Assembly: GCA_951812805.1 (NCBI GenBank)
Contig: CATOSZ010000003.1
Span: forward strand, 2,248,557 to 2,312,556
Source: an uncultured Alphaproteobacteria bacterium
Lineage (GTDB): Bacteria > Pseudomonadota > Alphaproteobacteria > GCA-2731375
Direction of reading: 5' to 3'
DNA length: 64,000 nucleotides
How positions within the stretch are numbered: the stretch's first letter is position 1; the number at the start of each line of letters is the position of its first letter. Below are positions 1 through 64,000 of the stretch, piece after piece. Position numbers and translations under genes: made by a program. The notes below the pieces were generated by a model. The model was not told the origin of the DNA. It did no database searches and was given only the letters and a program-made list of their open reading frames with translations.

Positions 1-1509
1 AAGAGATCCGCCGTCTCAAAGGCCTTTCCGGGCCACCGGATATCAAGCCGAGCGGCATGGACAAGCAGGCCGTATCCCGGGGCCGGACGGGGCGGAAGGC
101 GGGACGGCGGGCCAAGAAGGGCCGGGTTCCCATCGACGAGAGGCGGATCGTCCGGGCCGCCGTGCCGGCGGGCTCGCGCTTCAAGGGCTATGAAGACTAT
201 CTGGTTCAGGACCTGCTCTGCCGGCCGAACACTGTCCTGTTACGCCGCGAGCGCTGGCTGACGCCCGAGGGGGCCACGATCGTGGCGCCGCTGCCGGCGG
301 GGACGCGCGGCCACTTCGGCCCGGCGCTCAGGCGTTTCGTGCTGGCGCTCTATCATGGCGGCCAGACCAGCGCGGAGCGCTTGGCGCGGCTCTTGGACGA
401 CCTCGGCATCAAGATCTCCAAGCGCCAGGTGGTGCGGTTGTTGAACGAGGGCCATGACGGCTTCGTCGCCGAGGGCGAGGCGGTGCTGCGCGCCGGCCTG
501 GAGACGGCGCCCTGGATCAGCGTCGACGATACCGGCGCCCGCCACGCCAACCGCAACGGGGTGACGAGCGGGATCGGCAACGACGCCTTCGCTTGGTTCG
601 CCACGACGTTTTCCAAGAGCCGCTTGAACTTCCTGGAACGGCTGCGGGCCGGCCACGCGGACTATGTGCTCAATGCCGCCGCCTTCGCCTACATGGCCGA
701 GCGCGACCTGGCCGCATCGGTGATCGCCCGTCTGGCCGAGGGCTGCCCGCGGCGCTTCACCAACGAAGATGCCTGGCTGGCCCACCTGGGGCGGCTCGCC
801 ATCACCGGGCACGGGGACGGGCGCGGGGCCGCGCGGACCGCCACCGAGGGGGCGCTGTGGGGCGCCATCGCCGCGCACGGCCTGCTCAGGGGCACGGCCG
901 CGGGCGCCTGCGTCGTCCTGAGTGACGATGCTGGCCAGTTCAACGTCGGCCGCCACGCGCTCTGCTGGGTCCATGCGGAGCGCTTGATCCACAAGCTGAT
1001 GACCTTCTCCCGGAGCCAGCGGCGCGAGAAGGAACACATCCAGGCACGGCTCTGGCAACTCTACGCCGATCTCAAAGCCTATCGCGAAAGGCCGGCGCCA
1101 GGACGGCGGGCCCACCTGGCATGCCGCTTCGATGCGCTCTTCGCGACCAAGACCGGATTCCTCCGCCTCGACCGGCTCCTGGCTCGCCTGCATGCCAACC
1201 GCGACGAACTGCTCGTCGTCCTCGACCGCCCGGAGGTCCCGCTCAACACCAACGGCGCGGAACGCGACATCCGCGCCATGGTCACAAGGCGAAAATTCTC
1301 CGGCGGCACACGCTCCGAGGACGGCAAGCAGGCCCGAGACACATTCCTCGGCCTCTACAAGACCTGCCAGAAACTTGGCCTCTCCTTCTGGGATTATCTC
1401 GGCGACCGCCTCAAGGTCCCCGGCGCCCCACCCGTGCCCCCACTGCCGATCCTCGTCAGACAACGCTGCATCGAAATGGCTTGACCGCCCGGGGTTTTGC
1501 CCCTGTTAC
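1..1509 (+). mobile_element. IS66-family element, right part (left end outside window)
   Basis: The transposase frame is open at the left edge and ends at 1484. The sequence then reaches TTAC at 1506-1509, directly before recognisable flgC coding sequence. IS66-family elements are known for termini starting GTAA (so ending TTAC) and for 8-bp target duplications. I therefore place the right boundary at 1509 by inference. The predicted duplication is the 8 bases 1510-1517, whose partner copy would lie left of the window. The accessory genes tnpA and tnpB, usually upstream of tnpC, are not visible. Confidence 0.75.
3..1484 (+). CDS. tnpC: IS66-family transposase TnpC (5' truncated by window edge)
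   Basis: DDE-type transposase of the IS66 family, which acts on the element ends. The frame runs in from the left edge; residues EIRRLKGLSGPPDIKPSGMD before the first in-window ATG (57) match the usual TnpC region just after its N-terminal coiled coil, so the ATG at 57 is internal. The central part carries WISVDDTGARH followed by SKSRLNFLERLRAGH, typical of the IS66 subgroup that lacks the classic HADET motif. The C-terminal part has LNTNGAERDIRAMV and a K(F)SGGTRSEDG region common to the family. At least 494 residues are visible, close to full length. The stop lies in the same frame as the flgC remnant that follows. Confidence 0.9.
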   Translation, partial: EIRRLKGLSGPPDIKPSGMDKQAVSRGRTGRKAGRRAKKGRVPIDERRIVRAAVPAGSRFKGYEDYLVQDLLCRPNTVLLRRERWLTPEGATIVAPLPAGTRGHFGPALRRFVLALYHGGQTSAERLARLLDDLGIKISKRQVVRLLNEGHDGFVAEGEAVLRAGLETAPWISVDDTGARHANRNGVTSGIGNDAFAWFATTFSKSRLNFLERLRAGHADYVLNAAAFAYMAERDLAASVIARLAEGCPRRFTNEDAWLAHLGRLAITGHGDGRGAARTATEGALWGAIAAHGLLRGTAAGACVVLSDDAGQFNVGRHALCWVHAERLIHKLMTFSRSQRREKEHIQARLWQLYADLKAYRERPAPGRRAHLACRFDALFATKTGFLRLDRLLARLHANRDELLVVLDRPEVPLNTNGAERDIRAMVTRRKFSGGTRSEDGKQARDTFLGLYKTCQKLGLSFWDYLGDRLKVPGAPPVPPLPILVRQRCIEMA

Positions 1510-1637
1510 CGAACGTCAATGCGCTGGTCGAGATGATGGACATGCGCGAGGCGCAGCGCAGCTACGAGGCCAACGCCATGGTGATCGAGTCCATGAAGAA
1601 GATGATCGGGCGCACCATCGAGCTGCTCCGCGGTTGA
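1510..1637 (+). pseudogene. flgC: flgC 3' remnant (flagellar proximal-rod protein), cut by IS66
   Basis: The translated remnant starts PNVNALVEMMDMREAQRSYE and ends at TGA 1635-1637. This is the conserved C-terminal helix of FlgC, a proximal rod protein of the flagellar basal body. Only about 43 codons remain to the right of the IS end. The rest of the gene should lie left of the IS, outside the window. The frame is preserved with respect to the transposase frame but is separated from it by the transposase stop. It sits 35 bases upstream of fliE, the standard alphaproteobacterial order flgB-flgC-fliE. Whether the left part survives cannot be seen here. Confidence 0.88.
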
Positions 1638-1672
1638 TGCGGAGCGGGTGAACGCGAGGGAGACGACAAGGC

Positions 1673-1981
1673 ATGAGCATCAACGGCATCGAGGCCGGAC
1701 AGGCCTACGCACAGGCCCTCGCCCGCAAAAGCGAGGCCGCACCGGCGACCGGCGGTGAGGGCGCACCGAACTTCGCCGACATGGTCCGCGACGTCGTCGA
1801 AACCGGCATGGACGCGGCCCGGGCGAGCGAGACCGCCGGCATCCAGGCCGCCGCCGGACAGGGCGAGTTGCTGGACGTGGTGACCGCCGTCGCCAACGCG
1901 GAACTGACGCTGGAGACCGTGGTCGCGATCCGCGACCAGGTGGTCCAGGCCTATCAGGACGTCATCCGCATGCCGATCTAG
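1673..1981 (+). CDS. fliE: Flagellar hook-basal body complex protein FliE
   Basis: FliE (102 aa, usual size) is the small protein joining the MS ring to the proximal rod and is exported early by the flagellar type III system. The conserved C-terminal half is clear: ELLDVVTAVANAELTLETVV followed by RDQVVQAYQDVIRMPI, the FliE signature ending at the C-terminus. An AGGGAG-like ribosome site precedes the ATG. It is the first intact gene of the cluster, 35 bases after the flgC remnant and 15 before fliQ, so its transcription probably depended on a promoter upstream of flgC and may now be affected by the IS66 insertion. Confidence 0.95.
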   Translation: MSINGIEAGQAYAQALARKSEAAPATGGEGAPNFADMVRDVVETGMDAARASETAGIQAAAGQGELLDVVTAVANAELTLETVVAIRDQVVQAYQDVIRMPI

Positions 1982-1996
1982 GCGGGGGGAGCGGAG

Positions 1997-2263
1997 GTGA
2001 GCACCGCCGACGTACTGGAGTTCGGGCAGGACGCGATCTGGGTCCTGCTGCTGGTGTCCTCGCCGATCATGGCGGTCGGTCTCGCCGTCGGTCTGACCGT
2101 GGCGCTGTTCCAGGCGCTGACCCAGATTCAGGAAATGACCCTGGTCTTCGTGCCCAAGATTATCGCCATCTTCATCTCCCTGCTGCTGCTGCTGCCCTTC
2201 ATGATCGCGACGCTGACCGCTTTCATGGAACGAGCCGCGCTGCGCATCGCCGGCCAATCGTGA
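1997..2263 (+). CDS. fliQ: Flagellar export apparatus inner-membrane protein FliQ
   Basis: FliQ is a small two-helix membrane subunit of the type III export gate (FliPQR). The 88-aa product has two long hydrophobic segments (about residues 15-40 and 52-75) separated by the family-typical loop QALTQIQEMTLVFVPKI. It lies between fliE and fliR, 4 bases before the fliR start, which suggests translational coupling. Length and motif leave little doubt. A virulence-type SctS would be the only alternative, and the flagellar neighbours exclude it. Confidence 0.95.
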   Translation: MSTADVLEFGQDAIWVLLLVSSPIMAVGLAVGLTVALFQALTQIQEMTLVFVPKIIAIFISLLLLLPFMIATLTAFMERAALRIAGQS

Positions 2264-2267
2264 CGAG

Positions 2268-3032
2268 ATGCTGGGCCAGCTGCTGACGGCGGAGGTTTTC
2301 GGCTTCCTCCTGGTCTTCGCGCGCCTCGGCGCCGGGGCCATGGTTCTGCCGGGCATCGGTGAAAACTATGTCCTCGCCCGGGCCCGCCTCGGCATCGCGC
2401 TCGCGCTGACCGTCGTCGTCTACCCGCTCGTCCATGACCAGTTGCCCGCGGCGCCCGCCTCCGCGCCGGGCATGGTGGCGATGATCGCGTCCGAAGTCCT
2501 GCACGGCGTCTTCGTCGGCGGCATCGCCCGGCTGATGATGTCGGCGATGCACACGGCGGGCGCCGTCATCGCCTTCCAGAGCGGCCTCGCCTATGCCCAG
2601 ACCCTCGATCCCAACCAGGGAACGCAGAGCGCGCTGGTCAGCACCTTGATGACCCTGGTCGGCCTGCTGGTGGTCTTCACCTCCGGCCTGCATTACGAGC
2701 TGATCGGCGCATTGCGCGACAGCTATCTGTTGTTTCCCGCCGGCGCCGCCCCGCCCGTCGCCGGCTTCGCCGAGCTGGCGACGACCATCGTCGCCGGCGC
2801 CTTCAAGGTCGGCATCCAGATCGCCGCGCCCTTCTTCGTCTTCGGCATCGCCTTCTATACCGGCATCGGCCTGCTGCAGCGCCTGATCCCGCAGGTGCAG
2901 ATCTTCTTCGTCGCCATGCCGTTGCAGGTGACGCTGGGGCTGGTGCTGATCGCCCTGACGCTCGCCGGTGCGGCGACCTGGTTCCTGGAATACTTCGCCG
3001 GCATCGCCGTCGAATTGCGCGCGGTTCGCTGA
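2268..3032 (+). CDS. fliR: Flagellar export gate protein FliR
   Basis: FliR (254 aa) is the third component of the FliPQR export gate in the inner membrane. Six or so hydrophobic segments are visible, along with the family pattern FARLGAGAMVLPGIGENYV near the N-terminus and PLQVTLGLVLIALTLAG near the C-terminus. It starts 4 bases after the fliQ stop and ends 7 bases before flhB, so fliE-fliQ-fliR-flhB read as one operon. Confidence 0.95.
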   Translation: MLGQLLTAEVFGFLLVFARLGAGAMVLPGIGENYVLARARLGIALALTVVVYPLVHDQLPAAPASAPGMVAMIASEVLHGVFVGGIARLMMSAMHTAGAVIAFQSGLAYAQTLDPNQGTQSALVSTLMTLVGLLVVFTSGLHYELIGALRDSYLLFPAGAAPPVAGFAELATTIVAGAFKVGIQIAAPFFVFGIAFYTGIGLLQRLIPQVQIFFVAMPLQVTLGLVLIALTLAGAATWFLEYFAGIAVELRAVR

Positions 3033-3039
3033 GGGCGCC

Positions 3040-4116
3040 ATGGCCGATCAGGACAAAAGCCAGAAAACGGAGGAGCCGACCCCGAAGCGCCTGGCCGAGG
3101 CGCACGAGAAGGGCCAGGTCGCCAAGAGCCAGGAAGTCTCCAACTGGTTCGTGCTGAGCGCCGCCGCCCTGGTCGTGGCGATCTTCGCCAAAGGCATTGC
3201 CGGCGGCGTGGTCGCGAACATCATGCCCTTCATCGCGTCGGGCTACGAAATGCGCATCGACGTCGAGAACGTGGTCGCCATGCTAGCCCATCTCGGCGAG
3301 AGCATCGGCCTGCTGCTGTTGCCCCCGCTCGTCATCCTGGCGAGCGCCGCCATCGCCGGTCACATGATCCAGCATCGCCCGATGATCTCACTGGAGAAGC
3401 TGAAGCCGGAATTCTCGAAGATTTCTCCGCTGAAGGGCTTGAAGCGGATGTTCGGGCTGCAGTCGGTGGTCAACCTGGCCAAGGCGGCGGTGAAGATCGT
3501 GGTCATTGGCGGTATCGCCATGTTCCTGATCTGGCCCCAACTGGACAGCCTGCCGACGATGATGACCCTGCCGCTCGCCGAGGTTGCGGAGCGTATTCTG
3601 CACATCGCGCTGCTGCTGGCAGCGGGTGTGGTGGGCGTGCTCACCGCCCTCGCGATGTTGGACATGATCTACCAGAAGTGGGATTTCCATCAGAACCAGA
3701 AGATGAGCCGGCAGGAGATCAAGGACGAGAACAAGCAGTCGGAAGGCGACCCGCAGGTCAAGGCGCGGATCCGTCAGGTCCGCATGGAGCGCGCGCGGAA
3801 ACGCATGATGGCGGCCGTGCCGACGGCCGACGTGGTGATCACCAACCCGACGCATTATGCCGTGGCACTGAGTTACGACGAGGAAGCCATGGCCGCCCCC
3901 CGGGTTGTTGCCAAGGGTCACGATCTGATCGCGCGACGGATTCGCGAAATCGCCACGGAACATGACGTGCCGATCGTGGAAAACCCGCCGCTGGCCCGCG
4001 CCCTCGACGCGGATGTCGAGATCGATGCCGAGATTCCCCCGCAGTTCTACAAGGCCGTGGCGGAAGTGATCGGCTACGTCATGGGCCTGCGCCGCCGCCG
4101 CCGCGTGCCCGGCTGA
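3040..4116 (+). CDS. flhB: Flagellar export specificity switch protein FlhB
   Basis: FlhB (358 aa from the ATG at 3040) controls the switch from rod/hook to filament export. The N-terminus (DKSQKTEEPTPKRLAEAHEKG) is the canonical FlhB start, which is why the ATG at 3040 is preferred over an upstream in-frame one inside fliR. Four hydrophobic segments follow, then the charged linker and the cytoplasmic domain. The autocleavage motif NPTH falls at residues 269-272, the same numbering as in Salmonella FlhB, so self-cleavage between N269 and P270 is expected. The C-terminal domain is complete. The gene is 7 bases after fliR and 11 before the kinase gene. Confidence 0.96.
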   Translation: MADQDKSQKTEEPTPKRLAEAHEKGQVAKSQEVSNWFVLSAAALVVAIFAKGIAGGVVANIMPFIASGYEMRIDVENVVAMLAHLGESIGLLLLPPLVILASAAIAGHMIQHRPMISLEKLKPEFSKISPLKGLKRMFGLQSVVNLAKAAVKIVVIGGIAMFLIWPQLDSLPTMMTLPLAEVAERILHIALLLAAGVVGVLTALAMLDMIYQKWDFHQNQKMSRQEIKDENKQSEGDPQVKARIRQVRMERARKRMMAAVPTADVVITNPTHYAVALSYDEEAMAAPRVVAKGHDLIARRIREIATEHDVPIVENPPLARALDADVEIDAEIPPQFYKAVAEVIGYVMGLRRRRRVPG

Positions 4117-4127
4117 GGCCATGGAGC

Positions 4128-6527
4128 GTGAGCGGCATGCGGGGTAAGCTTCTGGCGGATGAAGATCAGGTTGGCGGGCGAAACATGACCGCGTTCGAAG
4201 ACGCCGGGATCGATACGACGCTTCGTGCTCCCGCGAGGCGAGGGCCGCTCGACCGGCTGCGCGACTGGATCCGGGGCGAAGATCGGCTGGCGGCCGAAAT
4301 CGTGCGGACGGCGCGGACACCCCACGTCGTCACCGACATGGCGGGCCGGATCCGACTGGCCAACGACGCGGCGCTGGCCGGGCTCGGGCCGCTCGATATC
4401 GGGGTCACGCTTTCGCGTGCGTTGTCGTCGATGACCGACGATCTGGAGGCGCTGGCCCGGGCCGGTGATCGCGACGGTTTTGCGGTCCGGACGGCAACCC
4501 TGTCGCGCGACGGGCGGGAGTGCTGCTACGACATCTCCGCCAGGCGGATCGAGTATCCGGCACCGGCCCTGATCTGGTGCTTCGAGGACGTCACGGCGGC
4601 GCGGCGGCAGGAGGTGGCGCGGGCTACCGAACATGAAGCGTTCACCCGGACGCTCCGCGATCTCGATGTCGGCATTTGCGTGCTCGACGACGAAGGGCGC
4701 GTGCACTCCGCCAGCGAGTGCCTGGCCGAATGGCTCGGTTTGCAGCCGGAGGAGATGCTGTTTCGCGACGTAGAGGCGTTGATGGGGCCGGGCGCGCGCA
4801 ACTTGCTCGGCGGGCCGATCGGCACGGACGGGGATACGGCGCCGCCGCTCGTCGGCCGCCTGCGTGGCGTCGGGGACGAGCCGATCGAGGTGAGCGTCGT
4901 TCGCGCCGCGCTCGAGGCGCCGTCGTCCAGCGACCGTCATACCCGTGCCCTGATCCGCAATCTCAGCCGGGAGGGTGACCGCCTGGCGGCCTTGGAAATC
5001 GCGGAGCAGCAGGTCCGCATGCTGTTCGACGGCGCGCCGATGGCGGCCGCGACCCTCGATGGCGAGGGTCGGATCGTCCAGGCCAACGTCGCATTTCGCA
5101 ATCTCGAGCCGAATTTGCCCCTGGTGGGCCGACCGCTCGCCGAGCTCATCGAGGCTGACGATCGGGAAATCGTCGATACCATGCTCGAAAGAACCCTGGC
5201 CGACCGGGCGGAAGAGGCGGGCGTCGATGTTCGCTCGGACAGCCACCTGATCGGCAAGCGCGAGCTTCGCCTCTTCGCCAGTCGATTGGCGGCGGGACCG
5301 GACGACGGCGCCGGAATTCTAATCCACGCCATGGACGTCACCGAGCAGCGTGGCATCGAAAACCAGTTCGCCCAGGCCCAGAAGATGCAGGCTGTCGGGC
5401 AACTCGCCGGCGGCGTCGCGCACGACTTCAACAATCTGCTGACGGCGATCATCGGTCATACGGATCTCTTGATGCTGCGGATCCAGCCGGGCGACGAGGC
5501 CTTCCCCGACATCATGCAGATCAAGCAGAACGCCAATCGGGCGGCCAATCTGGTCCGCCAGCTGTTGGCCTTCTCACGGCGGCAAACCTTGATGCCGACG
5601 GTACTCGACCTCACCGAAGTAATGGCGGAGATCACGCATCTTCTCCGCCGGCTGATCGGCGAGAATATCGAGCTGAAGGTAGCGCATGGCCGCGACCTCG
5701 GCCTGATCAAGGTGGACAAGAGCCAGCTCGAGACGGTGATCATCAACCTGGCGGTCAACGCGCGCGACGCGATGACCGGCGGCGGGCGGCTGGAGATCCG
5801 CTCCCGCAACGTCGTCTTCGAGGAAGCTCAGGGCCTGGGCGATACCGAGGTGCCCGCCGGCTCCTACGTGCAACTGCAGGTGAGCGATACGGGCAGCGGT
5901 ATCACCCAGGACATGCTGGACAAGATCTTCGATCCCTTCTTCACCACCAAGCCGCAAGGCGAGGGGACGGGTCTCGGCCTGTCGACGGTCTATGGCATCG
6001 TGCGCCAGACCGGCGGCTTCGTCCATGTCGAGAGCGAGCTCGGCGTCGGCACGACGTTTCATATCTACCTGCCGCACCACCGCGATGGCGTGCAGCCCGC
6101 GGCCGTCGTCCCGCTCCAGCGCCAGCCGCGCGACCTTTCCGGCAAGGGGACGATCTTGCTGGTCGAGGACGAGAACGCCGTGCGGACATTTGCCGCCCGG
6201 GCGCTGCGCAACAAGGGATATGTGGTGCTCGACTGTTCCGGCGGTGAGATCGCGCTCGAGACCCTGCGCCGGCACGAGGGCGGGATCGACCTGGTGATCT
6301 CCGATGTGGTCATGCCGATAATGGACGGCCCGACCCTGGTGCGAAACATTCGGGCCGATCATCCCGACCTCAAGGTGATCTTCATCTCCGGCTATGCCGA
6401 GCAGGCCTTCCGCGAGAGTCTGGAGGACGGCGGCAACTACGAGCTGCTGCCGAAACCCTTCAGCCTCGCCGATCTGGCGGCGAAGGTGAAGGACGTCCTG
6501 GGCCAGGACGACACCCCGGAAGCTTGA
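4128..6527 (+). CDS. cckA: CckA-like hybrid sensor histidine kinase (PAS-PAS-HisKA-HATPase-REC)
   Basis: Hybrid kinase of the CckA type, which in alphaproteobacteria feeds phosphate through ChpT to CtrA and controls cell cycle and motility genes. PAS-like regions lie at about residues 60-400. The dimerisation helix has [20 protein letters not shown] with phospho-acceptor His432, the ATPase core has [19 protein letters not shown] and [20 protein letters not shown], and the receiver domain has phospho-acceptor Asp726 in ISDVVMP. Numbering uses the GTG at 4128. ATGs at 4137 and 4185 are alternative starts. Unlike Caulobacter CckA I see no N-terminal membrane helices. The location right after flhB is a known arrangement in this class. 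Confidence 0.85.
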
Positions 6528-6597
6528 ACGCGGCGACGTGTCCTGGTTAAGCTTCGAGCCTGGCGCCGCAGACGGCGCGGGTGGAACGGGTACGGAG

Positions 6598-7194
6598 ATG
6601 AGCGAGCGTCGAGATGTGACCCTGCGAGTGGCCGTCGACGGCGACGCGGCGGACATCGCGCGGCTCTATATCGCGACCTGGCGGGCGACCTACGACGGGA
6701 TCATCGCCGATCACATCCTCAAGCGTATGGACCTGCGGCGGGAGACACGGGATTGGCGCGGCTCCATCGCCAGGCGCGATCCCCTCCACCATGTGATCGT
6801 TGTCGAACGGGGTGACGACGGCATCATCGGCTTCGCGAGTTTCGGTGCGGAGCGGGCCGGTCCCGGTCGCCGGCGGGGGGAAATCCATACCCTCTACGTT
6901 CTGCCCCGCCAGCAGAGCTTCGGCGTCGGCCGCCGCCTGATGGCCGGCGCGGCGGAGCAGATGCAGGCCGACGGCTTTACCGACGCGATTCTTTGGGTGT
7001 TGAAGCAAAACCAGCCCGCCCGCTGCTTCTATGAACGCATGGGCGGCGCCTTCGGGGCCAAACGCGGCATGCGCCTGGGCGGGGAGGCGTTGCAATTGAT
7101 CTCCTACGAATGGTCGTCGCTGGCCACCCTCGAGGCGTGCGCCGCCGGGCTCGCCGACATCGCCATCCCCGGGCGTTATTGCGCCATCGCCTGA
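6598..7194 (+). CDS. GNAT-family N-acetyltransferase
   Basis: Acetyl-CoA-dependent acetyltransferase of the GNAT superfamily; the substrate is unknown. The core is visible: LRVAVDGDAADIARLYIATW at the N-terminus, then the beta4 strand IHTLYVLPRQQSFGVGRRLM containing the acetyl-CoA-binding Q/R-x-x-G-x-G-like turn, and NQPARCFYERMGG near the end. An in-frame GTG at 6538 would add 20 residues, but the ATG at 6598 is preferred because the fold begins directly after it and a GGAACGGG stretch lies upstream. It follows the kinase gene by about 70 bases and faces the SDR gene, whose stop lies 6 bases away. Confidence 0.85.
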   Translation: MSERRDVTLRVAVDGDAADIARLYIATWRATYDGIIADHILKRMDLRRETRDWRGSIARRDPLHHVIVVERGDDGIIGFASFGAERAGPGRRRGEIHTLYVLPRQQSFGVGRRLMAGAAEQMQADGFTDAILWVLKQNQPARCFYERMGGAFGAKRGMRLGGEALQLISYEWSSLATLEACAAGLADIAIPGRYCAIA

Positions 7195-7200
7195 CGCCGG

Positions 7201-7986
7201 TTATTCGATCCTGTCCTTGGCCATCGCGGCGGCGACGTCGGGGGCCTGGTCGCGCGGCTCGGTCGCCACCATGGCCAATTCGCTGATCATGGCGCGGCGC
7301 GGCAGACCGACGGCCAGCATGACGGCGGCCGAAATGTCCTCCGGCATCATCATCGTCGCGCGCTTCTCCTCGTCCGGCGGCAGGGCCCGCTTGTCGAGGA
7401 TCGGTGTGTCGACCTCGCCTGGAAATATGGTGATGGCGCGGATGCCGTGCCGGCGCACTTCGGAGGCGAGCACTTCCATATAGGCGCGGGCAGCCGATTT
7501 CGCAGCGGAGTAAACGGCGCCGGCCATGACGTTGGGGCGGATCGCCGCCATCGAGGAGATCATCACGACATCGCCCGCCCCCTTGTCGATCATCGCCGGC
7601 AGCAGGGCGCGGGTCAGGATCGCCGGGCCGAGGGTGTTCACGTCCATCACGTCGCGCCATTCCTCGGCGCCGATGTAGCGGGCGCTGCGGACGTGGGAGC
7701 TGAAGCCCGCGTTATTGATGAGGATGTCAATGCCGCCGTGACGTTCCAGCAGGCGGGCTGCATAACCCTCGATCGCCGCGGGGTCCGTCAGATCGCAACT
7801 GTCGGCCCGGGCGTTACCGCCCGCTTCCGCAATCGCCTGGACCGTCTCCTCCAGCGGTGCCAGGCGTCGACCGCAGACGACGACCTCGGCACCCGCGGCG
7901 GCCAGATCCTGCGCCACGGCCCGTCCGATGCCCGTTCCCCCGCCGGTCACCAGCGCGACCCGTCCCTCGAATGCGATCATCCCCAA
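7201..7986 (-). CDS. SDR-family NAD(P)-dependent oxidoreductase
   Basis: Classical short-chain dehydrogenase/reductase (261 aa). The cofactor motif TGGGTGIG is at residues 14-21, NNAG at 91-94, the catalytic serine at 144/145, and Y159-x-x-x-K163 completes the active site. R40/R41 after the second beta strand suggest preference for NADP(H), by family analogy. The substrate cannot be deduced: the gene stands alone, convergent with the GNAT gene and about 130 bases from the Usp gene on the same strand. Confidence 0.92.
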   Translation of the reverse strand: MGMIAFEGRVALVTGGGTGIGRAVAQDLAAAGAEVVVCGRRLAPLEETVQAIAEAGGNARADSCDLTDPAAIEGYAARLLERHGGIDILINNAGFSSHVRSARYIGAEEWRDVMDVNTLGPAILTRALLPAMIDKGAGDVVMISSMAAIRPNVMAGAVYSAAKSAARAYMEVLASEVRRHGIRAITIFPGEVDTPILDKRALPPDEEKRATMMMPEDISAAVMLAVGLPRRAMISELAMVATEPRDQAPDVAAAMAKDRIE

Positions 7987-8113
7987 ATCACCCTATCGCC
8001 GCCGATCCCCGGATAGTGGCCGCCCGGCGGCGGACCGCGACCGGGAGCGGGGGGAGCATAGCAAGCCGTCCCCCCCGGGCAAGCTTGGACGGGACGCACC
8101 GGCAATGGTGTCG

Positions 8114-8521
8114 TCAGCTACGGACGATCAGCACCGAACAGTTGGCGTGGCGGACCACACGGGCCGCGTTGGGGCCGAGCATGTAGTCCGGAAAGTCGCC
8201 CTTGGGCGAGGCCAGGATGATCAGATCGACGTCGGAGGCGTGCGCCTCCTTCAGGATCTCGCGGTAGATGCTGCCTTGCCGGACCATGATCGGCAGGTCG
8301 TCACCGATGATGGTGCGCAGCTCGGCCTCGACATGCGCCGCGGCGCCGTCGCCGTAGTTGTCCGGCAGGTTCGGCAGCTTCAGGATCTCGGGAATGACGC
8401 AGATCACCGAAAGCCGGGCCTCACGCAGTTTGGCCTCCTCCCGGGCCAACGGCAGGGCGGTCTTCCAGCTCGACGGTGCGGTGTGGTCGATGGGCAAAAG
8501 GATATTGTTGAACATGCTCAT
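8114..8521 (-). CDS. Universal stress protein (UspA family)
   Basis: Single-domain Usp protein (135 aa). The start NNILLPIDHT and the closing strand NCSVLIVR are family hallmarks, and VDLIILASPKGD precedes the phosphate loop. The usual ATP-binding pattern G-2x-G-9x-G-S/T is degenerate here (LGPNAARVV follows directly), so ATP binding is doubtful. It lies 63 bases downstream of the AGCS transporter on the same strand and is probably co-transcribed with it, suggesting a stress- or substrate-linked accessory role. Confidence 0.9.
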   Translation of the reverse strand: MSMFNNILLPIDHTAPSSWKTALPLAREEAKLREARLSVICVIPEILKLPNLPDNYGDGAAAHVEAELRTIIGDDLPIMVRQGSIYREILKEAHASDVDLIILASPKGDFPDYMLGPNAARVVRHANCSVLIVRS

Positions 8522-8584
8522 GTCCTCTTCGTCGCTGGGGGGCGCGGCCGGCCGAAGCCCGCCGCGCCCCGATATCGATACCGG

Positions 8585-9961
8585 TCAGCCGCCCTTGTCG
8601 GGGTCCAGCGTTCCCTCGACCATGCCGTTGTCGAAGAAGGCCTTGGTAAGACGGAAGACCAGCGGGCTCAGCAGAAGCAGGGCGATCAGGTTCGGGATCG
8701 CCATCAAGGCGTTGAGCGTATCGGCCAACAGCCAGACGAAGCCGAGGTCCGCCGCCGCCCCCAACGGCACCGCCAGGCACCAGAGGATGCGGAACGGCAT
8801 GATCGACTTCACGCCGAACAGATACTCGCAACACTTCTCGCTGTAGAAGCTCCAGCCGAGGATCGTCGTGAAGGCGAAGACCGCCAGCACGACGGCGACC
8901 ATGTAGCCGCCGACGCCGGGCAGGCTGAGCTCGAAGGCGGCGGAGGTGAGCGCCGCACCGGTCTCACCGCTCATCCAGGCGCCGCTGGCGATGATCGCCA
9001 GGCCGGTGATCGAGCAGACGATGATGGTGTCGATGAAGGTGCCCAGCATCGCGATCAGGCCCTGGTTGACCGGACCCTTGGTCGCCGCTGCGGCGTGCGC
9101 GATCGGGGCGCTGCCGAGGCCGGCCTCGTTCGAGAACACGCCGCGGGCGACGCCGAAGCGAATGGCCGCCCAGACCGCCGCGCCGGCGAAACCGCCGGCT
9201 TGCGCCGCCGGCGTGAAGGCGTGCTCGAAGATCAGCGCGATCGCGCCCGGAATGGCGCCGGCGTTCACCCCCAGGACGACGAGGCCGCACAGGATGTAGG
9301 CGATGGCCATGATGGGCACGAGCTTGCCGGCCACGGCGCCGATGCGCTGAATGCCGCCCAGTATGACGGCGGCGGTCAGGATCAGCAGCACGACACCGGT
9401 CACCAGCGGCGGCACGCCGAAGTTGCTGTCGATGACGGAGGCCACCGAATTCGCCTGCACCGTATTGCCGATGCCGAAGCCGGCGATGGCGCCGAAGACC
9501 GCGAAGGTCGGCGCCAGCCACAGCCATTTCCGACCGAGACCGTTCTTGATGTAGTACATCGGCCCGCCGACGTGATTGCCGAGCTCGTCGACTTCCCGGT
9601 AGCGCACGGCGCAGACCGCTTCGGCATACTTGGTCGCCATGCCGACGAGGGCGGTCACCCACATCCAGAACAGCGCGCCCGGTCCGCCGAGGAAGACCGC
9701 CGTCGCCACGCCGGCGATGTTGCCCGTGCCGATCGTCGCCGACAGCGAGGTCATCAGCGCGTTGAAGGGGCTGATCTCGCCATCTTCGGAGCCCTTCTCG
9801 CGACCCTGCCAGAGCAGTGCGAAACCGACGCCGAGCTTGCGGATCGGCAGGAACTTCAAGCCCACCTGTAGGAAGAAACCCGCCCCCAGAATGATGATCA
9901 GCATGGGCGGCCCCCAGACCACCCCGTTGATTTCACCGACGATATTACTCAAGACTTCCAT
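8585..9961 (-). CDS. Amino acid:cation symporter, AGCS (sodium:alanine) family
   Basis: Inner-membrane symporter importing alanine, glycine or a related small amino acid with sodium (458 aa). The family signature NALMTSLSATIGTGNIAGVA is present near residue 70, followed by about ten hydrophobic segments. The start at 9961 is chosen because AGGGGAGG lies just upstream; an in-frame extension to 10054 has an arginine-rich, unconserved sequence and is rejected. It forms an apparent operon with the Usp gene and is divergent from an Lrp/AsnC regulator, a common arrangement in which the regulator responds to the transported amino acid. Confidence 0.93.
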   Translation of the reverse strand: MEVLSNIVGEINGVVWGPPMLIIILGAGFFLQVGLKFLPIRKLGVGFALLWQGREKGSEDGEISPFNALMTSLSATIGTGNIAGVATAVFLGGPGALFWMWVTALVGMATKYAEAVCAVRYREVDELGNHVGGPMYYIKNGLGRKWLWLAPTFAVFGAIAGFGIGNTVQANSVASVIDSNFGVPPLVTGVVLLILTAAVILGGIQRIGAVAGKLVPIMAIAYILCGLVVLGVNAGAIPGAIALIFEHAFTPAAQAGGFAGAAVWAAIRFGVARGVFSNEAGLGSAPIAHAAAATKGPVNQGLIAMLGTFIDTIIVCSITGLAIIASGAWMSGETGAALTSAAFELSLPGVGGYMVAVVLAVFAFTTILGWSFYSEKCCEYLFGVKSIMPFRILWCLAVPLGAAADLGFVWLLADTLNALMAIPNLIALLLLSPLVFRLTKAFFDNGMVEGTLDPDKGG

Positions 9962-10144
9962 GACAGCCTCCCCTTGTCGCCGCCGCGGGCGGCACCCGTT
10001 GTCGGGCCCGAAACGCCGAACACCCGGCGGCGAACCCATTCCCCCTATCTGCAAACGCTAGCAGCGCTATGACACGAATGTCCTTGCGAAATGCGTCGAC
10101 ATCGGCGATCTTTCCAAAAGCTAGTTCGAGTATTTTCTAGATTT

Positions 10145-10161
10145 TTCGAGGATTCTTCGAA
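10145..10161. promoter_or_regulatory. Imperfect palindrome, probable Lrp/AsnC operator overlapping ribosome site
   Basis: The 17-base sequence TTCGAGGATTCTTCGAA matches its own reverse complement at 14 of 17 positions. It ends two bases before the ATG of the Lrp-family gene and contains the only plausible Shine-Dalgarno sequence (GAGGA). Another TTCGAG lies about 20 bases upstream, in an AT-rich stretch that is unusual for this genome. Lrp-family proteins typically bind such 13-17 bp AT-centred palindromes, so autoregulation and control of the divergent symporter gene are likely. Binding itself is inferred. Confidence 0.55.
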
Positions 10162-10163
10162 TA

Positions 10164-10601
10164 ATGAGCATGGATGACATCGACCATGAGATCGTCCGGT
10201 CGCTGATCGCCGATGGCCGGTTGAGCAACGCCGACCTGGCGAACCGGGTCAATCGATCGGAATCCGCCTGCCATCGTCGTCTCCGTCGCCTGGAGGATGC
10301 CGGCGTGATCGAAGGCTATACGGCGGTGGTGAACCGGGCCGCCCTCGGCAAGCCCGTGGATCTCTTCGTCGAGATCACGCTCTCGGAAATGGGCGAGGGT
10401 GATCTCAACAGGGTCGAGGAAGCGATCCGCGAATGCGAGGACGTCATTTCCTGCTTCTTCATGACGGGCGACGCCGACTATCTCCTGCATATCGCCGCCG
10501 CCGACATGGCGGATTACGAGCGGATCTACCGGACCCATCTCTCGCGGCTGCCGGGCATCTCGCGGATCCGTTCCAGCGTGGCTTTGCGCGTCGTCCGCTA
10601 G
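10164..10601 (+). CDS. Lrp/AsnC-family transcriptional regulator
   Basis: Compact Lrp/AsnC regulator (145 aa). An N-terminal winged helix-turn-helix (IDHEIVRSLIADGRLSNADL, then SESACHRRLRRLEDAGVIEG) is followed by the RAM effector-binding domain (residues ~65-140, with FFMTGDADYLLHI). Such proteins bind amino acids and regulate the neighbouring transport or catabolic genes. The divergent AGCS symporter gene, 202 bases away, is the likely target. The stop codon lies in the terminal CTAG of the large palindrome that follows. The start is fixed by the N-terminal helix and the overlapping operator-like site. Confidence 0.92.
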   Translation: MSMDDIDHEIVRSLIADGRLSNADLANRVNRSESACHRRLRRLEDAGVIEGYTAVVNRAALGKPVDLFVEITLSEMGEGDLNRVEEAIRECEDVISCFFMTGDADYLLHIAAADMADYERIYRTHLSRLPGISRIRSSVALRVVR

Positions 10602-10799
10602 CCCGCATTTCTCACACCCTCCACGCCCTCAGCGGTGCTGTCGGGCCGACAGCACCGCCCGGAGGGTCGACCTGGGCCGGCCGCTCGGCGAGGCGCGGTC
10701 CCTCGGCGTAGCCCCGCTACGCTTTCGGGCCCGCACCTCGCCGAATCGACTCGGCCCAGGTCGACTGAGGCCATGGAGGGTGTGAGAAATGCGGGCTAG
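10598..10799. repeat. 202-bp near-palindromic element with nested hairpins between convergent genes
   Basis: The first 35 bases (10598-10632) match the reverse complement of the last 35 (10765-10799) at 33 positions. The inner arms (about 10665-10712 against 10716-10764) pair again, starting with a GTCGAC-containing block, and the centre is a perfect 7-bp stem GCGTAGC/GCTACGC (10706-10722) with a 3-base loop. The left arm alone carries an extra perfect 13-bp hairpin at 10632-10658 with a 1-base loop. Both ends are CTAG, which supplies the TAG stops of the flanking lrp-type and TauD genes. It could act as a bidirectional terminator, or be a MITE/REP-like repeat; no coding gene is supported inside it. 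Confidence 0.85.
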
Positions 10800-11806
10800 T
10801 CGTCGTTCGTCGGCGCGGGTCGCCAATTCGGTGCTTCGCCGGCGTAAAGCGCGCCCGGGTTGCCTCGGGTCGTCGTCCGCCACATGACGCGCTCGTGGCG
10901 GTCCGCCTCGAACCAGGTCGCCGCATGGATGAGGCAGCGGTTGTCGTAGATCACGAGGTCGCCCTCGGCCCATTCCTGGACATGGACGAACTCGGGCCGG
11001 GTGAAGTGCGCCATCAACTCATAGACCAGTGCCGCGCCTTCGCCCTCGGGCCCGGGCGAGAGACCGACGATCGGCCCCTCCAGCCAGTCCATCTGGCCGG
11101 CTTCGCAGAGAAAGAGGGCGGGGCGTCCCGTCACCGGGTGCCGGCGGACGAGCGGCTGGCGTTGCGGCTGTTCGAGCGGGGATAGCACTGGCGGGGTTTC
11201 GCCGGCACGGATCGCCGTTTCCGAGCGGCCGGTGCCGGGTTTGGCGTGCAGCCCTTCGAGGCCGGCGATGCGGGCCTTCATCGCATCGGACAGGGCCGCA
11301 TAGGCGCGGGTGCCGTCGGCATAAAGGGTCTGGGCCTGGTCGCGCGGCGCTGGGCGCACGCAGAGGAAGAGGGAGATGTCCGGGGGCGGGCGGCGGTAGC
11401 TCTGGTCCGTATGCCAGCCGCGCCGGTGCGGGAAGCTGACGGGCAGGCCGCCGTCGGCAAGGCGCGGCGGTGTCGGTCGAGCGGGCGGCTGGCGGTTCGA
11501 GGGGGCTGCGTTGGAGACGATGAAAACCTCGCCCGCGTCGCGATGGATGTGGTTTCGCGCCATCGGTGTCTCGCGGTAGTCTTCCACCTCGTCGCCGAAC
11601 AGCCGGCTGAGGCGGACCAGGGCGTCGGGCGTGCGGCAGAGCCCGACCAGGCCGGGCAGAATCAGCAGGCCGTTCGCCCCATGCAGGGCGTCGCGTAGCG
11701 CCGCCGCATTCGCCTTGCCGAAGGCGGCGATCCCGGCGCCGTGGAGCGTGGGGTCGATCTTGGCGAGGGCGCCGAAGCCGCTCGGGGTCAGGGGTTCGAT
11801 GTGCAT
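10796..11806 (-). CDS. TauD/TfdA-family Fe(II)/2-oxoglutarate dioxygenase
   Basis: Non-haem iron dioxygenase of the TauD/TfdA family (336 aa), which hydroxylates small sulfonates, ethers or carboxylates at the cost of 2-oxoglutarate. The first two iron ligands lie in GWHTDQSYRRPP (HxD). The distal histidine and the 2-oxoglutarate arginine are in the C-terminal block RCLIHAATWF and HERVMWRTTTRG. The middle region (residues ~195-235) is longer than in TauD itself. The substrate is unknown. It ends in the large palindrome and is divergent (107 bases) from an alpha/beta hydrolase gene. Confidence 0.9.
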   Translation of the reverse strand: MHIEPLTPSGFGALAKIDPTLHGAGIAAFGKANAAALRDALHGANGLLILPGLVGLCRTPDALVRLSRLFGDEVEDYRETPMARNHIHRDAGEVFIVSNAAPSNRQPPARPTPPRLADGGLPVSFPHRRGWHTDQSYRRPPPDISLFLCVRPAPRDQAQTLYADGTRAYAALSDAMKARIAGLEGLHAKPGTGRSETAIRAGETPPVLSPLEQPQRQPLVRRHPVTGRPALFLCEAGQMDWLEGPIVGLSPGPEGEGAALVYELMAHFTRPEFVHVQEWAEGDLVIYDNRCLIHAATWFEADRHERVMWRTTTRGNPGALYAGEAPNWRPAPTNDD

Positions 11807-11913
11807 CGCGACGGCGCCTCCCCTCGATTGCCGGAGGCGACATGATGGCGCCGGCTGACGGCTTCCGCAATCATCGCTATGTTGCGTTCAAGCGGCAGAG
11901 GTGAGGAGACGAG

Positions 11914-13155
11914 ATGTTCGAGGTGTTGGCTGAACGGGCGCGGGCGAACGAGAATGTGGCGCTGCATTGCGCCTTCGGACCCTTGACGCTGGAACTGCTG
12001 AGCGACGGCGAGAGCGAATACGTCCATCTCGACGAGAGCGGCGCCCGCGTCGGCGATGAGGCCCGGACCGGCGATCCCGACCTGCGCTTGATCGCCAGCC
12101 AGGCGGCCTGGCGCGAACTCGCCGCGCCGGCACCGCGGCCGGGATATCAAACGCTCAGCGCCATGCGCCGCATCGGGGAACTGGTCGTCGAGGGCAACCT
12201 CCTCAGGTTCCACCAGCACTTGTTGCTGCTGGAAATGTTGTTCGCCTTGCTGAAGCATCCCGTGGCGGAAGACTATCCGGCGGTCGGCGAGGCCTGGATC
12301 GAGCCGGTGACCGGCCGTTACCTGCATTTGGATTTCGAGGGCCGGCCGCATCGCATCTATTTCGAAGAGGCGGGCGAAGGGATCCCGCTGCTCTGCCTGC
12401 ATACCGCCGGGGCCGACGGCCGGCAGTTCCGCGCGCTGTTGAACGACGAGGCGGTGACCCGGAATTTCCGCGTTATCGCCTTCGACCTGCCCTGGCACGG
12501 CAAGTCCTCGCCGCCGCCGGGTTTCGAGCGCGAGGTCTACCGCCTGACCACCGACGGCTATGTCGGCATCGTCATGGCGATCGCCGCCGCGCTTGGGCTG
12601 CAGCGGCCGGTGGTCATGGGCTGCTCGATCGGCGGGCGGGCGGTGCTGCATCTGGCCAAGCGGCACGGCGCGGCGTTCCGCGCGGCGATCGGCCTGCAGT
12701 CGGCGCTCTTCGCCGAAGTGAACACCAAGGGCGAGGCCGATCCCCTGCAGGCGATGCACCGCCCCGACATCCACGGCGGCAAGACCGCCGGCGCCTCCAT
12801 GGCCGGCATGATCGCCCCGCAGTCGCCTGCGGTCGAACGTTGGGAGACCATGTGGCATTACATGCAGGGCGGCCCGGGCGTCTTCCTCGGCGACCTGCAC
12901 TACTACTTCGACGATGGAGATCTCCGGAACGGGGGCACCAAGGGTATCGATCCGGCGGTCTGCCCGATCTATCTGCTGAGCGGTGAATACGACGTCTCCG
13001 CGACGCCGGAGATGGGGCGGGCGCTGGCGGACGAGATCGGTGCTACCCATTTCGAGGTCATGCGCGAGATGGGCCATTTCCCGATGTCGGAGAATCCGGA
13101 AGGCTTTCGCGGCTACCTGCTACCGGTGCTGGAGAGAATTCAGGCCCGAGGCTGA
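11914..13155 (+). CDS. Alpha/beta-fold hydrolase with N-terminal extension
   Basis: Probable esterase, lactonase or C-C hydrolase (413 aa). The catalytic domain spans about residues 140-410: GIPLLCLHTAGADGRQF forms the oxyanion-hole region, GCSIGG is the nucleophile elbow with Ser238, SGEYDVSAT holds the acid and EMGHFPMSEN the catalytic histidine. The first ~130 residues are not part of the hydrolase fold; their composition resembles an SCP2-like lipid-binding module, which is only a suggestion. The start is supported by GAGGAGACGAG upstream. The divergent TauD gene may share its promoter region. Confidence 0.85.
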   Translation: MFEVLAERARANENVALHCAFGPLTLELLSDGESEYVHLDESGARVGDEARTGDPDLRLIASQAAWRELAAPAPRPGYQTLSAMRRIGELVVEGNLLRFHQHLLLLEMLFALLKHPVAEDYPAVGEAWIEPVTGRYLHLDFEGRPHRIYFEEAGEGIPLLCLHTAGADGRQFRALLNDEAVTRNFRVIAFDLPWHGKSSPPPGFEREVYRLTTDGYVGIVMAIAAALGLQRPVVMGCSIGGRAVLHLAKRHGAAFRAAIGLQSALFAEVNTKGEADPLQAMHRPDIHGGKTAGASMAGMIAPQSPAVERWETMWHYMQGGPGVFLGDLHYYFDDGDLRNGGTKGIDPAVCPIYLLSGEYDVSATPEMGRALADEIGATHFEVMREMGHFPMSENPEGFRGYLLPVLERIQARG

Positions 13156-13209
13156 GTCGACGGGCGGAGTATGGCAGGATGATGACGATTCCTCGGTTGG
13201 CAGGTTGAC

Positions 13210-13794
13210 GTGGACGAAACAGACGGACTTCGCCGCTTTCGGCGCTGGCAGGTCGACATCCCGATCTTCATCGAGGCGGAAGACCAGACCCATTACTGCT
13301 CGGTCTACGATATCTCGCCCGGCGGCGCGCGGGTGCGGCCGTTACAAGGCGATGAATTGCCCGTCGGCACGCGGGTGAGCCTCGACCTCGAGTTCTTCGG
13401 CCATGTCGAGGCCGAGGTTCGCCACCAGGCGGGTGGCATCGTCGGCCTGCGTTTCCTGCACGATGCGTCGCGCGAGGCGGCGCTGTCGACCTGGCTGGTC
13501 GATACCCGGCCCGAGCGGCGGCAGATCCGTTATTCCTGCGCGATCCCCTCGCGCATCGTCGCCGGCGCGCGCAAGCATGCCTGTACGGTGGTCAATCTCT
13601 CCCGCTCCGGCGCCGGTGCGACCTCGGACGAGGCGGGGCGCCTGGTGGCGGGAAGCGACGTGGTCATGGAGCTGCCGGGCTATGGCACCATGGCCGCCAC
13701 GGTGCGCCACATCCAGGGGGCCATGGTCGGTCTCTCGCTGATCGACGGCTACGATGGCCCGCTGCCGCCGGCCGGCAGCGGCGAGCAGGCCTGA
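13210..13794 (+). CDS. Protein with two tandem PilZ domains
   Basis: PilZ domains bind cyclic di-GMP. Two copies are visible in 194 aa: the first has RFRRWQVDIP then YDISPGGARVR (D/N-x-S-x-x-G box), the second has RRQIRYSCAIP then VNLSRSGAGAT. The arginine motif (RxxxR) is recognisable before each box, so both may bind ligand. The start is a GTG at 13210 after GGCAGG. No enzymatic domain is attached, so it is a stand-alone effector, possibly linked to motility or surface polymer control. It follows the hydrolase by 54 bases and faces the DUF3592 gene. Confidence 0.88.
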   Translation: MDETDGLRRFRRWQVDIPIFIEAEDQTHYCSVYDISPGGARVRPLQGDELPVGTRVSLDLEFFGHVEAEVRHQAGGIVGLRFLHDASREAALSTWLVDTRPERRQIRYSCAIPSRIVAGARKHACTVVNLSRSGAGATSDEAGRLVAGSDVVMELPGYGTMAATVRHIQGAMVGLSLIDGYDGPLPPAGSGEQA

Positions 13795-13800
13795 GGCCGG

Positions 13801-14229
13801 CTACTCCCGGAACGCGGCGCGCGCGACGTTGCCGCCGACCAGGGCGAACATCGCGCCGACGCCGAGCATGACGTAGAAGAAGTCATCCCACGAGCCTTCG
13901 ATGCTGTGGGTCGTGGGATCGTCGGGCAGGTAGACCACGCCGATTTCGCTGCTGCCGGGCTTTATGGCGCGCCAGGCCTCGCGGGTCAGCGTCGTGTCGC
14001 CTTCGATGAGCCGGGTACCGGGCGGCGCGAACTCGTAGGAGATCCAATAGGAGGTGCCGTCCTCGCTGTCGTCCTCCTCCCACTTTTCAGTGACCAGGAC
14101 GACGCCGGGTACGCCGTTGTTCTGGATATGCATCTCGTGCAGCTTGGTCCAGACCCCACCGATCATGACGCCGAGACCGGCGAGCAGGAAGATCATGCCG
14201 GGAACGATTTTGCCCTTGGGCTTGGCCAT
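13801..14229 (-). CDS. DUF3592-type membrane protein
   Basis: Membrane protein of unknown function (142 aa). A hydrophobic helix lies at about residues 8-27 and another at about 112-135, with an extracytoplasmic beta-rich part between them. The segment VVYLPDDPTTHSIEG resembles the closing motif of the DUF3592 family. It is a paralogue of the next upstream gene, which has YLADRPATHSIDG at the same place, so the pair arose by tandem duplication. It is the last gene of the ligase/SnoaL/PhyH operon, 12 bases downstream of its paralogue. No function is known. Confidence 0.75.
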   Translation of the reverse strand: MAKPKGKIVPGMIFLLAGLGVMIGGVWTKLHEMHIQNNGVPGVVLVTEKWEEDDSEDGTSYWISYEFAPPGTRLIEGDTTLTREAWRAIKPGSSEIGVVYLPDDPTTHSIEGSWDDFFYVMLGVGAMFALVGGNVARAAFRE

Positions 14230-14241
14230 GGGACGGTCCTT

Positions 14242-14730
14242 TCAGGTGGAAGACGTCGCAGCGTCACGCTCGCGCGCCTGGCGTCGCCTGACATAACGGA
14301 TCGCCAGGCCGCCCGCGACGATCGACAGAAGGCCGGCGGCGGCGAGAATATCCATGCGTCGCCGGCTGTACTTCCCGTCGATCGAGTGCGTGGCCGGTCG
14401 GTCCGCCAAATAGACCAGGGCGATGGTATCGCGCTGCGGCTCGAGCGATCGCCAGAGCCAGGGCGGCACCGTCGCCTCGTATCGCGCCGCCACGCCGCCC
14501 TCGGGCTCGAAGCGGTAAGCGATCGTATAGGTGTCCTCCCGGCCGTGGCGGGGCGCGCGTTGCTTGTCCAGGACCAGGGCTTCCCCCGCCACGCCGTTGA
14601 AACGGATATGCCATTCCTTGCCGCCGCTCCAGGCCGCGAGCCCTATGGCGACCAGGCCGAGGGCGACGAACAGGCGCCCGCCGCGCAGGTAACGCGCGTG
14701 GCGTCGTTGTTCGTGAACCGGGACGGTCAT
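14242..14730 (-). CDS. DUF3592-type membrane protein (paralogue)
   Basis: Paralogue of the adjacent 142-aa protein, 162 aa long. It has a short basic N-terminus, a first membrane helix at about residues 18-36, a soluble middle with FNGVAGEALVLDKQR and YLADRPATHSIDG, and a second helix at about 127-147 followed by an arginine-rich tail. The ATG overlaps the stop of the PhyH gene by ATGA (14727-14730), indicating translational coupling. It shares the gene pattern of its neighbour; its role in the operon is unknown. Confidence 0.75.
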   Translation of the reverse strand: MTVPVHEQRRHARYLRGGRLFVALGLVAIGLAAWSGGKEWHIRFNGVAGEALVLDKQRAPRHGREDTYTIAYRFEPEGGVAARYEATVPPWLWRSLEPQRDTIALVYLADRPATHSIDGKYSRRRMDILAAAGLLSIVAGGLAIRYVRRRQARERDAATSST

Positions 14731-15539
14731 CGCGCCGCGGCATGCCCGAGGTCGAAATCGTTCCGGCCGCAGCGGTCGACGCCGCGCAGCAGAAACAGCG
14801 GCCGGGTGCCGATATCGCTCGGCCGGATACGCTCGGCCAGTTCGGCGCCCCAGTCATGGTCATAGTGCGACGTCGTCGGCATGAAACGCATGATGAAGGC
14901 GGCGCGGCGCGTGGCGGAGCGGTTCGCTTGCGAGCCATGCACCATGAACACGTCGAAGACGGCCATCTGTCCGGCTTCCAAGATCAGGTCGCGGGCCTGG
15001 CCCTCGTCGAACTCGCTGTGGTCGAGGCCCAGTTCCAACAGCACCTCGCTCTGGTCGGTCGGAACATGGCGGCCGATGCGACCCATCTTATGCGAGCCGG
15101 GGATATAGCGCAGGCAGCCGTTCTCGAGTGTGCAATCGTCGAGCGCGAGCCACACGGTGGTGTTGGCAAGCGGGCGGATCGGCCAGAACTCGCCGTCCTG
15201 GTGCCAGGGAATGGTCTTGCCGGTGCCGGCGGGCTTGCCGAAGATCGTCGTGCCCCAGAGCAGAAAGTCGGGTCCGATGCATTGCTCGACGATGTCGAGG
15301 ATAGGGCCATGCCGGATGGCGTCCAGCCAGGCGGTATCGCCACGGGTGTCCTGGGCGGCGCCACGCTGGAGATGCGGCGTGAACATCTGATCGCGTGGGA
15401 CGTCGGGATTGTCGGCGAGGAACCGCGCCAGCATATCGCGCAGTTCGGCCAGCATGGCATCGGGCATGCGATAGTCGGGGACCACCAGCCCCTCCTCCCG
15501 ATATTGGGCGACTTCGTCCGGGCTCAGAACGTCGGGCAT
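14727..15539 (-). CDS. Phytanoyl-CoA dioxygenase (PhyH) family protein
   Basis: Fe(II)/2-oxoglutarate oxygenase of the PhyH family (270 aa). The motif IPWHQDGEFWP contains the HxD iron ligands, NGCLRYIPGSHK is the family-typical loop, and FMVHGSQANRS provides the distal histidine and the 2-oxoglutarate-binding arginine. Bacterial members hydroxylate diverse small molecules, so the name does not fix the substrate. It sits between a SnoaL-like gene (13 bases) and a DUF3592 gene (4-base overlap), downstream of an acyl-CoA ligase. Together they suggest activation and oxidation of a carboxylic acid. Confidence 0.9.
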   Translation of the reverse strand: MPDVLSPDEVAQYREEGLVVPDYRMPDAMLAELRDMLARFLADNPDVPRDQMFTPHLQRGAAQDTRGDTAWLDAIRHGPILDIVEQCIGPDFLLWGTTIFGKPAGTGKTIPWHQDGEFWPIRPLANTTVWLALDDCTLENGCLRYIPGSHKMGRIGRHVPTDQSEVLLELGLDHSEFDEGQARDLILEAGQMAVFDVFMVHGSQANRSATRRAAFIMRFMPTTSHYDHDWGAELAERIRPSDIGTRPLFLLRGVDRCGRNDFDLGHAAAR

Positions 15540-15552
15540 GGTTCGATCTCCC

Positions 15553-15954
15553 TCAGGCTTCCAGCTGGCGTTTTAACTCGATCAGGTCGCCCAGCACCCA
15601 GAGGTCGGCGATCCGGCCGTCGCGAAATTCGAAGAACGCGGCGCCCGCCCAGGTGACCTGGCGGCCCGTCGCCGCGACCCCTTGAAACAGCGCCCGGTGG
15701 CGGCCGGTGAAGCGCATGCGGGCGGCGGCCCGCGCGCCCTCGACCACCACGTCGTCGATGATGCAGGTGTAGTCGCCGAGCCCGCGGTGCACGTCGCGCA
15801 TATAGGCGATGAAGCCCTCCGGCCCGACCTTTTCCGCGCCGAGGGAACCGCGAAAGCGGAAGTCGGGCGCCAGGATGTCGCGCGCCCTGTCCTCGTCGGC
15901 CCGGTTCCAGACCTCGGCGTAGAAAACCTCGACCAGGTTCCGGCCCTCAGTCAT
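15553..15954 (-). CDS. SnoaL-like (NTF2-fold) protein
   Basis: Small NTF2-fold protein (133 aa) of the SnoaL/ester-cyclase type. The pattern VEVFYAEVWNRADEDRARDI at the start and FFEFRDGRIADLWVLGD near the end are characteristic. Members are isomerases, cyclases, hydratases or binding proteins, so no reaction can be assigned. Its start overlaps the end of the acyl-CoA ligase gene by 8 bases and its stop is 13 bases from the PhyH start, so it belongs to the same transcript. Confidence 0.85.
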   Translation of the reverse strand: MTEGRNLVEVFYAEVWNRADEDRARDILAPDFRFRGSLGAEKVGPEGFIAYMRDVHRGLGDYTCIIDDVVVEGARAAARMRFTGRHRALFQGVAATGRQVTWAGAAFFEFRDGRIADLWVLGDLIELKRQLEA

Positions 15955-17512
15955 CGCCGTCGGCCTCGCCCGTGAACAGCGCGGGCAAAGCCGCCTTCTG
16001 CACCTTGCCCGTGCTGGTGAGCGGCAGGGCGTCCGCCGGTATAAAGCGGTAGGCGCGGGGCCGCTTGTAGGCGGCGAGCGCCTCGCGCGCCCGCGCCCTC
16101 AGCTCGCCCTCGTCCGCGTCGCCGACGACGACGGCGGCGACGAGCTCCTCGCGCACCGGATCCGGCACGCCGACGACGAAGGCCTGTTCGACGCCGGGGT
16201 GTTCGGCCAGCACCTCCTCGACCTCGATGGGCGCGACGTTGATGCCGCCGGTCTTGATCATCTCCTTGATGCGGCCACGGAAATACAAACGGCCATCGTC
16301 GTCGAGCAGGCCGAGGTCGCCGGTCTTGAAGTACCCCGCCGCATCGAAGGCGTCCGCGTTCTTGTCATGGTCCTTGTAGTAGCCGGGCGTGACGTTGCCC
16401 TTCAGGCGGATCTCGCCGATCGCGCCGGCCGGTCGCTCCTCGCCGGTCTCGGGATCGACGATCCGCAGGTCGAAGCCCGGCAGCGGGCGTCCGACGCTGG
16501 CCATGCGCACCTCCAACGGATCGTGCGCATCCGAAACGGCGGCATTGCCGTAGCTTTCGGTGAGGCCGTAGATGTTCGAGACCTCCCCGGCACCGAGGTC
16601 GCGGGTGACGAGGGCGATCTGCTCCCCCGTCCCGATCGTGCCGCCGGCCCGCAGGCTGGAGATGTCGCGCGTGGCGAAGTCGGGGTCGTCCAGCAGGGCC
16701 CGTACCATGTTGGGCGTGGCATAGAGCAGGGTGCACCGCTCCGCCTCGATCAGCGCCAGCGCCGCGCCCGGCTCGAAGCTTTCCTGCAGGACGATCGCCG
16801 CGCCGTGCGTCATGACCGCGAACAGCGCGTTCTCGCAGCCGAGCCCCCAATAGAGCGACACCGCCAGCCACAACCGGTCGTCAGCGCGGATATGCATCCG
16901 CTCGCCGATGTCCCACATGTTGTCGATGAGTTTCTCGTGCACCAGCTGCACGCCCTTCGGCGTCGAGGTCGAGCCGGAGGTGTAGAGGATGTAGGCGACG
17001 TCGTTCGGCCGGATCGCCGCCTCGACCGGCGGTTCCGCGTCGCCGTTCGCGACGGCCTCCCACGTCAGGTCCCCGGCCTCGCCGTCCAGCACCACGACAT
17101 GGGCCAACGCCGGCAGGGCCTCACCGGCGGCGCGAATGTCGCGCACCATCCGAGCGTAGTCGTGGCCGAGGAAGGCGGCCTGGGTGATCAGCACGCTGGT
17201 ATCGGAATGGCGGAGTTGATAGGCGAGTTCGCGCCGCGTCGCCCAGGTGTTGATGGAGACCATGACGGCGCCGAGTTTCAGGATGGCGAAATCGGCGATC
17301 AGCCATTCCGCCCGGTTGCCCATCAGGATGGCGACCTTGTCCCCGGCCTCGACGCCCAGGCGGTGCAGCCCGGCGGCAAAGCCATCCACCGCGTCGCGGA
17401 ATTGGGCATAGCTCCAGCGGCGCGTCCCGTCGACCAGGAAGGGGGCGTCGCCGCGCCGGCGCGCCATCTCCTCCAGCAGGGCGGGAACGGTTCGACTCTC
17501 GGGTTTGGACAT
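15947..17512 (-). CDS. Acyl-CoA synthetase / AMP-dependent ligase
   Basis: Class I adenylate-forming enzyme (521 aa) that activates a carboxylic acid with ATP and normally transfers it to CoA. The P-loop signature YILYTSGSTSTPKGVQ, the hinge region YFRGRIKEMIKTGGINVAP and the C-terminal catalytic lysine in LTSTGKVQK are all present. It is the first gene of a five-gene minus-strand operon (ligase, SnoaL, PhyH, two DUF3592). The acid is unknown; medium-chain or aromatic acids are possible. The second ligase in this window (51346-52905) belongs to a different operon. Confidence 0.92.
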   Translation of the reverse strand: MSKPESRTVPALLEEMARRRGDAPFLVDGTRRWSYAQFRDAVDGFAAGLHRLGVEAGDKVAILMGNRAEWLIADFAILKLGAVMVSINTWATRRELAYQLRHSDTSVLITQAAFLGHDYARMVRDIRAAGEALPALAHVVVLDGEAGDLTWEAVANGDAEPPVEAAIRPNDVAYILYTSGSTSTPKGVQLVHEKLIDNMWDIGERMHIRADDRLWLAVSLYWGLGCENALFAVMTHGAAIVLQESFEPGAALALIEAERCTLLYATPNMVRALLDDPDFATRDISSLRAGGTIGTGEQIALVTRDLGAGEVSNIYGLTESYGNAAVSDAHDPLEVRMASVGRPLPGFDLRIVDPETGEERPAGAIGEIRLKGNVTPGYYKDHDKNADAFDAAGYFKTGDLGLLDDDGRLYFRGRIKEMIKTGGINVAPIEVEEVLAEHPGVEQAFVVGVPDPVREELVAAVVVGDADEGELRARAREALAAYKRPRAYRFIPADALPLTSTGKVQKAALPALFTGEADGDD

Positions 17513-17592
17513 TCGGCGGCAGGCTCCGAAAGGATCGATCGGGCCCTATAGCCTATGTGCCTTCGGGTCGCGGCGCCACCCGCACGTCCCGT

Positions 17593-18105
17593 TCAGGCCG
17601 CGCGCTCGGTGAAGTCGCGCCGGCCAAAGGTGCCATAGATATAGCCACCGCCATGAGGTCCCGAATTGGCGGAGCGCGCCGGCATGAAGACGGAACGAAA
17701 GCGTATATCGGCGCCGTCCCGGGCCCGTTCGTAGCGGCCCTCGCAGGTGACGGGGCGGCCTTCGACGCGGGCCTGTTCGCTGGCGCGGGCGATGTTCTGG
17801 AGGATTTCGGGCGGCATGACGTCGCCGAGCGAACGGCCGACCGGATCCAGGTCGAAAGCGGGGATCAACGCCGAGCCGCAGAGGACGAAGACGGATTCTT
17901 CGATTCTCTCGTCTTCACGCAGCAGAAAACTGACGTCTTCCAGCGCCGCGTTGTGGCCGAGATCGAGCTCGCCCAACGAAGGCGGGGTCGCATCGTCGCG
18001 CCGCGCGCGCTCCCAATGATCCTGCACGCGCCAGCCGGCGCGACGTTCTTGGGGAAACGGCAAGATATTGTTCGAAAGATCGGTGTCGGCGGGAGCGGTC
18101 GACAT
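17593..18105 (-). CDS. PAS domain protein (PAS_5-like)
   Basis: Stand-alone PAS-type sensor protein of 170 aa. The region from about residue 25 (WRVQDHWERARRD) to the end (GGGYIYGTFGRRDF) matches the overall pattern of the alphaproteobacterial PAS_5 family (conserved W, the ESVFVLCGSAL strand, GRPVTCEGRY). The start at 18105 is supported by GGAGG 11 bases upstream, and a longer in-frame start at 18138 is less likely. There is no kinase or output domain, so it may pair with a separate partner. It lies about 80 bases from the ligase operon, on the same strand. Confidence 0.7.
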   Translation of the reverse strand: MSTAPADTDLSNNILPFPQERRAGWRVQDHWERARRDDATPPSLGELDLGHNAALEDVSFLLREDERIEESVFVLCGSALIPAFDLDPVGRSLGDVMPPEILQNIARASEQARVEGRPVTCEGRYERARDGADIRFRSVFMPARSANSGPHGGGYIYGTFGRRDFTERAA

Positions 18106-18267
18106 GGGTGGGAAAGCCTCCGGAGCGCGGAGCCACATGGCCTCGCGTTACGTGTCCTCAACCCATGTATTCTTATTTCTCTTGTCTAAGGATATGGTTA
18201 AGGCTAAGCGGCTTTCAAGGTGAAGAATACGAATTTTCGCGTTTCGAGCAGGGCGGGAGAGGGAACG

Positions 18268-19512
18268 ATGGCGATGGACACGGTCCACCGGGCGGTGAGC
18301 GAAGCGCGACTGTGGTCGACGCTGATGGAGATGGCCGAATTCGGCGCGCGCGACGACGGTGGTGTCGATCGCGCCGCCTTCTCGGCCGAGGACATCGCCT
18401 CGCGCCGTCATTTGCTGGACATCGCTGCCGGCCTGGCGTTGGAGAGCGCCGTGGACGAGATCGGCAATCTCTATCTGCGCCTGCCCGGGACGGCCCCGGA
18501 CCTGCCCGCCGTTGCGACCGGATCGCACATGGACAGCCAGCCGCTCGGCGGCCGCTTCGACGGCATCTATGGCGTGATCGCCGGTCTCGAGGTTCTACGC
18601 GCGATGCGCGACGCCGGCGTGCAGGCAAAACGCAGCATCGAAGTGATCGCCTGGTCGAACGAGGAGGGGGGACGCTTCCAGCCGGGGGCCATGGGCTCGG
18701 CGGTCTTTGCGGGCGACGTGGCGCTCGGGACCTGCCTGGGGGCGGTGGATGCGGCGGGTATCCGCCTGGCCGACGCACTGGCCGAAACATTGGCGGCGAC
18801 GCCCGAGGTGGCGCGCCGGCCGACCGGCACGCCCTATCACGCCTATGTCGAGGCGCATATCGAGCAGGGCCCGATCCTGGAAGCGCACGGCAATCCCATC
18901 GGCGTGGTCAGCGGTATTCAGGGCTCGCGCTGGTTCGAGGTGGAGATCATCGGCCGCGCCGCGCATGCCGGGACCACGCCCCGGGCCGAGCGTCGCGATG
19001 CGCTACGTACCACCGTCGCCGTGATCGCCGCGTTGCAGGCGCATACCGACGATGCGGAAGATGCCGTTCGCTTCACCGTCGGTCGGTTGGACGTAACGCC
19101 GAATTCGCCGAACACGGTGCCGGACCGGGTGAATTTTTCGGTCGATCTGCGCCATCCCGATGCGGCGACGCTGACCCGCCTCGGCGACGCCATTCCGGAC
19201 CTGGCGACCCGCCATGCCGGCCCCTGCGAAGCCCGGGTCGTCGAGACCTTTACGCGTGCGCCCTGCGTCTTCGATTCCGGCCTGAAGGACAGGATCGCGA
19301 CCGCCGCCCGTGAACTCGGCCTCGGCCACGAGGCACTCGTCTCCGGCGCGTTTCACGATGCCGCCTTCCTCGTCGGGCGCTGTCCGACGGCGATGATCTT
19401 CGTGCCCTGCGCGGGTGGCGTCAGCCACCACCCGGCCGAGAGCGCCGAGCCGGCGGACCTCGCCGCCGGGGCGCGGGTCCTGGCCGCGACCTTGCTGGCC
19501 GCCGCGCAATAG
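18268..19512 (+). CDS. Zn-dependent amidohydrolase (allantoate amidohydrolase / N-carbamoyl-amino-acid hydrolase type)
   Basis: M20-family metalloenzyme of the HyuC/AllC branch (414 aa). Metal-binding blocks are visible: ATGSHMDSQPLGGRFDGIYG (H, D), WSNEEGG (catalytic and metal glutamates), AHIEQGP and, near the end, FHDAAFL. GRAAHAGTTP belongs to the dimerisation/substrate domain. Such enzymes release ammonia and CO2 from N-carbamoyl compounds or split allantoate. The ATG at 18268 follows GGGAGAGGG and is preferred over an in-frame ATG at 18220. It converges with an M20 peptidase gene. A hydantoinase-type gene lies 45 kb away at the right edge, not close enough to imply an operon. Confidence 0.88.
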   Translation: MAMDTVHRAVSEARLWSTLMEMAEFGARDDGGVDRAAFSAEDIASRRHLLDIAAGLALESAVDEIGNLYLRLPGTAPDLPAVATGSHMDSQPLGGRFDGIYGVIAGLEVLRAMRDAGVQAKRSIEVIAWSNEEGGRFQPGAMGSAVFAGDVALGTCLGAVDAAGIRLADALAETLAATPEVARRPTGTPYHAYVEAHIEQGPILEAHGNPIGVVSGIQGSRWFEVEIIGRAAHAGTTPRAERRDALRTTVAVIAALQAHTDDAEDAVRFTVGRLDVTPNSPNTVPDRVNFSVDLRHPDAATLTRLGDAIPDLATRHAGPCEARVVETFTRAPCVFDSGLKDRIATAARELGLGHEALVSGAFHDAAFLVGRCPTAMIFVPCAGGVSHHPAESAEPADLAAGARVLAATLLAAAQ

Positions 19513-19552
19513 TCATCCGAGTTCGATCGAGCCGGATCTCGCCTGAGGGAGC

Positions 19553-20776
19553 TCAGTCGATCCGCAACAGGTCCGAGAGGGCCAGCGCCACCACCTTGGT
19601 CGCCGCGTCCAGGTCGGCGAGGGCCAGCTTCTCGTCGGCCCGGTGGGCGTTCGCTTCGAGGAAGCTGCGCGGGCCCGCCCCGTAGAGCACGGTGGGAATG
19701 CCGCGCTCGGCGTAATGCCGCGCATCGGTATAGAGCGGCACGCCGGAACTGGCGATCTCGGCGCCGAGAATCTGGCCCGCGCGGGCAACCAGGGGGGCGA
19801 CCAGACGTTCGTGACCGGGCAGAGGCTCCAACGGCCGGGCCAGCATCACGCGACGGATGGCGACCTCGACCCCCGTGACGCCGTCCGCGGCCCGTTCGAT
19901 CAGGTCGCGCAGGCGATTCTCCACCGCGCCCGGGTCCTCCTCCGGCACCATGCGGCGGTCGAGCCGCAAAGCCACCTTGTCCGGCACGACGTTGGTGTTG
20001 ATGCCGCCTTCGATCAGGCCGACGACCAGGTTCGGGTGACCGATGCCGGGAACGGCGGAGACCGCGGCCGCATACCCGCGTCGCTCCTCGTAGAGGGCGG
20101 CCAGCACGGCGCTCGCCGCCTCCAGGGCATCGGCGCCCGAGGCGGGCTCGGCGGCGTGGGCGGAACGGCCGGTGAAGCTCACCTCCAGGTGCAGGCAGCC
20201 GTTGTGTGCGGTCACCACGGCGTAGGAGAAGCCCGCCGAAAGCGCGAGGTCCGGCTTGGAAAGGCCCTCGTCCAGCAGCCATTTCGGGCCGATCATGCCG
20301 CCGACTTCCTCGTCGTAGGTGACATGGATCTCGATGGCGCCGCCCAGATGCTCCGCGACGCTCTCCAATGCCAGCAGGGCGAAGCAATAGGTGGCGATGT
20401 CGGACTTGGAGACGGCGACGCCGCGCCCGTACATCTCGCCCGCGTGGACCTCGGCGCCGTAGGGGTCGCGGCTCCAACCCTCACCCGGTGGCACGACGTC
20501 GCCGTGCGCGTTGAGGGCGATGACGGGGCCGTCGCCGAAGCGGCGGCGAACCACCAGGTTGATCGCGCTTGTCATGCCGTGGGCACGGCAGAGGTCGTCC
20601 GGCACCGCATGGCTCTCGACGGTGAAGCCGAGCGCTTCGATCAGCGCGCGTGTCGTCACCGCATGCGGTGCGCAGTCGCCCGGCGGGTTGTCGGACGGCT
20701 GACGCACCAACGCCGCGAGAAAGGTTTCCCGCTCCGCCGCCCGGGCCTCGATTCCACGCAGAATGTCGTCGTCCAT
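19553..20776 (-). CDS. M20-family metallopeptidase/deacylase (ArgE/DapE/ACY1-like)
   Basis: Di-zinc hydrolase (407 aa) with a catalytic domain interrupted by a dimerisation domain. The first metal histidine and its adjacent Asp are in NAHGDVVPPGEGW. VTYDEEVGG carries the catalytic glutamate pair, and GVPLYTDARHYAERG the distal ligand region. The usual GRGxxDxKG block reads YGRGVAVSKSDIATY, so the bridging aspartate is shifted. I believe this occurs in a known subgroup, but it should be checked against a structure. The substrate is not predictable. It is divergent from the GMC oxidoreductase (86 bases). Confidence 0.85.
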   Translation of the reverse strand: MDDDILRGIEARAAERETFLAALVRQPSDNPPGDCAPHAVTTRALIEALGFTVESHAVPDDLCRAHGMTSAINLVVRRRFGDGPVIALNAHGDVVPPGEGWSRDPYGAEVHAGEMYGRGVAVSKSDIATYCFALLALESVAEHLGGAIEIHVTYDEEVGGMIGPKWLLDEGLSKPDLALSAGFSYAVVTAHNGCLHLEVSFTGRSAHAAEPASGADALEAASAVLAALYEERRGYAAAVSAVPGIGHPNLVVGLIEGGINTNVVPDKVALRLDRRMVPEEDPGAVENRLRDLIERAADGVTGVEVAIRRVMLARPLEPLPGHERLVAPLVARAGQILGAEIASSGVPLYTDARHYAERGIPTVLYGAGPRSFLEANAHRADEKLALADLDAATKVVALALSDLLRID

Positions 20777-20862
20777 CGTTCCGATCTAGCACAATCCACG
20801 GCAGGATGCGCGAAAGCGCGGAACTGGCTAGCATCCGAGGGTGCAGTGAGGGAGGACAGATC

Positions 20863-22464
20863 ATGGATTTCGACTATATCGTCGTCGGCACGGGCTCGGC
20901 CGGCTCGGTCGTGGCGGCGCGGCTTTCGGAGATGCCCGACGCTCGTATTCTGGTGTTGGAGGCGGGCGGCGCCGACCTCAATCCCTGGATCCACATCCCC
21001 GTCGGCTTCGTCCATACCCTGAATTCCAAGACGGTGAACTGGGGCTTCGAGATCGCGCCCGAGGATTACACCGGCGGGCGGCCTATGTATCTCGCCCGCG
21101 GCAAAGTGCTGGGCGGCTCCAGCTCGATCAACGGCATGCTTTACGTGCGCGGCAATCCCCGCGACTACGACGACTGGGCGCAGATGGGCAACCAGGGTTG
21201 GTCCTACGAAGACGTGCTGCCCTATTTCAAGAAGACCGAGAGCTACAAGGACGGCTTCGGCCAATACCGCGGTGGCGACGGCCCGATGGAGATCGCCGAA
21301 TTCCCCGAGCGCTACGAATTGATGGACGCGGTGCTGGAGGCCGGCCGCGAACTCGGCTACGCCCCCAATCCCGATTACAACGGTCCCGTCCAGGACGGCT
21401 TCGCCTACTACCAGGTCACGCAGAAGGACGGGCGTCGGCACAGCGCCTACCGCGCCTTCCTCAAGCCGGCCCTCAAACGCGGCAACATCAAGCTGCTGAC
21501 CAAGGCGCTGGCAGCCCGCGTCCTGGTGGAAAACGGCCGCGCCGCCGGCGTCGTCTATGAGCGCGACGGCGCCGTCGAGATCGTTCGGGCGCGTCGCGAA
21601 GTCATCCTCGCCGCCGGCGCCGTGCAGTCACCGCAGTTGCTCGAACTCTCCGGCATCGGCGCGCCCGACAAGCTGCAGGCCGCCGGCGTCACGCCGCGCC
21701 ACGAGCTTCCGGGCGTCGGGGAAAACTACATCGACCATTTCATGTTCCGGCCGAGCTGGCGGATCAACCGACCCCTCACCTTGAACGAGATGCGCCGGCC
21801 CGTGCCGCTCGCGCGCGAGGCGCTCCGCTACGTCTTCGGCCGTCGCGGCTTGCTGACGGTGCCGACCGCCGTCATCGCCGGCTTCGTCAAGAGCCGCCCG
21901 GAACTCGACATTCCCGATATCCAGTTCCACATCGCGCCTGCGAGCTACAGCGATCCCATCCTGCGCGATTTCGACGACGAGCCGGGCCTGACCATCGGCG
22001 TCTATCAGACCCGGCCCGAGAGCAAGGGCTCCATGCACATCACCGCGCCGGACCCGCGCCGCCAGCCCCATATCGTCGGCAACTACCTGAGCCTGGAATA
22101 CGACCGGCAGATCACCGTCGCCGGTTTCCGCCAGGCCCGCGCGGTGATGGAGAGTGATGCCATGCGCCCCTATGTCGCCCGCGAGATCCATCCCGGGCCG
22201 GGCGTCGACACGGACGCGGAGGTGCTCGACTATTGCCGCAGCACCGGCGCCGCCGTCTATCACCCGATCGGCACCTGCAGGATGGGCCATGATCCGATGG
22301 CGGTGGTCGACGACCAGCTCCGCGTGCACGGCCTGAATGGCCTTCGGGTCATCGACGCCTCGATCATGCCGGCAATGCCCAACGGCAACACCCACGCGCC
22401 GACCATGATGATCGCCGAGAAGGGGGCCGACCTGATCAAGCAGGCGGCACGGGCGGGCGGCTGA
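20863..22464 (+). CDS. GMC-family FAD oxidoreductase (choline dehydrogenase-like)
   Basis: Flavoprotein alcohol dehydrogenase/oxidase (533 aa). The N-terminal FAD-binding motif is [38 protein letters not shown] is GMC signature 1 and [15 protein letters not shown] is signature 2. The C-terminal active-site region has [10 protein letters not shown] and the FAD-contacting NGNTHAPTM. The ATG at 20863 follows GGGAGGAC and starts the dinucleotide fold directly. BetA itself would normally sit with betB and betI, which are absent, so a different alcohol is likely. It converges with the carboxyltransferase gene (6-base gap). Confidence 0.92.
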
Positions 22465-22470
22465 GGTCGC

Positions 22471-24018
22471 TCAAGGCCGGAAGCCGAAGCTGGGTTTGCC
22501 GGTCTCGCGCAGCGGGGCGGCGAGGTTGGCGAACTCGCAGAGCAGGGCGCGGGTATCGCGCGGATCGATGATCTCCTCGACCTCGAAATACTCCGCCGTG
22601 CGGAAGGGGGAGCGGAAGCGTTCCAGCCGCTCCTCGATGGCTTTCAGGTGCGCGGCCGGGTCGTCGGAGGCTTCCAGCTCCGCCTTGTAGGCCGCCTCCA
22701 ACCCGCCGGCGATCGGCAGCGAGCCCCAGTCGCCCGACGGCCAGGCATAGCGCATGTTGTAGCGCGAGGAGTTCATGTGCGCGGCACCTGCGACGCCGTA
22801 GATCTTGCGCACCAGGACCGCGCACCAGGGCACCCGGGCCTGGAACACCGCCGCCATGGCGCGCACGCCCCGGCGGATCGTCGCTGCCTCCTCCGCCTCC
22901 CGCCCGATGAGGAAGCCCGGAATGTCGGCGAGGTGGACGACCGGCAGATGAAATGTCTCCGCCAGGTCGACAAAGCGGGTCACCTTCTCCGAGGCGTCCG
23001 CCGTCCAGGCGCCGCCATAGACATGCGGGTCGCTTCCCAGCAGGGCGACGGGCCAGCCGTCCAGGCGGGCGAAGCCGGTGATGACGGCCCGGCCCCAGCG
23101 CCGGCCCATCTCGAAGAAGCTGCCCTGGTCGACCAGGGCCTCGATGATCGGGCGCATCTTGTAGACCCGGCGGGGATCGCGCGGGATGGCGTCGATCAAC
23201 CAGTCCTCGCGCCGGTTCGCATCGTCCGTCACCGGGCCCCGCTCGGCCAGCTCGTGCACGGAGGCGGGCAGGTACGAAAGAAAACGCCGGGTCGCCTCGA
23301 AGGCCGCCGCCTCGCTTTCGACCTCGTCGTCGACGGCGCCGTTCCGCGTGTGGATGTCGCTGCCGCCGAGATCGTTCTTGGTAATCGCCTCCGAAACGCG
23401 GGCGACGACGGGCGGGCCGGCGACGAACATCTGGCTCGTCTCCTTGACCATGACGGAATAGTGGCTGGCGGCGACCCGCGCGGCTCCGAGGCCGGCGACG
23501 GAGCCGAGCGCCAGGGCGACCACGGGCACGGTCGAGAGATTGTCCATGGAGACTTCCCAGCCGCGCACGGCCGGCACGTGACTGCGCCCCTCGATCTCCA
23601 GCGACTTGACCGAGCCGCCGCCGCCGGTGCCGTCGACCAGGCGGACGAGCGGCAGGCGCAGCTGGTTCGCCATGCGCTCCATGTGAACCATCTTCTCGCG
23701 GATGCCGGCATCGTTGGCCCCGCCGCGCACGGTGAAGTCGTCGCCGGAGACGACGACGGGCCGGCCCTCGATCCGGCCGCGCCCGGCGACCAGGTTGGCC
23801 GGCAGCAGGTCCGTGAGTTCCCCCGCCTCGTCGTAACTCGCCTTGCCGGCGATGGCACCGATTTCATGGAACGAGCCCGGATCCAGCAGCTGGTCGACCC
23901 GCGCGCGGACGTCGAGCTTGCCCTGGTTGTGATGGCGGGCGAGCTTCTCCTCCCCACCCATCCGCCGGGCCAGCGCCTCGCGCCGCCGCAGCTCCTCGAT
24001 CTCCGCTTCCCAACCCAT
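22471..24018 (-). CDS. Acyl-CoA carboxylase, carboxyltransferase (beta) subunit
   Basis: Carboxyltransferase subunit (515 aa) of a biotin-dependent acyl-CoA carboxylase such as propionyl-, methylcrotonyl- or geranyl-CoA carboxylase. The two crotonase-like halves are visible, with [20 protein letters not shown] at the start, [12 protein letters not shown] and [16 protein letters not shown] in the N-half, and [20 protein letters not shown] in the C-half. The biotin carboxylase/BCCP alpha subunit is not in the window, so it must be encoded elsewhere or this protein is an orphan. The gene is monocistronic here, convergent with the GMC gene. Confidence 0.9.
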
Positions 24019-24884
24019 GGCGGCACTCCGTCCTGTCGTTCACCCCGCCGGCAACCTCGCGCGCTCGCCGTGTGTTGACAAGTCCCGAGGGGCCGAGTCG
24101 GAGTGCAGCCAAGATTCGCCGTCAGCAATGGGCCTGATTTGGTCCGTGGCTCTCGCGTCCGTTAGAGTCGCCGGGATTGCCGAAGCGGTATCATGTCGGA
24201 CCACGGCTTGAACGTGCGAGGTCGAGATGGCGTCTAACGATGCGCAAGAGAGAAGTATCGAAGTGTCACCGGAGCTGGAGGCAATTACCCAGCGGTGGGT
24301 AGAAGCCTTCTCCTCGAAGCGGGGCGAAGTTTGCCGTGCTTTGTTTTCCGAATCTGATTTTCTTTTCTACGTCGGTTCCGACAAAGACGAGACATTCGAA
24401 GGCGGTCTTTTGCGGGAAGGTTATGTTGACCATGTCGAGGCTGTTCCAGACTTTTCGGCCCATTGTCAGGAGTTGAGAGCCTTTTCCCACGGTGAGACGG
24501 GCTGGTCGGTATGGGTTGGCACATTGCATTTTCCCGATCGGGATGAAACTTTCGCATACCGTTTCTCTTTCGTCTTCGCCATGCAATTGGGTATTTGGAA
24601 GATCGTTCACGTCCATACGTCGACCCCGAGAGCGAACCGAGATTTGACGGGCATCGAGCACACGACGTTCCAACGATTGTTGGCGGCGGCGCAATCCGAT
24701 GCCGCGGAGGAAGAGGCCTTCGGCGTCGAGGGGACCGCAACAATAATGTTTACCGATGTTGCCAACTCCACCACGCTGGTCGCGTACGTCGGCGATCGCG
24801 CTTGGTCTCAGTCGATTGCCCTTCACTTTGAGAGCGTGCGCGACATCGTGGAGAAACATGACGGCCGTGTCGTCAAGACCCTAG

Positions 24885-26428
24885 CAGCCTGTCGGACTCG
24901 GGCATGCAAGGATTGGTAAGATTGGCTTGGCGGGCGTCGATGTCATGGATTTACCCCCATGAAGTTGCGAACGCGGGTTGGCCCGCCCGTTCAGGCGTGG
25001 CTGAGGACGAACATCCGCTTGATGTTCCAGGAGAGCGTGGCCAAGGTCCATTCCCCCTTCGCCTTGTCGAGGCCGCGCAGGCTGAACTGACGCAAGCCCA
25101 TCACCGATTTGATGATGCCGAACACCGGCTCCGGCGTCTGCTTGCGAAGCGCGTAGAGCGCCCGGCCCTCGGGTGTGGCCAGGCGATGGCACATCGCCTC
25201 GAGCGGCGTCGGATCCTCGGGCGCTGGCGGCGCCTCGGCGAAGCGGTCCCGCCAGGAAAGATGGTGGTGCTCCCGGCCGAGCGCGATCAGCGGCGCGATC
25301 TCCGCTTCCCCGCAGGCCTCGACGTTGGCCTGGCTGAAGTAGCCGCTGTCCGCCAACAGGGTCTCGACCTCGCCAAGCCCGTCCGGCAGGCCGGCGAGTG
25401 CTTCGAGCGTCGGTTCGATCTGCTGCTTGTCGTTCGCCGCCTGCACCACGTCGGCGCTGACCACCAGCAGGCTGCCGGCGGCCACCGCAGCCTGGGCGTT
25501 GTAGCACTGCTCGAAGCCGCCGCCGGCCACCGGCATGATGCGCGAGTCCGGGTCCGTCAGGTTGACCTGGTCCTTCGCCCGTGGCCCCGGCTCCGGCGGC
25601 TTCGGTGGCCGCCCGCCCGGCTTGCGGCCGGTCCGCGTTTCCTTCGCCTCGCGGGCTGCCAGCTTCTCTTCGTACTCCGCCTGCTCCCGCGCATGACGCT
25701 CGGCCGCCCGCGCCTCGATCTCCGCCTTCGCCGCGGCGATCGCCGCCAGCCGGTCCTCGCGCCGTGCCAGCTCCTCCGGCACGCTCATGCCGTCGGGAAC
25801 CTCGGACCGGTCCGCCGCTTCCGCCAACGCCATCAACTCCGCCACCTCGGCCCGCAGCCGGGCTTCGATCTCGCCCGCACGCTGCCACGACAGGGCGCTG
25901 TGCCGGCTCGCGTCGGCATGGATCTTCGTCCCGTCCAGCGCCACCGTGCCCAGTTGCAGCATGCCGGCCTGCCGCGCCAGCAGCAGAACCTGCACGAACA
26001 GCCCCTCGATCAGCGGCAGGAAGCGACGGCGGAACGTGGCGATCGTGTCGTGGTCGGGGTGGTCGTTTGCCGCGATGAAGCGGAAGGCCACCGAATCATA
26101 GCTCGCCCGCTCCAGCTTCCGGCTGGAATGCACCCCCGTCGCGTAGCCGTAGATCAGCAGGCCCAGCAGGACGCTCGGGTGATGCGCCGCCGAGCCCGAA
26201 CCACGATAGGCCTTCACGAACGCAGAGAGATCCAGCTGCTCCAGCACATCGACCACGAAGCGCGCCAGATGACGATCAGGCAGCCATTCGTCCACCGAAG
26301 GCGGCAGAAGATAGCTGGTCTCCCGGTCAACCTGTCGAAAGTTGCTCATCACAAAATCACCGCGCAGGAGAGAATCAGACCGTGACAGTGAATCTCATCT
26401 CGAAACTCGGCTCAAGTCCGACAGGCTG
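24885..26428 (-). mobile_element. IS1182-type insertion sequence, copy 1 (1544 bp)
   Basis: The boundaries are read from host-gene continuity. The left end begins CAGCCTGTCGGACT and the right end is its reverse complement, with imperfect inverted repeats extending to about 19 bp. Direct copies of CTAG flank it at 24881-24884 and 26429-26432. One transposase gene on the minus strand fills most of the element. The same 1544-bp element occurs at 37540-39083 in opposite orientation with the same CTAG target. The family assignment to IS1182 rests on the transposase; CTAG target choice fits several members. Confidence 0.92.
24991..26352 (-). CDS. IS1182-family transposase (copy 1)
   Basis: DDE transposase of 453 aa. 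The N-terminal region RHLARFVVDVLEQLDLSAFV through HHPSVLLGLLIYGYATGVHS is the DUF772-type DNA-binding part. The catalytic core has VALDGTKIHADAS (first Asp), LLADSGYFSQANV (second Asp) and PEPVFGIIKSVMGLRQFSLR (Glu). A charged coiled-coil insertion rich in alanine and glutamate (about residues 150-240) separates the first two. The protein is identical to the copy at 37616-38977, so both are probably recent and functional. The start could equally be the second methionine (26349). Confidence 0.93.
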   Translation of the reverse strand: MMSNFRQVDRETSYLLPPSVDEWLPDRHLARFVVDVLEQLDLSAFVKAYRGSGSAAHHPSVLLGLLIYGYATGVHSSRKLERASYDSVAFRFIAANDHPDHDTIATFRRRFLPLIEGLFVQVLLLARQAGMLQLGTVALDGTKIHADASRHSALSWQRAGEIEARLRAEVAELMALAEAADRSEVPDGMSVPEELARREDRLAAIAAAKAEIEARAAERHAREQAEYEEKLAAREAKETRTGRKPGGRPPKPPEPGPRAKDQVNLTDPDSRIMPVAGGGFEQCYNAQAAVAAGSLLVVSADVVQAANDKQQIEPTLEALAGLPDGLGEVETLLADSGYFSQANVEACGEAEIAPLIALGREHHHLSWRDRFAEAPPAPEDPTPLEAMCHRLATPEGRALYALRKQTPEPVFGIIKSVMGLRQFSLRGLDKAKGEWTLATLSWNIKRMFVLSHA

Positions 26429-26795
26429 CTAGGCGACGGGACCATGTCCAGCTTTGGTTCCGCCGGCGGTGCGTTGAAGGCCGCCGCTGCTATCCAGGCA
26501 TTGGTCACGAATTCGGGCGACAATCCAGCCTTTCAAGTCCGCATCGGCATGCATTCCGGCGATGTTGTGCAGAGTGACGGAGATTTCTTCGGGTCCGTGG
26601 TCAATAAAGCCGCCCGGATCGCCGCCATCGCAGAGCCCGGTAGCATTCTGGTCTCCGATATCGTCCGCGGTATGGCCGGCGACATCGACGAACTTACGTT
26701 CACACACATGCCACCAGCCGAACTGCAAGGCATCCAGGGCAAACACCAAGCGTTCAAGCTTGAATTTGGCGATGCGGCGCCGTGCTGACGCTCGA

Positions 26796-26972
26796 CGGCG
26801 CGGGTTGGGGTCAGCGGCGCGGGTTGGGGTCAGGACTTGAATATTGAATTGGTGAAGATAACAGGGCGGCAGATGTTCATCTCTACCTCTGTCCCGAAAA
26901 TTATCGGGGTATGGGAAGAGGGCGCAAATTCAACATTCAAGTCCTGACCCCTTTCCAGCCGCTGACCCCATT
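26796..26972. repeat. Inverted-repeat element (MITE/REP-like) with a 19-bp perfect tandem duplication at its left end
   Basis: The block 26803-26853 pairs imperfectly with 26925-26972. Both arms contain GGGGTCAGGACTTGAAT followed by TTGAATT-like sequence, and an outer GGGGTCAGCGGC block also repeats in both arms. At the left end the 19-base unit CGGCGCGGGTTGGGGTCAG occurs twice in a row (26796-26814, 26815-26833). Between the arms are about 70 lower-GC bases with no convincing gene. Arms of this GGGGTCAGG(A/T)CTTGAA kind are, to my knowledge, often linked to REP-associated (Y1) transposases; that link is an inference. The element lies just after the cyclase 3' end. Confidence 0.7.
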
Positions 26973-27027
26973 CCACGCGAGGAGGGATGGATTCCGCCAC
27001 CGCGATGAACCGCGCGCCTCCCCCACC

Positions 27028-27870
27028 CTAGACGGGAATATCGCCCTGTACCGTCGTGCGATGCATATGCCGTGTATAGGTCGCGTCGTCGTAGGGCTGG
27101 GCGAAATGCATGGTGCAGCGGTTGTCCCAGAAGACGAGGTCGCCGAGGCGCCACTTGTGACGGTAGACGAAGGTCTCGGATTGGCAGTGGGCATAGAGCT
27201 CGTCCAGCAGGGCGGCGCTTTCGTCGGCCTCGAGCCCGATCACGTGCTTCAGGACCTTGCCGCCGAGATAGAGCGCCTTTCGCCCCGTCTCGGGGTGCGT
27301 GCGCACGAGCGGATGGTCGTGGCCCGGCAGACGGGCTTTCTGCGCCTCGCCCAGAGCGAAGGCCTTGTGGCCGTGGTCGTAGATATGCATGCCGCGCAGG
27401 CCGTTGAGCCGGTCCTTCGTGGCCGCCGGCAACGCCGCGTAGGCCGCCGACATGTCGCAGAACAGCGTGTCGCCACTGCCGTCCGAGGGGACCTCCAGCG
27501 CATAGAGGAGGGAGCCGAGGGCGGGCCTGCGCTCGTAGGACTGATCCGTATGCCAAAAGCGGCCGGCATCCGGCAGGCCGACGTATCTGCCGTCCTCGGT
27601 CTTGTTCGAAACCAACAGGATCTCGGGATGGCCGGCGAGGAGCTGGTCTTCCAGCACGTGGATCGCCAGCGGGCCGAAGCGGCGTGAGAAGGCGATCTGC
27701 TGGTCCGGCGTCAGCCTCTGATCTCGGATGACGATGACGCCGTGCGCGAGATGCGCCGCCTTGATCGTCGCGAACTGCGCGTCGTCGCTAGGATCGGCAA
27801 GGTCCGCGCCGACGATCTCCGCGAAAAACCCATGCGCGGTCAGTGGATTGATCGAGATTTCTCTTGCCAT
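27028..27870 (-). CDS. TauD/TfdA-family Fe(II)/2-oxoglutarate dioxygenase
   Basis: Dioxygenase of 280 aa, the usual TauD length. Iron ligands are in FWHTDQSYERRP (HxD) and DNRCTMHFAQPYDD (distal His); HMHRTTVQGD holds the 2-oxoglutarate-binding arginine. The start at 27870 is supported by GGGGAGG; a longer in-frame reading to 27975 is not. Sequence similarity to the TauD protein at 10796-11806 is limited to the motifs, so the two probably act on different substrates. It is divergent from an MFS permease gene (about 220 bases), a plausible transporter for its substrate. Confidence 0.92.
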   Translation of the reverse strand: MAREISINPLTAHGFFAEIVGADLADPSDDAQFATIKAAHLAHGVIVIRDQRLTPDQQIAFSRRFGPLAIHVLEDQLLAGHPEILLVSNKTEDGRYVGLPDAGRFWHTDQSYERRPALGSLLYALEVPSDGSGDTLFCDMSAAYAALPAATKDRLNGLRGMHIYDHGHKAFALGEAQKARLPGHDHPLVRTHPETGRKALYLGGKVLKHVIGLEADESAALLDELYAHCQSETFVYRHKWRLGDLVFWDNRCTMHFAQPYDDATYTRHMHRTTVQGDIPV

Positions 27871-28088
27871 CACGCGCCTCCCCGGACATTCGGCAGATAA
27901 CTCTTCGGCCGGCCCGGATGGTAGCCGCGCCGGGCTCGACTGGAAACCGCGAATGGTTGTCGACGTCTTCGACACCGATTCCGCACAAGGCTTCCGCCGG
28001 GGGCATTATGGATCTTCCCCGACATTGACAAGCCTTGCGGCGTAGGCGTCTCCTGGCTCGTGGTTTGGCAAGGCGGTCCCGTGGTCCC

Positions 28089-29390
28089 GTGAGTGTACGA
28101 TCGATGCCCTGGCAGGCGCGCCTGCCGTTCTATTTCGGCTGGGGCATCGTCGCTGTCGCCTTCGTCACCATGGCCATCAGCGTTACGGCGCGGACCGCGT
28201 TTTCGTTGCTGCTGGGGCCCCTCATCGACGAGTTCGGCTGGGATCGGGGGCTGGCGGCGGGGGCGTTTTCTTTCGGCTTTCTGGTCTCGGCCCTGCTGGG
28301 GCCGATCGTCGGTGGGATCATGGATCGCCACGGGCCGCGCGTCGTCATCCTGGCCGGCGTCGTCATGCTGGCCTCGGGTCTGTTCCTCAGCCCCGGCATC
28401 GAGACGCCGTGGCGGCTCTATCTGACGCTCGGCTTGCTGGTCGGTGCCGGGGCCAACCTGATGAGTTTCACCGCGCAGTCGCTCTATCTGCCGAACTGGT
28501 TCCAGCGCCGGCGCGGGCTCGCCATCGGCATCGCGTTTTCGGGCGTCGGCGTCGGCGCGCTGGTGCTGCTGCCCTGGCTGCAATCGATCATCGAGGCCGA
28601 GGGCTGGCGCGCGGCCTGCCGGGTCATGGGTTGGCTGGTGCTGCTCGTGCTGGGCCCGCTCAACCTCTTCGTGCGGCACAAGCCGGAGGATGTGGGGCTG
28701 GCACCGGACGGCGGCCCGGTCGACGCGGGCGGTGCGGGCGAGCGGGCGGCGGCACGGGTGGTCGACCCGGAATGGGCGGCGCGGGAGTGGACGTTGCGCC
28801 GGGCGCTGGCCACCCGGCGGTTCTGGTGGCTCGCGGCCGGATACTTCTGCGCGCTCTATGCCTGGTATGCGATCCTGGTGCACCAGACGAAGTACCTGGT
28901 CGAGGTCGGCTTCAGCCCGATCCTGGCGGCCTGGGCGCTCGGCATCGTCTCCGTCGCCGCCATTCCTGGCGGCATCGGGCTCGGCTGGTTGTCGGACCGG
29001 ATTGGGCGGGAATGGATCTGGACCGCGTCGTGTCTCGGCTTCGCGGTGTGCTTCGCCGCGCTGATCGCGCTCGCCCGCGAACCCTCGCTGGTGCTGCTGG
29101 CCGTCATGGTGGGCAGCCAGGGTTTCTTCGGCTACGCACTCACCTCGGTGATGGGGCCGATCGTCGCCGAGATCTACGAGGGCCCGCACTACGGCGCGAT
29201 CTTCGGCAGCGCCACCGTCGCGCTGATCGGCGGCGGCGCCGCGGGGCCCTGGATCACGGGCCTGGTGCACGACGCCACGGGCAGCTACGCGGGCGCGTTC
29301 TGGCTCGGCATGGGGCTGTCGCTGTTCTCCATCGCCGCCATCTGGATCGCGGCGCCGCGCAAGGTCCGCCGCGTGCCGGGCCGTCGTTAG
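28089..29390 (+). CDS. MFS transporter
   Basis: Major facilitator superfamily permease of about 433 aa with twelve predicted membrane segments. The loop 2-3 motif GGIMDRHGPRVV and its weaker repeat GWLSDRIGREWI in the second half are the classic MFS signature. The fold resembles the monocarboxylate/oxalate-formate group (PNWFQRRRGLAIGIAFSG). The start is uncertain: GTG 28089 has AAGGCGG upstream, while ATG 28104 lacks a clear ribosome site. It overlaps the convergent hydratase gene by 4 bases. With the TauD and hydratase genes it may handle an organic acid. Confidence 0.88.
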   Translation: MSVRSMPWQARLPFYFGWGIVAVAFVTMAISVTARTAFSLLLGPLIDEFGWDRGLAAGAFSFGFLVSALLGPIVGGIMDRHGPRVVILAGVVMLASGLFLSPGIETPWRLYLTLGLLVGAGANLMSFTAQSLYLPNWFQRRRGLAIGIAFSGVGVGALVLLPWLQSIIEAEGWRAACRVMGWLVLLVLGPLNLFVRHKPEDVGLAPDGGPVDAGGAGERAAARVVDPEWAAREWTLRRALATRRFWWLAAGYFCALYAWYAILVHQTKYLVEVGFSPILAAWALGIVSVAAIPGGIGLGWLSDRIGREWIWTASCLGFAVCFAALIALAREPSLVLLAVMVGSQGFFGYALTSVMGPIVAEIYEGPHYGAIFGSATVALIGGGAAGPWITGLVHDATGSYAGAFWLGMGLSLFSIAAIWIAAPRKVRRVPGRR

Positions 29391-30160
29391 GGCGTTACGG
29401 TCAGGGAGACCGATCCGAGCGTCGAGAAATCCGCGGCGATCCGCGCGCCGACCTCCGGGCGCAACAGCTTCGAGATGCCCCCCGACATGACGATCTCGCC
29501 CGCCTTCAGGCCGTGCCCTCGCACCGCCAGCTGGTTGGCGAGCCAGGCGAGCGCGTTCAGCGGATTGCCCATGATCTCGTGGCCATGGGTCGTGCTGACA
29601 ACCGTATCATCGCTGGTGAAGACGACCTCCTCCGCCGCCAGGGCGTCGGGATCGCCGAGCGGAACACCGTCGCCGAGGACGATGGCGCCGGCGAGCGCGC
29701 TGTTGGCGATGGCGTCGCCGACCGGCGGTGTGCTGGTGAAGAACAGGTCCGGCACCTCGATCGCCGGCAGCACCCGGTCGACGGCGCGGGCCGCATCGGC
29801 GGGGGTGACGCCAGGGCCGGCGAGATCGGCGCCCATCCGGAACGCCACCTCCGCCTCGACATGCAGGTTGATCATGCCGGCGGCGGAGACCTCGGCGCCG
29901 CTGTCGTAGACGGTCGGCCGGAGGAAGCCCCAGATCGGCTCCTCGATGCCGAACAGCTCCTGCCCCGCCGAGCCGGTCGCCGCCAGCTTCCAGCCGGCCG
30001 GAATTTCGCCGCGCCGGATCGTCTCGGCGCGCAGCGCGTCCTGGATGTCGTAGGCATGCGCCAGCGTGATTTCGCCCCCGGCCGACAGCAGGTCCGCCGC
30101 CTCGTTCGCCGCGCGCGCCGCGATCAGGCGCGCCACCGCGTCTTCGATTGCCATCACCAT
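29387..30160 (-). CDS. 2-keto-4-pentenoate hydratase / fumarylacetoacetase-fold protein (MhpD type)
   Basis: Hydratase-decarboxylase family protein (257 aa). The conserved parts are GWKLAATGSAGQELFGIEEP, the metal-binding LHVEAEVAFRMGADL (E-x-E) and VFTSDDTVVSTTHGHEIMGN, typical of enzymes that add water to 2-oxo-4-enoates in meta-cleavage of aromatics. No ring-cleavage dioxygenase is next to it, so its place in a pathway is open. GGGAGGG precedes the ATG at 30160. It converges with the MFS gene and is divergent from the first cyclase-TPR gene. Confidence 0.87.
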   Translation of the reverse strand: MVMAIEDAVARLIAARAANEAADLLSAGGEITLAHAYDIQDALRAETIRRGEIPAGWKLAATGSAGQELFGIEEPIWGFLRPTVYDSGAEVSAAGMINLHVEAEVAFRMGADLAGPGVTPADAARAVDRVLPAIEVPDLFFTSTPPVGDAIANSALAGAIVLGDGVPLGDPDALAAEEVVFTSDDTVVSTTHGHEIMGNPLNALAWLANQLAVRGHGLKAGEIVMSGGISKLLRPEVGARIAADFSTLGSVSLTVTP

Positions 30161-30257
30161 TTGCCGTCCCTCCCTCGCAGGCGAGAGACTAGCCTTGGAC
30201 GGCCGTCGCCGCCATGCCGTCTCGACTTTGCCCGGTCCGCGCCGCATATTCCAATTC

Positions 30258-32024
30258 ATGAACGAGCCCCGCATACGCCGCCGCCTGGCCGCCATTCTGG
30301 CCGCCGACGTCGTCGGCTATTCCGCCTTGATGGCGGCGGACGAGGCGGGAACGCATGCGTCGTTGAAGGGGCATCTGGCGGAACTGATCGAACCGCTGAC
30401 GGCGCGCCACGACGGCCGCATCGTCAAGCTGATGGGCGACGGAATCCTGGTGGAATTCGCCAGCGTCGTCGACGCGGTGGGCTGCGCCGTCGAGTTACAA
30501 GCCGGCATGGCGGCGCGTAACGCCGGTATCGACGAGGCCCCGGCCATCGTCTTCCGCATCGGCGTCAACCTCGGCGACGTCATCATCGACGGCGAGGACA
30601 TCCAGGGCGACGGTGTGAACGTCGCCGCCCGCCTGGAAGGCCTGGCGGAGCCCGGCGGCATCGCGCTATCCGGTGCGGCGGCGGAGCAGGTGCGCGGCAA
30701 GCTCGACGTCGAGATCGAAGAACTCGGCGCCAAGCGGCTCAAAGGGATCGACGCTCCGGTGGTGGTGCACCGAGTTCGCACTGCCCGGTCCGCGCCGGTA
30801 CCGGAGGCCACGACGGCGAAGCTGGCCGAGCGTCCCGCCCTCGCCGTGCTGCCGTTCGACAATCTCTCGGGCGATGGGGAGCAGGCCTTTCTCGCCGATG
30901 GCATGGCCGAGGACATCATCACGGGGCTGTCGCGCTTTCGCACCCTCTCGGTCATCGCGCGGAACTCGAGCTTCGCCTACAAGGGCCGTTCCCTCGATGT
31001 GCGCGAGGTGGCGCGCGAGCTCGGCGCGCGCTACGTGCTGGAAGGCAGTCTGCGGCGCGGGGGAAGTCGCATCCGGGTGACCGGCCAGTTGATCGACGCG
31101 GTGAGCGGCAACCACATCTGGGCCGAGCGTTACGACCGCGACCTCGACGATATCTTCGCGCTGCAGGACGAGGTCACCGGCGCCATCGTCTCGGCCATCG
31201 CGCCGGAGATCGGCCATGCCGAGATCGAGCGCGCGCGGCGCCAGCCACCGGAAAGCCTGGATGCCTGGAGCCTCTATCAACAGGGCCTTGCCAACTACTA
31301 TTCGAACGAAGTGGAGGACCTCCAGGCGGCGATCGAGCAGTTCGATCGGGTTTCGGACCTCGATCCGAACTTTGCGCCGGGCTTTGCCATGGCGGCGGAT
31401 GCGAGGGTGCGTCTCGCATTGCACTTCCCGAAGGACGGTGCGAGCGGGTTGGCCGCGGCGGAGAAGAAATCGCGCCGCGCGATCGAACTCGATGCCCGCG
31501 ATCCGAACAATCTTTGGGTCGGCGCTCGTGTATGCAGCGCGCTGGGACGGCACGAGGAGGCGGTCACGCTGGCGCGCGACGCGGTACCCCTCAATGATAA
31601 TCTGGCGATGGCGCATTACACGCTCGGCTTCGTGCTCACCCGCGCCGGTCTCTCGGACCAAGCCATAGGCCATCTCGAGCGCGCGCTCGAGCTCAGCCCC
31701 CGCGATCTGTTCTCGTCCGGGTTCGCGCTGCTCACCGCCACCGCGCTCATACAACTCGGCGAGTACGACAGGGCGATCGTGCATGCGCGGCGAAGCTGCC
31801 AACATGCGAAACCGCGCCGTGCCTCGTTCATGCTCCTGACGGCGGTACTGGTCCTGGCAAACCGCCCGGAAGAGGCCGGCCAGGCCCTCGAGCAGCTTCG
31901 CACCCGCTATCCCGAGTTTACCGTGGAACAGGCGAAAACGACACTGAGCTGGGTATTTCCGCGCAATCCCGACACCAACGAACGTATCGTCGCGGCCCTG
32001 GCCGAGGCCGGCTTGCCCGAATAG
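30258..32024 (+). CDS. Class III adenylate cyclase fused to TolB-N-like and TPR domains (tandem copy A)
   Basis: 588-aa three-part protein. Residues ~1-175 are a class III nucleotidyl cyclase domain (LAADVVGYSALMAADEAGT with metal Asp; HDGRIVKLMGDGILVEFASV with the second Asp; IGVNLGDVIIDGEDIQGDGV near the end). Residues ~195-335 contain ALAVLPFDNLSGDGEQAFLA and GARYVLEGSLRRGGSRIRV, the TolB-N/FlgO-like module found in many such cyclases. The last ~240 residues are TPR repeats. It probably makes cAMP in response to protein contacts. No membrane helix is seen. A close paralogue follows 44 bases later. Confidence 0.9.
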   Translation: MNEPRIRRRLAAILAADVVGYSALMAADEAGTHASLKGHLAELIEPLTARHDGRIVKLMGDGILVEFASVVDAVGCAVELQAGMAARNAGIDEAPAIVFRIGVNLGDVIIDGEDIQGDGVNVAARLEGLAEPGGIALSGAAAEQVRGKLDVEIEELGAKRLKGIDAPVVVHRVRTARSAPVPEATTAKLAERPALAVLPFDNLSGDGEQAFLADGMAEDIITGLSRFRTLSVIARNSSFAYKGRSLDVREVARELGARYVLEGSLRRGGSRIRVTGQLIDAVSGNHIWAERYDRDLDDIFALQDEVTGAIVSAIAPEIGHAEIERARRQPPESLDAWSLYQQGLANYYSNEVEDLQAAIEQFDRVSDLDPNFAPGFAMAADARVRLALHFPKDGASGLAAAEKKSRRAIELDARDPNNLWVGARVCSALGRHEEAVTLARDAVPLNDNLAMAHYTLGFVLTRAGLSDQAIGHLERALELSPRDLFSSGFALLTATALIQLGEYDRAIVHARRSCQHAKPRRASFMLLTAVLVLANRPEEAGQALEQLRTRYPEFTVEQAKTTLSWVFPRNPDTNERIVAALAEAGLPE

Positions 32025-32068
32025 CACCGCCTCGACTTCGCGCGGGGATCGACGCATGATCCGGGCCC

Positions 32069-33829
32069 ATGACCGAGCCCCGCATACGCCGCCGCCTGGC
32101 CGCCATACTGGCCGCCGACGTCGTCGGCTATTCCTCCCTGATGGCGGCGGACGAGGCGGCAACGCACGCGGCGCTGAAGGGGCATCTGGCGGAGCTGATC
32201 GAACCGCTGACGGCGCGCCACGACGGCCGCATCGTCAAGCTGATGGGCGACGGTATTCTGGCCGAGTTCGCCAGCGTCGTTGACGCGGTCGGCTGCGCCG
32301 TCGAGCTGCAAGCCGGTATGGCGAGGCGCAACGCCGGCATCGACGAAGGCCGACGTATCGTCTTCCGCATCGGCGTCAACCTCGGCGACGTCATCATCGA
32401 CGGTGAGGATATCCAAGGGGATGGCGTCAACGTCGCGGCTCGCCTGGAGGGAATAGCCGAGCCTGGCGGCATTGCGCTCTCGGGCGCGGCGGCGGAACAG
32501 GTGAAGGGTAAGCTCAATGTTGCCATCGAGGAGCTTGGACCCCAGCATCTGAAGGGGATCGAGGACCCGGTCGTCGTGCATCGGATCAGAGGCGGGACGC
32601 CCGCGCCGGCAACGCCCGGGCAATCGATGACGGAACGGCCGTCGATCGCAGTGCTGCCGTTCGACAATCTCTCGGGCGATGCGGAGCAGGCTTTTCTCGC
32701 CGACGGCATGGCCGAGGATATCCTGACCGGTCTTTCACGCTTTCGCTGGCTGACGGTCATCGCCCGCAATTCGAGCTTTTCCTATAAGGGTCAATCCGTC
32801 GATGTGCGCCAAGTATCGCGGGAACTGGGCGCCCGCTATGTGCTGGAGGGGAGCATCCGGCGTGGCGGCAACCGCATCAGGGTCACCGGGCAGTTGATCG
32901 ACGCGGAAGGTGGTGGCCACATCTGGGCGGAACGTTACGACCGCGACCTCGACGATATCTTCGCGCTGCAGGACGAGGTCACCGGCGCGATCGTCGCGGC
33001 GATCGCGCCCGAGATCGGGCATGCGGAGATCGAGCGCGCGCGCCGCCAACCGCCCGAAAGTCTCGACGCCTGGAGCCTCTATCAGCGCGGTCTCGTGGAT
33101 TATTACGCCTCCCGGTCCGAGACTCTGACGGTGGCGATCGCGGCCTTCGACGGCGTAACTGTCCTCGATCCCGGCTTCGCCCCCGGCTTTGCCATGTCTG
33201 CGGAAGCGCGCTTGCGACTTTCCGTGAACGATTACAGAACGGAACGCTCGGTCCTGGAGATGGCGGAGCAGAAGGCCCGCGCGGCCATCGACCTCGACCC
33301 CCGCGACCCCACCAATCTCTGGGTGAGCGCCCGAGTACAAAGTGTCCTGGGCCGGCACGACAGTGCCGTCTCCCTTGCCCGGGAGGCCGTCGACCTCAAC
33401 CCGAACCTGGCCATGGCGCACTATGCGCTCGGCTTCGTCCTCGGCCGTGCCGGTCGACCCGACGATGCGCTACCCCATCTCGACCGGGCCCTTGAACTCA
33501 GTCCCCGCGACCAGTTTTCAGCCGGGTTCGTCACGTTCACGGCGATGATGCATCTGCTTGCGGGCCGCTACGATCAGGCCTTGGAACTGGGCCAGCGGGC
33601 TTGCCGGCTGCCGAATGCTCGCCGGGGCGCGTTCATGTGCGCGGCCTGCGCGCTGGTACAGCTGGGCCGTCTCGACGAGGCGAAGACCGCCGTGGTCGAG
33701 CTACGGGCGCGATTCCCGGACGCTTCTCTCGGCCGCGCCCGAGGCAATATGGCCTTCAATTTTCCCCGCAACCCGGAGGCGGTCGAAGTCGCCCTTCAGG
33801 TGCTGGCCGAAGCCGGCATGCCGGAGTAG
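32069..33829 (+). CDS. Class III adenylate cyclase fused to TolB-N-like and TPR domains (tandem copy B)
   Basis: 586 aa, with the same architecture as the gene just upstream. The cyclase and TolB-N-like domains are nearly identical between the two, for example RIRRRLAAILAADVVGYS and the HDGRIVKLMGDGI motif. The TPR part (residues ~345-586) has diverged strongly. The catalytic aspartates are kept, so both copies look active. The pattern suggests a tandem duplication followed by change in the sensing/partner domain only. It probably shares a transcript with copy A, and its stop lies 10 bases from the convergent dehydrogenase gene. Confidence 0.9.
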   Translation: MTEPRIRRRLAAILAADVVGYSSLMAADEAATHAALKGHLAELIEPLTARHDGRIVKLMGDGILAEFASVVDAVGCAVELQAGMARRNAGIDEGRRIVFRIGVNLGDVIIDGEDIQGDGVNVAARLEGIAEPGGIALSGAAAEQVKGKLNVAIEELGPQHLKGIEDPVVVHRIRGGTPAPATPGQSMTERPSIAVLPFDNLSGDAEQAFLADGMAEDILTGLSRFRWLTVIARNSSFSYKGQSVDVRQVSRELGARYVLEGSIRRGGNRIRVTGQLIDAEGGGHIWAERYDRDLDDIFALQDEVTGAIVAAIAPEIGHAEIERARRQPPESLDAWSLYQRGLVDYYASRSETLTVAIAAFDGVTVLDPGFAPGFAMSAEARLRLSVNDYRTERSVLEMAEQKARAAIDLDPRDPTNLWVSARVQSVLGRHDSAVSLAREAVDLNPNLAMAHYALGFVLGRAGRPDDALPHLDRALELSPRDQFSAGFVTFTAMMHLLAGRYDQALELGQRACRLPNARRGAFMCAACALVQLGRLDEAKTAVVELRARFPDASLGRARGNMAFNFPRNPEAVEVALQVLAEAGMPE

Positions 33830-33839
33830 CGCTCCCGCA

Positions 33840-34718
33840 CTACGTCTCCAACGCGCGGCGCACCGTCAGGTAGATCCGGGTCCAGTCGTCGCGGCCGTGG
33901 CCCATGGCCTGGGCCGTGGCATAGGTCTGGCGGGCCAGCGCGCCGACGGCGGCGGGAACGCCCAGGCGGCCGGCGAACTCGAGCGCCAGGCCCATGTCCT
34001 TGTCGGCTAGGTCGACCATGAAACCCGGCTGGACGTTACCCTGGAGGACCTGGGCCGGATAGGTGGTCGACAGGTGGCCGCGCCCGGCCGTGGTGCCGTT
34101 CATCACCTCGCGAGCGACCTCGACATCGAGGCCGCTCGCCTCCGCCATCACCAACGCCTCGGCCGAGAGGACGTTCAGCGCCACCGACATGTAGTTGTTG
34201 ACGATCTTCATGCGCGCGCCCATGCCGACGTCGCCGCAATGAACCACCTGGTCGCCCATGCATTCCAGCACCGGCGTCGCCCGCGCGACGTCCGCCGCCG
34301 TGCCGCCGGCCATGATCAGCAGCTCGCCCGAGATCGCATGCGCCGAGGTGCGCCCGACCGGCGCGTCGACCATGGCGATGCCGCGCTCAGCCAGGCCTGC
34401 GGCGATTTCGTCGGTGTCCATCGGCAGGATCGTGCTCATGTCGATATAGAGGGCGCCGGCCTCGATGCCCGATGCGATGCCGTCCGCGCCGAACACAGCC
34501 GATTTCACATGCGCGCCGGCCGGCAGCATGGTGATGACCGCATCCGCGCCTTTGGCGGCGTCTGCGGGCGAGGCCGCCTGCACCGCGCCGTCGGCGACGA
34601 TGGCGCCCAGCGCCTGGCCGCTCAGGTCGAAGGCGCGGACCGTATTGCCGCCCTTCATCACGTTGCGCGCCATTGGCGCACCCATCACACCGACGCCGAC
34701 GAAGCCAACCGTTGCCAT
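33840..34718 (-). CDS. 3-hydroxyisobutyrate dehydrogenase-family NAD(P) oxidoreductase
   Basis: Beta-hydroxyacid dehydrogenase of about 292 aa. The N-terminal dinucleotide motif VGFVGVGVMGAPMARNV, the substrate-binding DAPVGRTSAHAISGELLIMAGG region and the catalytic lysine in GARMKIVNNYM are clear. Members reduce or oxidise 3-hydroxyisobutyrate, tartronate semialdehyde, 2-(hydroxymethyl)glutarate and relatives; this one cannot be assigned. The ATG at 34718 has GGGGAG at good distance, and a second in-frame ATG at 34724 is an alternative. It is probably the last gene of the long minus-strand transcript that includes panC. Confidence 0.9.
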   Translation of the reverse strand: MATVGFVGVGVMGAPMARNVMKGGNTVRAFDLSGQALGAIVADGAVQAASPADAAKGADAVITMLPAGAHVKSAVFGADGIASGIEAGALYIDMSTILPMDTDEIAAGLAERGIAMVDAPVGRTSAHAISGELLIMAGGTAADVARATPVLECMGDQVVHCGDVGMGARMKIVNNYMSVALNVLSAEALVMAEASGLDVEVAREVMNGTTAGRGHLSTTYPAQVLQGNVQPGFMVDLADKDMGLALEFAGRLGVPAAVGALARQTYATAQAMGHGRDDWTRIYLTVRRALET

Positions 34719-34777
34719 GACCATTTCTCCCCAGGTTTCGGCGGCATCCTAAAGGAACCGGAGCGTGGGGAAAGCGT

Positions 34778-35640
34778 TCAATCGTCGAAAACCGCGATAT
34801 TGTCGATCAGCCGGGTCTCGCCGAGCCAGGCCGCGGCGAACAGGCGGGTGCCGCGCCCGGCCCGCTCGGCCGTCGCCAGGCTGTCGCCATTCCGCGCCTC
34901 CAGGTAATCGATCGGCGCAAAGCCCGCCGCCGCCAAATCGCGATGCGCCGCCGCCAGGGCGGGCGCGACGTCGCCCGGTTCGCCCCGAAGCCGCACGGCG
35001 ACGTCGCGCAGCGCCCGGATCAGGGTCGCGGCGCGCGCGCGTGCGTCCACGTCGAGATAGGCGTTGCGGGACGAAAGGGCGAGGCCGTCCGCCTCGCGCA
35101 CCGTTGGCGCGCCGATGATTTCGACCGGGATGTCGAGATCGCGGGCCATGCGGCGGACGACGAGCAGCTGCTGATAGTCCTTTTCGCCGAAGATCGCGAC
35201 GTCGGCCATCGCCTGCAGCAGCAGCTTGCTCACCACCGTCGCCACGCCGTCGAAAAAACCCGGGCGGGAAACGCCGCACAGGCAGTCCGTCAGACCCTCG
35301 ACGCGCACCGTCGTCGCGAAACCGTCGGGGTACATCTGCGCGACGTTGGGGGCGTACAACAGCTCGACGCCCGCCGCCTCCAGCTTGGCGATGTCCTCGG
35401 CCTCGCCCCGGGGATAGGTGTCGAAGTCCTCGTCGGGGGCGAATTGCGCCGGGTTGACGAACAGGGTGACGCAGATCTTGTCCGCATGGGTGCGGCCAAC
35501 CGGGTGAGGGAGAGGTGGCCCTCGTGCAGGGAGCCCATGGTCGGCACCAGGGCGACCCGCTCACCGGCCTGGTGGCAGGCGCCGATCTCGCGGCGGAGAT
35601 CGGCGACGGTACGCGCGATACGCAACGGGGTTCCGGACAT
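34778..35640 (-). pseudogene. panC: Pantothenate synthetase panC with an apparent frameshift
   Basis: PanC joins pantoate and beta-alanine using ATP. The first part (from ATG 35640) reads RIARTVADLRREIGACHQAG and ALVPTMGSLHEGHLSL, the ATP-binding HxGH region. The rest, in another frame, runs from HADKICV on through APNVAQMYPDGFATTV, IFGEKDYQQLLVVRRMARDL, LSSRNAYLD to the stop at 34778. The frame changes near 35488-35497, where one missing C would explain it (GCCGCACC instead of GCCCGCACC). Everything else is conserved over the usual ~285 residues. It is either a recent inactivating deletion or a sequencing error; an essential biosynthetic gene makes the latter quite possible. Confidence 0.88.
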
Positions 35641-35701
35641 GCCTCGCCTCTTGTGCAGTGCAGCATTGCGCCCCACCGCATAGCCCGGCCGTCGCGGGAA
35701 A

Positions 35702-36730
35702 TCAATTCCAGGTAACGTCCATGGCATAGGCCCGGGCCGCCGCGCCGGCGAACAGGTCGCGCTTCTCGTCGGCCGAGGCGTCGGCGGCCAGCCGTTTGAA
35801 GGCATTCCAGCAGACCTGGTAGCCGGACCAGCGCTTCTGCACGGGAAAATTGGACTCGAACATCGCACGTGCCGGACCGAAGGCCTCGATGCAGGTCGCG
35901 ATCCAGGGCGCCCAGGCCGCTGCCACCTCGGCCGAGCCGGGCGGCTGCGAACGATCGCCCTCGTAGTCCGGCATGCGGATCGGCAGCGCGCCGAGCTTGA
36001 TGAAGACATTCTCCCGTTCCGCGACCCGGGCGATACCGGTGCGCCACTCGGCGAAGACCTCGTCGCGTTTGCCCCGGTTCGGGCCGCCGAGGATCGGTGT
36101 GCCGACGTGATTGAGCACGATGCGCAGGTCGGGCCGCGCGTCGGCCAGCCGGGCCACGTCGTCGAGTTGCGGGTGATAGAGCCAGGCATCGAGGGCGAGG
36201 TCCATCTCCGCCAGCACGCCGGCCGCGGCCAACACCGCGTCGTCGGTCAGCATGTGCTCGGCCGGTGCCACGTTACGGATCCGCTCGTCCGCGTCCCAGC
36301 CGGTCGAGAAGCGCACGCCCCGGAAGCGGCCGCCGGACGCCTCGATATGTTTCTCCAGCAAGGGCCGCACCTCGGTGCCGAGCGTCATGTCGACGTTGCC
36401 GAACATCACCTCGCAGGCCCGGGTCGGGCCGAACTGGCCGCTGGCGCTCATCGCCGCCTGGCCGCGCACGAACTCGGTTTCGCCCAAGCTGCGCTCCGCC
36501 TCCGGCCCGGCGGCGCGGTACATCGAATGGCATTCGGCGAACACCGTGGCGACGACGTTGTGGCCGCAGTCGAGGTCGGCGGCGAGTTCGGGCAGCAGAT
36601 AGAGATAGTCGCCCCGCAGCCAGAGATGGTGGTGCGGATCGATGATGGCGAGGTCCGGCTCCAGCACCTCTTCGCGGACCTGGTCGAGCCAGGTGTCGTC
36701 CGGCGCGGTCTGTCCCATGTTGGCGGCCAT
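35702..36730 (-). CDS. Amidohydrolase-2 family metal-dependent hydrolase
   Basis: TIM-barrel hydrolase of the amidohydrolase-2/LigI-like group (342 aa). Near the N-terminus IIDPHHHLWLRG carries the metal HxH, followed by ATVFAECHSMYRAAG, the barrel histidine in RIVLNHVGTP and the distal region MFESNFPVQKRW. Family members hydrolyse lactones or decarboxylate aromatic acids. An AGGAGAG ribosome site supports the ATG at 36730. It lies 14 bases after the amidotransferase stop and 61 before panC, in one probable operon. Confidence 0.9.
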   Translation of the reverse strand: MAANMGQTAPDDTWLDQVREEVLEPDLAIIDPHHHLWLRGDYLYLLPELAADLDCGHNVVATVFAECHSMYRAAGPEAERSLGETEFVRGQAAMSASGQFGPTRACEVMFGNVDMTLGTEVRPLLEKHIEASGGRFRGVRFSTGWDADERIRNVAPAEHMLTDDAVLAAAGVLAEMDLALDAWLYHPQLDDVARLADARPDLRIVLNHVGTPILGGPNRGKRDEVFAEWRTGIARVAERENVFIKLGALPIRMPDYEGDRSQPPGSAEVAAAWAPWIATCIEAFGPARAMFESNFPVQKRWSGYQVCWNAFKRLAADASADEKRDLFAGAAARAYAMDVTWN

Positions 36731-37539
36731 GTCGTTCTCTCCTGTCAGGCGGGTTCCGGCGCGAAGGGCCGAACCTCGATACCGTCCTTGTCGGCGATCA
36801 CCAGGCTGGCCTCCTCGATGCGGGTCCAGCTGTCGTCGATATCGTCCAGCGGTTCGGAGAGCACCAGCAGGCAGTTCCGCCCCACCCCGCCGAGGCCGGT
36901 CGCCGCCAGGGTCTCGGCCCCGGTGCCGGCATAAAGCGTCGGCGAGCGGCGGTCGCTCGAATAACGCAGCGCGATGATGCGCTCGGAATCGCTCAGCGCC
37001 AGGGAAATGCGCAACGGGCGTTCGACCCCGGCCTCTTCCATCTGGCGTTCGACCTGGCCGACGGTGCGGGCCAGCGCGCGCTCCGGGTCCTCGTCCAGGC
37101 CGTTGGAGAGCGCCAGGCAGAACATCGCCTCGCTGTCCGTCGTGCCGGTGCGCAGGCGATAGAACTCCGGCGCGATCAGGGCCTCGATGGCGCGCCGCAC
37201 CTCCCACCAGCCGCCGATCTGCCCGTTGTGCATGAACAGCCAGCGGCCATGGCGGAAGGGATGGCAGTTGGAGCGGCTGGTCGAGGTCCCGGTCGAGGCG
37301 CGGACATGCGCTAAAAACAGGCCGGAGCGGATCTGCCGCGCGATGCCCTGCAGGTTCTCGTCGTTCCAGGCCGGCAGCACGTCGCGAAAGACGCCCGGTT
37401 CGCTACGGTGCGCGTACCAGCCGATGCCGAAGCCGTCGCCGTTGGTGGTCGAGATCGATTCACGGGCATGCAGGCTTTGATCGATCAGCGAATTCTCCGG
37501 CTCGAACAGCAACTCGGAGAGGAAGATCGGTTGCCCTAG

Positions 37540-39083
37540 CAGCCTGTCGGACTTGAGCCGAGTTTCGAGATGAGATTCACTGTCACGGTCTGATTCTCTC
37601 CTGCGCGGTGATTTTGTGATGAGCAACTTTCGACAGGTTGACCGGGAGACCAGCTATCTTCTGCCGCCTTCGGTGGACGAATGGCTGCCTGATCGTCATC
37701 TGGCGCGCTTCGTGGTCGATGTGCTGGAGCAGCTGGATCTCTCTGCGTTCGTGAAGGCCTATCGTGGTTCGGGCTCGGCGGCGCATCACCCGAGCGTCCT
37801 GCTGGGCCTGCTGATCTACGGCTACGCGACGGGGGTGCATTCCAGCCGGAAGCTGGAGCGGGCGAGCTATGATTCGGTGGCCTTCCGCTTCATCGCGGCA
37901 AACGACCACCCCGACCACGACACGATCGCCACGTTCCGCCGTCGCTTCCTGCCGCTGATCGAGGGGCTGTTCGTGCAGGTTCTGCTGCTGGCGCGGCAGG
38001 CCGGCATGCTGCAACTGGGCACGGTGGCGCTGGACGGGACGAAGATCCATGCCGACGCGAGCCGGCACAGCGCCCTGTCGTGGCAGCGTGCGGGCGAGAT
38101 CGAAGCCCGGCTGCGGGCCGAGGTGGCGGAGTTGATGGCGTTGGCGGAAGCGGCGGACCGGTCCGAGGTTCCCGACGGCATGAGCGTGCCGGAGGAGCTG
38201 GCACGGCGCGAGGACCGGCTGGCGGCGATCGCCGCGGCGAAGGCGGAGATCGAGGCGCGGGCGGCCGAGCGTCATGCGCGGGAGCAGGCGGAGTACGAAG
38301 AGAAGCTGGCAGCCCGCGAGGCGAAGGAAACGCGGACCGGCCGCAAGCCGGGCGGGCGGCCACCGAAGCCGCCGGAGCCGGGGCCACGGGCGAAGGACCA
38401 GGTCAACCTGACGGACCCGGACTCGCGCATCATGCCGGTGGCCGGCGGCGGCTTCGAGCAGTGCTACAACGCCCAGGCTGCGGTGGCCGCCGGCAGCCTG
38501 CTGGTGGTCAGCGCCGACGTGGTGCAGGCGGCGAACGACAAGCAGCAGATCGAACCGACGCTCGAAGCACTCGCCGGCCTGCCGGACGGGCTTGGCGAGG
38601 TCGAGACCCTGTTGGCGGACAGCGGCTACTTCAGCCAGGCCAACGTCGAGGCCTGCGGGGAAGCGGAGATCGCGCCGCTGATCGCGCTCGGCCGGGAGCA
38701 CCACCATCTTTCCTGGCGGGACCGCTTCGCCGAGGCGCCGCCAGCGCCCGAGGATCCGACGCCGCTCGAGGCGATGTGCCATCGCCTGGCCACACCCGAG
38801 GGCCGGGCGCTCTACGCGCTTCGCAAGCAGACGCCGGAGCCGGTGTTCGGCATCATCAAATCGGTGATGGGCTTGCGTCAGTTCAGCCTGCGCGGCCTCG
38901 ACAAGGCGAAGGGGGAATGGACCTTGGCCACGCTCTCCTGGAACATCAAGCGGATGTTCGTCCTCAGCCACGCCTGAACGGGCGGGCCAACCCGCGTTCG
39001 CAACTTCATGGGGGTAAATCCATGACATCGACGCCCGCCAAGCCAATCTTACCAATCCTTGCATGCCCGAGTCCGACAGGCTG
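37540..39083 (+). mobile_element. IS1182-type insertion sequence, copy 2 (1544 bp, inverted relative to copy 1)
   Basis: Same length and identical transposase as the element at 24885-26428, in the opposite orientation. The host gene reads cleanly across it, giving exact limits. CTAG direct repeats lie at 37536-37539 and 39084-39087. The ends are again CAGCCTGTCGGACT and its complement. The two copies enclose 26433-37535. Confidence 0.93.
37616..38977 (+). CDS. IS1182-family transposase (copy 2)
   Basis: 453 aa, identical in sequence to the minus-strand transposase of copy 1, including the DNA-binding N-terminus (RETSYLLPPSVDEWLPDRHL), the catalytic aspartates in VALDGTKIHADAS and LLADSGYFS, and the glutamate in the EPVFGIIKS block. 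It starts 76 bases inside the left IS end and stops about 106 before the right end. Identity between copies implies recent transposition or gene conversion. Confidence 0.93.
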   Translation: MMSNFRQVDRETSYLLPPSVDEWLPDRHLARFVVDVLEQLDLSAFVKAYRGSGSAAHHPSVLLGLLIYGYATGVHSSRKLERASYDSVAFRFIAANDHPDHDTIATFRRRFLPLIEGLFVQVLLLARQAGMLQLGTVALDGTKIHADASRHSALSWQRAGEIEARLRAEVAELMALAEAADRSEVPDGMSVPEELARREDRLAAIAAAKAEIEARAAERHAREQAEYEEKLAAREAKETRTGRKPGGRPPKPPEPGPRAKDQVNLTDPDSRIMPVAGGGFEQCYNAQAAVAAGSLLVVSADVVQAANDKQQIEPTLEALAGLPDGLGEVETLLADSGYFSQANVEACGEAEIAPLIALGREHHHLSWRDRFAEAPPAPEDPTPLEAMCHRLATPEGRALYALRKQTPEPVFGIIKSVMGLRQFSLRGLDKAKGEWTLATLSWNIKRMFVLSHA

Positions 39084-39123
39084 CTAGGTAGGCGAGCCAG
39101 CGGCACATCGGCGGCGCTTCCCC

Positions 39124-39528
39124 CTACCAGAGCGAGGAGCCGTCGGTGGTGGAGACGTGCGCGCCCACCACCTTCCAGCCGACGTCGGGAAGGCGGGCCC
39201 AGGTCTGGCTCTGGCGGCCGATCAGGTCCTTGCCGCGCACCTTGAATTCCAGGTTGACCACCGCGTAGTCACGACCCAGCGTCAGGATCTCCAGCCGCCG
39301 CCGGCTTTCCTTGATGCCGGGCCCGGGCGGGCGGGCGACGCGGTGGGCGTGGATCTCGTCGAAGCCATAGCCGTGCTCGGCCATCGCATAGCGGATGGTG
39401 TGCGGGCTGTTCCAGAAGGTCGCGTCCAGGACCTCGACGTCCTTCTCGATCAGGGCCGTTTCATAGGCTTCGAACCGCTCGCGCACCTCGGCGACGACGT
39501 CGGGGAGGTTGGGGGTCATGTCGGTCAT
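39124..39528 (-). CDS. AtzH/HpxZ-like (DUF3225) protein
   Basis: Small NTF2-fold protein (134 aa). VRERFEAYETALIEKDVEVL, ATFWNSPHTIRYAMAEHGYG and GRQSQTWARLPDVGWKVVGA match the AtzH/HpxZ family found beside amidases in cyanuric acid, oxalurate and related nitrogen catabolism. The start overlaps the amidase stop by ATGA (39525-39528), fixing the ATG at 39528 and indicating coupled translation. The next gene downstream is the interrupted amidotransferase. The partnership with the amidase is known for the family; the substrate here is unknown. Confidence 0.88.
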   Translation of the reverse strand: MTDMTPNLPDVVAEVRERFEAYETALIEKDVEVLDATFWNSPHTIRYAMAEHGYGFDEIHAHRVARPPGPGIKESRRRLEILTLGRDYAVVNLEFKVRGKDLIGRQSQTWARLPDVGWKVVGAHVSTTDGSSLW

Positions 39529-40697
39529 GCGGGATCTCCAAACGCGCGCGCCAGGGCGACCAGGGTGGCATCCGTGCCATGGCCGCCGACCAGGGACAAG
39601 CCGACGGGCCGGTCGTCGACCAGGGCGCCCGGCAGGCTGACCTGCGGCACGCCGGTGAGGCCGCCATGGCTCGCCAGCACGGCGATACGGGTGCGGGGGC
39701 CTTCCTGCGCCGCGACGCCGAGGCCGGTCGGCGGGGCGGGGAAGGGGGTCGTCGGCAGGCAGAGCACGCTGCCGGCAGGCAGCAGGTGGACCATGCGCGC
39801 GCGCGCTTCGGCCCGCATCTGCGTCGCCCACATCCGGTCCGTCTCGGAAATCGTCGAGGCGAGGAACAGGTTGCGGGCGACAGAATAGGCGAAGCGCGGA
39901 TTGTCCCGCTCGATCCAGTCCTTGAAGGTCAGCCAGCCTTCCCAGGGCCGCAAGGTGCGTTGCGCGCGGGCCCAGGTCGAAAGGCCGGTGGGCGCCATCG
40001 TCACCTCTTCCCGGCCGCCGCCGACGAGCTCGGCGAGCCGGTCGACGAGGGGGGCGAGGGCCGCTGCCACGTCCGGGTCGGCGAAGCCGAAGGCGTCGAC
40101 GGCGACCAGCAGGCGGGTCGGCAGAGTATCCGGGATCTCTTCGCGCAGCAGGACCCCTGAGACCCGGGCGAACGTCGCCGCGTCGCGCGCGAACCAGCCG
40201 GCGGTATCGGAACTCGGTGCCTGGCCCATCATGCCGGTGAGGTCGAGGCGGCCCCAGGTCGGCCGGATCCCATAGAGGCCGCAGAAGCTCGCCGGCACGC
40301 GGACCGAGCCGCCGGCATCGGTGCCGAGCGCCGTATCGCACAAGCCCGAGGCGACGGCGGAGGCGGAGCCGGAGGACGAGCCGCCCGGTACTCGTCCGGG
40401 TGCCGCCGGATTGACCGGCGTGCCAAAGAACGCGCTCTCCCCCAAAATGCCGAGGGAGACCTCGTCAGTGATGGTCTTGCCGATCAGGCTGGCACCCGCC
40501 GCCAGCAGGGCCTCGACCGCCCAGGCGTGGCGCTCCGGCACCGGGTTGGCGCGTTCCCAGTCGGGGTTGCCGCCACCGGTCGGCCGGCCGGCCACGTCGA
40601 ACAGGTCCTTGGTCGCGAAGGTGAGGTCGGCGAGCGGACCGCCCGCGCGACCCTCGATACGGAACTCGCCGTCGGGGACGAAGGGGCCGCCCGTCAT
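39525..40697 (-). CDS. Amidase (amidase-signature family)
   Basis: Amidase-signature hydrolase (390 aa). The Ser-cisSer-Lys triad is visible: the lysine in FATKDLFDV, the cis-serine in GGSSSGSASAVASGL and the nucleophilic serine in GTDAGGSVRVPASFCG. It is shorter than AtzE or GatA (about 450-480 aa), mainly in the C-terminal substrate-binding half. The pairing with an AtzH/HpxZ-like protein suggests a urea- or oxalurate-type substrate rather than a tRNA role. It begins directly after the VOC stop with no gap. Confidence 0.9.
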   Translation of the reverse strand: MTGGPFVPDGEFRIEGRAGGPLADLTFATKDLFDVAGRPTGGGNPDWERANPVPERHAWAVEALLAAGASLIGKTITDEVSLGILGESAFFGTPVNPAAPGRVPGGSSSGSASAVASGLCDTALGTDAGGSVRVPASFCGLYGIRPTWGRLDLTGMMGQAPSSDTAGWFARDAATFARVSGVLLREEIPDTLPTRLLVAVDAFGFADPDVAAALAPLVDRLAELVGGGREEVTMAPTGLSTWARAQRTLRPWEGWLTFKDWIERDNPRFAYSVARNLFLASTISETDRMWATQMRAEARARMVHLLPAGSVLCLPTTPFPAPPTGLGVAAQEGPRTRIAVLASHGGLTGVPQVSLPGALVDDRPVGLSLVGGHGTDATLVALARAFGDPA

Positions 40698-41081
40698 CTA
40701 GTCACGCTGGACCAGCTGGTACATGACGCCGTGGCCGTCGCGGGGATGCACGAAGACCATGCGGCCGGCCTGGATCAGCCGCGCGCCGTTCGCCGTCATC
40801 TCGGCCTTGGCGGCTTCCAGGTCGTCGACCTCGAGGGCGACCAGATGCAGCCCTTCGCCGTTCTTCGCCAGGCTGTTGGCGATCGCGCCCTCGCCGAGGG
40901 GTTCGGCCAGCTCGATGAAATTGCCGCTGTCGCCGAGCGGCAGGATGGCGCGGCGCAGGCCGATCTCCGGCTGTTCCACCGGATCCTCCCGCCGCTTCAG
41001 ACCGAGCTTGCCCTCGTAGTCTTCCAGGCTCTTGTCCAGGTCCGCGACCCTGACGACGATGTGATCGATCCGCTTGTGCAT
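40698..41081 (-). CDS. VOC-superfamily (glyoxalase-like) protein
   Basis: 127-aa protein of the vicinal oxygen chelate superfamily. It has two beta-alpha-beta-beta-beta units, with the first metal histidine in IDHIVVRVADLDKSLEDYEG, a glutamate-containing strand NFIELAEPLGEG, a histidine in EGLHLVALEV and the closing HPRDGHGVMYQLV. It is similar in size and layout to methylmalonyl-CoA epimerase, but the reaction is not determined. It lies 3 bases after the deaminase stop and abuts the amidase start, so it is part of the operon. Confidence 0.88.
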   Translation of the reverse strand: MHKRIDHIVVRVADLDKSLEDYEGKLGLKRREDPVEQPEIGLRRAILPLGDSGNFIELAEPLGEGAIANSLAKNGEGLHLVALEVDDLEAAKAEMTANGARLIQAGRMVFVHPRDGHGVMYQLVQRD

Positions 41082-41084
41082 GGT

Positions 41085-41549
41085 TCAGCTTCCTCCCTGT
41101 GTCCGGGCCCACTGGCGCCGGATCTCGATACATTCCGCCTGACGGACGCCGGGGACGACCTCCAGGTTTCGCTTGGTCAGGGCCATCAGGGCCTCGACGG
41201 CATAATCACCATAGTCGGTGCGCTGCAGGTCGACATGGCGGGCCCCCAGCACGAGACGGACCACGCCCGCCTCCTGCAGCGCCCAGCAGCACATCGGACA
41301 GGGCTCCATCGTCGTGTAGCAGGTGGCGCCGGTGAGATCCGTCGTGGCGAGCTTGCGGCAGGCGTCGCGCACCGCGTCGACCTCGGCATGCGCCGTCGGG
41401 TCGTGGTCGGATCGCGCCCGGTTGCGCCCGATGCCGAGGATTTCGCCGTCGCGCACGATGAGCGAGCCGACGGGAATATTGCCCGCCACCTCGCCGGCCG
41501 CCGCCTCTTCCAGGCAGCGGTCCATGAAGTCGGTATCCGTATCGCTCAT
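41085..41549 (-). CDS. Nucleoside/cytosine deaminase-family zinc enzyme
   Basis: Cytidine-deaminase-fold enzyme (154 aa). Zinc and catalytic residues are in DPTAHAEVDAV (HAE) and TTMEPCPMCCWALQE (PCxxC). The arrangement fits guanine, cytosine or tRNA-adenosine deaminases; the catabolic operon argues against the housekeeping tRNA enzyme. The start at 41549 fits the family N-terminus; a longer in-frame reading to 41924 crosses the PhyH gene. It is 20 bases after the PhyH stop and 3 before the VOC gene. Confidence 0.9.
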   Translation of the reverse strand: MSDTDTDFMDRCLEEAAAGEVAGNIPVGSLIVRDGEILGIGRNRARSDHDPTAHAEVDAVRDACRKLATTDLTGATCYTTMEPCPMCCWALQEAGVVRLVLGARHVDLQRTDYGDYAVEALMALTKRNLEVVPGVRQAECIEIRRQWARTQGGS

Positions 41550-41569
41550 CCGTTCCGCTCCTTCCGAGA

Positions 41570-42325
41570 TCAGGCCGCAACCCGCGCGCGACGCAGCACG
41601 GGCGTCGCGCCCTCGGGCAGGATCTTGACCATCTCCGGGTCGGCGAGCCTGGCGTCCATGAAGTGCATGGCGAGGCCGCGGCGCGGCTGGTCGGTTTCGT
41701 TGCGCAGCGACTTGTGCGGCATCCGGCAATGGTGGATGGCGAGGCCGCCGGCCGGGACTTCCGCGGCGACGGCACCGGCCTCGTCGATCTCGGGAATAGC
41801 GAAGTAGAAGCCCTTCTTGACCGAGGTATCCCAGAGCTGTTCGTGCGCCAGCCGCTCGCCGTGTCGGCCCGGCAGGTACCACATGCAGCCGTTCCGGACC
41901 GTCGCGTCGTCGAGGGCGAGCCACACGCTGACGGTGCGGTCCTCGGGCACGTTGAAATAGTGGTTATCCTGGTGCCAGCCGACGGCACCGCCGGTCCGCG
42001 CCGGCTTGTAGATTCCTTGATAGTGGACCAGCCGGATGTCCGGGCCGATCAGCCCCTCGACCAGGTCCAGCAGGCGGGAATCGTGGATCAGCATGCGAAA
42101 GATCGGATGCTGGAGATGGGCGGTGCGGATCTGCCAGACCTGATAGTCCTCGTCCCGGTCGCCGCCCGACTGCACGTTTTCCAACGCCCGCTCGGCCGCC
42201 AGGCGTTCCGCCGTCTCCATGTAGCAGGCGCGCAAGTGGGCGACTTCCTCGGCACCGAGGAAGCCTTCGCTCAAGAGATAACCCTCGCGCTCGAAGCGGG
42301 CGATCTGGTCGGCGGTGAGGTGCAT
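41570..42325 (-). CDS. Phytanoyl-CoA dioxygenase (PhyH) family protein
   Basis: Fe(II)/2-oxoglutarate oxygenase (251 aa). VGWHQDNHYFN has the HxD ligands, NGCMWYLPGRHG is the family loop, and AIHHCRMPHKSLRNETDQPR provides the distal histidine and arginine. It is the first gene of the catabolic operon, with the ATG at 42325. It is divergent from the LarA-family gene, 78 bases away, so both promoters share that gap. Sequence outside the motifs differs from the PhyH protein at 14727-15539. Confidence 0.9.
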   Translation of the reverse strand: MHLTADQIARFEREGYLLSEGFLGAEEVAHLRACYMETAERLAAERALENVQSGGDRDEDYQVWQIRTAHLQHPIFRMLIHDSRLLDLVEGLIGPDIRLVHYQGIYKPARTGGAVGWHQDNHYFNVPEDRTVSVWLALDDATVRNGCMWYLPGRHGERLAHEQLWDTSVKKGFYFAIPEIDEAGAVAAEVPAGGLAIHHCRMPHKSLRNETDQPRRGLAMHFMDARLADPEMVKILPEGATPVLRRARVAA

Positions 42326-42403
42326 GGGTCGGCTCCTTATCCCCGGCGATGGTAGCATGAATCGGGCTATACTCCGGCGCCGACGGAGCAGCGGGAGGGT
42401 GCC

Positions 42404-43687
42404 ATGAAAATCGAGGTCAACTACGGCAAGGGCAAGCTGCCGGTGCGCCTGCCCGACGGGCTCGACGTGACGGTGATCGCCAAGCGCGACATGCCCGGCC
42501 TCGCCGATCCCGCGAGCGCGATCGAGGCGGCTTTCACCGCGCCGCTCGGTGCGCCCTCGCTGGAGGAACTGGCGCGCGGCGCGCGGACCGCCTGCATTCT
42601 GATCTGCGACATCACCCGGCCGGTGCCGAACGGCCTGTTCCTGCCGATCCTGATCCGCCGGCTGATGGCGGCGGGCATGGCGGCGGAGAACATCACCGTG
42701 CTGGTGGCGACCGGGCTGCACCGCCCGAACGAGGGGGCGGAACTGGCGGAGCTGGTGGGCGATCCCTGGGCGCTGGAACAGGTCCGCGTCGAAAACCACT
42801 TCGCCACGGACGACGCGGCGCATGTCGACCTCGGCCGCACCGCGACGCGCGGCACCGTCGTCCGCCTCGACCGCCGGTTGGTCGACGCCGACCTGAAAAT
42901 TGCCACCGGCCTGGTCGAGCCGCACTTCATGGCGGGCTATTCCGGCGGCCGCAAGGTCATCGCGCCGGGGGTAGCGCATGCCGAAACCATCACCACCTTC
43001 CACGCGGCCCGCTTCATGGAGCATCCCCGCGCCGCCAACTGCGTGCTCGACGGCAACCCCCTGCACGAGGAGCAGCTGGAGATCATCCGAATGCTCGGCG
43101 GGGCGCTGGCGCTCAACACCGTCATCACGGAGGACCGCGAGCTCTCCTTCGTCAATTTCGGCGAGGTGGTGGAAAGCCACATGGCCGCCGTCGCGCATGC
43201 CCGGGCCTATTCCGAGGTCGAGGTCGAGGCGCCGTTCCCGACCATCCTGACCAGCGCCGCCGGCTATCCGCTGGACAAGACCTACTACCAGACGGTGAAG
43301 GGCATGGTCGCGGCGATGGACATCCTCAGCCCCGGCGGCGACCTCATCATCGCCTCCGAATGCGCCGAAGGCATGGGCTCGCCCCATTACGTCGAGGCGC
43401 AGCGCCGCCTGGTGGCGGGCGGGCCCGATCGTTTCCTGGAAGAGATCGAGGCGAAGAGTCACGCCGACATCGACGAGTGGCAGACCGAGATGCAGCTGAA
43501 GCCGATGCGCATCGGCAATATCCATCTCTACAGCGAGGGCCTGAAAGGCGAGGACCGCGGCCTCACCGGCGTCGAGATGACGGAAGACCTGGCGGCGAGC
43601 GTCACCGCCGCCGTGGCCCGCACCGGTTCGAACCGGGTCGCGGTCATCCCCGAGGGGCCTTACGTCGTGCCCCGTGTCATGGATTGA
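42404..43687 (+). CDS. LarA-family (DUF2088) nickel-pincer-dependent racemase/epimerase
   Basis: LarA-family enzyme (427 aa), racemising or epimerising a 2-hydroxy acid through a nickel-pincer nucleotide. Residues important in Lactobacillus plantarum LarA have counterparts: Arg72 in DITRPVP, His106 in TGLHRP, His174 in GLVEPHFMAGYSGGRK, Lys184 (cofactor attachment) at its end, and His200 in TITTFHAARF; the last three fall at the same numbers as in LarA. Cofactor-making LarB, LarC and LarE are not nearby. GGGAGGG precedes the ATG. The substrate is probably not lactate, given the divergent oxidative operon. Confidence 0.88.
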   Translation: MKIEVNYGKGKLPVRLPDGLDVTVIAKRDMPGLADPASAIEAAFTAPLGAPSLEELARGARTACILICDITRPVPNGLFLPILIRRLMAAGMAAENITVLVATGLHRPNEGAELAELVGDPWALEQVRVENHFATDDAAHVDLGRTATRGTVVRLDRRLVDADLKIATGLVEPHFMAGYSGGRKVIAPGVAHAETITTFHAARFMEHPRAANCVLDGNPLHEEQLEIIRMLGGALALNTVITEDRELSFVNFGEVVESHMAAVAHARAYSEVEVEAPFPTILTSAAGYPLDKTYYQTVKGMVAAMDILSPGGDLIIASECAEGMGSPHYVEAQRRLVAGGPDRFLEEIEAKSHADIDEWQTEMQLKPMRIGNIHLYSEGLKGEDRGLTGVEMTEDLAASVTAAVARTGSNRVAVIPEGPYVVPRVMD

Positions 43688-43705
43688 CGCGGCGCGTACA
43701 CGAAC

Positions 43706-43733
43706 GGGACGGATGGCGGCCGCCACCCGTCCC
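43706..43733. terminator. Perfectly symmetric hairpin, probable bidirectional terminator
   Basis: Fourteen bases (GGGACGGATGGCGG) pair with the following fourteen (CCGCCACCCGTCCC) with one mismatch that would be G-U in RNA. It sits between the convergent LarA gene and the secreted-protein gene. No T-tract is present, so termination would rely on the strong stem or on Rho. Confidence 0.5.
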
Positions 43734-43753
43734 GCTGGAACACTAGAGGTTGC

Positions 43754-44398
43754 TCAGCCGTTCCGCCGCACCCGAAGTCCTGGGGGCGGTGTGTCCTCGA
43801 CCTGAATGATCCAGAGGCAATCGAAGAATATTTCTCCCGCTGCGGCCAAATTCGACAGGTTGACCGCGCCGGACACCCGTGCCGCGCCTACCTTATCGGC
43901 GAAGGCACCAGTGCCACCGATCACGCCGCCACTGTCGCTCGGGATCGAGCCCGTCATATGAGTTACGCCACCAGCGGCATCGCCGACGCCCGGGCGGAAG
44001 GGACGAACACTGGTCGATCCCAATGTCACCACCGTGCCGGATTCGAAGACGAACAGCGACAACGCCCGGAGCGAAAGACTGACGTCGGCGTCATCGACGA
44101 ATGCAACGGCCTCCACGACCTCGAGACAGTCGATCCCCCTGCCAAGGACGATTTCGCTCGCCGGCTCGATGAGCGGAATGTCGAAGCAAGCAATTTCCGC
44201 TGCCTCTAAACTTTCGATTACTTCTGGGCTCAAGTTGGTGTCTGTAGCCAGGTCGATGCCGGCCGAATCGAGGGCATCCGACAAAGAACCGGCGACGCCC
44301 GTCCCGAGGAACCTGAGGGCGATGCTGTCGGCGCTGGCCGACGCGGTGAAACCGAGGCCGAGCGCAACCGCCAGACCCAAACAAGCCAAATGTTTCAT
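43754..44398 (-). CDS. Secreted hypothetical protein (allene-oxide-cyclase-like barrel features)
   Basis: 214 aa with a clear signal peptide (MKHLACLGLAVALGLGFTAS, cleavage after ASASA). The mature protein is acidic and beta-rich. The stretch GGVIGGTGAFADKVGAARVS followed by GAVNLSN and EIFFDC resembles the closing strands of the allene oxide cyclase/dirigent-type barrel; this is a pattern impression, not an assignment. Three cysteines (one in the loop region, one in RGIDCLEV, one in FFDCLW) could form a disulfide after export. It is monocistronic. Confidence 0.65.
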   Translation of the reverse strand: MKHLACLGLAVALGLGFTASASADSIALRFLGTGVAGSLSDALDSAGIDLATDTNLSPEVIESLEAAEIACFDIPLIEPASEIVLGRGIDCLEVVEAVAFVDDADVSLSLRALSLFVFESGTVVTLGSTSVRPFRPGVGDAAGGVTHMTGSIPSDSGGVIGGTGAFADKVGAARVSGAVNLSNLAAAGEIFFDCLWIIQVEDTPPPGLRVRRNG

Positions 44399-44587
44399 TG
44401 TTTTACCTCCCCGGCGGCCCGAAGCGGGCGGCCATGTTACGGACCAGGTGCCCGTCGGTCAGAATGTCATGGGAAATTCCGCTCGACGACGCAGGTCGAA
44501 GGTACATAATCAGGAAAGGATATGCGGTAACGCTTTGGTCAACTTTTCGTTGACCTATCCCGTGGTGTCCCTGTGCGCCTGCTCCGA

Positions 44588-45073
44588 CTACTCGGGCATC
44601 CGCTGGCGCACGGCGGCACGCATGGCGGCGACGGCGGCCAGCAGTTCGTCGAGTTCGCGCATCAGCACCGGGGCCTCGTTCTCGTCGATGTCGCCGTCGT
44701 CGGCGAGGTACTCGCCCGCCCGGTTAAAGACGTCGCCCGCCTCCTTGCCGATGGAGGTGAGATGGGCGAGCCATTCGGGCTCCGCGTCGCCGTCGGGGAG
44801 CTGTAGCAGCAGACAGTCGTGTGCCGCGGCGAGATGGGTGGTCACCGGCATTTCGCCCGCCGCGGCCTCCAGCGCCTCGACGACGTCGACCGGCATGTGG
44901 CGGTCGGGATGGCCCGGATTGCCGTATTCCGAGAGCGTCGACTTGGAGACGCGGCAGCGCTCCGCCGCCCGCGCCTCGCCGCCGGATGCGTGCAGGAGGG
45001 CACGCACCGCGCTCTTCACGTCGCCGTAGCTTTCAGGATGGAAGGAATGGATGCGGCTCTTGCTGCTGGTCAT
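44588..45073 (-). CDS. Small HTH-type protein, possibly phage CII-like regulator
   Basis: 161 aa. The N-terminal half has a helix-turn-helix-like pattern (VKSAVRALLHASGGEARAAE, RCRVSKSTLSEYGNPGHPDR) resembling CII-type or other small DNA-binding regulators. The C-terminal half is acidic and helical (VFNRAGEYLADDGDIDENEA) and probably oligomerises. A role in regulation is inferred from fold only. No phage genes are nearby. Confidence 0.6.
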   Translation of the reverse strand: MTSSKSRIHSFHPESYGDVKSAVRALLHASGGEARAAERCRVSKSTLSEYGNPGHPDRHMPVDVVEALEAAAGEMPVTTHLAAAHDCLLLQLPDGDAEPEWLAHLTSIGKEAGDVFNRAGEYLADDGDIDENEAPVLMRELDELLAAVAAMRAAVRQRMPE

Positions 45074-45245
45074 CGGATGGCCCCGTGTTCTCGATACCCG
45101 GGAAAACCCTGGGCCATGGGGGCGGGTCTGGCAACCCCGGGATCACCGTCGGCGGCGAGTTTACACAAACTTAGGAAGTATGAGGTTTGATAAATGCACC
45201 TTAAGAGGGGCAGCTGCCACTCGCCATAGCGGGGCTCGCTCGGTC

Positions 45246-45773
45246 ATGCGATACGTTTCTGTCTTTGTACTGACTCTGTTTTTCGGTTTTTCCGCCGGCG
45301 CCGCTAGTGCCCAAAGTGCCGGCCTGACGCCCAATCACGTCTACGGCCTCTGGCGCAACATCAACGATTGTATCGTCGCCGCCGGTGCCCTATCCGGGGA
45401 TGACGCGTTGCGCGAGGAATTGGCGGCCATGAAGGCCGACCGGGTCTCGGACAAGCGGCCGGCGGATGTACTGGAGAAGGTTCGGGTGTTTCGTGGCCAC
45501 CTCGACCGGCTGCGCGCCCTGGACGGCCTCGAGGCGACGCGCGTTCCCGGGAATGGCGATGGTGAGATCACGCCGAGCATCGTCTTCATCAACTCAGGCT
45601 ACATTCGCAGCGGCGCCGTCGGTTGGTATGTCGTGCGCACGGACGCCAGCCAGCTGGTCAGCCCGTTCTACGAACGTCGAAGAATCACCGATAGGACGCT
45701 GAGCCATGTCTTCGCGGCCGTCGATCTCGCCACCCAGCGGATCGAGCGGCTGCTCGACGCCATCGATAGCTGA
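45246..45773 (+). CDS. Secreted hypothetical protein upstream of a chemoreceptor
   Basis: 175 aa with a signal peptide ([20 protein letters not shown], cleaved after ASA). The mature part is mostly helical: [20 protein letters not shown], then a charged segment and [20 protein letters not shown] near the middle. No known domain is recognised. It ends 26 bases before the MCP start on the same strand, so it is probably co-transcribed and may be a periplasmic ligand-binding or accessory protein for that receptor. The upstream in-frame extension to 45051 lacks coding character and is rejected. Confidence 0.7.
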
Positions 45774-45799
45774 TTTCCCCTTTCGCCAGAGATATTGCC

Positions 45800-47533
45800 A
45801 TGCCGATTTTCAAAACCCTTTCCGTCAAGTTCCTGGGCGTCGTCTTCTCGCTGGGCCTGGTCGTCGTCGCCGGTCTCACGGGCCTCATTCTGTTCGAAAC
45901 GCTCCGCGAGACGGCGGGCGTGGAGAAGACCTGGCACGATTTCGAGGCCGGACCGGCACGCAAGGTCGCCATTCTCAACGCCATGCGCGACGCCATCGGC
46001 TATGGCGGCATGATTCACCACTACAAGACCTTCGTGCTGAGCCAGGAGCGCGACCGCATCGTCGAGGCCCAGGACCGATTGTTGGACCTGACGGTCGCGC
46101 TGGTGAGTTACCGGACGATGGCGATGTCCGAGGCCGAGGCCGAGGCCGTGAACGTGATCCAGGCGAAGTTCGCCGAGTATGGCGACGCGCTGGCCGAAGC
46201 GGAACGCCTGGCGGCCGACGGCGCGCCCTCGCAGATCATCGACGAGCAGATCGAGGTCGACGATCGTCCGGCGCTGGCCGCGCTTGCCACCCTGGACGCG
46301 ATCCTGGTGGCGCGCCGCGGCGAGAGCCGCGCGGCCGTCGATGCCTCGATCACCGGTTTGCAGGGCTTCGTCCAGGTCATGGGCGGCCTCATCGCCGGGC
46401 TGCTGGTGATGCTGGTCGCCGGGTTCATCTGGTTTACCCGCTTCCGGGTAGCACGGGGCCTGGAGGCGCTGGGCGGTGCGATGCGACGCCTGGCGGACGG
46501 TGAACTCGAGCTGGAGGTTCCCTGCCTCGGCCGGGGTGACGAAATCGGCCGGATGGCGCAAACCGTGGAGATCTTCCAACACAACGCCCGCGAGGTGGAG
46601 GCGCTCCGCGCCCAGCGCGAGGGCGAGGCGGCGGAACGCCAGCACACGATCCGGCGGGAAATGCGGTCGTTGTCCACCGCGCTCGAACGCGAAGTCGACA
46701 CCACGGTCGCCCACATCGCCGAACGTGCCGATCAGATGAGCGGTGCGGCCGACGAGGTGACCGGCGCCGCCGCCCAGGTGAGCGAGCAGAGCCGTACCGT
46801 CGCCTCGGCGGCGGAGCAGGCCTCGGCCAACGTCGGCAGCGTCGCCGGCGCGGCCGACGAACTCGCCCGGACGGTCGGCGAGATCAATCAGAACGTCAGC
46901 GAAGCGACGTCGATCGCCGAGCATGCCAAGCGCGAGGTGGCGGAAACCAACGAGACGGTGAAGGGCTTGATGCAGACCGCGGAGGGGATCAGCGACGTCG
47001 TCTCCCTGATCACCGACATCGCCGAGCAGACCAACCTGCTGGCCCTGAACGCGACGATCGAGGCGGCCCGTGCCGGCGACGCGGGCAAGGGCTTCGCCGT
47101 CGTCGCGTCCGAGGTCAAGAACCTCGCCAACCAGACCGCGAAGGCGACGGACAGTATCGCCGGCAAGATCCGCGAGGTGCAGACGGTCAGCCGTGACGCC
47201 GCGGGCGCGATCGACGGGATCGGCGAGACCATTGGCCGTATGGACGAAATCTCCCGCGTGATCTCGGCGGCGATCCACGAGCAGGAGGCGACGACGCACG
47301 AGATTGCCGCCAATGCCAGTCAGCTCGCCCAGGGCACGCAGGAGGTGTCGAGCAACATCTCCCGGGTTTCGGAAGCCTCCGGCCGGACCAACGGATTGGC
47401 GGGGGACGTCTCGCGATCCTCGCGGGAGATCCTCACCTCGATCACCGATCTCGCCGAACAGTTGCGGCGCATCCTCCGCGACTCCGAAGACGGTGCCGGA
47501 GAGACCTCCCGCTCAGACGACGTCGCGGCGTAG
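45800..47533 (+). CDS. Methyl-accepting chemotaxis protein
   Basis: Transmembrane chemoreceptor (577 aa). The first membrane helix is at about residues 10-33 and the second at about 193-216, enclosing a ~160-residue helical periplasmic sensor domain. HAMP follows ([20 protein letters not shown]), then the long signalling coiled coil with the highly conserved hairpin tip [20 protein letters not shown] and [20 protein letters not shown]. There is no C-terminal CheR-binding pentapeptide. It signals to CheA/CheW, which are not in the window. It overlaps the end of the convergent hydrolase gene by about 21 bases. Confidence 0.95.
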
Positions 47534-48862
47534 AGCGGCCAGATCCGTGTCGAAGCGCGCCGTCGCCTCCCAGAACGGTGCGTGGCCGACGCCCGGATAA
47601 AGCCGGTAGCACGCGCCCGGAATGACGTTCGCATTGTGTGCCGCCATCGCCGGCAGGACCGAGGTGTCGGCATCGCCGTGGACGACCAGGGTCGGCACGC
47701 TGATCGCGCCCAGCACGTCGTCGTTGTCCGCCACCCGGTCCAGCATCCAAGTGCAGACCTCGGGCGAGACGGCGAGGTTGTAGCCGAGCATGGTGTAGAA
47801 ATCCGGATCGGTGATGTCGCCCGCCGTCAGGTTCTCGAGGAAGCGCTGGACCGCCGCCTCCCGCGCCGTGGCGTCGCGCGCCTGGAAGCCGGGGACCAAT
47901 TCGACGAAGAGGGGCCCGGACATGGCGCGGGCCCGCGCGTCGCCGACCATGGTGCGAGCGCTGACGAAGGCGAGGCCGGCGAGATCGCCGTCGCCCCGGT
48001 GGCGGAGATAGTCGCAGAGAATGAGCCCGGAATAAGACCAGGCGGCGATGACGGGGCGGTCGAGCCGCAAGGTCTCGATCACGGCCTGCACGTCGCCCGC
48101 CCACAGGCGCGCATCGTTGTAGGCCCGGGCGTCGTCCGGCCGGCCCGAGCGGCCGTGTCCGCGAAGATCGAAGGCGACGAGGCGAAAACCGGTGAGCGCC
48201 CGGCTCTCCAACTGCCGCCGCCAGCACCAGAGCGACTGGGCGTAGCCGTGCAGGAACAGGATCGGCAGACCGTCGGGGTCGCCGAACTCGCGCACGTGCA
48301 GCGCGACGTCGTCGGTGCCAGTGACCTGGTGAACGGGGTTGGACATGACAATTCTCATTATGGCGTCAGGTGTGGAACTGTCGTCCTGTGGACGGCTCAA
48401 GGCAACCTCCCGCCACCTTGGTTGGCCGATGAGTGCCGACAGGGTCAACAGGGATAGAATCGCAATCAGTACCGGCCAAGGGCCATAGACAAGTGCGATC
48501 GCTTCCTCGGTGCGCACGAGCGAGTCCGAAACGACGTAATACGAAAACTCGGGCCCACATGGTGATCCACCATGGACCAAGGCCTCGATCCAAATGTCGC
48601 CATTAAAGGACGCAAGAGCTGCCGCGGCAACGAACGAAAGGCACGAGCCTGTCGCCTCCAGCCAATGATACAGAAACGATGGCCGGCGTCGCCAAGCAAG
48701 CCAGGACAGCAAGAGAACCGCGGTGACGATCAGGAGGATTGGTGCGCTCAAGAGCATGCCCGACGTGAATTGGGTTATCGCGCCTTGGGTGCACGTTCCG
48801 GTCCTGCCGAGACTTTGCAGTAAAGCGACAAAGCCGATGAGAAAGAAACAGATTAAGGACAT
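47513..48862 (-). CDS. Alpha/beta hydrolase with in-frame N-terminal membrane region
   Basis: The hydrolase domain (277 aa from ATG 48346, residues 173-449 of the full frame) has [30 protein letters not shown], nucleophile elbow [21 protein letters not shown] and the catalytic histidine in GVGHAPFWE. Upstream, in the same frame with no stop, are 172 residues (48347-48862) with three or four hydrophobic helices, for example [15 protein letters not shown] and [15 protein letters not shown]. Either the product is a membrane-anchored hydrolase, or a separate small membrane-protein gene has fused with it. GC content is lower in the upstream part. Starts at 48862 and 48346 are both possible. Confidence 0.75.
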
Positions 48863-49094
48863 GGCCGCGATTTCTCCCCATTGGCCCAGCCGTCATTCAG
48901 CGCCGCGCTTCCGGGGCCCAGCCGTCTCCGGCAAGAATGGCGGCGAAGCCAGGCGGCGTTTTGATTTTGCTATGGCAGAATCGTGACGTCGCATGAATCA
49001 TTGGAGCCGAGGCACCGGCTCGCCGATTTGCCGCCGGCAGGCCGAGCGGCTACGCTGGTCCGGCGCCAAACATGGTCGAGAAGCGGAACCCGTT

Positions 49095-49553
49095 GTGTCG
49101 GAACCCACCGGCCCGGCAAAGGGCAATGTCGTCAAACTTCCCGTGCGTCGTCGCCGGCCGGCAGGGCCTGCGCGGCGCGTGCGCACGGGCTCGGATCTCT
49201 GGCGCCGGCCCGTGGATCTGACGCCGGACCTGGCCGGCCGGCTGTTGAGCGGCCTCGCCGAAAATCATCGCAACCGCCTCCAGGTCTTCGCCCGCGAGGG
49301 CGAGCGGGTCTCCATCCACGATCTGCTCGCGGTGACGGGCGACAGCGACATCCGCGTGCTGTCCTATTTCCAGGGCGCGGTCAGCCGCAAGTTGCGCCGC
49401 CTGCTGGCCGACCGGGAGAAGAAGATCCACCTGATGGGTTGGGACTTCGACGCGACCCGCTGGAACGCGGAGCGTACGGCGATCGTCGACGGCATCTGCT
49501 ATGTGACGCCGGCGACGCGCGCGGCGCTGGCCCATCATTTGGGCGACGGCTGA
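49095..49553 (+). CDS. Hypothetical protein
   Basis: About 152 aa from the GTG at 49095; an in-frame ATG at 48993 would add 34 arginine-rich residues without conserved character. The N-terminal part is basic (NVVKLPVRRRRPAGPARRVR), the middle helical (LTPDLAGRLLSGLAENHRNR), and the end has REKKIHLMGWDFDATRWNAE. I do not recognise a family. It lies 16 bases before the PPOX-family gene on the same strand, so the two may be co-expressed. Confidence 0.55.
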   Translation: MSEPTGPAKGNVVKLPVRRRRPAGPARRVRTGSDLWRRPVDLTPDLAGRLLSGLAENHRNRLQVFAREGERVSIHDLLAVTGDSDIRVLSYFQGAVSRKLRRLLADREKKIHLMGWDFDATRWNAERTAIVDGICYVTPATRAALAHHLGDG

Positions 49554-49569
49554 GGGAAAGGGCGCGGAC

Positions 49570-50175
49570 ATGGCCTACTATCACGACGGCATGCGGGCCC
49601 TGCAGGATCGATACGAGGGACGCGCGGTGCCCGATCGGCTGGAAGCCAACCGGATGCGTCGTGCCTTCAACGAGGCGGATCGCGATTTCATCGAAAGTTC
49701 GCCCTTCTTCTTTCTCTCGACCGCGTCGGCGGAGAGCGTCGATTGTTCCTTCAAGGGCGGCGATCCGGGCTTCGTGCGTGTCGTCGGCGACAATGCGGTG
49801 GCCTGGCCCGATTACGACGGCAACCGGATGTACCGCAGTCTCGGCAACATCACCGCCAATTCCAGGGTTGGCCTGCTGTTCATCCGTTTCGACGGCAAAC
49901 TGTTCAACGGCGCCGGCCGCCTGCGCATCAACGGCCTGGCGGAATTCGACGATTCGCCCGAGGCGATCTGCGACCTGCCCGGCGCCAAGCGGCTGATCCG
50001 GGTGACGGCGGAGCATATCTTCTCCAACTGTCCACGCTACATCCCGCGCATGGCTATGGAAGAAGCCTCCGTCTACACGCCGCGCGAGGGCCACACGCCG
50101 CCGGATCCCGACTGGAAGTCCATGCCTTTCGTCAAGGATGTGTTCGAGGCGGAGCGCGACGACAAAGGATCGTGA
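49570..50175 (+). CDS. Pyridoxamine 5'-phosphate oxidase-family flavin-binding protein
   Basis: Split-barrel flavoprotein (201 aa). IESSPFFFLSTASAESVDCS forms the first strands, VAWPDYDGNRMYRSLGNITA matches the FMN-contacting region of PNPOx-like proteins, and RVGLLFIRFDGKLFNGAGRL the central sheet. Members oxidise or reduce diverse substrates (FMN or F420-type) or bind haem; housekeeping PdxH is unlikely given the divergent ends. Its 3' end overlaps the convergent MFS gene by 44 bases. Confidence 0.82.
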   Translation: MAYYHDGMRALQDRYEGRAVPDRLEANRMRRAFNEADRDFIESSPFFFLSTASAESVDCSFKGGDPGFVRVVGDNAVAWPDYDGNRMYRSLGNITANSRVGLLFIRFDGKLFNGAGRLRINGLAEFDDSPEAICDLPGAKRLIRVTAEHIFSNCPRYIPRMAMEEASVYTPREGHTPPDPDWKSMPFVKDVFEAERDDKGS

Positions 50176-51346
50176 TCGCGGCGGCCAGATGGACGGCCGC
50201 CAGCAGCCACAGGGCCGGGCCGTAGCCGCCCGCGAGATCGCGCATCCATCCGACTACGCCAGGGCCGACGCCGATGCCGAGCGCCATGCCGATGTTGGCG
50301 AGCGCGTAGATCCGACCGTAGTGGTGGGCGCCGAAGGCCTCGCGCAGCAGCAGGGCGGGCAGCATGACGATGGCGCCGACGGGAAGGCCGATGACGGCGG
50401 CGCCCAGGAACAGCGCGGCCTCGCTGGTGGCCTCGAGGACGATGAGAAACCCGGCGAGCTGGACCAGGTGACAGGCCGCCGTCAGCCAGGCGAGCGACAT
50501 GCGATCGGCGAGCCAGCCGACCAGCAGGCGGCCGACGCCCGCGGCGAGTGCCGTGGCGCTCACCGTCAGGGCCGCGGTCTGCACGCCGAGTTCGACCGCC
50601 AGCAACGGCACCTGGTGGGCAAGAAAGCCGACCTGGGCGAACAGCGCCAGGCCGCAGGCGACGGCGATGCGCCAGAAGGCGAAATCACGAAACAGCCGGG
50701 CGCGGTCCCAGTCCTCAGCGGCCGCGTCGGAAGCCGCCCGCGCGCGGCGCACCGAGCCCTCGCCGAGCGCGTGCACGACGACGGCGAGCGGCAGCATGGT
50801 GCCGGCAACGAAGACGCCGACGCCCGCCGCCATAACGGCGAAGCCCCAGCGTTCCATCGCCCAGACCATGACCGGGGGCAGCACGGCGCCGCCGAGGCTG
50901 GCGCCCGACAGCGCCAGCGCCAGCGCCAGGCCGTAGCGGCGCTGGAACCAGTCGGCGAGCAGCGCGCTGATCGCCGGCGCGGCGAGGGCGGGATAGCCGC
51001 AGGCCATCAGGGGGAAGACCAGAAAAAGCTGCCAGGGCGCCGTCAGATGGCCGAGCGCGGTCACCGCGACGGCGGTGGCGAGCGTGCCGAGCGTGACCAC
51101 CAGGGCGCCGCGGCCCGCCTCGATCAGGCGGGCATAGAACATGGTCGCGGCGATGCCGACGATCCAGCCGAGCGAGACGGCGCTGGAAATCCAGCTGGCC
51201 GGCCAGCCATGCAGGTCGCCGAGGGCGGCCAGATAGACGCTCAGGCCATAGAAGGTGACGCCCCAGGCCACGGTCGCGGAGTAGAAGCCGATCGCGGTGA
51301 TCGCGATGTGGCGCCCGGTCGATTCCGGGTCGCCGGTGGCGCGCAT
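50132..51346 (-). CDS. MFS transporter (last gene of the di-iron/APH/ligase operon)
   Basis: Major facilitator permease of 404 aa with twelve hydrophobic segments. GRLLVGWLADRMSLAWLTAA is the second-half signature. The protein resembles the monocarboxylate-type MFS group (DWFQRRYGLALALALSGASL). Its ATG shares a base with the ligase stop (TGATG at 51344-51348), so it is translationally coupled to that gene and probably imports or exports the pathway substrate. The longer in-frame reading to 51595 is antisense-like and rejected. Confidence 0.88.
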   Translation of the reverse strand: MRATGDPESTGRHIAITAIGFYSATVAWGVTFYGLSVYLAALGDLHGWPASWISSAVSLGWIVGIAATMFYARLIEAGRGALVVTLGTLATAVAVTALGHLTAPWQLFLVFPLMACGYPALAAPAISALLADWFQRRYGLALALALSGASLGGAVLPPVMVWAMERWGFAVMAAGVGVFVAGTMLPLAVVVHALGEGSVRRARAASDAAAEDWDRARLFRDFAFWRIAVACGLALFAQVGFLAHQVPLLAVELGVQTAALTVSATALAAGVGRLLVGWLADRMSLAWLTAACHLVQLAGFLIVLEATSEAALFLGAAVIGLPVGAIVMLPALLLREAFGAHHYGRIYALANIGMALGIGVGPGVVGWMRDLAGGYGPALWLLAAVHLAAAITILCRRAPPRTHP

Positions 51347-52905
51347 CAGCTCACTTGCCGATCTCGGCCCTGCCAATAGGGCTCCCGCAGGTCGGTCTTC
51401 AGGATCTTGCCGGCGCCGCTCAAGGGCAGCGGCTCGTCGCGGAACTCCAGGCTGCGCGGCACCTTGTAGCCGGCGATGAGGGCGCGGCAATGCTCGACCA
51501 GCTCGTCCTCGCCGATGTTCGTGCCGGGCTTCATGCGGACGATGGCGTGTACCCGTTCCCCCCACTTGTCGTCCGGCACGCCGATGACGGCGCATTCGAG
51601 CACGCCGTCGTGCTGATAGAGGGCGTTCTCGACCTCGGCGGAGAACACGTTCTCGCCGCCGCTGATCACCATGTCCTTGATCCGGTCGACGATATAGAAG
51701 AAGCCGTCCTCGTCCATGTAGCCGCCGTCGCCCGTGTGCAGCCAGCCCTCGCGCAGGGTCTCGGCCGACAGCTCCTCCTGCCGCCAGTAGCCGAGCATGA
51801 CGTTGGGCCCGCGCGCGCAGATCTCGCCGACGGTGCCGGGCGGGACCTCGTTGCCGTCCTCGTCCAGGATCTTCAGGTCGACCATCATCGCAGACAGGCC
51901 GATCGAGTTGATCTTGCCGAGGTCGGCGTGCCGGCCGGCGATGTAATCGGTCGGCAGCATGGTCAGGATCGGCGCGGATTCCGTCTGGCCGTAGCCGTGC
52001 ACGAACCGCACCGTCGGCATCAGTTCCAGGGCCTGGCGCACGACCGCCTCCGGCATGGGGGAGGCGCCGTACATCAGGGTTTCGACGGCGCTCAGGTCAT
52101 AGTCGCCGACATCGGGGTGGTTGACGATCATGTTCAGCATCGTCGGCACGTAGATCGTGTGGGTAATGCGAAACCGCTGCATGGCCTCCAGCGCGCCCTC
52201 GGCGCTGAAGCCCGGCACGAAGCAATGCCGGCCACCGGACATGGTGAAGGAGAAGGTGCCGAGCGCGTCGGCCTGATGGAACATCGGCGCGATATGCAGC
52301 CAGCACGAGTCGCGACCGATCTCCAGGCTGTAGAGCACCTGCATGGCGTTGGCGACGATGTTCCGGTGGCTCAACATCACGCCCTTCGAGCGCCCGGTGG
52401 TGCCGCCCGTATAGAACAGACCCGCGAGATCGTCGTCGCCCTTGCCGGCGTCCGGCGCGGGCGCGCTATCGGCGATGAGCGTTTCGTGCGCGTTCATGCC
52501 CGCCGGCGTCTCGCCCTCGGACAAATAGACCAGACGTTCGACCGAGGGCACCGCGTCGGCGATCCCCTGCCAGAGTTCGAGGAAGGTCGCGTCGACGCAG
52601 AAGATGCGCGCCTCGGAATCGTTCAGCCAGTGCACCACCTCCGGCCCGGCGAGGCGTGAGTTGACCGGCACGAAGACGCCGCCCGCCCAGGTAATGGCGT
52701 ACAGCATCTCGAAATACTGCACCGAATTCAGCGAGAGGATCGCGACCCGGTCGCCGTCCTCGAGGCCGAGCGCCTTCAACCCGCCGGCGAGACGTTGGAT
52801 CCGCGCCATCGTCTCCAGCCAGTTGCGCTTGTAGCCTTCGCCCTCGACGGCTATACCGTCGCCGTTCATCTGCACGGCGCGTTTCAGTCCCTGGGTCAGT
52901 TGCAT
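51346..52905 (-). CDS. Acyl-CoA synthetase (AMP-forming)
   Basis: Adenylate-forming acyl-CoA ligase (519 aa). DLAGLFYTGGTTGRSKGVML is the ATP-binding P-loop, FYIVDRIKDMVISGGENVFS the hinge, and LPLSGAGKILKTDLRE contains the catalytic lysine. The order in the operon, after two APH-type kinases, parallels pathways in which a hydroxy acid is first converted to its CoA ester and then phosphorylated. It starts 17 bases after the second kinase gene and overlaps the MFS start. Substrate chain length is not determinable. Confidence 0.93.
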   Translation of the reverse strand: MQLTQGLKRAVQMNGDGIAVEGEGYKRNWLETMARIQRLAGGLKALGLEDGDRVAILSLNSVQYFEMLYAITWAGGVFVPVNSRLAGPEVVHWLNDSEARIFCVDATFLELWQGIADAVPSVERLVYLSEGETPAGMNAHETLIADSAPAPDAGKGDDDLAGLFYTGGTTGRSKGVMLSHRNIVANAMQVLYSLEIGRDSCWLHIAPMFHQADALGTFSFTMSGGRHCFVPGFSAEGALEAMQRFRITHTIYVPTMLNMIVNHPDVGDYDLSAVETLMYGASPMPEAVVRQALELMPTVRFVHGYGQTESAPILTMLPTDYIAGRHADLGKINSIGLSAMMVDLKILDEDGNEVPPGTVGEICARGPNVMLGYWRQEELSAETLREGWLHTGDGGYMDEDGFFYIVDRIKDMVISGGENVFSAEVENALYQHDGVLECAVIGVPDDKWGERVHAIVRMKPGTNIGEDELVEHCRALIAGYKVPRSLEFRDEPLPLSGAGKILKTDLREPYWQGRDRQVS

Positions 52906-52922
52906 GCCGTTCTATCCGTCGC

Positions 52923-53984
52923 TCACATCCGCTCGACCATCTGCCAGGCCTGATCGGCCCGCAAGCGGCAGATATCCTTGTATTCGATCGACTGCGCCGA
53001 AGCCGAGATCCCGTCGAGGCCCCGCTTGTAGACGCCCTGCACGATCGCCGCGATGCGGAAGATGGCGAAAACGACATAGAAATGCCAGTTCTCGATGTCG
53101 CCGCGCCCGGTCAGCTCGCAGTAGCGGGTGACGAGCTCTTCCTCCGTGGGGATGCCGGTGGCCTCGAAGTCGGTGTCCAGGAAGTTGCCGGTACGTCCCG
53201 TATCCACGTGATAGACCATCAAGGTATAGGCGAGGTCGGCGAGCGGATGGCCGAGCGTCGAGAGTTCCCAGTCCAGCACCGCGACGACGCGCGGCGCGTT
53301 CGGATGCACCAGGCAATTGCCGATCCGGTAGTCGCCGTGCACCAGCGTGGTCTCGTCCGTCTCCGGGATGTTGTCCGGCAGCCAGTCGATCAATCGATCC
53401 ATCGACGGTATCGGCTCCGTTTCCGACGCGCGATACTGTTTGGCCCAACGGTCGTACTGACGGCGGTAATAGTTTCCGGGCCGGCCGAATTCGCCGAGGC
53501 CGACGGCCGCGTGATCGACATTGTGCAGGGCGGCCAGGCATTCGATGAAATTCATCGTCAGTGGCTTGCGCTCCGCCTTCGGGACTTCGTCCAGGCGCGG
53601 GTCGACCATCAGGCGGCCCGGCACGTGGCTCATCAGGAAGAAGGGCGTGCCGACGATGCTCTCGTCCTCGCACAGCAGGTAAGTCTCGGGCACCGGCACG
53701 GCGGTGTCGCGAAGCGCGGTGATGACCCGGTATTCCCGCTCGACCGCATGGGCGGACGGCAACAGCTTGCCGGGCGGTTTCTTGCGCATGACGTAGTAGC
53801 GTCCGCCCGCCTCCAGGAAATAGGTCGGGTTGGACTGTCCGCCTTCGAACTGGCGGACGATCAGCGGGCCCTGGTAGCCCTCGAGATGAGCGGTGAGGTA
53901 ACGCGCCAACGCCGCCTCGTCCAGCACATGGGCCGGGCGAACCGGGATGATCTCGACGCCCTGATATTCCGCTTCGTGGCTCAT
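52923..53984 (-). CDS. APH-family phosphotransferase (ACAD10/11-type), paralogue 2
   Basis: Kinase-like phosphotransferase of 353 aa. FEGGQSNPTYFL and YYVMRKKPPGKLLPSAHAVE form the ATP-binding lobe of the acyl-CoA-dehydrogenase-associated APH subgroup. The catalytic loop is LVHGDYRIGNCLVHPNAP (H-G-D-x-x-x-x-N) and the metal aspartate is in VLDWELSTLGHPLADLAY. Related proteins (LvaA in levulinate catabolism, the N-terminal part of ACAD10/11) phosphorylate 4-hydroxyacyl-CoA. The ATG overlaps the stop of paralogue 1 by 4 bases. Confidence 0.9.
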   Translation of the reverse strand: MSHEAEYQGVEIIPVRPAHVLDEAALARYLTAHLEGYQGPLIVRQFEGGQSNPTYFLEAGGRYYVMRKKPPGKLLPSAHAVEREYRVITALRDTAVPVPETYLLCEDESIVGTPFFLMSHVPGRLMVDPRLDEVPKAERKPLTMNFIECLAALHNVDHAAVGLGEFGRPGNYYRRQYDRWAKQYRASETEPIPSMDRLIDWLPDNIPETDETTLVHGDYRIGNCLVHPNAPRVVAVLDWELSTLGHPLADLAYTLMVYHVDTGRTGNFLDTDFEATGIPTEEELVTRYCELTGRGDIENWHFYVVFAIFRIAAIVQGVYKRGLDGISASAQSIEYKDICRLRADQAWQMVERM

Positions 53985-55057
53985 TGCGCGATCTTCTCCA
54001 CCTGCGCCCAGGCCGCCTCGGCCATTGGCCGGGCCCGCTTGCCTTCCTCCGCCGCATGCTCGCTCGCCGCGGTCCCGTCCAGCGCGCGGCCCATGATGCC
54101 TTGCAGGATCGCCGCCAGGCGGAACATGTTGTAGGCCTGATACCAGTCGATGTCGTCAATACCGGCCCGGCCGGTGCGCCGGCAATAGGCCGCGACGAAG
54201 TCGGCCTCGCTCGGAATGCCGAGGGCCTCGATATCCTGGCCGCCGACGCCGCGAAAGAGGTCACCGCCGAGGCGCCAGCCCATCAGCAGATAGGTGAAAT
54301 CCGCCAGCGGATGGCCGAGCGTCGCCAGCTCCCAGTCCAGCACCGCCAGCACGCGGGGCTCGGTCGGGTGGAAGATCATGTTGTCGAGGCGGTAGTCGCC
54401 ATGCACCAGGCAGGTCTCGTCCTCGGCCGTCAGTGTCGCCGGCAGCCACTCGATCAGGCGATCCATCTCCGGGATCGTCTCGGTCTCGGAGGCCTTGTAC
54501 TGCTTGGTCCAGCGCGAGATCTGGCGCTGGATATACTGTCCCGGCCGGCCGAAATCGCCGAGGCCCACCGCCTCGTAGTCGACCTTGTGCAGATCGGCCA
54601 TGACCTCGCCCATGGCGTCGTAGATCCGATAGCGCTCCGGCTTTGAGAGGTCGGGCAGCGTCGGGTCCCAGAACACCCGGCCCTCGACCCACTCCATGAT
54701 GTAGAAGGCGGTGCCGACGATGTCCTCGTCCTCGCACAGCACGTGGGTTCGCGGCACCGGCACCGGCGTATCGGCGAGCGCGGTGATCACCCGGTATTCA
54801 CGCTCCACCGCATGGGCGGACGGCAGCAGCTTGCCGGGCGGCTTGCGGCGCAGCACGTAATTCGCGCCGCCGGCGCTCAAGCGGTAGGTCGGGCAGGACT
54901 GGCCGCCCTTGAACTGCTCGACCTCCAGGGTGCCGGAGAACCCGTCGACATGGGCTTCCATATAGCGCTGCAGGCGCGCCACCTCGAAGCGATGCTGTTC
55001 GCGCACCGCCATGGTGCCCGAGAAGTTGCGCTGCATCTCGGCGCCACGATCCGCCAT
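53981..55057 (-). CDS. APH-family phosphotransferase (ACAD10/11-type), paralogue 1
   Basis: 358-aa paralogue of the next gene. EQFKGGQSCPTYRLSAGGAN and YVLRRKPPGKLLPSAHAVER are conserved. The catalytic loop is LVHGDYRLDNMIFHPTEP and VLDWELATLGHPLADFTY holds the metal aspartate. Both copies keep all kinase residues, so they are probably two active enzymes or a heteromer. The product ends with AWAQVEKIAQ. The upstream di-iron protein gene ends 26 bases before this start. By family analogy the substrate is a hydroxyacyl-CoA made by the downstream ligase. Confidence 0.9.
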   Translation of the reverse strand: MADRGAEMQRNFSGTMAVREQHRFEVARLQRYMEAHVDGFSGTLEVEQFKGGQSCPTYRLSAGGANYVLRRKPPGKLLPSAHAVEREYRVITALADTPVPVPRTHVLCEDEDIVGTAFYIMEWVEGRVFWDPTLPDLSKPERYRIYDAMGEVMADLHKVDYEAVGLGDFGRPGQYIQRQISRWTKQYKASETETIPEMDRLIEWLPATLTAEDETCLVHGDYRLDNMIFHPTEPRVLAVLDWELATLGHPLADFTYLLMGWRLGGDLFRGVGGQDIEALGIPSEADFVAAYCRRTGRAGIDDIDWYQAYNMFRLAAILQGIMGRALDGTAASEHAAEEGKRARPMAEAAWAQVEKIAQ

Positions 55058-55083
55058 GTCGGCCCCCCTTCGGCGACGCTGGC

Positions 55084-56196
55084 TCAGGCGGCGGTTTTCG
55101 CGGCGATGTCGCGCCGCCCGCTGTTGATCGCCAGCAAATAGTCGATACCGTCCCGTGCGATGGCATCTCCTACCATCTCGTCGCCCTCCGCCTCCAGCTC
55201 GGCCATGTCGACCCAGTTGGCATAGAGGCCGCGCGTCCGCTTGGTGACGATACCGGCCTTGACCAGGGTGCGGACCAGGACACGGAAGATGTTCGTTCCT
55301 TCCTTCAGTTCGCCCCGCCGGTCGCTCTCGTCATAGACCTCGCGGATGCTGTCGCGCAACTCCTTCCAGTCGATACCGAACTGGCCGTAGACAGCGCGCT
55401 TCTGGCGGATGTTGACCAGATTGAACAGCAGGGATTCGAAACATTCCGCCGCCCAGTCCTCGATCGAATGGCGTTCCGCCTGGCTGAGCGCTGGCATGGT
55501 GCGGTCGGCCCAGATCTTGCCAAAGCGATGATGGAAGGCCTCGTCCGTCATCACCAGCTGGACCAGGCGTTTGAGGACGGGATCGTTGGTGTGGGCGTGG
55601 ATGTTGGCGAAGGTACCCATCGCCAGGCCCTCCAGCAGCATCTGCATGCCGACCACTTTCTTCCAGACGACGTCGGTGTGAACGAGCTCTTCCAGCAGGT
55701 CGCCCAATGTCTCGCCAATCGGAAATGCGGTACCCCAGCGGCTTTCGACATACATCGCGAAACCGGTGACGTGGCGCGCCTCCTCGCGGGCCTGGTTGGC
55801 GGCGTATTCCTGCGCGCCCACATCGTGCAACAAGCTGCACAGCCCGGCGGACAGCGAGAGCGCACCCTGCTCGCCATGCAGAATGGAAGACAGCTGCCAG
55901 CGCATGACCTCATTGGCAAGGCGGGTCTGGTCCTCCTTCGACAGCGCCTGGACAAGAGGACTGCGGAATTCCGCGAGGCGCTGCATCGGCATGATGCTGT
56001 CACGCGTCAGGTCGAACGGTTCGGAGAAATCGAGATAGCGACGGTCGGTCGGATCCCAGAAATGCTCGTGTGTCGCGGAGATGATGGTATCGAAGGCGTC
56101 GGAGCGGCGATTGTAGCGCTCCACCTCGAACATTCGGCGGAAATCCTTCGGATCGACGACATCATAGGCCGGATCGTAGGTCAGTTGTTCCGACAT
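55084..56196 (-). CDS. Ferritin-like di-iron protein (putative oxygenase)
   Basis: 370-aa helical protein. A complete four-helix di-iron set is visible: Glu109 (HGEQGAL), Glu139-x-x-His142 (EEARHVTGF), Glu190 (LLEGLAM) and Glu219-x-x-His222 (DEAFHHRFG). This is the ferritin-like E/ExxH/E/ExxH pattern of hydroxylases, desaturases and N-oxygenases. There is no membrane helix or signal peptide, so it should be cytoplasmic. It is the first gene of the operon with the two APH kinases, ligase and MFS. An oxygenase that introduces the hydroxyl group used by the kinases is an attractive inference, not shown. Confidence 0.85.
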   Translation of the reverse strand: MSEQLTYDPAYDVVDPKDFRRMFEVERYNRRSDAFDTIISATHEHFWDPTDRRYLDFSEPFDLTRDSIMPMQRLAEFRSPLVQALSKEDQTRLANEVMRWQLSSILHGEQGALSLSAGLCSLLHDVGAQEYAANQAREEARHVTGFAMYVESRWGTAFPIGETLGDLLEELVHTDVVWKKVVGMQMLLEGLAMGTFANIHAHTNDPVLKRLVQLVMTDEAFHHRFGKIWADRTMPALSQAERHSIEDWAAECFESLLFNLVNIRQKRAVYGQFGIDWKELRDSIREVYDESDRRGELKEGTNIFRVLVRTLVKAGIVTKRTRGLYANWVDMAELEAEGDEMVGDAIARDGIDYLLAINSGRRDIAAKTAA

Positions 56197-56347
56197 GTCT
56201 GGCTTGCTCCCTGAGGCCTGGCCCCGCCCGTGGGAAGCCTAATCCATGCCCCAAGCCAAGGCGAGCCACGACGGCGCGCGAAACCAAAACGTTAACTCTT
56301 GCGCCGCGCGTGGCCCTATGGGGGCGTGATCTATGGCCGACGTCGTC

Positions 56348-57619
56348 TCAAAAGAAGACGTAGGAACGAACCACGACATTCTTGCGGCAAGGCGCGTCCA
56401 GCGGCACCGTCGGATCGACGCAGGCGGTGTGGAAGGACCAGCGCGAGACCGAGCCGTCGGTGATGGAATCGTAGCACTTCAGCATCGACATCTCGTTCGG
56501 CTGCTGCTGCGGGATCCAGTACCACTCGTGGTCGGCGCGGTGCGTGAAGCGGGTCGTCTCGCCGACGCGGTCGTCGTAGATGCGGTAGTTGTTGACGTAG
56601 GGCTGGTCGGCGAACGACGGCCAGGCGCACAGCACGAAGGGATACTGTTCCACCGTCTCCATCGGCTTGGCGAGGTTGATCGACATGAAGCGGCGCGACA
56701 TCTTCGCGTCCGCCTCGGCCTCGGTGTAATGCTGTTCACGCCCGAAATTGCGCAGGTTCTTGGTCAACAACTCACGGCAGCGCACGCGCCCGCTGTTGTC
56801 GTTCAGGTCGTTGTGCACCAGGTTGGCGTAATTGGCGTTGACGCCCGGGTTCTTGGCGTCCTGGTCCTCGGTCCGGTCGCCCGTGTAGTCCTTGTCGAAG
56901 ACGTCGTGGTTGTAGACCAGGGCGTCTGTGGCGCCGGGGAAGAAATCGAGGAGAAGCTGCTCGATCTCCGGATAGAAGACCCGCTCCACCTCGCCCGAAT
57001 CGTAGAAGTTCTGGCACTTCGATTCGATATGCGCCAGGGAAACGCCGAGCCTGTCCATGCTCTCGGGGCTGGTGGGCGACAGGCCGGGGTAATACTCCTC
57101 GATCCGGCGCGCGTCGCGCATGACCTGCGGGAAGTAGAGGCAGCGTTTGGCGTTGTCCTTCTCCATCTTCCGCAGCGCCTCGGCATCGGCCTCCCGCGAC
57201 GGATCGTGCCAGAGCGCATTGGACGAGACGATGGAATAGGACGGATATTCGTTGACCGTATAGCGCAGCGGCAGCGCCAGGCCGCCCTCCGGCGCTTCGA
57301 TGCCGTTGGCCCGGATGTAGTCGACGCACTCGTCATACTCGCGGAAGCCGACACCCCACTTGGTCTCGATCGGGCCGGGAGGTCCGTTATCGAGCATGTC
57401 GATGACGTCCTGGCCTTCGCCGTCGGCGATCTGCTTCAGCGCGGCGTCCATCGCCTTGGCGGTGCCGGCGTCGCCATCGACGTCGAAGGCCATGTAGGAC
57501 AGGCCGTCGTTGGCTGCGATGGGCGGCGGCTGGCCCTCGGTACGCTCCAGGGTCGGGACGTAGACGGACCCCTCCGCTTCCACCGCATCATGGCCGGAGA
57601 TGACTTTGCGCTCGTTCAT
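56348..57619 (-). CDS. CmcJ/NvfI-family oxidoreductase
   Basis: 423-aa protein of the CmcJ/NvfI (AsaB-like) family, related to Fe(II)/2-oxoglutarate enzymes of fungal and streptomycete secondary metabolism. Characteristic blocks are DALVYNHDVFDKDYTGD, YANLVHNDLNDNSGRVR, MSRRFMSINLAKPMETVEQY, FTHRADHEWYWIPQQQPNEM and MLKCYDSITDGSVSRWSFHT. The two histidine-containing segments (VHNDLND; FHTACVDP) are candidate iron ligands. GGAGG lies 7 bases before the ATG. It is monocistronic and divergent from a hybrid kinase (162 bases), with no biosynthetic partners beside it. Confidence 0.82.
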   Translation of the reverse strand: MNERKVISGHDAVEAEGSVYVPTLERTEGQPPPIAANDGLSYMAFDVDGDAGTAKAMDAALKQIADGEGQDVIDMLDNGPPGPIETKWGVGFREYDECVDYIRANGIEAPEGGLALPLRYTVNEYPSYSIVSSNALWHDPSREADAEALRKMEKDNAKRCLYFPQVMRDARRIEEYYPGLSPTSPESMDRLGVSLAHIESKCQNFYDSGEVERVFYPEIEQLLLDFFPGATDALVYNHDVFDKDYTGDRTEDQDAKNPGVNANYANLVHNDLNDNSGRVRCRELLTKNLRNFGREQHYTEAEADAKMSRRFMSINLAKPMETVEQYPFVLCAWPSFADQPYVNNYRIYDDRVGETTRFTHRADHEWYWIPQQQPNEMSMLKCYDSITDGSVSRWSFHTACVDPTVPLDAPCRKNVVVRSYVFF

Positions 57620-57781
57620 GGTGTGCCTCCAATTCGATCTGCTGCATTATCGCATAGGCGGCGCGGGCTTCCTAGAGGCTGGGGCCGTCTTCGTCCGGAC
57701 GGGCGTTGGAACGTTGACGGATTCTTAGCCCCTTCCGATCAGCATCGACGTTCCCGGGTCCGCGATGAATTGCAACTGAGC

Positions 57782-59848
57782 ATGCAGATCGACAAAAACA
57801 ATACGGAGAGTCCCGTGTGCTCTCCCACGGTATTGCAGAATATCCTGGATACGCTCGACCAGGGCGTCGCGCTTTTCGATGCGTCACGGCGCCTGGTTGT
57901 CGCGACCCCGGCTCTGCGGACCGGATTCGGGTTCCCCGATGACGTCATGAAGGTCGGAGCGTCCTGCTATTCGATCTTTCGTTTCCTTGCTGAGCGCGGG
58001 GACTACGGCCCCGGAGATCCAGCGGAACTGACCGAGAACCGCCTGCGCGTGGTTTGGAGCGGCACGCCCTCGCGTGTCGAAGTCTTGGTGCGCGGCAAGG
58101 TCTGGTATGAAATCGCGGTTCGACCCTTCGCCGGCGGCGGCATCTTGATAACGCAGATAGATATCAATGAACGCAAGAGGGCCGAATTGGCACTGCGCGA
58201 AAGCGAGGCACGGTTTCGCGATTTCGCCGATGTGGCATCCGATTGGTTCTGGGAGGTCGACGAGCAGCTGCGCTTTACGATGGTCACCGACGGTATCCGG
58301 AAATACAACGGCGGGGTGGACCCGAGCGGGACCTATGGATTGACGCGCCAGGAGCTGAATATACGCGGTGGCGTCAGCTCGCCGGCGTGGGACAGGCATC
58401 TCGCGGATCTGGAGGCGCGGCGCGAATTCAGAGCCTTCGAGTACCGGGTCGCGGATCCGCATGGCGGCTTGCACGATTGGTCGGTATCCGGCCGGCCGTT
58501 TTATGATGCGGACGGGGTCTTCGCCGGCTACCGGGGTGTCGGGCGCGATATCAGCCGTCGCAACACCATGATCGAGGAGCTGCGGCAGAGCAAAGAGCAA
58601 CTCGAGATCGAGATCTCCGAACGACGCGATCGGGAGGAGAGATTGGAATCGCAGGCAACGCAGTTGACCGAGCTGGCGGAGAACGAGAGTTTCCTGCGAC
58701 AGTCGGCCGAAGCCGCGGAACACGCCAAATCCAATTTCCTGGCCACCATGAGCCACGAGATCCGCACGCCGATGACGGCCGTTCTCGGCATGGCGGATCT
58801 GTTGCTGAAAACCGAACTCGACGATGAACAGCGCGATTTGGCGGGAGAGGTCCGTCGTTCCGGCGCCGCGCTTCTGACGATCATCAACGATGTTCTCGAC
58901 CAGGCCAAGCTGGTGGCAGGCAAGATGGATCTGGATCCGACCGACTTCGATCTGCCGGGCGCCGTCACCGCCTGCGCCGAAGCCCTGCGGATCCAGGCCC
59001 GGGACAAGAGCGTCGAGATGATCGTCGAAATCGACGACGACGTTGCGAAATTCGTGCGTCAGGATCACGGTCGGTTGCGGCAGGTGTTGCTCAATCTGAT
59101 CGGCAACGCCGTGAAGTTCACGGCCGCGGGCAGCGTCACGACACGTGTCCATCGGACCTCGGGCTCGGCCACCGACATGCGTTTGCGGTTCGAAGTGGTC
59201 GATACCGGGATCGGCATCGATCCCGATGCCGTCGGGCGCCTGTTCGACGCCTTCGAACAGGCCGATCGCAGCACGATGCGGCAGTTCGGTGGGACGGGTC
59301 TCGGCCTCTCCATTTCGAAACAGATCGTCGAATTGATGGGCGGCGAGATCGGTGTCGAAAGCGCGCCGGGGGTGGGAAGCACGTTCTGGTTCACCATACC
59401 CGTGCGCTCGGCCAGGTCCGACGCGACGGCGAACGTCGCGGCCGGCGACGACGACGCGGCGCCATCCTGTTCACCCTTGCGGATCCTGGTGGCCGAGGAC
59501 CATCCGGTGAACCAGGTGCTCATTGCGAAGATTCTCACGAGCCTGGGTCATCAGTGCGAAATGACGCGTGACGGCAGTGAACTGGTCGAGAAGTTTCCCC
59601 GCAGCGACGTCGACCTGATCCTGACCGATATACAAATGCCGCGCATGGGCGGCGTCGAAGCGACGGAGAAGATCCGTGCCGGCGGTCCGATCGGCAAGTC
59701 CATCCCCATTATCGCGCTGACCGCGGATGCGATGACGGATCGCATCGAAGTCTTTCGCAACGCCGGCATCGATGCCGTGGTGACGAAGCCGATCGATATC
59801 CAAGAGCTGACGTCGACGATCCATCAGGTCATGCAGGACAGAGCCTGA
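57782..59848 (+). CDS. Hybrid sensor histidine kinase (PAS-PAS-HisKA-HATPase-REC)
   Basis: 688 aa with no membrane helix, hence probably cytoplasmic. Residues ~15-135 and ~145-265 are PAS domains (the first ends ITQIDINERKRAELALRESE, the second GYRGVGRDISRRNTMIEELR), and a coiled coil follows. His325 in MSHEIRTPM is the phospho-acceptor, RLRQVLLNLIGNAVKFTAAG the N-box, and GTGLGLSISKQI the G2 box. The C-terminal receiver has Asp616 in LTDIQMPRMGG. The output partner is unknown. The frame stays open upstream to 56333, but that part is antisense to the CmcJ-family gene, so ATG 57782 is the start. Confidence 0.93.
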   Translation: MQIDKNNTESPVCSPTVLQNILDTLDQGVALFDASRRLVVATPALRTGFGFPDDVMKVGASCYSIFRFLAERGDYGPGDPAELTENRLRVVWSGTPSRVEVLVRGKVWYEIAVRPFAGGGILITQIDINERKRAELALRESEARFRDFADVASDWFWEVDEQLRFTMVTDGIRKYNGGVDPSGTYGLTRQELNIRGGVSSPAWDRHLADLEARREFRAFEYRVADPHGGLHDWSVSGRPFYDADGVFAGYRGVGRDISRRNTMIEELRQSKEQLEIEISERRDREERLESQATQLTELAENESFLRQSAEAAEHAKSNFLATMSHEIRTPMTAVLGMADLLLKTELDDEQRDLAGEVRRSGAALLTIINDVLDQAKLVAGKMDLDPTDFDLPGAVTACAEALRIQARDKSVEMIVEIDDDVAKFVRQDHGRLRQVLLNLIGNAVKFTAAGSVTTRVHRTSGSATDMRLRFEVVDTGIGIDPDAVGRLFDAFEQADRSTMRQFGGTGLGLSISKQIVELMGGEIGVESAPGVGSTFWFTIPVRSARSDATANVAAGDDDAAPSCSPLRILVAEDHPVNQVLIAKILTSLGHQCEMTRDGSELVEKFPRSDVDLILTDIQMPRMGGVEATEKIRAGGPIGKSIPIIALTADAMTDRIEVFRNAGIDAVVTKPIDIQELTSTIHQVMQDRA

Positions 59849-59866
59849 CGCCGAGGTTGTACGGCG

Positions 59867-61135
59867 TTACCGGCGAAGCGCGCGGGCACCGATATCGCGC
59901 CGGCAGAAGCCGCCTGGCCAGTCGATGATGTCGACGGCTTCATAGGCCCGGGCCCGCGCCGCCTCGATGTCCGCGCCGCTCGCCGTCACGCCCAGGACCC
60001 GTCCGCCGTTCGCCAACAGGCGGCCGTCGTCGCGCAGCGTGCCGGCATGGAAGACGGTGACGCCCGGCAGTTCGCCGGCCGGGCCCAGGCCGGCGATCTC
60101 GCTGCCCTTCTCGTAGCTTTCGGGATAGCCGTTCGCGGCCATCACCACGACCATCGCCGCGTCGTCGCGCCAGCGCAGGTCGACGTTGCGCAGCTGACCG
60201 TCGGCCGTGGCCATCAAGGCCGGCAGGACGTCGGAGCGCAGCCGGGCCATCAGCACCTGGCATTCCGGATCGCCGAAGCGGCAGTTGTATTCGATCAGGT
60301 GCGGGCCCGCCTCGTTGATCATGAGGCCGGCGAACAGCACGCCCTTGAAGGGTCTGCCCTTCTCGGCCATGGCGCGGATCGTCGGCTCGATGATGCGGCT
60401 CATCGTCGCCTCGACCATCGCGTCATCCATCACCGGGGCGGGGGAGTAGGCGCCCATGCCGCCGGTGTTGGGACCGGTATCGCCGTCGCCGACCCGCTTG
60501 TGGTCCTGCGCGGTCGCGAGCGGCAGCACGCTCTCTCCGTCGGCAAGGGCGAAGAAGCTCGCCTCCTCGCCGTGCAGGAATTCCTCGATGACGATTTCGG
60601 CGCCGGCCGCGCCGAAGCGGCCGCCCAGGATCTCGCCCGCCGCCTGGATCGCCGTTTCGACGTCTTCGGCGACGATGGCGCCCTTGCCCGCCGCCAGGCC
60701 GTCCGCCTTGACGACGATGGGCGCACCCATCGCCTGGATATGGGCGGCGGCGGCCTCGAGGTCGGTGAAGCGCTCGTAGGCGGCCGTGGGAATGCCGACC
60801 TCGGCGCAGAGTTCCTTGGTGAAGGCCTTCGAGCCTTCCAGCACCGCGCCCGCCGCGCTCGGGCCGAAGGCCTTGATTCCGGCGGCGTCCAGCCGGTCGA
60901 CCAGGCCGGCGACCAGCGGCGCTTCCGGCCCGACGACGACGAAGTCGATTGCCTCGGAACGGCAGAAGCCGAGGATGCCGTCGAAGTCCATGGGGTCGAT
61001 GTCGACGGTCCGTGCGATCTCGGCGATGCCGGCGTTGCCGGGCGCGCAGAACAGCCGCTCGGTCAGGGGGGAATCGGCGATCGCCCAGCAGAGCGCGTGC
61101 TCCCGCCCACCCGAGCCGACGACAAGAATGTCCAT
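59867..61135 (-). CDS. purD: Phosphoribosylamine-glycine ligase
   Basis: GAR synthetase, the second step of purine biosynthesis (422 aa). It begins [20 protein letters not shown], has the ATP-grasp signatures [20 protein letters not shown] and [20 protein letters not shown], and [20 protein letters not shown] for metal and phosphate binding. The start at 61135 matches the family N-terminus; a longer in-frame extension to 61231 overlaps the divergent xseA start and is rejected. It converges with the hybrid kinase (18 bases). Confidence 0.96.
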
Positions 61136-61205
61136 GCTTCCCTCCGCACTTCCCGTGGGCGCGGGCTCTTGTATCATGGGCTCGGATTCGAGGACAAACG
61201 AGCCG

Positions 61206-62621
61206 ATGGACCAACCAGAACCAAGCGCCAACCTACCGGAATTGAGCGTCTCCGAGCTCTCCTTCCACCTGAAGCGGATCGTCGAGGACGCCTTCCCCTA
61301 TGTCCGCGTGCGCGGCGAGATCTCGGGCTTCGTGCAGGCCCGCTCCGGCCATCTCTACATGAGCCTGAAGGACGACAAGTCGGTCCTGGACGGGGTCTGC
61401 TGGCGGGGCACGGCCCGCGGCCTCGGCTGTCGGCCGGAGGATGGGCTGGAGGTGATCTGCACCGGCAAGCTCACCACTTATCCCGGCCGCTCGCGCTATC
61501 AGCTGGTGATCGAGCGGATGGAGCCGGCCGGCGTCGGTGCCCTGATGGCGCTGCTGGAGGAACGGCGGCGCAAGCTCGGCGCCGAGGGCCTGTTCGCGGA
61601 GGAACGCAAGCGGCCGCTGCCCTACCTGCCCGAGGTGATCGGTGTCGTCACCTCGCCGACCGGCGCGGTCATCCGCGACATTCTGCACCGGCTGCGCGAC
61701 CGCTTCCCCCGCCGGGTCCTGCTCTGGCCGACCCTGGTGCAGGGGGAGGGGGCGGCCGAACAGGTGGCGGCGGCGATCCGCGGCTTCAATCGCTTCGCCG
61801 AGGACGGGCCGTTGCCGCGCCCGGATGTGCTGATCGTGGCCCGCGGCGGCGGCAGCATCGAAGATCTCTGGGCCTTCAACGAGGAGGTCGTGGTGCGCGC
61901 CGCGGCCGAAAGCGAGATCCCGCTGATCTCCGCCGTCGGCCACGAGACCGACACGACTTTGATCGATCACGCGAGCGACCGGCGTGCGCCCACGCCGACG
62001 GCGGCGGCGGAAATGGCGGTGCCGGTGCGCCTCGATCTCGCCGGGCAGGTGGAGGAGTTCGGCCGTCGCCAGGACACCGCCTTGCGTCGCCGGCTGGAGG
62101 AAAGCCGCCATCGCGTCGAGGGCCTGGCCCGCGGCCTGCGGGGACCGCGCGAACTGCTCGGCCTGGCGAGCCAGCGCTTCGACGACCTGGCGGAACGCTT
62201 GCCACGCGCCCTCTCGGCTTTGGCCCGCGAGCGCCACGGCCGCCTGCGTGAGTTGGCCGCCCAGCTTCGCCCGCGCCTGCTGGCCGGCGAGGTCGCCCGC
62301 CAGGGGGAACGGCTGGCGGAGCTCGACGCCCGCGCGCGGCGGGCGGAACGCAACCGGCGGGAACGGACGGTGGAACGGTTGCGCGGCCTGGGCCAGAGAT
62401 TGGAAAACCTCTCCTACCGCAACGTGCTGGCGCGCGGCTATGCGGTGGCGCGCACGGCGGACGGCCAGCCCCTGACCACGGCCGGGTCTGCGACGCCCGG
62501 CCTCGCCCTCGACCTCGAGTTCCACGACGGTCATGTGGCGGCGAGCGTCGACGGCGGCGTGTCGAGCGCGCCGGTCCGTCGCCGGGCCAAGCCGAAGCCC
62601 GGCCAGGGCGAGCTGTTTTGA
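61206..62621 (+). CDS. xseA: Exodeoxyribonuclease VII large subunit
   Basis: Catalytic subunit of exonuclease VII (471 aa), which degrades single-stranded DNA. The N-terminal OB-fold covers about residues 13-110 ([20 protein letters not shown]). The conserved core has [37 protein letters not shown] and [20 protein letters not shown], followed by a long coiled coil and [12 protein letters not shown]. The small subunit gene xseB is not in the window. It is divergent from purD by 70 bases and overlaps the M23 gene by 4. Confidence 0.96.
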
Positions 62622-63433
62622 GGCTCGCCCTGCTGGCCATCCTCGCGGCCTTCGCGCTGGCCGGCGCGGCGGTCGCGGAGACGCTCTCTCTCGACGGTGA
62701 CGCCGTGCAAGGCGGCATGATGATCGGCCATGCCCCGGTCGGCAGCACCCTCGATCTCGACGGTCGTGCGGTGCGGCAGGCCGCCGACGGGCTTTTCGTC
62801 ATCGGCTTCGGGCGCGACCATGGGCCGACCGCGCGCCTGACCCTGCGCGCACCGGACGGCAGCCGTCGGCGCCATGACATCGCGGTCGCCAGGCGTGCCT
62901 ACAAGATCCAGCGGATCGACGGCCTGCCGCCGAAGATGGTGACGCCGGGTGCCGCGGCCTTGAAGCGCATTCGCCGCGAGGCCGCGAAAATCCGCGCCGT
63001 GCGCGCGCTGGATACGCCCGATACCTGGTTCGCCGAAGGCTTCGGCTGGCCGGTGCAGGGCGTCATCACCGGCGTCTTCGGCAGCCAGAGGGTCCTGAAT
63101 GGCGAAGCCCGCCGCCCGCACTACGGCATCGATATCGCGGCGCCCGCCGGCACCATCGTCCGCGCGCCCGCCGCCGGCCGGGTCGCGCTCGCCCAAGCGG
63201 ATCTCTATTTCACCGGCGGGACCGTCATGCTCGACCATGGCCACGGCGTGACCTCGGTGTTTTCCCACCTGCGCGATGTCACGGTGAAACTGGGCACCCA
63301 TCTTGGCCAAGGGGATCCTTTGGGCACCGTCGGTTCGACGGGGCGCTCGACCGGTCCGCATCTCGACTGGCGCGTCAATTGGTTCACCCAACGCCTGGAT
63401 CCGGCCCTGCTGGCCGGGCCGATGCCTAAATAG
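62618..63433 (+). CDS. M23-family peptidase (LytM-type), exported
   Basis: 271-aa exported endopeptidase-type protein. A signal peptide ([20 protein letters not shown]) starts at a TTG that overlaps the xseA stop (TTGA), so translation is coupled. The C-terminal M23 domain has the zinc ligands in RRPHYGIDIAAPAGT (HxxxD) and GPHLDWRVNW; the middle histidine is in VMLDHGHGVTSVFSHL. It acts on peptidoglycan cross-links, or as a cofactor of amidases if inactive. The N-terminal ~110 residues of the mature protein have no recognised domain. It overlaps the convergent hydantoinase-type gene by 8 bases. Confidence 0.9.
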   Translation: MRLALLAILAAFALAGAAVAETLSLDGDAVQGGMMIGHAPVGSTLDLDGRAVRQAADGLFVIGFGRDHGPTARLTLRAPDGSRRRHDIAVARRAYKIQRIDGLPPKMVTPGAAALKRIRREAAKIRAVRALDTPDTWFAEGFGWPVQGVITGVFGSQRVLNGEARRPHYGIDIAAPAGTIVRAPAAGRVALAQADLYFTGGTVMLDHGHGVTSVFSHLRDVTVKLGTHLGQGDPLGTVGSTGRSTGPHLDWRVNWFTQRLDPALLAGPMPK

Positions 63434-64000
63434 CCGGCCGTTCGATCACCAGGTTGCCCCAGGCGTCGACCCGGGCGCGGTCGCCGGGGAAGAGGGGGAT
63501 CGTGCTGTCCATCTGCTCGACGACGGCGGGGCCTTCTATGACCTGGTCGCGGACCAGGGCGTCGCGGCGCCAGACCTCGGCCTTGGACCAGGTATCGCCG
63601 GTGAACATCACCTCGCGCGTGCCGCTCGCCGTCGCCGGGGCCTGGCCGCTCGGCAGTTCGGGAAGTGCGGGCTTGTCGCGCCGCCCCGTCGCCTTGACGC
63701 GAAGGCTGACCAGCTCCATCGGCTCGTCCGCCTGGGCGAAGCCATAGGCCCGTTCATGCGCGACATGGAAGTCGGCGGCGAGACGCTCGATCGTGTCGGC
63801 GTCGATTCCGTCCGCATCGAAGGGGATGGACAGCTCGAAATTCTGCCCGACATAGCGGATGTCGGCACTCCAGGCTGCGCCGAGATCACCGTCGGCCACG
63901 GCTTCGCGCCGCGCCCATTCGCGGACCTGGCCGCCCAGTTCGTCGACCCGGCGGGCAAGGACCGCGCGCAGGTCGGCATCGAAGCGGGTGAGATCAAAGC
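63426..64000 (-). CDS. Hydantoinase/oxoprolinase-family protein, C-terminal part (continues beyond window)
   Basis: The last 191 residues of an HyuA/OplA-A-type ATP-dependent ring-opening enzyme are in the window; the frame is open at the right edge. ADIRYVGQNFELSIPFDA is the classic C-terminal motif, followed by FHVAHERAYGFAQADEPMEL and GPAVVEQMDSTIPLFPGDRA. The gene should start well to the right. Such genes usually pair with a HyuB/oxoprolinase beta gene, which may lie upstream. It overlaps the 3' end of the M23 gene by 8 bases. Confidence 0.9.
   Translation of the reverse strand, partial: FDLTRFDADLRAVLARRVDELGGQVREWARREAVADGDLGAAWSADIRYVGQNFELSIPFDADGIDADTIERLAADFHVAHERAYGFAQADEPMELVSLRVKATGRRDKPALPELPSGQAPATASGTREVMFTGDTWSKAEVWRRDALVRDQVIEGPAVVEQMDSTIPLFPGDRARVDAWGNLVIERPAI

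Follow-up and report, generated by a model that had tools for sequence, protein, structure and literature searches.

Two ACAD10/11-type kinases beside a di-metal carboxylate protein in an alphaproteobacterial operon: a candidate variant of the 4-hydroxy acid pathway

An operon in the 64,000-nucleotide stretch of DNA analysed here (the window) probably serves the breakdown of 4-hydroxy acids by a variant of the ACAD10/11 (LvaA/LvaC) pathway, in which a ferritin-like di-metal protein, DI, would act upstream of two kinases, APH1 and APH2. Such kinases, in humans as in Pseudomonas, phosphorylate 4-hydroxy fatty acids, so that the hydroxyl is removed and the acid is used as fuel. The interesting part of the locus is the pairing of DI with the kinases. 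Their usual partner, an acyl-CoA dehydrogenase (ACAD) of the ACAD11 type, is encoded on another contig of the source genome.

The operon and its paired kinases

The operon consists of five minus-strand genes, encoding DI, APH1, APH2, an AMP-forming acyl-CoA ligase and an MFS permease (Table 1). The coordinates of the open reading frames confirm the gaps of 26 and 17 bases and the overlaps of 4 and 1 bases between these genes described in the original prediction. The interval that it gave, 52923-56196, covers DI and both kinases, but the operon extends to 50132. Family scans found an AMP-binding and a C-terminal domain in the ligase and MFS_1 in the permease, whose best NCBIfam model, SfMCT, scored below its cut-off. 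A promoter and terminator scan returned 0 promoter-like sites and is uninformative in this GC-rich alphaproteobacterial sequence. The CmcJ-type oxidoreductase gene upstream is possibly a member of the same transcription unit and lies outside the recurring trio DI-APH1-APH2. Thirteen other genomes in the class sample, from many families, have copies of this oxidoreductase that are 76-83% identical, an unusually high conservation given its patchy distribution. At the opposite end, a PPOX-type FMN flavoprotein gene (49570-50175, plus strand) is convergent to the MFS gene and overlaps its 3' end by 44 bases.

Table 1. Genes of the operon and of its upstream flank, in window positions
Feature	Position	Strand	Description
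DI	55084..56196	-	370-aa ferritin-like di-metal carboxylate protein, predicted R2lox/AurF/ADO-like fold
APH1	53981..55057	-	358-aa putative ACAD10/11-type hydroxyacyl-CoA kinase
APH2	52923..53984	-	353-aa putative ACAD10/11-type kinase, paralogous; separate tree branch
Acyl-CoA ligase, AMP-forming	51346..52905	-	519 aa; PRK06187-type long-chain fatty-acid--CoA ligase subfamily
MFS permease	50132..51346	-	ATG at 51346; monocarboxylate-transporter-like
CmcJ/NvfI/EfuI-family oxidoreductase	56348..57619	-	5' of DI, 151-base gap
PAS hybrid histidine kinase	57884..59848	+	Start approximate; between purD and operon
purD	59867..61231	-	Anchor of the kinase locus in other Alphaproteobacteria
xseA	60786..62621	+	Second anchor of the kinase locus; coding part from near 61190

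APH1 and APH2 both match the APH family (PF01636) with E values of 1e-50 or better and carry the GGQSxPT / KPPGKLLPSAHAV motifs, in keeping with the GGQSNPT-type subtype to which they had been assigned. In a search against solved structures, the ACAD11 kinase domain was aligned over its full length with APH1 (E 3e-82) and APH2 (E 7e-83). The same search matched both kinases to 3dxp (E 3e-138 and 5e-109), a structure whose deposition title reads putative acyl-CoA dehydrogenase, yet whose sequence is kinase-like. The ACAD11 structure paper names the catalytic residues D220 and N225 and, as contacts to CoA, R176 and the Arg beside the alphaC glutamate (PMC12440821). Our alignment, in which the ACAD11 numbering is offset by one from the PDB chain and the paper's R86 is equated with the Arg beside the alphaC Glu, places counterparts of all these residues in both kinases, and the metal Asp of the DWE motif is kept in both as well. 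Since both window copies keep their catalytic residues, neither looks like a dead duplicate. Matches to NCBIfam models of aminoglycoside or macrolide phosphotransferases were far below cut-off, and these identities were rejected. The domain homology, together with the catalytic and CoA-contact residues, gives good support to the original assignment of APH1 and APH2 as putative 4-hydroxyacyl-CoA kinases of the ACAD10/11 type, and to the kinase step that they would catalyse. LvaA itself shares only 29% identity with the kinases of ACAD10/11; in vitro, a single-domain relative from Burkholderia substitutes for the ACAD10 kinase, which itself favours the R epimer about fourfold (PMC11342911).

No other ACAD11-type kinase is present in the source genome. 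In the tree, APH1 and APH2 fall into separate family groups (support 99/99 and 100/99), each made up of the window copy and the corresponding copy of its relatives. Almost every genome of the family keeps both groups, which disfavours redundancy of the two kinases. Most of the 15 genomes in the window's family have the two kinase genes side by side. Tandem kinases are found in at least five families; besides that of the window, four families of the class sample have adjacent or nearly adjacent pairs (G009, G143 and G242; G121 and G225; G041, G168 and G265; G093).

The dehydrogenase and the split purD-tadA locus

In other Alphaproteobacteria one or two kinase genes sit immediately downstream of purD, beside the divergent xseA. 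They are followed by an optional PAS histidine kinase gene and a convergent ACAD gene, and then by tadA and rluB (L171-L177, L179, L186 and others, in several families), the order in relatives being xseA / purD > APH1 > APH2 ... < ACAD - tadA - rluB. The ACAD of this locus matches the ACAD domain of ACAD11 with an E value of 8e-141. The window keeps the xseA-purD end, whose proteins are 65% and 57% identical to those of L171; here purD is separated from the kinases by a hybrid histidine kinase, the CmcJ-type oxidoreductase and DI. Contig C18 of the source genome carries the ACAD-tadA end, with the ACAD at L199:8607-9869 and tadA just upstream of it. The kinase-ACAD locus is thus split in this genome, and the window retains its xseA/purD side. 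PAS-type histidine kinases adjoin the kinases in L171-L174 and L186; their similarity to the PAS hybrid of the window is low (30%).

The C18 ACAD is an intact frame of 420 aa, 67% identical to the L171 locus ACAD, the next-best protein of the genome reaching only 38%, and it is the one ACAD11-type ACAD of the source genome. Identical to the ACAD domain of ACAD11 at 222 of 396 positions, it keeps R626, H634-C635-M636-R637 and D753. Together with the two kinases, it means that the genome encodes each of the two catalytic steps known for the pathway. The original prediction had taken the absence of an ACAD to set the operon apart from lva. No LvaC-type ACAD accompanies the kinases and the ligase among the five operon genes, so the absence is true of the operon but false of the genome. 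It is not a distinguishing trait either, because the genome has the C18 enzyme and the same-family locus L036 has an ACAD inside its DI-kinase operon.

Compared with mammalian ACAD10/ACAD11, APH1 and APH2 span the whole kinase domain, and the C18 ACAD aligns with the ACAD domain. The kinase is fused to the ACAD in the mammalian proteins, whereas here they are separate genes, with two kinases per ACAD, an unlinked ACAD, and a ligase, an MFS permease and a putative di-metal oxygenase accompanying the kinases. The lva operon of Pseudomonas putida (LvaA, LvaC, LvaE) is alike in combining kinase, ligase and transporter, with an LvaC-type ACAD present in our genome too. It differs in that here the ACAD lies outside the operon, there is no SDR, the kinase is doubled and a di-metal protein is added. 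DUF6285 (PF19802), which we take to be LvaB, was not found in the source genome.

The di-metal protein and its linkage to the kinases

DI was modelled with a pLDDT of 91.5 and a pTM of 0.90 as a ferritin-like di-metal fold, in agreement with the di-iron site expected from its sequence. Among known structures, R2lox is the best match to the model (Z 20.7; 14% identity; 241 residues aligned at an rmsd of 3.1), and ribonucleotide reductase R2 comes a close second; the AurF N-oxygenase and the cyanobacterial aldehyde-deformylating oxygenase (ADO) are also present in the Foldseek list. The ligand set E/ExxH/E/ExxH that had been read from the sequence is complete (E109, E139xxH142, E189, E219xxH222), and all six residues are invariant in an alignment of 50 homologues, including 14 with no more than 22-26% identity. 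A profile built from these homologues matches R2lox homologue II (E 5e-8) and ADO (E 5e-7), with the metal ligands lined up, and weak matches to AurF and ADO are found in 48 and 35 of the 50 members, respectively. An R2lox/AurF/ADO-like fold is predicted for DI with high confidence. Among the members of the alignment A1, AurF matches reach 8.7e-22. A second DI-like family (L133-L152), with about 22-26% overall identity and the identical six ligands, often occurs in genomes that also hold the close family.

Membership of DI in any of these families was rejected. In the Pfam and NCBIfam scans no family model passed its cut-off: AurF reached 24.6 bits against a gathering score of 29.6, which indicates remote kinship only, and the ADO model TIGR04059 reached 19.9 bits against 222.65. 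DI does have the six metal ligands of R2lox in an R2-like fold. It is nevertheless not an R2lox proper, because Val72 and Tyr162, the ether cross-link pair of R2lox (PMC6060897), correspond to A112 (invariant) and M184 when read at E+3 and E-5 of the matching DI ligands. Since one R2lox, GkR2loxI, has been reported to be an alkane monooxygenase (PMC10867098), a hydroxylase role for DI is reasonable, if unproven.

DI is present at high similarity in 39 of the 289 genomes of the class sample, and 4 more have distant paralogues only. In the neighbourhoods examined (80 named loci and 20 more), it mostly stands alone, unlinked to kinases and in many contexts, among them the clpS/clpA side in Sneathiella, MMPL, P450 and MmcB genes in Parvibaculum relatives, and coq7/S41/amidase in the window's family. 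Because these contexts vary, DI alone gives no pathway, and because the gene is unlinked in many Alphaproteobacteria, it is not specific to the kinase pathway. In Parvibaculum-related loci (L063, L064, L067, L079, L112 and others) two DI paralogues within a few kb of each other are accompanied by P450 genes and an MMPL-type transporter, with a gene for a distant APH-fold kinase (PF01636) just downstream.

Linkage of DI, APH1 and APH2 was found in four genomes of one family, namely that of the window, G067 (L036), G290 (L054/L158) and G299 (L052/L163), in three chromosomal settings, two of them besides the purD locus of the window. The L036 operon reads ACAD > luciferase-like > DI > APH1 > APH2. 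In the coq7/S41/amidase setting, DI is separated from APH1 by an alpha/beta hydrolase (L054) or by another reading frame (L052). In about half of the family's genomes the kinases are present but a close DI is not, and at least one, G292, has both but apart. Across the class sample, the trio recurs in these three other genomes, but neither the ligase nor the MFS permease was found beside it there and the five-gene set as a whole was found nowhere else. Relatives of the ligase are common. Ligases and permeases do partner such kinases: in an independent family, L220 and L221 each have an MFS - APH - ACAD - ligase run next to a TonB receptor, and in L227 a ligase adjoins a kinase. This run (L220:3690-9001, L221:5023-10304, and L222:6218-10255, where the MFS was not called) is another lva-like catabolic set, with an ACAD of a second type that is 27-28% identical to the ACAD11 type. 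Overall, the original prediction is partly supported: the type of kinase and the recurrence of kinase, ligase and MFS speak for it; the missing ACAD is no hallmark, and the complete set of five genes was seen only in the window.

This distribution bears on whether DI belongs to the pathway at all. It is quite conceivable that DI is a bystander with an independent function, such as alkane or fatty-acid hydroxylation, and that only the kinases, the ligase, the MFS permease and the distant ACAD form the pathway. The mostly kinase-unlinked occurrence of DI across the 39 genomes fits a bystander, while the recurrence of the trio in three settings within one family argues against it. DI is also found in 11 of 13 tandem-kinase genomes versus 28 of 276 others, and kinases in 37 of 39 DI genomes versus 67 of 250 others, counts that ignore phylogeny; being confounded by phylogeny and lifestyle, this co-occurrence is not taken as proof.

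Two other readings concern the kinases. As a class, kinases with the APH fold phosphorylate many alcohols, and the 4-hydroxy specificity of APH1 and APH2 comes from homology only; their substrate might be another hydroxyacyl-CoA (3-, 5- or 6-hydroxy) or a non-CoA alcohol, in a different pathway served by related kinases. We regard this as rather improbable, as both retain the CoA-contact residues and the partner ACAD, which adjoins the kinases in many relatives, has all the ACAD11-specific residues. A plain lva-type operon for levulinate or a gamma-lactone, with no new chemistry and with the second kinase a redundant duplicate, would agree with the outline of ligase, permease and kinase. It is unlikely given that the operon has neither an LvaD-like SDR nor an ACAD, and that the two kinases form distinct groups, each retained in almost every genome of the family.

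A candidate pathway and its meaning

In the variant ACAD10/11 pathway that we favour, the MFS permease would import a carboxylic acid and the ligase would convert it to a CoA thioester, as their families suggest. APH1 and/or APH2 would phosphorylate the 4-hydroxyl of the hydroxyacyl-CoA, a step strongly supported by homology and by the ACAD11 residues. The C18 dehydrogenase, with its catalytic residues intact, would then eliminate the phosphate to yield a 2-enoyl-CoA for beta-oxidation. Most likely, each kinase serves substrates of its own, set apart by R/S configuration or chain length, or the two act as a heterodimer. DI, as a putative O2-activating di-metal enzyme, most likely works ahead of the kinases and supplies them with a hydroxylated acyl chain by oxidising the substrate; we infer that it is an oxygenase recruited into a 4-hydroxyacyl-CoA catabolic module. 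A more far-reaching version, doubtful at this stage, is an undescribed O2-dependent route in which DI hydroxylates a chain refractory to beta-oxidation, the paired kinases, possibly as a heterodimer, activate the hydroxyl and the ACAD11-type enzyme eliminates it. If true, this would be an O2-dependent route in which a hydroxyl is put in so as to be taken out.

The chemistry of ACAD10/11 and LvaA/LvaC on 4-hydroxy acids was elucidated only recently. Alphaproteobacteria keep a split, chromosomally anchored version of this system (purD - kinase - kinase - ACAD11-type ACAD). It often has two distinct kinases, and one family ties it to a widespread, uncharacterised family of putative di-metal oxygenases. 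The link between DI and the kinases may thus offer a concrete handle on the function of these oxygenases and on the reason for the paired kinases.
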